This document shows, one piece after another, positions 1 through 21,417 of a DNA stretch of 21,417 nt. Source of the stretch: a virus; IMG/VR virus record IMGVR_UViG_3300020172_004578, positions 1 through 21,417 of that record. One strand, 5' to 3'. The notes beneath the pieces are model-generated. The model made no database searches, was not told where the DNA came from, and saw only the letters and a list, made by a program, of their open reading frames with translations. The stretch's first letter is position 1. The number at the start of each line of letters is the position of its first letter. Position numbers and translations under genes: made by a program.

Positions 1-87
1 CCAGAAATACGTGATTTAATTATGCAAAGGCTTTCAACTATTGCAAAAGAAGGCGAAGTGATTACAATTGTCCACGATGTTCAATGA
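1..87 (+). CDS. 3' end of an unidentified upstream gene (partial)
   Basis: Frame 1 is open from the first base to a TGA at 85-87 and gives 28 residues ending in ITIVHDVQ. The start lies outside the window. The frame overlaps the start of the terminase gene by 11 to 20 bases, which is typical of the tight packing elsewhere in this window, and this supports it being a real gene end. The visible part is short and mixed-charge, with no recognisable motif. A small terminase or another packaging gene would be the usual neighbour here, but nothing in these residues shows that. Confidence 0.5.
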   Translation, partial: PEIRDLIMQRLSTIAKEGEVITIVHDVQ

Positions 88-1852
88 GTTTCTTGATGTC
101 TTAAAAGAAAATCATTTTATTGAAACCCCAGTAGATGTAAAAACTTTTGTGCAGTCTCCAGAGTATTTAGGGCAACCACTTTTATCTGATATTCAATATG
201 AAATTGTAGAGGCTATGAGCCAGATCTATCGTAAAGAAGATTTAATTGATCTTATGGGTGAAGCAGAAGGCACAAAACATTTTAATAAATATACCAAGAA
301 TGAACTTATTCTTCAACTTGGTAAGGGTAGTGGAAAAGACTTTATATCAACAGTAGCATGTGCATATGTAGTGTATAAACTTTTATGCCTTAAAGATCCA
401 GCAGTTTATTTTGGCAAACCACCAGGAGATGCTATTGATATTATTAACGTTGCTGTTAACGCACAACAGGCTAAAAATGTTTTCTTTAAAGGATTTAAAA
501 CAAAGGTTGAAAAGTCACCTTGGTTTGCTGGAAAATATAATCCAAAAGCAGATTCGGTTGAATTTGATAAAGGTATAACGGTTTACTCTGGTCACTCAGA
601 AAGAGAATCTCACGAGGGTCTAAACCTTTTAATGGCAGTGCTTGATGAAATTTCTGGTTTTGCTACAGAAGTTGGAACGGGTAACGAACAGGGTAAGACT
701 GCAGATAATATCTATAAAGCATTTCGTGGAACAGTAGACTCTCGTTTTCCCGACCTAGGCAAGGTGGTTCTTCTTTCATTCCCACGCTATCAAGGTGACT
801 TTATTTCTCAGCGGTATGAATCAGTTATTGCTGAAAAAGAAACTATTGAACGCACACACACCTTCATAATGAATGAAGATTTGCCCCATGATGATCCAGG
901 AAATCAATTTGAAATTTCGTGGGATGAAGATACAATCCTCCAATATAAAATACCAAGAGTATTTGCATTCAAAAGACCTACATGGGAAGTAAACCCTACA
1001 CGTAAGATAGAAGATTTTAAATTAGCTTTTTATACAGACCTTGGTGATGCAATGATGCGTTTTGCCTGTATGCCAACCTATGCTTCTGACGCATTCTTTA
1101 AACAAAAAGATAAGTTAGAGAGATGCATGAATTCTAGAAATCCATTAGACTCATTTAGAAGGTTTGATGAAACCTTTAAGCCAGATCCAGACAAGGTTTA
1201 TTATATTCATGCTGACCTTGCACAGAAACACGATAAGTGTGCCGTAGCAATAGCGCATGTTGATAAGTGGGTAAGTATTCAAGTAATTAAAGATTATGAG
1301 CAAGTAGCCCCAATTGTTGTTGTTGATGCCGTTGCCTGGTGGGAGCCAAGAGCAGAAGGGCCAGTAAATCTTTCAGAAGTAAAGCAATGGATTATGAATT
1401 TACGTAGACAAGGGTTTAATCTAGGCATGGTTTCATTTGACCGTTGGCAATCATTTGATATTCAAAATGAGTTACAGGCAGTTGGAATAAGAACTGAGAC
1501 TGTCTCTGTAGCCAAAAAACATTATGAAGATTTAGCAATGATGATATATGAAGAGCGTGTTGCCATTCCTATGATTCCAATTCTGCTGGAAGAAATGTCA
1601 GAATTAAAAATAATGAAGGGTAACAGAGTAGATCACCCACGCAAAAAATCTAAAGACTTAGCAGACGCAGTATGTGGAGCAGTATTTGGAGCTATTTCTC
1701 ATACACAAAAGAATACTAATATAGAGATAGATGTCCATACTTGGAGCTCTAGTGCACGACTTGCACAAAAGCAAAGGGATATGGTAGAATTAGATAATCG
1801 GGAAATGCCTAACGATGTTAGAGATTTTCTTGATAAACTTAATCTAATATAA
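68..1852 (+). CDS. terL: Phage terminase large subunit (TerL)
   Basis: This is the DNA-packaging motor: an N-terminal ATPase joined to a C-terminal RNase H-like nuclease that cuts concatemeric phage DNA and pumps it into the prohead. Numbering from the TTG at 68, the Walker A-type loop is GKGSGKD at residues 85-91 and the Walker B segment is LLMAVLDE at 187-194, with E194 the likely catalytic carboxylate. The nuclease half carries the usual acidic residues: D383 in YIHADLAQ, D458 in MVSFDRW, and D530/D533 in KDLADAV. The length, 594 aa, is normal for TerL. TTG at 68 and ATG at 77 are both possible starts; neither has a strong Shine-Dalgarno sequence (GAAGG at 49-53 is the best). The gene overlaps the end of the preceding gene. 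No portal or capsid gene follows directly, which is unusual. Confidence 0.93.
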   Translation: MSTMFNEFLDVLKENHFIETPVDVKTFVQSPEYLGQPLLSDIQYEIVEAMSQIYRKEDLIDLMGEAEGTKHFNKYTKNELILQLGKGSGKDFISTVACAYVVYKLLCLKDPAVYFGKPPGDAIDIINVAVNAQQAKNVFFKGFKTKVEKSPWFAGKYNPKADSVEFDKGITVYSGHSERESHEGLNLLMAVLDEISGFATEVGTGNEQGKTADNIYKAFRGTVDSRFPDLGKVVLLSFPRYQGDFISQRYESVIAEKETIERTHTFIMNEDLPHDDPGNQFEISWDEDTILQYKIPRVFAFKRPTWEVNPTRKIEDFKLAFYTDLGDAMMRFACMPTYASDAFFKQKDKLERCMNSRNPLDSFRRFDETFKPDPDKVYYIHADLAQKHDKCAVAIAHVDKWVSIQVIKDYEQVAPIVVVDAVAWWEPRAEGPVNLSEVKQWIMNLRRQGFNLGMVSFDRWQSFDIQNELQAVGIRTETVSVAKKHYEDLAMMIYEERVAIPMIPILLEEMSELKIMKGNRVDHPRKKSKDLADAVCGAVFGAISHTQKNTNIEIDVHTWSSSARLAQKQRDMVELDNREMPNDVRDFLDKLNLI

Positions 1853-1872
1853 ACAAACTAACAAGGAGAAAG

Positions 1873-2940
1873 ATGAATTCATTCAAAAAGATATCGCTAA
1901 TCATCGCTGCAGCCATGACTAGCACAGCTTTGACAATTGCACCTTCAAGTGCAGCACCTCTTGCAGTAACGGTGGCAGGATCAGCAAACGCAACAACTGC
2001 TGCTGCACCAGCAACTGCAAATGTGCCAGCAGACAATAAGGTTGATTCAGCAGATGCTGTAGCACTTGTTGCAACTGCAGACACAGGAACAGTAGTTTCA
2101 TTTGCATCAGCAGGTGGAGTTAAGCTTGTTCTAGCTTTGGACAATGCTCCAACAGCACCAGTTCTTGCATCAGCAGGAACAACATCATATTCAGCAACAT
2201 CACAGGGAACTGCAATTACTGTATATGCATTTACAACATCAACAAATACTGGATCAGTAACTATTACAAATGGTGCTTATTCAACTATTGTTTATGTTAA
2301 GGGTATTGCAGGATCAGCATACAATGTTGGCCTATCAGTTCCATCTGCAGTAGCAGTAGGAACAATCCCATCAGTCTCTGTAAATGTAACAGACGTATTT
2401 GGTAACCCAGTAGGTGCAGAAACAGTAACAGCAACACTTATTGGCGGAACTTGGGCAGATGCCTCAATTTCAAAGTCAATCATTACATCAACAGCAGCAA
2501 ACGTTGCTTCAGACTCAACACTAACACTTGGCTCAAAGGCTGAAAAGTTAGCTGTTGCAGTTGCAGGAACAGTAACAGTTGCAGCAACAGGCGCAGCCTC
2601 TGCTACAGCAGTAACAGGTCTTGCTGCACCAGTTAAGGCAGTTGTTGCATCATTTGCAGTAACAGATCTTAATGGAACAATTGCTGCTCTTAACGCAAGA
2701 GTTGCAGGACTTACTGCAGAACTAGCAGCAGCAAATGCTGGTCGTGCAGCAGATAAGGTTGCAGCAGATAAGGCACTTGCAGACGCAAAAGCAGCATCTG
2801 ATTCAGCAACAGTTACCGCAAAGGTAGCAGCAGACATTGCACTTGCAACTGCAAAGGCAGAACACAAGGCAAAGTTTAATGCACTTGCCAAGAAGTGGAA
2901 TGCAAAAAATCCAAAGGCTAAGATTGCTTTAATTAAGTAA
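1873..2940 (+). CDS. Sec-exported Ala/Thr-rich protein with Ig-like region and C-terminal coiled coil
   Basis: The function is not recognised. The protein has 355 aa. Residues 1-28 form a clear signal peptide: Lys at 5-6, a hydrophobic core, and an Ala-X-Ala-type cleavage region near APSSAAP. A long Ala/Thr/Val-rich beta-type region follows. Around residues 160-250 it contains a stretch resembling bacterial Ig-like (invasin/Big) repeats, with VTDVFGNPVGAETVTATL. Residues 260-335 are a probable coiled coil (LNGTIAALNARVAGLTAELAAA), and the tail is Lys-rich. A good Shine-Dalgarno AAGGAGA lies 6 bases before the ATG, and the gene ends in a strong terminator. A cell-surface or virion-surface protein is plausible. 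A Sec signal is odd for a virion part, because virions assemble in the cytoplasm, so export to the host envelope should be considered. Confidence 0.8.
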   Translation: MNSFKKISLIIAAAMTSTALTIAPSSAAPLAVTVAGSANATTAAAPATANVPADNKVDSADAVALVATADTGTVVSFASAGGVKLVLALDNAPTAPVLASAGTTSYSATSQGTAITVYAFTTSTNTGSVTITNGAYSTIVYVKGIAGSAYNVGLSVPSAVAVGTIPSVSVNVTDVFGNPVGAETVTATLIGGTWADASISKSIITSTAANVASDSTLTLGSKAEKLAVAVAGTVTVAATGAASATAVTGLAAPVKAVVASFAVTDLNGTIAALNARVAGLTAELAAANAGRAADKVAADKALADAKAASDSATVTAKVAADIALATAKAEHKAKFNALAKKWNAKNPKAKIALIK

Positions 2941-2957
2941 TTTAATCCAACAATTTG

Positions 2958-2985
2958 GGGAGTCTGAATATAGGCTCCCTTTTTT
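2958..2985 (+). terminator. Rho-independent terminator after the secreted-protein gene
   Basis: The stem GGGAGTC (2958-2964) pairs with GGCTCCC (2973-2979) with one T-G wobble, around an 8-base loop, and is followed directly by a run of T at 2980-2985. It ends the transcript about 20 bases after the stop codon at 2940. A second pairing is possible, ATTTGGG (2953-2959) with CCCAAAT (2990-2996), and would break the terminator stem. Confidence 0.85.
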
Positions 2986-2995
2986 GTTGCCCAAA

Positions 2996-3010
2996 TGGTA
3001 TAATTGAACC
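2996..3010 (+). promoter_or_regulatory. Extended -10 promoter placed for a leaderless mRNA
   Basis: TGGTATAAT is an extended -10: TG at 2996-2997 and TATAAT at 2999-3004. No -35 box is visible. Six bases separate the -10 from the ATG at 3011, so transcription should begin at or next to the start codon. There is no Shine-Dalgarno sequence, consistent with a leaderless transcript. It lies right after the terminator of the preceding gene. Confidence 0.75.
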
Positions 3011-3586
3011 ATGTTTGATTTAATTCAAGAAGCAAAAAAAAATAAACACGGCGTAGTATTTGAAAAATATCAGATGCCAGAAATTACCTGGGAAGATATA
3101 GTAAAACACATATATAACGAGTCTACATTAGATAACCCACATTTGCGTGAAAAAGTAAAAAAGTTCCAAAACTTAGAAACTTTAGACTGTATAGGAAACT
3201 TACAGATACAAAATAAAATGTGGTTAGCTCCACAGACTAATAATATTTTTGAAGAATTTAAAGGGGTATCTGAACTAATCTATAAACTTAACCAATCAAA
3301 AGAAAATAAAGAATGTGGATACTATAATAAAAATGGACACAATTGTGATCTAGATTGGCACTATCAGGGCATAAGAATTTCTTTATCTAATAGGTTTGTT
3401 CCAGATCACCATGATCCACACGATATCTTTTATTGGCAAATAGTGGGAACTTCTTTCTGGCAAATAGATGGAGGAATAACATATACGCTAAATCCAGGAG
3501 ATCTTTTATATTTACCACTAGAAAACTCACATGCAGTATGGTGTGATGGCCCAAGAGCAGGATTGTTAATAGATAATTTGAATTAA
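3011..3586 (+). CDS. Cupin / JmjC-like protein, possible Fe(II)-dependent oxygenase
   Basis: The 191-residue protein ends in a recognisable double-stranded beta-helix. The segment FVPDHHDPHDIFYWQIVG at residues 129-146 supplies clustered His/Asp candidates for metal binding (H133, H134, D135, H137, D138). The segment LNPGDLLYLPLENSHAV at 160-176 is a classic cupin second motif with the distal His at H174. This arrangement is seen in cupins and in JmjC/cupin_8 hydroxylases that use Fe(II), 2-oxoglutarate and O2; the substrate cannot be read from the sequence. Residues 1-110 are helical and unrecognised. The gene stands alone between a terminator and the next promoter and has its own leaderless-type promoter, so it behaves like a self-contained accessory (moron) gene. 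Metal-binding cupin fold is fairly sure; hydroxylase activity is inference. Confidence 0.72.
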   Translation: MFDLIQEAKKNKHGVVFEKYQMPEITWEDIVKHIYNESTLDNPHLREKVKKFQNLETLDCIGNLQIQNKMWLAPQTNNIFEEFKGVSELIYKLNQSKENKECGYYNKNGHNCDLDWHYQGIRISLSNRFVPDHHDPHDIFYWQIVGTSFWQIDGGITYTLNPGDLLYLPLENSHAVWCDGPRAGLLIDNLN

Positions 3587-3587
3587 A

Positions 3588-3596
3588 TGATATAAT
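3588..3596 (+). promoter_or_regulatory. Extended -10 promoter for the large exported protein
   Basis: TGATATAAT: TG at 3588-3589 and TATAAT at 3591-3596, two bases after the stop of the cupin-like gene. No clear -35 is seen. Transcription would start near 3603, giving a leader of about 33 bases with a hairpin and a Shine-Dalgarno sequence. Confidence 0.75.
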
Positions 3597-3600
3597 AGGA

Positions 3601-3627
3601 CTATTAGTCACCACCACAGACTAGTAG
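3601..3627 (+). promoter_or_regulatory. 5' leader hairpin whose 3' arm touches the Shine-Dalgarno
   Basis: CTATTAGTC (3601-3609) can pair with GACTAGTAG (3619-3627), a 9-bp stem with one T-G wobble, around the loop ACCACCACA. The 3' arm runs into the Shine-Dalgarno AGGAGA (3626-3631). With transcription starting near 3603 this would be a hairpin at the 5' end of the mRNA, which could protect the mRNA or modulate ribosome access. Confidence 0.55.
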
Positions 3628-3635
3628 GAGAGAAA

Positions 3636-5996
3636 ATTAAAAATATACTAATCAAAACAGGATTAGTGGGGTTGCTTTTAACACTTTGGATGATCTTCTT
3701 TCCTGCAGATTATGCACATGCTGATGAGAATAATACAGTTCAAGTATCCCCTTCTGGAACCACAACTTCCGTTATAAATACTTCATCATCAATAATAGCT
3801 CACGTATCAACAGAAACTGCAACAGCCATAATTGAGGTAGCAAGCACTACAATTGCTCAGGCTGAAAATGATATAGAAGTTATAGAAGATAACGCAACAG
3901 CCATTGAAAGCCCTACAGAGACCATTACAGCCACTATCACAGAGGCTAAGAACTCTATTGTCCAGGCTCAAGCAGTAGTTGATGGTGCTACTGTGGCTAT
4001 AGCACACAAGGAAGAGGCAGAAACAACAACTGCTACAGCAATAGTAGAAAAAAATATTGCTATCTCTAATCTTGAAACAGCAACAGTCACCCTTCAAACA
4101 AAGACAACAGAATTCAATATTGCCAAATCAGCAGTAGACTCACAAACAGTTGTTGTTAATACTGAGACATCTGAACTTATAGACTTACAAAATACCCCAT
4201 CAAACTCTATGACATACACCACTCCTGGCTATGTTGCCCCACAAAATGTAGACACAAATATAGTAAGCACAGTGGTTTTGCCACCAATGAATGATGCTTC
4301 TACAAAAATTACAACACCATTTGATATTAAATTAGGTGGAACATTGTATGAAGGCCAAGGAAATAATAGTCAATTATATGTAACATCTAAGTCAGCACTA
4401 ACATTTGGCCAAGGAGATCATACATATTGGGATTGGCCATCAATTGCGGGTATATATGTATTTCAATCTGACTATATGAGTAGCGGTCCAGGTGCTTCTA
4501 TTACTGTTACAACAACATCAAATACCCTTGCAATTTCTTGGGATTTACATAGATTTGGAGACAACAACGGTCCAATAACCAACACTGATTTGTTTATGAT
4601 AGTAAACCCAGAATCTGGAGAATGGACTGCAACAGCAACACTTGCTGGTAATACTAGTGGACTTTATGGTGGACCTAGAACTGGTGTTAGACCAGTAACT
4701 GGACAGGCAGTGCAATCTATGACATCTGTTGGAAATGAAGAACTGCAATCACAAATAGCAGATCAACAGGTAGTAGTTCAACAAGAAACCGCTGAGTTAA
4801 ATAGTTTAATTACAATTAAAAATACTGCTTCAGCAGAAAAAACAATTGCTACTCAAAATGTAACTACAGCAACTACAGAATATAATATTAAGAACACAGC
4901 AGCGACAAATGCAATAGCTAATTTAACATATGCAACAAATGTTGCAGATCAAGCTGTAGCCTTAATTGCTCCAGCAATTGCCAGTATGAATTCTGCAGTA
5001 TCTGCAGCACAATCAATAGTTGATAATACCTTGGCCGAAGAAGAGGCAGTCAGACAAGCAGAATTAAGAGCAGAAGCACAAAGACAAGCAGCAATAGCAG
5101 AGGCAAATGCTAGAGAGGCAGAAGCAGCAGCCCAGGCTGCAGAAGAAGCAGCAGAAAAAGCTGAAGCAGATCGTATAGCAGCAGAAGAAGCAGCAGCACA
5201 GGCAGAAGCTGAGGCTGCACAAGCAGAAGCAGATAGAATTGCTGCAGAAGAAGCAGCAGCACAAGCAGCAGCTGAAGCAGCAGAAGCAGAAGAAGCAGCA
5301 GCACAAGCAGCAGCTGAAGCAGCAGAGGCAGAAGCAGAAGCTGCAAGAGAAGCAGAAGAGGCTGCAAAGGCAGAGGCAGAAGCTGCTGAAGCAGAGGCAG
5401 AGGCTGCTAGACAAGCAGAAGAAGATGCAAAAGCAGAAGCTGAAGCAAAAGAGCAAGAAGCTGAAGAAGCAAAAGATAAAGAAGAAGAATTAAAAGAAAT
5501 AGCAGAAGATGCAAAAGATGGAAAAGAATTAACTGAAGAACAAAAAGAAGTAGTTATTGAGGCATTACTTGAAAATCTTGAGCCTGGAGAATCTATTTCA
5601 GCAGCAGCAGTCAAGGCTTCTGGAATTTCATATGCTGACCTTCCACCTTCAACACCAGTTGAAGTTAGAACAGATGAAAATGGAAATGCTCTTGTAATAA
5701 CAGCAGCAGTTGCTGCAAATGTTGAATTAGTTCAAGATCCAGGTGCCCTACTAACTGCAGCATTTACAGACCCAGGGGCAGCATTAGCAGCATTAGGAAG
5801 TATTGGTGCTGATATGACAGAGGCAGAAAGAGAAGAAGCAACAGACATGGTTGTGGCAACAGTTGTGGCAGCAGGAGCAGCAATTAATGCTGCAGCAGTA
5901 GCAGCAGGTGGAGCAACTGGAGGTTCAGGTGGAGGAGGTTCTGGTGGTGGCTCAGGCGCTAACTCACCAGGTTCAAGAGGAGGAAGAAAATGGTAA
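3636..5996 (+). CDS. Large exported TolA-like coiled-coil protein with Gly-rich tail; probable ATT start
   Basis: The function is unknown. From ATT at 3636 the product has 786 aa. It has a textbook signal peptide: MKNILIKTG, then a hydrophobic core, ending near AHADE at about residue 31. The order is: Thr/Ala-rich helical region (about 40-185); a beta-rich globular domain (about 218-358) with Trp-rich HTYWDWPSIAG and LAISWDLHRFG; a second helical stretch; a long Ala/Glu coiled coil with tandem repeats (about 468-635); a small acidic domain; and a Gly/Ser tail ending in RGGRKW. GTG at 3666 is the nearest standard start, but it removes the Lys-rich n-region and leaves the Shine-Dalgarno AGGAGA (3626-3631) 34 bases away. 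From the ATT it is 4 bases away. The reading frame contains no ATG, GTG or TTG between the stop at 3588 and 3666. An adhesin, envelope protein or tail-associated protein are all possible. Confidence 0.75.
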   Translation: MKNILIKTGLVGLLLTLWMIFFPADYAHADENNTVQVSPSGTTTSVINTSSSIIAHVSTETATAIIEVASTTIAQAENDIEVIEDNATAIESPTETITATITEAKNSIVQAQAVVDGATVAIAHKEEAETTTATAIVEKNIAISNLETATVTLQTKTTEFNIAKSAVDSQTVVVNTETSELIDLQNTPSNSMTYTTPGYVAPQNVDTNIVSTVVLPPMNDASTKITTPFDIKLGGTLYEGQGNNSQLYVTSKSALTFGQGDHTYWDWPSIAGIYVFQSDYMSSGPGASITVTTTSNTLAISWDLHRFGDNNGPITNTDLFMIVNPESGEWTATATLAGNTSGLYGGPRTGVRPVTGQAVQSMTSVGNEELQSQIADQQVVVQQETAELNSLITIKNTASAEKTIATQNVTTATTEYNIKNTAATNAIANLTYATNVADQAVALIAPAIASMNSAVSAAQSIVDNTLAEEEAVRQAELRAEAQRQAAIAEANAREAEAAAQAAEEAAEKAEADRIAAEEAAAQAEAEAAQAEADRIAAEEAAAQAAAEAAEAEEAAAQAAAEAAEAEAEAAREAEEAAKAEAEAAEAEAEAARQAEEDAKAEAEAKEQEAEEAKDKEEELKEIAEDAKDGKELTEEQKEVVIEALLENLEPGESISAAAVKASGISYADLPPSTPVEVRTDENGNALVITAAVAANVELVQDPGALLTAAFTDPGAALAALGSIGADMTEAEREEATDMVVATVVAAGAAINAAAVAAGGATGGSGGGGSGGGSGANSPGSRGGRKW
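5163..5327 (+). repeat. Tandem in-frame coiled-coil repeats
   Basis: Within the large exported protein, a near-perfect 21-codon unit beginning EADRIAAEEAAAQA occurs at 5163-5225 and again from 5226. It is followed by an exact 42-base (14-codon) tandem duplication, units 5244-5285 and 5286-5327, encoding AEEAAAQAAAEAAE twice. Similar looser AEA units continue to about 5430. Such repeats expand and contract by slippage or recombination and probably set the rod length. Confidence 0.8.
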
Positions 5997-6181
5997 GAGT
6001 AATAAAAAATATAATAAAGGATCTAATAGATCAGGCATGGACTCTTCTTGGAATGTTTATTGCCTGGGTAGTATTAGACGGTAGTGCTAAAACCATAGTT
6101 GGATATGGAATAGCAGCAACAACAATCCTATGGATTATAACTAGTCCATTTAGAAATAAGGAGGAAGAAGATGGCAACTAA
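5990..6181 (+). CDS. Small membrane protein
   Basis: The protein has 63 aa and is not recognised as a named family. A hydrophobic segment at about residues 15-29 (AWTLLGMFIAWVVLD) and another at about 35-51 (TIVGYGIAATTILWIIT) suggest two membrane helices with a short turn, a basic N-terminus and an acidic C-terminus (RNKEEEDGN). The ATG at 5990 overlaps the stop of the large exported protein by 7 bases and has a strong AGGAGG Shine-Dalgarno. It in turn overlaps the next gene by 11 bases, so the two are probably translated together. The position beside a holin-like gene suggests a lysis accessory, such as a second holin or antiholin, but this is inference. Confidence 0.7.
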   Translation: MVRVIKNIIKDLIDQAWTLLGMFIAWVVLDGSAKTIVGYGIAATTILWIITSPFRNKEEEDGN

Positions 6182-6455
6182 AAAAATAACAGAAGCCCCT
6201 AAAAAAGAGAGTCCACAAAAAGCTCTTCCAAATATCTTGATGCGTATTGTGGCGGTATTCGCAGCATCAGGATTATCAGTTTTAGGAGCAGGAGCAGTAG
6301 TAGGAATTGATACAATTCAGGCAGTAATGCTTGCAGGCCTACTAGGAGTAGCAACAGTAGTTGAAAGACTGGCCAGAGCTTTTTTGGACGATGGCAGGCT
6401 TACTATCGCAGAAATAAATGATGCATTTAAGACTGTAGATAAGAAGGCTAATTAG
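6171..6455 (+). CDS. Holin-like membrane protein
   Basis: The protein has 94 aa. It has a Lys/Pro-rich cytoplasmic N-terminus (residues 1-20), then two hydrophobic helices at about 25-44 (IVAVFAASGLSVLGAGAVVG) and 48-68 (IQAVMLAGLLGVATVVERLA), and a charged C-terminus. This size and layout match small actinophage holins, which let the endolysin reach the cell wall at the end of infection. The Shine-Dalgarno GGAGG sits 5-10 bases before the ATG at 6171. It is the last gene of the transcript that begins at 3588. The endolysin is 6 kb downstream at 12478, so the lysis genes are not adjacent. A generic phage membrane protein is the alternative. Confidence 0.6.
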   Translation: MATKKITEAPKKESPQKALPNILMRIVAVFAASGLSVLGAGAVVGIDTIQAVMLAGLLGVATVVERLARAFLDDGRLTIAEINDAFKTVDKKAN

Positions 6456-6468
6456 TCATTATTGACTA
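6453..6468 (+). terminator. Hairpin at the stop codon, weak terminator candidate
   Basis: TAGTCA (6453-6458) and TGACTA (6463-6468) form a perfect 6-bp stem with a 4-base loop, beginning in the stop codon of the holin-like gene. The following T run is poor (TGTTT), so termination would be weak or factor-dependent. Confidence 0.4.
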
Positions 6469-6471
6469 TGT

Positions 6472-6500
6472 TTGACATCCCCTTTGGGTAATGCTATACT
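6472..6500 (+). promoter_or_regulatory. Strong sigma-70-type promoter for the HslV-like gene
   Basis: TTGACA (6472-6477), a 17-base spacer and TATACT (6495-6500), with TG one base upstream of the -10 (TGC). This is a near-ideal housekeeping-type promoter. Transcription should begin near 6507, leaving a leader of about 22 bases that contains the Shine-Dalgarno AAAGGGG (6516-6522) ahead of the ATG at 6529. Confidence 0.85.
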
Positions 6501-6522
6501 TGAGTATAGGTATTCAAAGGGG
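6479..6522 (+). promoter_or_regulatory. Nested palindrome over the promoter, operator candidate
   Basis: Two nearly concentric perfect inverted repeats: an outer pair CCCCTTTG (6479-6486) with CAAAGGGG (6515-6522), and an inner pair CTATACT (6494-6500) with AGTATAG (6503-6509). The inner one covers the -10 box and the outer one reaches from the spacer to the Shine-Dalgarno. Only the right half of the structure is transcribed, so a DNA operator bound by a dimeric regulator, or a cruciform, is more likely than an RNA hairpin. Confidence 0.6.
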
Positions 6523-6528
6523 TTCTCC

Positions 6529-7056
6529 ATGACTTGTATTGCTGTTGTTAGACAAGATAAAACCATCTATATGGCTGGAGATCGTGGTGCTTCAACAGAA
6601 GATTCTATTTCAAGATTAAAGGCTCCCAAGGTATTTAAAATAGGATCATATCTTTTTGGATATGCGGGGACAATGGATGGAGAAAGAATCCGTCATAACT
6701 TTAAACCACCAATCTTAAAATCTAATATGAATTTAGATAAGTTTATGTATACAGACTTTCTTATTTCTCTTAGAAATTTTTATGAAAATTGGTGGGTAGA
6801 TATAACTAAAGATTCTGATTTTGGAATGTTGATTGCAGTTAAAGGTAGAATATTTGAGCATAACGCAGTTGATATGTCATTAACAGAATATGAAGACGAT
6901 TATCTTGCTATGGGTTCGGGTAGTGATTTTGCTCTTGGGTCTTTGTGGACAACACAAAATCAAAAAAATGGTAAACGTAGAGCACAGTTAGCGGTTGAAG
7001 CAGCAGTAAAATATTCAACATCCTGTATTGGACCAGTTGACGTAATTAGCATTTAA
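6529..7056 (+). CDS. HslV / proteasome beta-like N-terminal-threonine peptidase
   Basis: This 175-aa protein looks like an Ntn-hydrolase of the HslV/20S proteasome beta family, which forms self-compartmentalised proteolytic rings. It begins MTCIAVV, so removing Met exposes a catalytic Thr1. Counting from that Thr, the other family residues fall at their standard positions: D17 in AGDRGAS, K33 in APKVFKI, and S129 in MGSGSDFALG. The GYAGTMDGE segment matches the conserved Gly-rich turn after the first sheets. The length equals that of HslV (about 175 aa). An upstream in-frame TTG at 6472 lies in the -35 box and cannot be the start; ATG 6529 has AAAGGGG 6 bases upstream. No HslU-type ATPase is in the window. 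Possible roles are degradation of host or phage proteins or self-processing; the partner is unknown. Confidence 0.85.
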   Translation: MTCIAVVRQDKTIYMAGDRGASTEDSISRLKAPKVFKIGSYLFGYAGTMDGERIRHNFKPPILKSNMNLDKFMYTDFLISLRNFYENWWVDITKDSDFGMLIAVKGRIFEHNAVDMSLTEYEDDYLAMGSGSDFALGSLWTTQNQKNGKRRAQLAVEAAVKYSTSCIGPVDVISI

Positions 7057-7065
7057 AGATATACT
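7037..7065 (+). promoter_or_regulatory. Promoter for a leaderless mRNA (small acidic protein)
   Basis: TTGACG (7037-7042), 17-base spacer, TATACT (7060-7065). The -35 lies inside the last codons of the HslV-like gene. Only 5 bases separate the -10 from the ATG at 7071, so the transcript would start at or beside the start codon. Confidence 0.7.
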
Positions 7066-7070
7066 TAGGT

Positions 7071-7274
7071 ATGGATGAAATTAATAGTATCTTTGAAGAT
7101 GGACCAGAATTTGATGAATTTGAAATTTGGTTAAATAATGGAATTGATCGGGGATGGATAACAGAACCATTCTGTAATACACATGATGGTGATCCCTATA
7201 TGACAGAAGAAGAAATGAAAGAGTGGGATGATGGCGGAGATCCTTGCCAAGTAGTTTTTAAGATAAAGGAATAG
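7071..7274 (+). CDS. Small acidic protein, unknown function
   Basis: The protein has 67 aa and is very acidic. It contains GWITEPFCNTHDGDPYMTEEE and a later DPCQVVF, so two Cys residues (C38 and a second near the end) and a His could bind a metal or form a disulfide. The overall look (an acidic helix followed by a Cys/His segment) resembles small conserved proteins of actinophages, but I cannot name a family. It has its own leaderless-type promoter, and the next gene starts 4 bases after its stop, so it is probably co-transcribed with the metalloprotease. Confidence 0.65.
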   Translation: MDEINSIFEDGPEFDEFEIWLNNGIDRGWITEPFCNTHDGDPYMTEEEMKEWDDGGDPCQVVFKIKE

Positions 7275-7278
7275 ATAG

Positions 7279-8628
7279 ATGCATTTTTTATGTATATTTG
7301 CACTTGCAATTGGCTATACGTTGTTTTCAACACCAGTAGTAGAAGCTTCTTTAACGGTCAGCAAAACCTCATGCTCAAAATCAAATTTAAATAAGATTAA
7401 AAATAATAAAATTTGTCTTAAAAATGGCAAAGTTTATAGATGGGCAAATAAAAAAGAACCTATAAAAATTCCTATAGATATTCCCGAACCAAGCCCAACC
7501 ACAACTCCAGCACCAACCCAAATAGGTATCACTTATGCACCACCCTCAAACCCTGGCCTAAAAGTTGATGTTTGCAAAATAAATGAACAAAGTAAAGTTC
7601 GTGGCCAAACAGGAGCAGGATTTCCAGAATGGAATTCTCTAACTCCCAAAACAGGAACAGTTAAATGGGCATTAGTTCCAATAGATTTTACCGATGTTCC
7701 TGGAGAAGTCGATTTTCGATCCAGAGTAAATAATCAAATGTTGCTACTTTCTGAATGGTATGAAACTGTTAGTGAAGGCAAGTTCAAAGTTGAGTGGGTC
7801 GTTGCTAATAAGTGGACAACTCTATCTGGGAAATCAACTGATTATGAAGTTGAACAATCACAAAACCTTGATAGAAGTCCAATTGGTTTGAAAATATTCC
7901 AAGAGTCGATGGCAAAAAGTGATGAAACTTTCGACTATACAGGTGTGCAAGTAGTAAATTTCATCCTTCCACTTAAACAGAAAAATATAAAAGAAACGGT
8001 GCAAGGATTCCCGTGGGACAGCGCAGTAAAAAATTACACTACAAATGAAGGAAAGATATCTGCATTTACGATGCCTGGAGTATTCTTTAATGAAAATAAC
8101 AAAGGGTATTGGGAATACTGGGCGCATGAGTTCGGTCACGCAATAGGACTTCCCCATATTGGAACTTCTAGGGGAGTTTTTGGTCCGTTTCATCCACTCG
8201 ATATAATGGGAGATCAAAGTGGTCCGACTAAAGAGTTAAGTGGATGGCTTCGTTTCTTAGCTAGGTGGATTCCTGATGAGAAAGTCTATTGTCAGGAACA
8301 AAATAATATTAAAGAAACAGAAATAATGCTTGCACCCTTAAGCTCTTCAGAGCAAGGAATTAAAATGTCAATAATTAAACTGAGTGAATCAAAAGCATTA
8401 ATCATAGAGTCTAGAAGAGCAACTAAATTTTCTTATTCGTCATCACGGCTTAATGGAGTGCTGGTATATGTATACGATGCAACTCTTGGTCATAATGAAG
8501 AATTTTTGATTCCAGCATTAAAAACTGATAGTTCGTTACTTTACCAAGGAGACAAAGTAACAATAGAAGGCATAACTGTTGAAGTTTTGCTTAGTAAGAA
8601 TCTTGATAAAATAAAGATAAGTAAGTAA
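7279..8628 (+). CDS. Secreted metzincin-like zinc metalloprotease
   Basis: The protein has 449 aa. Residues 1-23 form a signal peptide (LCIFALAIGYTLF core, cleavage near VVEAS). A small Cys-containing segment follows (about 30-60, CSKSNLNKIKNNKIC), then a Pro/Thr-rich linker (about 65-92, EPSPTTTPAPT), then the protease. The zinc site is HEFGHAIGLPH at 283-293, matching HExxHxxGxxH with E284 catalytic. A Met-turn candidate follows at LDIMGD (M310). This pattern is that of metzincins and is close to the M6/immune-inhibitor-A type of secreted peptidase. The ATG at 7279 has AAAGGA 8 bases upstream. Export would place the enzyme outside the infected cell. Possible roles are attack on surface proteins of the host, of neighbours, or of predators; none is shown by sequence. 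Confidence 0.83.
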   Translation: MHFLCIFALAIGYTLFSTPVVEASLTVSKTSCSKSNLNKIKNNKICLKNGKVYRWANKKEPIKIPIDIPEPSPTTTPAPTQIGITYAPPSNPGLKVDVCKINEQSKVRGQTGAGFPEWNSLTPKTGTVKWALVPIDFTDVPGEVDFRSRVNNQMLLLSEWYETVSEGKFKVEWVVANKWTTLSGKSTDYEVEQSQNLDRSPIGLKIFQESMAKSDETFDYTGVQVVNFILPLKQKNIKETVQGFPWDSAVKNYTTNEGKISAFTMPGVFFNENNKGYWEYWAHEFGHAIGLPHIGTSRGVFGPFHPLDIMGDQSGPTKELSGWLRFLARWIPDEKVYCQEQNNIKETEIMLAPLSSSEQGIKMSIIKLSESKALIIESRRATKFSYSSSRLNGVLVYVYDATLGHNEEFLIPALKTDSSLLYQGDKVTIEGITVEVLLSKNLDKIKISK

Positions 8629-8635
8629 TGGTTTT

Positions 8636-8708
8636 TGGTCTGTAGCTCAGTTGGTAGAGCGCCGAACTGTTAATTCGGATGTCGCAGGATCGAGGCCTGC
8701 CAGACCAG
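8636..8708 (+). tRNA. tRNA-Asn (anticodon GTT)
   Basis: Full cloverleaf: acceptor TGGTCTG pairs with CAGACCA; D arm GCTC/GAGC with loop AGTTGGTA; anticodon stem CCGAA/TTCGG with loop CTGTTAA, giving anticodon GTT at 8669-8671; T stem GCAGG/CCTGC. The T loop is ATCGAGG, so position 54 is A instead of T, which is uncommon. CCA is not encoded. It follows the metalloprotease by 7 bases without its own visible promoter. Confidence 0.9.
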
Positions 8709-8712
8709 CAAT

Positions 8713-8786
8713 GCGGATATTGCATAGTGATAGTGCGTAACCTTGCCAAGGTTAATGTGCGGGTTTGATTCCCGCTATCCGCTCCA
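8713..8786 (+). tRNA. Divergent tRNA-Gly (anticodon GCC), CCA encoded
   Basis: Acceptor GCGGATA pairs with TATCCGC. The anticodon stem TAACC/GGTTA encloses TTGCCAA, giving anticodon GCC at 8745-8747. The T stem is GCGGG/CCCGC, the discriminator is T and CCA is encoded at 8784-8786. The D arm is short (GCAT/GTGC, loop AGTGATA) and lacks the G18-G19 pair of bases. The T loop is TTTGATT, with T instead of C at position 56. Both halves of the G19-C56 tertiary contact are therefore missing, so this tRNA has an atypical elbow. Confidence 0.88.
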
Positions 8787-8803
8787 AAATGCATAATAAA
8801 ATA

Positions 8804-8812
8804 TGATATAAT
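8804..8812 (+). promoter_or_regulatory. Extended -10 promoter for a leaderless mRNA (GPx-like)
   Basis: TGATATAAT: TG at 8804-8805 and TATAAT at 8807-8812, then exactly 6 bases to the ATG at 8819. No -35 and no Shine-Dalgarno are visible, so a leaderless transcript is expected. It lies 18 bases after the tRNA-Gly CCA. Confidence 0.78.
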
Positions 8813-8818
8813 AATTTT

Positions 8819-9625
8819 ATGAAACCTTTATATACTATTCCGCTTAAATCTGCGGAAGGCACAGAAAATCACCTAGCTCAATATACTGGCAAAGTAACAC
8901 TTGTTGCTAATACAACAGTTGGTTGTGGAAACGCAAATCAGATGGAAGTCTTACAATGGCTTCAAGATAAATACAACAATGATGATTTTGAAATTATTGC
9001 TATTCCAACAAATGATTACTGCGGTCCAGGAGTTACTAAGGGTAGATGGTCACAAGGAATTACATGCGGACTAGACTCAAAAGCATATGGAGAAGAAGTT
9101 TACGGAACTACATTTAAGTTTTCAGAAATGGTTACTTCTAACCCTAATACAAACATGAATGAGCAATTAGGTAATGGTCTCCCTGAAGGCGTTAATGGTC
9201 TTGGTCAAGAGATTCAACCACCTCATGAGATTTATAAAGAAATTGCAAATCAAATGGTTTCATTATCAAATATTAAAGATACTATAAAAGACGAAACTCC
9301 AGAAGGGGGATACTTATCTCCTTGGCTAAATAAAGGTTTCTACAATGGAGCTCAAATGGGTGGAAACTATGAAAAATATTTAATTGATAAAGACGGCTAT
9401 GTTGTAAAACATTTTACTTGCACAACACTAAATTATGATATAGAAAAAACTCTTAAGGCAGCACTGATTGAAGCAGGAACACCTGCGTCTATGGGTGAAG
9501 GAAGATCTATGGAAATTTTTAATGAAGAGTATGCTCTCATATGTAATGAAATAGAAAAACTAATTGCAGGAGCCAAATCTCCAATAAATCCTGCTTTTTC
9601 TGATAACCTACAACCTAGCTTTTAA
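8819..9625 (+). CDS. Glutathione-peroxidase-like thioredoxin-fold protein
   Basis: The 268-aa protein follows the glutathione peroxidase pattern. GKVTLVANTTVGCGNANQME at residues 24-43 matches the GPx active-site strand and turn, with C36 in the peroxidatic position. EIIAIPTNDYCGP at 58-70 matches the family's FPCNQF region with the Cys and Gln replaced. GGNYEKYLIDKDGYVVKHF at 181-199 matches WNFEKFLIDKDGKVV. The usual Trp of the catalytic tetrad is Gly here, though the Asn is kept (N183). It is longer than typical GPx (about 160-200 aa) because of an insert near 100-165 and a 50-residue tail. Extra cysteines at 68, 83 and 201 could serve as resolving cysteines. It could act as a thiol peroxidase or have lost activity. 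It is transcribed alone from a leaderless promoter. Confidence 0.72.
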   Translation: MKPLYTIPLKSAEGTENHLAQYTGKVTLVANTTVGCGNANQMEVLQWLQDKYNNDDFEIIAIPTNDYCGPGVTKGRWSQGITCGLDSKAYGEEVYGTTFKFSEMVTSNPNTNMNEQLGNGLPEGVNGLGQEIQPPHEIYKEIANQMVSLSNIKDTIKDETPEGGYLSPWLNKGFYNGAQMGGNYEKYLIDKDGYVVKHFTCTTLNYDIEKTLKAALIEAGTPASMGEGRSMEIFNEEYALICNEIEKLIAGAKSPINPAFSDNLQPSF

Positions 9626-9627
9626 GT

Positions 9628-9657
9628 TTGACATAAGCCCTATAATTCTGCTATAAT
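9628..9657 (+). promoter_or_regulatory. Strong promoter for the Hsp20 gene
   Basis: TTGACA (9628-9633), 18-base spacer, TATAAT (9652-9657) with an extended TG at 9649-9650. A second TATAAT at 9641-9646 is too close to the -35. Transcription should begin near 9664, giving a leader of about 50 bases. Confidence 0.85.
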
Positions 9658-9661
9658 AGTT

Positions 9662-9684
9662 ATGTATTGCCTTCGGGGATACAT
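9662..9684 (+). promoter_or_regulatory. 5'-terminal leader hairpin with TTCG loop (Hsp20 mRNA)
   Basis: ATGTATT and CC pair with GG and GATACAT around a TTCG tetraloop: stem about 9 bp with one bulged G (9669) and one T-G wobble. It sits at the expected 5' end of the mRNA. The Shine-Dalgarno AAAGGGG (9700-9706) is free of this stem; CCTT in the hairpin could alternatively pair with AAGG. It may be an mRNA stabiliser or a simple temperature-responsive element. Confidence 0.55.
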
Positions 9685-9712
9685 TAACTTATTCGCTTGA
9701 AAGGGGAATAAA

Positions 9713-10129
9713 ATGGTAACACAGTTTGCTATGGATCTTTTTAATGATCCCTTTTTTATTGGCTTTAACAGAGAGTTAGGCCGTCTTAATACCGCACATA
9801 AAACAAATTCACAGGCATATCCTCCATATGATCTTCTTAAATTAGATGAAGATACATATAGACTTTCAGTAGCAGTTGCTGGATTCACAAAGGATGATGT
9901 TGATGTTTCTGTAGATAATGGAACCCTTGTTATTAAAGGAGAAATTGTTGAAGTAACTGATGCTGAAGTTGTGCACAAAGGAATTGCAACCAGAAAATTC
10001 ACAAGATCTTTTGCTCTTGGCGAATATATGGAAGTAACTGGTGCTGATCTTAAAGATGGAATGCTACACGTAAGTATTGATCGTGTTGTTCCTGAAGAAA
10101 AGAAACCAAAAACAATTAAGATCAAGTAG
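9713..10129 (+). CDS. Small heat-shock protein, Hsp20 / alpha-crystallin family
   Basis: The 138-residue protein is an ATP-independent holdase chaperone that binds unfolding proteins. The alpha-crystallin domain spans about residues 38-128: PPYDLLKLDEDTYRLSVAVAGFTKDD, then VDNGTLVIKGE, then ADLKDGMLHVSI, which matches the family's closing G-x-L motif region. The C-terminus ends KTIKIK, which provides an I-x-I oligomerisation motif. The ATG at 9713 has AAAGGGG 6 bases upstream. The length equals that of typical bacterial IbpA-like proteins. Phage Hsp20 genes are known from marine and freshwater phages, where they are thought to help virion assembly or protect proteins in infection. It is a single-gene transcript with a strong promoter. 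Confidence 0.95.
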   Translation: MVTQFAMDLFNDPFFIGFNRELGRLNTAHKTNSQAYPPYDLLKLDEDTYRLSVAVAGFTKDDVDVSVDNGTLVIKGEIVEVTDAEVVHKGIATRKFTRSFALGEYMEVTGADLKDGMLHVSIDRVVPEEKKPKTIKIK

Positions 10130-10210
10130 TATAATAGAACTGTCGGGGGAGACAGCGACACTAAATACCTGGCATAGTCCTGAGCATGACTGTAAAAAAC
10201 TGCTCACTAT
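10130..10210 (+). ncRNA. Structured intergenic stretch, candidate small RNA
   Basis: The gap between the convergent Hsp20 and methyltransferase genes begins with TATAAT (10130-10135) right after the Hsp20 stop. Two structures follow. The first is CTGTC/GACAG (10140-10155), with a competing pairing TGTCG/CGACA (10141-10145 with 10156-10160). The second is a long hairpin, ATAGT plus GAGCA pairing with TGCTC plus ACTAT (10174-10210), with a 3-base bulge and a 14-base loop. No credible coding frame and no T run follow. It could be a small RNA, or a processed or bidirectional termination signal between convergent genes. The box lacks a -35 and an extended TG. Confidence 0.4.
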
Positions 10211-10218
10211 AACTTATA

Positions 10219-10935
10219 TTATATTACATCAAAATATGAATTAAAGTATTCTAGTTTCTTTTCTGCTAACTTTATATTTTTTATATGTTTATTACAAAAA
10301 GAATCCCATTGATCTCCAAAAAGCATTGGATTATTTTGTAGCCAATCAGTTTCCCAAAATAAAAAACGAAATACATCATACTTCAAATGCTCTGGAAATT
10401 TATCACATTCAAGTATAGTGAAAGCAGCGTATATTAGCTCTAAAGGCCAAAACCAAACTATGCCATAGTTAGGGACTCTTTTTACTAAAGATCTCATAGA
10501 GTCAAGAATAATATTATAGTTTTCATTTTCAAAATGATCAGAAAGTATACAGTCAAAGTAATTATCTGATTCAAATTTATTAGCATCTTTACATATAATT
10601 GTCATATTATCAGGTTTATTATTTAAAGCTAAAAAAGCTTCAATTACTTCTGGTGATCTTTCTACTACAGTCACATTTTCTACCGTTGATTTTGAAGATA
10701 CCCACAGTGCTGCTATACCAAAACCAAGTCCAGTAATTAAAACATTACCATGAGCTATATCATAATGTGAATACAGTTGTTTAGTTGTTGAATAATTGTG
10801 CGGAGTTATGTTCATCCATCTTTCACCATTAACCCACAACTGAAATTCATCTCCGCTATTTATATCTTTTATTTCAAAATTTTTGGATTTTATTGCCTTG
10901 ATATAAAATTTAGGAACTGTAGACGGATCAAACAT
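10219..10935 (-). CDS. SAM-dependent methyltransferase / spermidine-synthase-like protein
   Basis: The 238-aa protein contains a class I SAM-binding core in its middle: NVLITGLGFGIAAL (about 84-97) is motif I, VTVVERSPEVIEAF follows as the acidic loop that holds the ribose, and CKDANKF with FDCILSDHF matches motifs II-IV. The Glu/Asp arrangement and DHFENE resemble the polyamine-synthase and related methyltransferase branch. No polyamine-specific motif is convincing, so the substrate is left open. The N-terminal 80 residues (KDINSGDEFQLWVNGERWMN) are beta-rich, as in spermidine synthases. It lies 32 bases after its upstream partner on the minus strand without a good Shine-Dalgarno, so it is probably co-transcribed with it. 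It is one of only two genes in the window on this strand. Confidence 0.75.
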   Translation of the reverse strand: MFDPSTVPKFYIKAIKSKNFEIKDINSGDEFQLWVNGERWMNITPHNYSTTKQLYSHYDIAHGNVLITGLGFGIAALWVSSKSTVENVTVVERSPEVIEAFLALNNKPDNMTIICKDANKFESDNYFDCILSDHFENENYNIILDSMRSLVKRVPNYGIVWFWPLELIYAAFTILECDKFPEHLKYDVFRFLFWETDWLQNNPMLFGDQWDSFCNKHIKNIKLAEKKLEYFNSYFDVI

Positions 10936-10967
10936 AGTAACTCATAATGAAGCCACCCGTATTAATA

Positions 10968-11528
10968 CTAATTTTTGTTTAAGATATAAACTATTCTATC
11001 TGACATGTATCCATAATCAGTATCAAGTTCGTATTTTTTAATCTCTAGTATATTAAAATTGTTATTTGTAAAAATTTCTGTTAATGTTTTTTCTGACAAT
11101 AAATTATATTCGCTAGGAAGAAGTAAATCTTCTTCAATAAAAGCTGTTTCAAAAATAATTGTTTTTATATTTGGAAAAGAAGAAATGCTTGAAACCATAG
11201 ATTGAACATCATCTACGTAGTAAGATACTCCTAAACAAAAAATAACATCTGCATTTTCAACAAGATCCAAATAGCTATCTGTATTTAAGTTTTTATTAAT
11301 AAAATTTATATCTGGGTGTAAAGATTTTCCAAGGTCGCAATTGCTAAGTCTTTTTTCTATTCCAGTTATTGATTTTGCGCCAAATGAAAAAGCAAAGTTT
11401 GCCAAGTGGCCTTGATGAATTCCAAGATCTAAAATATTTTTATCTTGAATAAGCTCAATAGTCTTTGTGTTAAATATATTAGATACCCTGATTTCTTGGG
11501 TATAGTCTTCTTCTCTTGGTTTTTCCAT
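10968..11528 (-). CDS. Class I SAM-dependent methyltransferase
   Basis: The 186-aa protein has a clear SAM-binding fold: NILDLGIHQGHLANFAFSFG at about residues 29-48 is motif I with the D-x-G-x-x-x-G spacing, ITGIEKR is the acidic loop, and ADVIFCLGVSYYVDD matches motif IV. The later segments with FNILEIKKYE and DRIVYILNKN fit the final strands. No target-recognition domain is present, so the substrate may be a small molecule or protein. It starts at the ATG at 11528 (minus strand). A TGATATAAT box ends exactly 6 bases before it, so a leaderless mRNA is expected. It is first in the two-gene minus-strand unit and diverges from the hydroxylase-like gene. Confidence 0.8.
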   Translation of the reverse strand: MEKPREEDYTQEIRVSNIFNTKTIELIQDKNILDLGIHQGHLANFAFSFGAKSITGIEKRLSNCDLGKSLHPDINFINKNLNTDSYLDLVENADVIFCLGVSYYVDDVQSMVSSISSFPNIKTIIFETAFIEEDLLLPSEYNLLSEKTLTEIFTNNNFNILEIKKYELDTDYGYMSDRIVYILNKN

Positions 11529-11534
11529 ATATAT

Positions 11535-11543
11535 ATTATATCA
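11535..11543 (-). promoter_or_regulatory. Leaderless extended -10 promoter, minus strand
   Basis: Read on the minus strand this is TGATATAAT, with the hexamer occupying 11535-11540. Six bases separate it from the ATG at 11526-11528. No -35 box is seen. It lies back-to-back with the plus-strand promoter at 11551-11559, only 13 bases between hexamers. Confidence 0.75.
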
Positions 11544-11550
11544 TAGATTA

Positions 11551-11559
11551 TGCTACAAT
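11551..11559 (+). promoter_or_regulatory. Leaderless extended -10 promoter, plus strand
   Basis: TGCTACAAT: TG at 11551-11552 and TACAAT at 11554-11559, then exactly 6 bases to the ATG at 11566. No -35 or Shine-Dalgarno. RNA polymerase bound here would cover the opposing promoter. Confidence 0.7.
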
Positions 11560-11565
11560 TAAATC

Positions 11566-12411
11566 ATGAGCATAGAGATTTTGGATAAAAAAAATAACTG
11601 GGGTATTAGGAAATATACAAGTATTGGCATTGATTCTATAAAAAATGAGGTAAATAATTTTATAGATGAGTGGTTTTTAGATGCCACAAGACAGGCTAGG
11701 TATACTACACACCAACAGACACAGATGTATCAGCTTAGATTTTTTAATTACTATTGGGATACTAGCAATCCTGGATACTATAGAGATGTTAATTCTTTTA
11801 AAGAAGAAAACTCTATTAAAGAGTTAAATAATATATACGACTGGCTGGAAAAAGAATATGACGGAAAAGTTATTAGATCAGAACTAATAAATATGTTTCC
11901 TAATTCTAGAGTTAGAAGGCATAGAGATAGGACTGATATGTTATTTTTATGTAGACGCATACACATACCGATAAAAACAAACAGTGAAACAGTCTTTATG
12001 GTCAATAAAGAATCCGAAAATATGGCTGAGGGATATATATATGAAATCAATAACTCAAAAATACATTCAGTATCTAATGGTGGTAGTGAAAATAGAATTC
12101 ATTTAATTATTGATGTATTGCCAAACCGTTTTGCTAGTAATGTATTTGAATCAAATAAAACTGATAATATAAACAATGATATGAAATTTGACAGTCAACG
12201 TTTTTGTGTTTTTTGTATTACTAGCGATTATTGTGTTGGCCCACATGTAGAAGAAAAGGACTTTGAGTCTTTTAGCGAATATACAGAAATGATTAAGGAT
12301 GATCTGGCAAATTTATCCTATGAAATTATAGAAAATTATGCTAAAAATAACAATAAAGACTTATCTGATTTATCTAAACTAGTCTTGGATAGTATTAAAA
12401 GTAGAGACTAA
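11566..12411 (+). CDS. Aspartyl/asparaginyl beta-hydroxylase-like Fe(II)/2OG oxygenase
   Basis: The 281-aa protein shows the Asp/Asn beta-hydroxylase (PF05118-type) pattern at residues 100-185. VRRHRDRTD gives H119 and D121 as the first two metal ligands in H-x-D form; RRIHIPIKTN contains the strand with a conserved R/H; YEINNSKIHSVSNGG gives the distal H167; and ENRIHLIIDV gives R177, which would hold 2-oxoglutarate. Members hydroxylate Asp/Asn in peptides or act on other small molecules; the phage substrate is unknown. The C-terminal 90 residues (with CVFCITSDYC, three cysteines) are not recognised. It has its own leaderless promoter and is not tied to neighbours, so it looks like an accessory gene. 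Confidence 0.8.
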   Translation: MSIEILDKKNNWGIRKYTSIGIDSIKNEVNNFIDEWFLDATRQARYTTHQQTQMYQLRFFNYYWDTSNPGYYRDVNSFKEENSIKELNNIYDWLEKEYDGKVIRSELINMFPNSRVRRHRDRTDMLFLCRRIHIPIKTNSETVFMVNKESENMAEGYIYEINNSKIHSVSNGGSENRIHLIIDVLPNRFASNVFESNKTDNINNDMKFDSQRFCVFCITSDYCVGPHVEEKDFESFSEYTEMIKDDLANLSYEIIENYAKNNNKDLSDLSKLVLDSIKSRD

Positions 12412-12421
12412 AATATACCAG

Positions 12422-12451
12422 TTGACAAAAGATATGCCTTGGTGATATAAT
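12422..12451 (+). promoter_or_regulatory. Strong promoter for the lysis/oxygenase operon
   Basis: TTGACA (12422-12427), 18-base spacer, TATAAT (12446-12451), with TG one base upstream (TGATATAAT). The expected start of transcription is near 12458. The 20-base leader carries AAAGGA (12466-12471) for the endolysin ATG at 12478, and this Shine-Dalgarno lies inside a three-codon upstream frame ATG AAA GGA TAA. Confidence 0.88.
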
Positions 12452-12477
12452 TGAATATATCTATGAAAGGATAACCT

Positions 12478-13263
12478 ATGTCACAAAAAGGAACAAGAGC
12501 CCTTCTACTTGAGGTAATTCAAAAAGAAGTAGGAACAATTGAAGGTCCAAAAGATAATGAAACAAAATATGGAGCATGGAGTAAAGCTAACTTTTTACCA
12601 TGGTGCGGAAGTTTTGTTAATTGGTCAGCAATGACAGCGGGAGTTAAAATCCCAAATACAGTTTATACACCAGCAGGTGTAGCAGCATTTAAGAAAGCTA
12701 ATAAGTGGGTTCCCGTTAAAGGCAATAAGCCACAAGCAGGTTGGGTAGTTTATTTTAATTTCCCTGGAGGAGCAGATATTGACCATGTTGGTTGGGTATT
12801 AAAAGATAATGGTGATGGAACATGTATCACTATTGAAGGAAATACTACAGCAGATGGTAAAAAAGGTAGCCAGTCGAATGGTGGAGAATGTGTAAAGAAA
12901 CTTCGTGCATATGGTCCAAACAAGAAGGGTCTTCCTGTATTTATTGCAGGGTATGGATCAATTGATTATCCAGATGCAGATACACCAGCAGTCAAAACAC
13001 TTGAAGAGAAGAAGGTTGCTCTTGCAGATGTTGCAAAATCGCAAGGCGTTGAGGTTCCTGTAGTCAAACTATTTAAACCACTTAAGAATGGTTCAAAAGG
13101 TCAAGGCGTAAAGAACATTCAAACCATGTTGAAACTTAAGTCTGATGGACAGTTTGGTCCAGGAACAGAAAAAGCTGTTAAGGCTTTTCAAACAAAAGAA
13201 AAGCTTAAGCCTACAGGAATTGTTGATGAAGAAACATTCCGTAGACTAAAGGGAGTTAAGTAA
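12478..13263 (+). CDS. Endolysin: CHAP amidase/peptidase plus peptidoglycan-binding domain
   Basis: The 261-aa enzyme cleaves host peptidoglycan at the end of infection. The N-terminal CHAP domain (about 1-165) has its catalytic Cys at C43 in FLPWCGSFVNWS, His at H103 in DIDHVGWVL, and the usual acidic/Asn position in TIEGNTT (E120, N122). A linker follows (170-195). Residues about 198-258 form a PG_binding_1 domain: LKNGSKGQGVKNIQTML, then DGQFGPGTEKAVKAFQ, then GIVDEETFRRL. There is no signal peptide, so release depends on a holin such as the candidate at 6171. It is the first gene of a long, coupled operon, and its stop overlaps the next start (TAATG). Confidence 0.95.
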   Translation: MSQKGTRALLLEVIQKEVGTIEGPKDNETKYGAWSKANFLPWCGSFVNWSAMTAGVKIPNTVYTPAGVAAFKKANKWVPVKGNKPQAGWVVYFNFPGGADIDHVGWVLKDNGDGTCITIEGNTTADGKKGSQSNGGECVKKLRAYGPNKKGLPVFIAGYGSIDYPDADTPAVKTLEEKKVALADVAKSQGVEVPVVKLFKPLKNGSKGQGVKNIQTMLKLKSDGQFGPGTEKAVKAFQTKEKLKPTGIVDEETFRRLKGVK

Positions 13264-13463
13264 TGGAGTCAACCAAAAGAACATTACTTAAGACACTAAG
13301 CTGGGAAACCTTTCATCTTGTTGGTGTTGCTGGAGTAATTTATTTATTTACTGGTGAATGGGAGTATGCTAGTTTAGGTGCTCTCATTTATATAGGTTGG
13401 GAAGCTATTGGTTATTTTCTTCATGAAAGAGTATGGGCAAAATTTGGAAAAAAAATTAAGTAA
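13263..13463 (+). CDS. DUF2061-like small membrane protein
   Basis: The protein has 66 aa. The N-terminus ESTKRTLLKTLSWETFHLVG fits the DUF2061 pattern (K-R-x-x-x-K-x-x-S-W, basic followed by a hydrophobic helix). Two membrane helices are likely at about 15-31 (FHLVGVAGVIYLFTG) and 35-55 (YASLGALIYIGWEAIGYFLHE), with a basic tail AKFGKKIK. The function of the family is unknown. The ATG at 13263 overlaps the endolysin stop in TAATG and the gene's own stop overlaps the next start in the same way, so it is translationally coupled. Because it follows the endolysin it could be a holin or spanin-like lysis partner, but its family match does not require that. Confidence 0.75.
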   Translation: MESTKRTLLKTLSWETFHLVGVAGVIYLFTGEWEYASLGALIYIGWEAIGYFLHERVWAKFGKKIK

Positions 13464-14041
13464 TGGAAGTTCTTCATGACAAAATTTTTATCATAGAAAA
13501 TTTTATTTCTAGTGATTCAGCAAAATTACTTGTAGAAAAATTTTCTATAAATTTAAAGCCAACAGATCATCCTAATGTATTTTTTGGAATAAATGTTGGT
13601 GATGAATTTGCTAAAAAAATTTCAGGACAGCATAAGATAACTGAGTATAACGATCATAACAAAATTGCTGTAGATCTGCTTACATCTTTGTGCGCCAATA
13701 TGGAAAAAACCATGTCTGATATTTTTAAAAAAGATCTTGTATTAAAGACTGTTTTTTATAATCATATGACACCTGGGGCAGATAATTCATTGCATTATGA
13801 TAACAAAAGAGAAGAAGACAAATATGATTACTCTGGACTCCTATATTTAACAGATGACTATTCTGGAGGATCTCTATATTTTCCAGAACAAAATATTAAA
13901 TTACGTCCAAAAGCTGGAACTTTTATATCATTTATGGGAACAGAAGATATAAAGCATCAAGTAGAAAAAGTAATAGATGGCAATCGTGTTAATGTAATTT
14001 GTTTTTTTATAGAAAAGGAATTAAATGATTACAGTAAATAA
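13463..14041 (+). CDS. Prolyl-4-hydroxylase-like Fe(II)/2OG oxygenase
   Basis: The 192-aa protein matches the P4Hc/2OG-FeII_Oxy_3 fold. The ligand set is complete: H111 and D113 in SLHYDNK (H-x-D), H165 in DIKHQVEKV, and R175 in GNRVNVICFF for 2-oxoglutarate. GGSLYFPE at 135-142 is the conserved turn of this branch. The enzymes usually hydroxylate amino-acid side chains, often proline, and need Fe(II), 2-oxoglutarate and O2. The gene is coupled to its neighbours by TAATG at its start and by a 17-base overlap with the next gene. Together with that gene, it forms a pair of oxygenases. The substrate is unknown. Confidence 0.85.
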   Translation: MEVLHDKIFIIENFISSDSAKLLVEKFSINLKPTDHPNVFFGINVGDEFAKKISGQHKITEYNDHNKIAVDLLTSLCANMEKTMSDIFKKDLVLKTVFYNHMTPGADNSLHYDNKREEDKYDYSGLLYLTDDYSGGSLYFPEQNIKLRPKAGTFISFMGTEDIKHQVEKVIDGNRVNVICFFIEKELNDYSK

Positions 14042-14870
14042 GGTAGACTTTATATCAATAGAAGAAATTAAGTCAAATCCCGATAAGTATAGAGAAATAT
14101 ATTTAAGGGATAAAATTATTGTATTTAGAAATGCTAATTTAACCAAAGAACAACAGTCAGATCTGATGGTATTTTTTGGGGACTTGCTAAATTGGTATCC
14201 TAATTCAAAAGATCCATATATAGCAGATTATATAGAAGATCATCATAAACACATGCCAACTGAGGGATATGTTGGTAAAGATGAGCTAATGCTTTCTTGG
14301 CACACAGAGCATGTTGAAAATGAAGAAAATTCTTATAATGGGGCCACATGGAGAATGGAAAAATTTGATTGCCCAGAAGATTCTGGACATACCTATTTTG
14401 TTGATATGACAAAAATGTTTCAAGATTTAAATAAAGAAGACCAAGACTTTCTTTCTAGATGTATAAATAAACTTGAAACAGTAGAATCTACATATGTAGG
14501 AGAAGAAAGATTAGATGTTATAATTTCAAAAGATTTTAGTTGTGTAAACTCTCATCCAATAACAAAAGAAAAAACAGTTAGACTATGGCTTTTTTCACAA
14601 AACTTACAATGTTTAAGTTTATATAAAATTGATGACCGTGAACCAAATGAAGAAGAAATTACTAAACATAAAAATTTAACTCAATGGATTTGTAATCAGG
14701 TTTGGGAAAATGAAGACATAAGAATGGTTCTTAAATGGCAAGAGGGAGATCTTGCAGTTCCAGATTTGTATAAACTTGCACACTCAGTTAGTGGAGGTTT
14801 TACTAAAAATCAAAGAACTTTATCTGGACAATTTGGAAGAGCATTGCCATCAATAGAGGGAGTAATATAA
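14025..14870 (+). CDS. TauD/TfdA-like Fe(II)/2OG dioxygenase
   Basis: The 281-aa protein follows the TauD family layout. The first metal-binding pair is in LMLSWHTEHVE: H93 and E95 (H-x-E instead of the more usual H-x-D). The distal ligand is H253 in YKLAHSVSGG, preceded by WQEGDLAVPDLY, the family's W-x-x-G-D segment. Arg residues in QRTLSGQFGR (R264, R272) could bind 2-oxoglutarate. The N-terminus, LRDKIIVFRNANLTKEQQ, matches the family's opening strand and helix. The length is typical. It overlaps the preceding oxygenase by 17 bases and its stop overlaps the next start (TAATG). TauD relatives oxidise many small molecules and some free amino acids; here the substrate cannot be read. Confidence 0.8.
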   Translation: MITVNKVDFISIEEIKSNPDKYREIYLRDKIIVFRNANLTKEQQSDLMVFFGDLLNWYPNSKDPYIADYIEDHHKHMPTEGYVGKDELMLSWHTEHVENEENSYNGATWRMEKFDCPEDSGHTYFVDMTKMFQDLNKEDQDFLSRCINKLETVESTYVGEERLDVIISKDFSCVNSHPITKEKTVRLWLFSQNLQCLSLYKIDDREPNEEEITKHKNLTQWICNQVWENEDIRMVLKWQEGDLAVPDLYKLAHSVSGGFTKNQRTLSGQFGRALPSIEGVI

Positions 14871-15052
14871 TGCCTAAATATGAATATGACTGTATGCCTT
14901 GTGCACAAAGATATATAAAAGAAAGATCTATGCATGAAGATGACCCAGGATACAGGTGCGATAGTTGCAATAACACTTTAGTTCGTGTATACTCAAATGT
15001 AGGAGCAGTTTTTAACGGTTCAGGTTTCTATTCAACTGATAACAGAAAGTAG
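14870..15052 (+). CDS. FmdB-family zinc ribbon protein
   Basis: The 60-aa protein begins MPKYEYDC, has the metal knuckles C8-x-x-C11 and C30-x-x-C33, and ends with the family signature FNGSGFYSTDNRK. These features are diagnostic for FmdB/CxxC_CXXC_SSSS-type zinc ribbons, a widespread and poorly understood family first named as putative regulators. The gene is coupled by TAATG to the dioxygenase before it. A regulatory role on neighbouring genes or as a nucleic-acid binder is possible but not shown. Confidence 0.9.
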   Translation: MPKYEYDCMPCAQRYIKERSMHEDDPGYRCDSCNNTLVRVYSNVGAVFNGSGFYSTDNRK

Positions 15053-15055
15053 CGG

Positions 15056-15061
15056 TATAAT
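15056..15061 (+). promoter_or_regulatory. -10-like TATAAT upstream of the DUF7455-like gene
   Basis: TATAAT at 15056-15061 directly abuts the ATG at 15062 and lies 9 bases from the in-frame ATG at 15071. There is no -35 and no extended TG. If active it would start transcription close to the second ATG. This is the weakest of the series. Confidence 0.35.
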
Positions 15062-15316
15062 ATGAATACTATGATTGATGAAGAAGTTAAACCTAAAGAG
15101 TGGCTATTAAACTCTCTAGATCGTTGTGATAGCTGTGATGCACAGGCATATGTCAAGGTAAAAGGAATTACTGGAGAACTACTATTTTGTAATCATCACT
15201 ACAACAAGATTATGAATGATCCAGAAACATATGCAAAAATGATGTCTTTTATGATTGAAGTAACAGATGAACGTGAAAAATTAGTAGAGAATAAGTTAAG
15301 GGGAAGTGAAAACTAA
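15062..15316 (+). CDS. DUF7455-like zinc-binding protein
   Basis: The 84-aa protein contains DRCDSCDAQAYVKVKGITGELLFCNHHYNKI: two Cys in C22-x-x-C25, then C43 with H45/H46, a compact treble-clef-like zinc knuckle. This is the pattern of the DUF7455 proteins that are common in actinobacteria (RCDRCGAQAYV...GELLFCAHH) and it supports an actinobacterial host. The C-terminal 35 residues are a charged helix. The start may be 15062 or the ATG at 15071; the TATAAT immediately before would favour the second one if it is a promoter. The stop overlaps the next start (TAATG). The function is not known. Confidence 0.8.
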   Translation: MNTMIDEEVKPKEWLLNSLDRCDSCDAQAYVKVKGITGELLFCNHHYNKIMNDPETYAKMMSFMIEVTDEREKLVENKLRGSEN

Positions 15317-15723
15317 TGTATGAATATTATGTAAGAAAAGTAGAGAATGTAGTAGATGGAGATACCATTGACGTTCTTATTGATTTAGGGTTTGATATTC
15401 TGTTTGCATCCCGTGTTAGACTGGCTGGTATTGATACCCCTGAGTCTCGCACAAAAGATCTTAAAGAAAAGTCTCTTGGCCTTGAGTCTAAAGAGTATCT
15501 AAAGAAGGCTTTAAAGGATGCTAAGTCTGTTATTATTAAAACAGAAAAGATGGACTCATCTGAAAAGTATGGTCGTATTTTAGGCTGGGTATACATTAAT
15601 GGAGACACAGTATCTCTTAATGATAAGATGATTAATGATGGGTATGCTTGGGGATATCTTGGAGATACCAAGGTAAAAGATTTTGAGTTGCTTGCCAAAG
15701 TTAGATTAAAGAGTGGCAAATGA
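15316..15723 (+). CDS. Thermonuclease (SNase family)
   Basis: The 135-aa enzyme belongs to the staphylococcal-nuclease family, Ca2+-dependent phosphodiesterases that cut DNA and RNA. The motifs are in order: VVDGDTIDV (13-21), RVRLAGIDTPESR (33-45) and YGRILGWV (85-92). The catalytic residues fall at the same numbers as in S. aureus nuclease: R35, E43 and R87, with D40 and T41 as Ca2+ ligands. There is no signal peptide, so it acts in the cytoplasm, perhaps on host DNA or in nucleotide recycling or packaging-related processing. It starts in TAATG with the previous gene and its stop overlaps the next start by ATGA, so it is part of the same coupled operon. Confidence 0.93.
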   Translation: MYEYYVRKVENVVDGDTIDVLIDLGFDILFASRVRLAGIDTPESRTKDLKEKSLGLESKEYLKKALKDAKSVIIKTEKMDSSEKYGRILGWVYINGDTVSLNDKMINDGYAWGYLGDTKVKDFELLAKVRLKSGK

Positions 15724-16058
15724 AAGAAAGCTCAGATAGTGAATTAATCAATAAGTTAATCTTAGATGGTGGCATTGAGGTAGCTGCAATTGATCAAGAA
15801 ACTGGAGAATTTTTGTATTCTTTTACCCCAAAAATAAAAGAATTAATGCCAAATATATATGAAGAGCATATGGAGACCGTAAATTCAGAAGTTATGAACC
15901 TGTGGGAAAAGGGATTTTTGGATATAGATTTAATGGCAGATGATCCAGTCATAACCATTACCAAAAAAGCTACCTCCGTAGAGGCAATAGGGACTCTTTC
16001 TAAACAAGAAAAGTGGTCTTTGGCTGAAATAGTCAGACTTTTAAATCGTAAAGCCTGA
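15720..16058 (+). CDS. Conserved-looking phage protein, unknown function
   Basis: The 112-aa protein is mostly helical and acidic. A notable stretch reads LILDGGIEVAAIDQETGEFLYSFTPKIKELMP, followed by helices and a C-terminal WSLAEIVRLLNRKA. No catalytic motif is seen. The ATG overlaps the thermonuclease stop (ATGA). It closes the long operon begun at 12422, and its TGA stop is part of the extended -10 of the next promoter. A structural or assembly role would fit the position just upstream of the head-type genes, but that is only context. Confidence 0.7.
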   Translation: MKESSDSELINKLILDGGIEVAAIDQETGEFLYSFTPKIKELMPNIYEEHMETVNSEVMNLWEKGFLDIDLMADDPVITITKKATSVEAIGTLSKQEKWSLAEIVRLLNRKA

Positions 16059-16064
16059 TATAAT
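16056..16064 (+). promoter_or_regulatory. Extended -10 promoter for the next gene block
   Basis: TGATATAAT: the TGA stop codon at 16056-16058 doubles as the TGN of the extended -10, with TATAAT at 16059-16064. Transcription should start near 16071, leaving a 20-base leader with a very strong Shine-Dalgarno, AGGAGG at 16079-16084, before the ATG at 16091. Confidence 0.78.
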
Positions 16065-16090
16065 GAAGTATAAACTTTAGGAGGTTTACT

Positions 16091-16795
16091 ATGGCAACAG
16101 CAGAAGCTCGTGCTTTTTGGGCAGATAATAAAAGAAAATCTATGCCAGCACTAGAAAAGTCTATGGTTGTTGAAGGTGACTTCGTAATGTATATGGGTGA
16201 AGAAGATGAGACTATGGTTGGTCGTGTTGAATATGTTATGACAAACCCTGGACTTCTTGGATTACCAGGATCCGAATATGCCCTTGAATATGCAGAAGAT
16301 GATAAGCCAGTTATTGTTCGTATGTATGAACAAGAAGATGGTGCTTGGGAAGAAAAAGAATATGTTTGCTATCATAGAATGTCTGAAGTTATAAAGATTG
16401 AATCACTATCTGTTTCAGTTGATATGGTTATGGAGATGGGATCAAGCGGAACTGGAATTCCAGCAATGCCAGAACAGTCTGATATGGAAAATATGTATGA
16501 TGTTCAAATTGGAAAACTAGAAGATATGGAAGATGAAATGGAAAAAGCAAAGAAACCAAATTATAGTGAAATTATTAAACCAAGAAGTGGTGGAAGCACT
16601 CCTTCAAATCCTAAACTTTATGCAAGAGTTGTTCAAGCAGCAAAAGATAAGTTTGATGTCTATCCATCTGCAGTTGCAAATTCTTGGGTAGTTCAAGAGT
16701 ATAAGCGTCGTGGTGGAACATATAAATCAGAATCACAATCTACATCAAAAAGTATTTGGGATGGATCTTTTAATCCAAGAGGGATTGAAAAATAA
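16091..16795 (+). CDS. Phage structural/assembly-type protein with DUF5872-like C-terminal module
   Basis: The 234-aa protein has an acidic N-terminal domain (1-115) with a beta-rich FVMYMGEEDETMVGRVEYVM segment that looks like an SH3-type barrel. A Met/Glu-rich linker follows (about 115-155). A C-terminal module at 170-213 contains ARVVQAAKDKFDVYPSAVAN and EYKRRGGTYK. This last pattern (K-F-x-V-Y-P-S-x-x-A-N, then YK-x-RGG) is shared by short modules in many phages and giant viruses (DUF5872-like), often next to head-protease or scaffold genes. The Met-rich acidic linker is reminiscent of scaffold regions. Strong promoter and Shine-Dalgarno. It is followed by a coupled 45-aa gene via TAATG. 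The role is inferred from context. Confidence 0.65.
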   Translation: MATAEARAFWADNKRKSMPALEKSMVVEGDFVMYMGEEDETMVGRVEYVMTNPGLLGLPGSEYALEYAEDDKPVIVRMYEQEDGAWEEKEYVCYHRMSEVIKIESLSVSVDMVMEMGSSGTGIPAMPEQSDMENMYDVQIGKLEDMEDEMEKAKKPNYSEIIKPRSGGSTPSNPKLYARVVQAAKDKFDVYPSAVANSWVVQEYKRRGGTYKSESQSTSKSIWDGSFNPRGIEK

Positions 16796-16932
16796 TGCCA
16801 AAGAAAAAAATAACAGCATTTAATCCTACACAAATAAAAAATGGTAGGATTGTTCGTTTAAGGAAAGACGGGACTATTAAAACAGATCTTGGTCCTTATC
16901 AAACAAAAAGAGAGGAAATAAAAAATGGCTAA
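16795..16932 (+). CDS. Small basic protein (45 aa), unknown
   Basis: The ATG at 16795 overlaps the stop of the preceding gene (TAATG). The frame is open for 45 codons to the TAA at 16930-16932 and overlaps the next gene by 8 bases. The product begins MPKKKITAF, is strongly basic, and includes NGRIVRLRKDGTIKTDLGPY, a beta-hairpin-like segment that could bind nucleic acid. Its reading frame, coupling on both sides and matching composition to the next small gene support its being real. Confidence 0.6.
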   Translation: MPKKKITAFNPTQIKNGRIVRLRKDGTIKTDLGPYQTKREEIKNG

Positions 16933-17122
16933 AGAAAAAATCAAAAAGATTGTAAGTAAAGGAAAAAAGCTTAGCAAAAAAGACCTTGCAAACAATCAAA
17001 AAATAGTTGAACAAACTGAAGGTTATGTTGACAATGTTTTTGTAAAACCAAAAGGCGAAACAAAAACTGCTAAAGCTAAAGAATATATTGACGATATTTT
17101 CAGAAAACCAAAAAATGGCTGA
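16925..17122 (+). CDS. Small basic protein with an internal repeat (65 aa)
   Basis: The 65-aa, Lys-rich protein carries two copies of a motif: YVDNVFVKPKG and YIDDIFRKPKN, about 20 residues apart. The function is unknown. A good Shine-Dalgarno (GAGAGGAAA) precedes the ATG. It overlaps the preceding gene by 8 bases (ATGGCTAA) and the following gene by 8 bases (ATGGCTGA), the two junctions being almost the same. A capsid-linked or DNA-binding small protein would fit, but only by composition and place. Confidence 0.65.
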   Translation: MAKEKIKKIVSKGKKLSKKDLANNQKIVEQTEGYVDNVFVKPKGETKTAKAKEYIDDIFRKPKNG

Positions 17123-17486
17123 TTCTTATAACCCAACTTCTGGAATGAAAGCTGCTGCACGACGTGCTTTAAAGTGGAAAGAAGACGGTAAAGCAACTGG
17201 CGCTGGAACTCCAGTAGGTTGGGGTCGTGCAACTGATATTGTAAATGGATCAGCAATGTCTCTTGATACTGTTAAAAGAATGTTTTCCTTCTTTTCTCGT
17301 CATGAAGTTGATAAAAAGGGAAAAGGATTTTATGATGGTCCAGAGTTTCCATCTAATGGAAGAATTATGTGGGATGCTTGGGGTGGAGATGCAGGTTTTA
17401 CCTGGAGTCGTTCAATTGTAGAAAGAGAAAAAAATAAGACAGAAAAAGTTTGGGCAGGAAGCCCATTTAGTTTTAAAAAGGGGTAA
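17115..17486 (+). CDS. Conserved phage protein resembling a module linked to head proteases
   Basis: The 123-aa product from the ATG at 17115 has a distinctive block: TSGMKAAARRALKWKEDG, then VGWGRATDIVNGSAMSLDTVKRMFSFFSRHE, then NGRIMWDAWGGDAGFTWSR. The same block order (G-M-K-x-A-A-R, helix-turn-like L-S-x-x-T-V-K-R-M-x-x-F-F-x-R-H, W-x-x-W-G-G-D-A-G) occurs widely in phages, alone or fused to prohead proteases. Its biochemical role is not known to me. A TTG at 17088 would extend it but has no Shine-Dalgarno, and ATG 17115 keeps the 8-base overlap seen at the previous junction. It supports this block being head-assembly related. Confidence 0.75.
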   Translation: MADSYNPTSGMKAAARRALKWKEDGKATGAGTPVGWGRATDIVNGSAMSLDTVKRMFSFFSRHEVDKKGKGFYDGPEFPSNGRIMWDAWGGDAGFTWSRSIVEREKNKTEKVWAGSPFSFKKG

Positions 17487-17489
17487 ATT

Positions 17490-17726
17490 ATGGATGAGTT
17501 AGATACTGAAGATTTACAAAAGTTGGTTATGTTTTATAACCAAAGAACTAGCGAAGCTGAATTAAAAAATTCACAATTTCAACTTATTACTAATAAGCTA
17601 AAGATTCAAAATGCATCTCTTGATTCTCAAAATAAAAAATTAGAATCAGAAATTAAAGAACTTTCTAATAAAATAGAAGCAATGACTCCTAAACATAATA
17701 AAAAAGTTTTATCAAGAGAAGACTAA
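17490..17726 (+). CDS. Coiled-coil protein, unknown
   Basis: The 78-aa protein is almost wholly helical, with a heptad-rich core at about 18-66 (ELKNSQFQLITNKLKIQNASLDSQNKKLESEIKELSNKIEAM), predicted to dimerise as a coiled coil. There is no other motif. AAAGGGG lies 6 bases before the ATG at 17490, so translation should be efficient. It starts 4 bases after the previous stop. A scaffold, adaptor or clamp-like role is possible. Confidence 0.7.
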   Translation: MDELDTEDLQKLVMFYNQRTSEAELKNSQFQLITNKLKIQNASLDSQNKKLESEIKELSNKIEAMTPKHNKKVLSRED

Positions 17727-17746
17727 AGCAAAGGCATATCGATAAA

Positions 17747-18172
17747 GTGAGATATTTTGTCGGATTTAGCTTGACTTTATTGATATCTTTAGCTATAATC
17801 ATTATAATGAATAAAAAGATTAATAAAAAGATGTCAAGAACTCTGTATAGTCAAAAAGATACACATGAGTTATTTAAATATTTTTTTGCAATTGATTCTT
17901 TTAATCAGAAAAAAAGTCCTTCTCAGTTGACAAAGCATACAGAAAAGAGTATGATTAAGGTTATGGTTATAGGCCAAGAAGCTTATTGGGTATCCGATAA
18001 TACTTTTTTTGTTGCCAATGCCATTAATGGGGAAGTAGAAGCAGGATCGGCAACTCCAGTAGACGTAGAAAATATGTCAAAAAATGATATGAATAAGATG
18101 CTATTCATCTTAGATAATTTACAGAATGGAAGTAGTAATGATAGTGGCAGTGCAGGGGACGACCGAATTTGA
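17747..18172 (+). CDS. Membrane-anchored protein, unknown; possible shorter soluble form
   Basis: From the GTG at 17747 the product is 141 aa with one N-terminal membrane helix (VGFSLTLLISLAIIIIM, residues 5-21) followed by a basic stretch, so the rest should face the cytoplasm. The soluble part ends with MIKVMVIGQEAYWVSDNTFFVANAINGEVEAG and an acidic helix; no catalytic motif is evident. An in-frame ATG at 17807 sits 7 bases after a TTGACT/TATAAT promoter-like sequence inside the gene, so a form without the membrane helix may also be made. It overlaps the next gene by 35 bases. The function is unknown. Confidence 0.65.
   Translation: MRYFVGFSLTLLISLAIIIIMNKKINKKMSRTLYSQKDTHELFKYFFAIDSFNQKKSPSQLTKHTEKSMIKVMVIGQEAYWVSDNTFFVANAINGEVEAGSATPVDVENMSKNDMNKMLFILDNLQNGSSNDSGSAGDDRI
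17771..17799 (+). promoter_or_regulatory. Intragenic promoter-like sequence before an in-frame ATG
   Basis: TTGACT (17771-17776), 17-base spacer, TATAAT (17794-17799), then 7 bases to an in-frame ATG at 17807. The spacing matches the leaderless promoters elsewhere in the window. It also encodes part of the membrane helix, so AT-rich hydrophobic codons may imitate a promoter. Confidence 0.45.
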
Positions 18173-18488
18173 TGACTATAATGTCTTCATTCGTGCCATG
18201 GGTGTTGCTCTTTCTAGCATGAGTGAAGATGATAAAGAGTTTATAATTTATTCTGCTGGTCCCGCTAGAATTAATTCTTTTGTTTCAGAGTTTTCAAATC
18301 TATCTGAAAGAGGAATGAAATCAAGAGGCCGTAAGATTAAATTTTATAAAGTAGCATCGTCTTGGCTTGAAGAAAATATAGGTCAGATTAGCTATTTTGC
18401 ATTTTTAAGTCAGCCAAAACAGTCTGTATCAAAATTAGTTAATATTGCTGAATCAAAAAATATAGAAGTCGGTATTTTCCGATATTAA
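18138..18488 (+). CDS. SLOG/Rossmann-like protein, possible nucleotide binder
   Basis: From the ATG at 18138 the product is 116 aa and starts MIVAVQGTTEFDDYNVFIRAMG. The pattern of a first beta strand, a G-T/S-x-x-F-x-D-Y loop, and a helix resembles DUF2493/SLOG Rossmann-like nucleotide-binding proteins. Two further strands follow: FIIYSAGPARINSFV and KIKFYKVASSWLEENIG. Binding of a nucleotide or its derivative is thus plausible; no catalytic residues are clear. The Shine-Dalgarno GGAAG (18128-18132) favours 18138 over the in-frame ATG at 18126. It overlaps the preceding gene by 35 bases. Confidence 0.6.
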   Translation: MIVAVQGTTEFDDYNVFIRAMGVALSSMSEDDKEFIIYSAGPARINSFVSEFSNLSERGMKSRGRKIKFYKVASSWLEENIGQISYFAFLSQPKQSVSKLVNIAESKNIEVGIFRY

Positions 18489-18502
18489 GTGGGGATAAAA
18501 AT

Positions 18503-18712
18503 ATGTTAATTAACAAACTAGACACTATGGAAAAGATAGTAAAGCAAAATAATTTACTTTCTTGGATTGGCTGGGATGTAGTAGAGCGCAAGAAAACAGA
18601 AATGGGTAGAACCGCTGTTAATGGCGTTAGAGTTAATGGTCAGTGGTATACACAACGAGTATTCAAAGTTGATCGTAATGGCTGGGACATTCCAAATAAG
18701 TATAAGATGTAG
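18503..18712 (+). CDS. Small protein, unknown (69 aa)
   Basis: The protein has 69 aa. It consists of an N-terminal helix (LINKLDTMEKIVKQNNLLSWIG) and a beta-rich C-terminal half with VNGVRVNGQWYTQRVFKVDRNGWDIPNKY. Several Trp and Gly residues suggest a compact fold, but I recognise no family. GGGGA (18491-18495) precedes the ATG by 7 bases. It sits between the SLOG-like gene and WhiB in a run with 8- to 15-base gaps, probably one transcript. Confidence 0.6.
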   Translation: MLINKLDTMEKIVKQNNLLSWIGWDVVERKKTEMGRTAVNGVRVNGQWYTQRVFKVDRNGWDIPNKYKM

Positions 18713-18720
18713 GTTTTTCC

Positions 18721-19005
18721 ATGAAACAACATGTATGGAAAGACGATGCTTTATGCCTAGGTCTTGATAATGGTTTATTTTTTGATACCTATGAAGAAGA
18801 TTTAGATATAAGACCAATAATTGATTCGCTATGTAGTAGATGTCCAGTTGCAAAAAAATGTTTTGCTGTTGGAGTTTCAGCTAAAGAATGGGGAATCTGG
18901 GGCGGAGTATATCTAGAAAATGGAGAAATATCAAGAGAGTTTAATAGCCATAGAACAAAACTTGGTTGGGCAGAAACTTGGCAATCTTTAACAATGGACA
19001 AATAA
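18721..19005 (+). CDS. WhiB-family iron-sulfur transcriptional regulator
   Basis: The 94-aa protein has the four Cys that bind a [4Fe-4S] cluster in the WhiB family: C12, then C38-x-x-C41 and C47 in SLCSRCPVAKKCF. The turn GIWGG (58-62) follows, as in all WhiB proteins that contact the primary sigma factor. A short C-terminal tail (about 63-94) is only mildly basic compared with the usual AT-hook-like tail. WhiB proteins occur in Actinobacteria and their phages, where a phage copy can alter host or phage promoters; that is a strong clue to host. The ATG is 8 bases after the preceding stop, and its own stop overlaps the next start (TAATG). Cluster binding may sense O2 or NO, but this is inferred from the family. 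Confidence 0.95.
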   Translation: MKQHVWKDDALCLGLDNGLFFDTYEEDLDIRPIIDSLCSRCPVAKKCFAVGVSAKEWGIWGGVYLENGEISREFNSHRTKLGWAETWQSLTMDK

Positions 19006-19235
19006 TGTATACAGACGATATGCGTAAAGCTTTTCACTCAATTGTTCCCCCAAAGGGATTTCAAGTCCAAGTCATAGATAGTGATCACTTTCTTGTTATT
19101 AAATTAAATGAACATTTATTTGCTAGAATGGTTCACGATGAAAAAATACAAGCATTGCAGTATGTAGTCAACGTTAAAAAAGCTTTAGAAATGAATGGTG
19201 CTATAGTATTAGTTACACGGGAGGCAATAAAATAA
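19005..19235 (+). CDS. Small protein, unknown (76 aa)
   Basis: The 76-aa product begins MYTDDMRKAFHSIVPPKGFQ and continues with alternating strands and helices (VQVIDSDHFLVIKLNEHLFARMV and a long helix VVNVKKALEMNGA). Nothing is recognised. The ATG at 19005 overlaps the WhiB stop in TAATG, so it is likely translationally coupled; this start is preferred over the longer frame that begins inside WhiB at 18966. Its stop again overlaps a possible micro-ORF start. Confidence 0.6.
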   Translation: MYTDDMRKAFHSIVPPKGFQVQVIDSDHFLVIKLNEHLFARMVHDEKIQALQYVVNVKKALEMNGAIVLVTREAIK

Positions 19236-19303
19236 TGTCACAAATAATTGACATAGATTGTTTGGGTAGTATATACTTATACTATGGTTATATTAATGAA
19301 TAA
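19235..19303 (+). CDS. Possible 22-aa micro-ORF over a promoter
   Basis: An ATG at 19235 overlaps the previous stop in TAATG, and GGGAGG (19219-19224) lies 10 bases upstream. It encodes 22 residues (starting MSQIIDIDCLG) to the TAA at 19301-19303. The frame passes through the promoter at 19248-19277 and past the next start at 19284. Without comparative data it could be chance. Confidence 0.25.
   Translation: MSQIIDIDCLGSIYLYYGYINE
19248..19277 (+). promoter_or_regulatory. Promoter for a leaderless mRNA (membrane protein and halogenase)
   Basis: TTGACA (19248-19253), 18-base spacer, TATACT (19272-19277), then exactly 6 bases to the ATG at 19284. It should produce a leaderless mRNA carrying the membrane protein, the halogenase and probably the XapX-like gene. 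Confidence 0.78.
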
Positions 19304-19715
19304 TATTATTACTATAGTAGCATTTACATTAGCTGGATCCTTTGCTTTTGCATATTTATTTTCATTAATTAAAATTAATAAAATTAATAAATCATTTACA
19401 AAATTAATAATCTCTTACAAGTCATTGCAAGACTTTGTTGATAATAATAATAATATTGAATTTAAAAATGAAAATGATATTCATAAAGAAAACTTTATTA
19501 AATTTCTTTCTGATTCTCGTGACTGGTCATTTTCTTATATTGAAGATGTTCAAATTAAAATAAACAAAATAATTACAGATCTTAAATCTGATGTTGAATA
19601 TTTTGAAAAGTTTGAATCATTATATGATGGACATCCGTCTTACGAAATACTCACTAATTTTGTTAAATCATATAAAGAGTTACAGGATTTGCTTCCTAAA
19701 GAAGATTATAAATGA
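19284..19715 (+). CDS. N-terminally anchored membrane protein, unknown
   Basis: The 143-aa protein has a single N-terminal membrane helix at about 8-29 (IITIVAFTLAGSFAFAYLFSLI), then Lys-rich residues and a mostly helical cytoplasmic part with FLSDSRDWSFSYIEDVQIKINKIITDL. No family is recognised. The ATG at 19284 is the expected first base region of the mRNA; a second in-frame ATG at 19296 is also possible. The last codons overlap the halogenase start by ATGA, so the two are translationally coupled. Confidence 0.65.
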   Translation: MVILMNNIITIVAFTLAGSFAFAYLFSLIKINKINKSFTKLIISYKSLQDFVDNNNNIEFKNENDIHKENFIKFLSDSRDWSFSYIEDVQIKINKIITDLKSDVEYFEKFESLYDGHPSYEILTNFVKSYKELQDLLPKEDYK

Positions 19716-21259
19716 AGAATATTGTTGTAGTTGGTGGTGGCACAGCTGGTTGGCTAACAGCACTATATGCAAAAAGAATTTTTCCAGATGATAACATCAC
19801 CCTAATTGAAAGTGCAGAAATTGGAATCTTAGGCGCAGGAGAAGGTTCTACTAGGCAGTTAATAAAAATTTTAAGCCATTTAGATATACAGATAGAAGAC
19901 TTAATCAAAGAAACAAAGTGCACAATAAAAACTGGAATTAAGTTTACTAACTGGTCTAAAGAAAAAGACTACTATTATCATGACTTCACACATGAAGGAT
20001 CTGTTTTTGATGAAAGTTGTTTTCGTGTAGAAGATGACAATTTTGATTTTCCAATTTTAAAATATGAAAGACTTTTAAATATAGTTGAAAAAAATAAAAA
20101 CAGTTCTGTAAATGATGAGTATTCTGATAACAATCTTTTACCCTTTACTTTTTTAGAAGAAGGGCAAAATGATAAATCATCTTTGCGTTTTTGGAATAAA
20201 GAATCAGGCCATTCAATTCATTTTGATGCAAGACTATTGGCATCATTTTTATCAAAAGTAGGCGTTGCAAGAGGAATAAATTTAATTGAAAATACAATAG
20301 TAAGCATTGAAACAGATGATCAAAATAATATTGTTGCTTTAGAACTAAATGATAATAACAACATTCCAGTAGATTTTGTTTTTGATTGTAGTGGTTTTGC
20401 AAGATTAATAATTGGAAAACACTATAACTCTAAATGGCAAAGTTTTTCGGAATACCTTCCCATGAAAAGAGCATTGCCATTTTTTATAGATATTGATACA
20501 AATAATATTCCAAGCTATACAGAAGCAATTGCCATGGACTATGGATGGATGTGGAAAATACCATTACAGCATAGGTATGGATGTGGATATGTTTTTGATT
20601 CTGATTATATAAATGAAGATCAGGCTCAAGAAGAAATTGAAAAGTTTTTAGGTTTTAAACCAACCTATCCTAAAACTAATGGAAAGTCTTTTGTTTTTGA
20701 TCCAGGATGTTTTGAAGAAATCTGGATAAATAACTGTCTTGCAGTTGGATTATCTTCTGGATTTTTAGAGCCATTAGAAGCAACCTCTATCGGTCAATCA
20801 ATTTTATTATTGCAAAGATTTTTTATGCAAAAACATAAAATATTTTCTAATGATGTTGAAACAAAAAAATTATTTAATCAATATTACACTAGAGACACAA
20901 AATCAATAGTTGACTTCTTAAGTTTACATTACACAACAAATAAAGATAACTCTGATTTTTGGATTAACTTTGATAAGAATAATAAAAAATCACAAAATTT
21001 ATTAAACAATTTACATATATTGAAAAACTCAGTTCTTACAAAACTTTATGATGAAATTTGGTTTAGTAAAAATAGTTATTATATCGTTGCTTTAGGAAAT
21101 AAACTTATAGACTTTGATAATGTAAATAGTATATATGAAAAATGGGTTAATAAAAAAAGATATGATGAATTAAATAGTTTTATATTAAACAAAAAAAATA
21201 TTAGTAAAGATTTTGTTAAGCATAGTGATTTTTTAAAACATATAGGAGGATTACAATAA
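19712..21259 (+). CDS. Flavin-dependent halogenase (tryptophan-halogenase family)
   Basis: The 515-aa enzyme uses reduced FAD, O2 and halide to halogenate an electron-rich substrate. The family features are complete: the FAD-binding GGGTAGW at 8-14; catalytic K73 in TIKTGIKFTNW, which lines up with PrnA K79; the second FAD region DFVFDCSGFAR at 221-231; the W-x-W-x-I-P signature as GWMWKIPL at 278-285; and PLE at 354-356, placing E356 at the position of the catalytic Glu (PrnA E346). Related enzymes are known in cyanophages. A flavin reductase is needed for reduced FAD but is not in the window. The substrate and the halide preference cannot be read from sequence. It overlaps the preceding gene by ATGA and the next by TAATG. 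Confidence 0.93.
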   Translation: MKNIVVVGGGTAGWLTALYAKRIFPDDNITLIESAEIGILGAGEGSTRQLIKILSHLDIQIEDLIKETKCTIKTGIKFTNWSKEKDYYYHDFTHEGSVFDESCFRVEDDNFDFPILKYERLLNIVEKNKNSSVNDEYSDNNLLPFTFLEEGQNDKSSLRFWNKESGHSIHFDARLLASFLSKVGVARGINLIENTIVSIETDDQNNIVALELNDNNNIPVDFVFDCSGFARLIIGKHYNSKWQSFSEYLPMKRALPFFIDIDTNNIPSYTEAIAMDYGWMWKIPLQHRYGCGYVFDSDYINEDQAQEEIEKFLGFKPTYPKTNGKSFVFDPGCFEEIWINNCLAVGLSSGFLEPLEATSIGQSILLLQRFFMQKHKIFSNDVETKKLFNQYYTRDTKSIVDFLSLHYTTNKDNSDFWINFDKNNKKSQNLLNNLHILKNSVLTKLYDEIWFSKNSYYIVALGNKLIDFDNVNSIYEKWVNKKRYDELNSFILNKKNISKDFVKHSDFLKHIGGLQ

Positions 21260-21417
21260 TGAAAGACATCTTTTTATCAACAATAACAGGTTTTGGATGT
21301 GGCATCGTGTTTGCTGCATTCAAATTGCCAGTTCCAGCACCACCAGTTTTTGCGGGAGTCGCAGGAATTATTGGTTTATGGATTGGCTTTACAATACTAA
21401 CACGAATTATATCCTAG
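21259..21417 (+). CDS. XapX-like small membrane protein
   Basis: The 52-aa protein has two hydrophobic helices, at about 6-20 (LSTITGFGCGIVFAA) and 30-47 (VFAGVAGIIGLWIGFTIL), joined by KLPVPAPP. The P-A-P-P turn between two Gly-rich helices is the mark of XapX/DUF1427 proteins, whose function is unknown. The gene is complete and ends at the last base of the window. The ATG overlaps the halogenase stop (TAATG) and AGGAGGA lies 9 bases upstream, so it is translated well from the halogenase mRNA. Confidence 0.75.
   Translation: MKDIFLSTITGFGCGIVFAAFKLPVPAPPVFAGVAGIIGLWIGFTILTRIIS

Follow-up and report, generated by a model that had tools for sequence, protein, structure and literature searches.

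We find that a virus of freshwater actinobacteria, represented by the 21,417-nt stretch of DNA analysed here (the window), encodes a compact proteasome-like peptidase next to a small acidic protein. Our explanation, to which we give slightly better than even odds (a probability of about 0.55), is that the enzyme is an AAH-like peptidase predicted to form a ring and to work without an unfoldase, that it is made from a promoter of its own and gated by an RNA hairpin, and that it has a linked 67-aa partner. The enzyme type is already known from other phages; what is new is its occurrence in an actinophage, its pairing with a second gene in a cassette and its hairpin-gated promoter, details that make the function testable.

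A proteasome-like Ntn hydrolase with an intact active site

6529-7056, + strand: proteasome-like (group I, AAH-like) Ntn hydrolase of 175 aa, from the open reading frame, profile matches and predicted fold

Residues of the peptidase are numbered as in the mature protein, that is, after Met1. An earlier note on this DNA had described a peptidase with Thr after Met1 and with D17, K33 and S129 at the family positions, and the 175-aa reading frame bears this out: Thr1 directly follows the initiator Met, and D17, K33 and S129 are all present. In each of 83 relatives (83/83) an ATG, GTG or TTG start codon is likewise followed immediately by Thr. A propeptide starting at the in-frame TTG at 6472 was considered and rejected, because this TTG belongs to the -35 hexamer, TTGACA (6472-6477), and the 83 relatives start directly before Thr, beginning Met-Thr. 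T1 and K33 are invariant across the lineage of the window. Position 17, which is Asp in the window, is Glu in 27 of the 83 relatives, all belonging to one clade that keeps T1 and K33 (loci L036-L046 and L063-L079), and therefore the core positions are not all fixed. The gene is under purifying selection, with dN/dS of 0.06-0.14 in the close clade and a median of 0.26 over all pairs.

With HMMER, PHROG 1040 ('peptidase HslV family') matches the product at E=1.5e-22, and the Pfam Proteasome model at E=2e-4 (21.4 bits, cut-off 22.4). The NCBIfam models for archaeal and bacterial 20S beta subunits give 28 bits, far under their cut-off, and the NCBIfam HslV model gives 25.1 bits against a curated cut-off of 157.75. 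The AlphaFold2 monomer model, built from a shallow alignment of 21 sequences, has a pLDDT of 78.5 and a pTM of 0.77, the remaining four models having pLDDT values of 60-67. Its top Foldseek match is BPH (5ovs, E=4e-11, TM 0.74-0.75), followed by HslV (TM 0.61-0.69) and 20S beta subunits; the earlier note had made its proposal depend on an Ntn fold, and such a fold is what the model predicts. The model contains all four of the helices through which rings make their contacts (H1-H4), including both helices at 51-57 and 69-87. The window peptidase thus combines a predicted beta-subunit fold with the N-terminal Thr, Asp17 and Lys33 of a proteasome-like Ntn hydrolase.

The group-I homologues comprise HslV, BPH, AAH, CPH and PPH, among which AAH and PPH are listed in phages (Fuchs et al., 2021; PMC8665760). 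The likeness to HslV and proteasome beta subunits suggested earlier stands, but identity as a true HslV does not: the profile score is 25 bits against 158, the model lies nearer to BPH, the features are AAH-like, and no HslU was found in the lineage records. PPH is ruled out because the peptidase has 175 aa as against about 140 residues and because helix H2, missing in PPH, is present. The subunit is compact in a model of moderate confidence, with H1-H4, no long insertions and no propeptide, and it has alpha-proteobacterial relatives on Rhizobium, Sinorhizobium and Mesorhizobium plasmids, with E values down to 2e-16. Length, the four helices, the missing propeptide and the rhizobial relatives all point to a resemblance to group-I AAH.

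Host and distribution of homologues

68-1852, + strand: terminase large subunit (TerL), with full-length identity of 53-54% to those of Streptomyces Stanwilliamsviridae phages
18721-19005, + strand: WhiB-like regulator, from a domain match; an actinophage marker
6171-6455, + strand: holin-like small membrane protein upstream of the peptidase gene; weak holin match, best PHROG match labelled nuclease

The window encodes WhiB together with a DUF7455 protein, and by the sequences of WhiB and TerL the virus is an actinophage. Streptomyces phage Karimac, a TerL relative, is without the peptidase. Close relatives of the peptidase occur on at least 100 IMG/VR contigs of the window's lineage, and distant ones in 159 named phage records, the majority of them from Salmonella and Escherichia phages. 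Homologues in actinophages were found in the cultured Planktophila phages E7 (PMC10202952; record OX376640, LanE43-AprE7) and F5, in Microbacterium phage Pumpernickel and in the lake assembly DSL-LC01. AAH had not been found by Fuchs et al. in any phage specific to Actinobacteria (PMC8665760), a gap that these examples fill if the AAH assignment holds. In Aeromonas phage 2L372X (L055:2501-3463) two 'peptidase HslV family' genes lie next to each other, one of AAH length (183 aa) and a shorter, PPH-like one (starting VTTIAYKNG), possibly representing two subunit types.

Outside phages, homologues of about 180 aa are found on rhizobial plasmids and further ones on Paraburkholderia plasmids; a scan of genome contigs with narrow peptide patterns confirmed no chromosomal AAH match. 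On a Sinorhizobium fredii plasmid (L104) the homologue lies within a nitrogen-fixation cluster, with nifQ, rpoN, nifS and nifW as neighbours.

Gene order bears on whether the protein could be a capsid-maturation (prohead) protease or a virion protein, a role that we regard as very improbable. The homologue directly follows the portal gene in Planktophila phages E7 and F5 (E7: L098:5698-8036), as would suit such a protease, unlike in the other phages read. However, the gene of the window's lineage is flanked by holin-like and variable accessory genes, the homologues of Yersinia phage phiR201 and Pumpernickel sit among nucleotide-metabolism genes, and Streptomyces relatives with a homologous TerL or portal have no homologue. 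Set against Streptomyces phage Kumquat, the homologue of E7 stands out as an insertion.

No virus-encoded unfoldase found

Neither AAA (PF00004) nor AAA_2 (PF07724) domains were found in the 21,417 nt of the window, in agreement with the earlier statement that it holds no HslU-like or other AAA+ partner. The further search for HslU that had been suggested gave the same answer: in 17 longer lineage records of up to 113 kb no AAA_2 or HslU match and no HslU/ClpX-type unfoldase was found, and PF00004 produced sub-cutoff matches in 5/17 of them and none above the cut-off. As these records are fragments, which may not reach an unfoldase gene located far away, and as hosts have housekeeping unfoldases, the evidence for the absence of a phage-encoded unfoldase is strong but not final.

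Borrowing of a host unfoldase was also raised in the earlier note. Borrowing of HslU fits poorly with an actinobacterial host: Table 1 of Fuchs et al. (PMC8665760) gives no HslV for Actinobacteria and the virus is an actinophage, so that HslU is an unlikely partner, while other host unfoldases are possible ones. Under that alternative, which we think unlikely though worth weighing, the peptidase would be a proteolytic core that docks onto a host AAA+ protein (ClpX, ClpC, FtsH or the proteasome ATPase of actinobacteria, ARC/Mpa) and redirects host degradation. HslV and the 20S subunits, to which it is related, depend on AAA+ partners, and AAA_2 or AAA proteins were present in all bacteria tested as controls. 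Yet proteins of the same type occur in phages of Planktophila, Microbacterium, Vibrio, Moorella and Tenacibaculum, and such diverse hosts, with differing unfoldases, argue against one specific unfoldase; a co-occurring AAA+ protein was found neither for AAH by Fuchs et al. (PMC8665760) nor in the lineage records. For BPH, too, no unfoldase partner was found by genomics or by pull-down (PMC5777263). After purification, BPH cleaved neither casein nor any peptide that was tried (PMC5777263), and an intact active site is therefore no guarantee of peptidase activity.

A small acidic protein linked to the peptidase

7071-7274, + strand: 67-aa acidic protein directly 3' of the peptidase gene; pI 4.05, charge about -16

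The family to which this protein belongs has the conserved motif WI(T/S)xP(F/Y)C(N/H)THDG...EE..EW..GGDPC, and a member lies near the peptidase gene in 68 of the 83 peptidase loci. The linkage is also seen from the other side. When IMG/VR was searched with the 67-aa reading frame alone, the peptidase was present in 80/80 loci (best 80 matches), and with a divergent 67-aa query it was present in 78 of 79 informative loci (best 80 matches; one locus is truncated, and L251 is without the peptidase). The two queries combined link the peptidase in 158/159 loci (best 80 matches per query), although these sets share many of their contigs with the peptidase searches. The two genes are separated by 10-29 nt in the divergent-query set; in the first-query set 13 loci have gaps of 600-1050 nt, which suggests inserted genes. 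Fuchs et al. (2021) reported no informative gene context for AAH (PMC8665760).

E7, DSL-LC01 and Pumpernickel have no member of the family, and the small protein is therefore a partner of the window's lineage and not of all AAH. Within the peptidase loci, L015-L017 have the peptidase without the small reading frame directly downstream. Common descent of the phage group could account for part of the linkage. Homology to Pup was rejected, as the C-terminal GGQ or GGE that serves Pup in conjugation is missing from every aligned member and Pfam gives no match; tblastn against named phages also gave no match, to which low-complexity filtering may contribute. AlphaFold2 on the 67-aa protein alone was uninformative (pLDDT 49).

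A tightly linked small protein is what might be expected if the enzyme were no general protease at all, acting instead as a monomer or small oligomer in the manner of an Ntn ligase or a specific processing enzyme, possibly on the 67-aa protein or another phage protein. Connectase provides the precedent of a proteasome-like protein that acts as a specific ligase (PMC8665760), and the Glu at position 17 throughout one clade would also suit a specialised activity. We nevertheless consider this improbable, given that all four ring-contact helices are present in the model and that the peptidase of L015-L017 has no adjoining downstream small gene.

A promoter that carries a predicted Shine-Dalgarno-pairing hairpin

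6472-6500, + strand: near-consensus sigma70-type promoter with TTGACA (6472-6477), a 17-nt spacer and TATACT (6495-6500), conserved in most relatives
6479-6522, + strand: inverted repeat/RNA hairpin, with outer arms 6479-6490 and 6511-6522 and an inner stem 6494-6499/6504-6509
6516-6522, + strand: Shine-Dalgarno sequence AAAGGGG, predicted to be paired in read-through RNA

The inverted repeat encloses the -10 box, and the Shine-Dalgarno sequence sits in its 3' arm. In read-through RNA the Shine-Dalgarno has a predicted unpaired probability of about 0, as compared with 0.24-0.99 in RNA that begins at the inferred start near 6507; by computation, then, the ribosome-binding site is paired in the read-through transcript and not in the promoter's own. 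Pairing between the Shine-Dalgarno and the -35/-10 spacer was found in 34 of 43 distinct promoter regions of the lineage, against 15/55 for control promoter-like regions before other genes, where the strongest of the 15 pairings mostly belong to genes inserted between the peptidase promoter and the peptidase gene. Shuffling the spacer gave p<=0.02 in 32/44 promoter regions. When the hairpin was aligned, 95% and 98% of cells were paired, against 35-62% and 37-59% when the arms were slid, and 14 and 8 cells were changed on both sides, against shuffled means of 5.7 and 2.2 (0/500 shuffles); kinship of the sequences inflates the shuffle test, and the slide test less. The loci L018-L035 have the promoter, and no significant Shine-Dalgarno-pairing hairpin was found in them. 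The pair counts thus show covariation in the hairpin, from which an effect on translation is predicted.

The repeat might instead be a DNA operator for a repressor and not an RNA switch. It does enclose the -10 box, and paired changes are also seen in DNA palindromes. But the arms differ in sequence from clade to clade, they often contain G-U pairs and internal loops with sides of unequal length, and what stays constant is the Shine-Dalgarno in the 3' arm, all of which make an operator a rather unlikely reading.

Two other promoters of the window, at 9628-9657 and 12422-12451, are perfect 12/12 matches to the sigma70 consensus with a spacer of 18 and TG before the -10 box; they precede Hsp20 and the endolysin, respectively. 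A hairpin that pairs the Shine-Dalgarno, though more weakly, is also predicted at the promoter of the endolysin gene (12478).

Other genes of the window

The peptidase had been placed in a proteostasis/redox group with the Hsp20 at 9713 and the GPx-like protein at 8819. The wider comparison gave no support for this grouping: Hsp20 is found in 12/17 lineage records and in 0/14 other phages carrying a peptidase homologue, which removes it as a general partner, and the linked gene is the unannotated 67-aa reading frame. An Hsp20 gene lies near the Rhizobium etli homologue, and no counterpart is found beside the homologue on four other plasmids read.

Just downstream of the cassette, 7279-8628 encodes a possibly secreted M6/M66-like metallopeptidase with an HEFGH motif, whose cluster is confined to 6 loci. 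A long Glu/Ala-rich, coiled-coil-like protein with EAEAAEAE repeats and a signal-like N-terminus is encoded at 3666-5996, and its family occurs in 62 loci. The window further encodes a tryptophan-halogenase family protein (19712-21259, Pfam 1e-97), and a halogenase has been reported for actinophage DSL-LC01 (PMC10611076). Four genes are of oxygenase/cupin type (JmjC/cupin, Asp/Asn hydroxylase, 2OG-Fe(II), TauD), at 3011-3586, 11566-12411, 13463-14041 and 14025-14870.

Discussion

We propose that the peptidase likely serves as an unfoldase-independent ring peptidase, a role predicted from its sequence and modelled fold. Host methionine aminopeptidase would remove Met1 and expose Thr1 to give the active enzyme, which would self-assemble into a ring like that of BPH or HslV and, with no AAA+ unfoldase dedicated to it, cleave peptides or proteins that are unfolded beforehand. 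The enzyme would be made from its own sigma70-type promoter, and the operon of the upstream holin-like gene may supply read-through RNA that the hairpin silences. If the hairpin hides the ribosome-binding site in that RNA, dosage and timing would be set by the peptidase's own promoter. The 67-aa protein, for which the linkage is the evidence, is probably an adaptor, an inhibitor or a substrate. For the phage, the gain may lie in amino acids, in clearing host or misfolded proteins, or in removing a defence factor.

A more specific and decidedly speculative version is that the peptidase and the 67-aa protein form an unfoldase-free module of actinophages for targeted degradation, or one resembling a toxin and its antidote, with the small protein loading, tagging or restraining the ring and the hairpin silencing the module except when it is transcribed from its own promoter.

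The tight linkage to a partner gene and the conservation of a putative translational switch provide concrete handles on function. Homologues are present in the cultured phages E7 and F5, in Pumpernickel and in E. coli and Salmonella phages, so the enzyme family is directly open to knock-outs and biochemistry. Synthetic constructs are needed for the partner and the switch, which were found only in the uncultured lineage.

Comparison with known systems

The closest known type is AAH/PHROG 1040, with which the window peptidase shares a group-I subunit with T1, D17 and K33, helices H1-H4, no propeptide, an occurrence in phages and the lack of a known AAA+ partner. It differs in its actinophage hosts, the linked 67-aa acidic gene, the hairpin-gated promoter and the D17E subclade, and it is likened to AAH by its features. 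BPH (5ovs, 5ovt, 5ovu) is the best structural match (TM 0.74-0.75) and also has no known unfoldase; however, identity is about 20%, and BPH is a heptameric double ring whereas the window protein is phage-borne and known as a monomer model. With HslV of HslVU the peptidase has fold, length and catalytic residues in common, but its score of 25 bits is far under the cut-off of 158, and no HslU was found with it. The regulatory arrangement recalls that of phage T4, in which hairpins hide the ribosome-binding site of gene e, soc and I-TevI in read-through RNA (PMC2988022). In both cases the promoter is placed such that its own transcript is without the 5' arm of the hairpin; the promoter in the window is of sigma70 consensus, whereas that in T4 is a late promoter, and the gene and the phage are unrelated.
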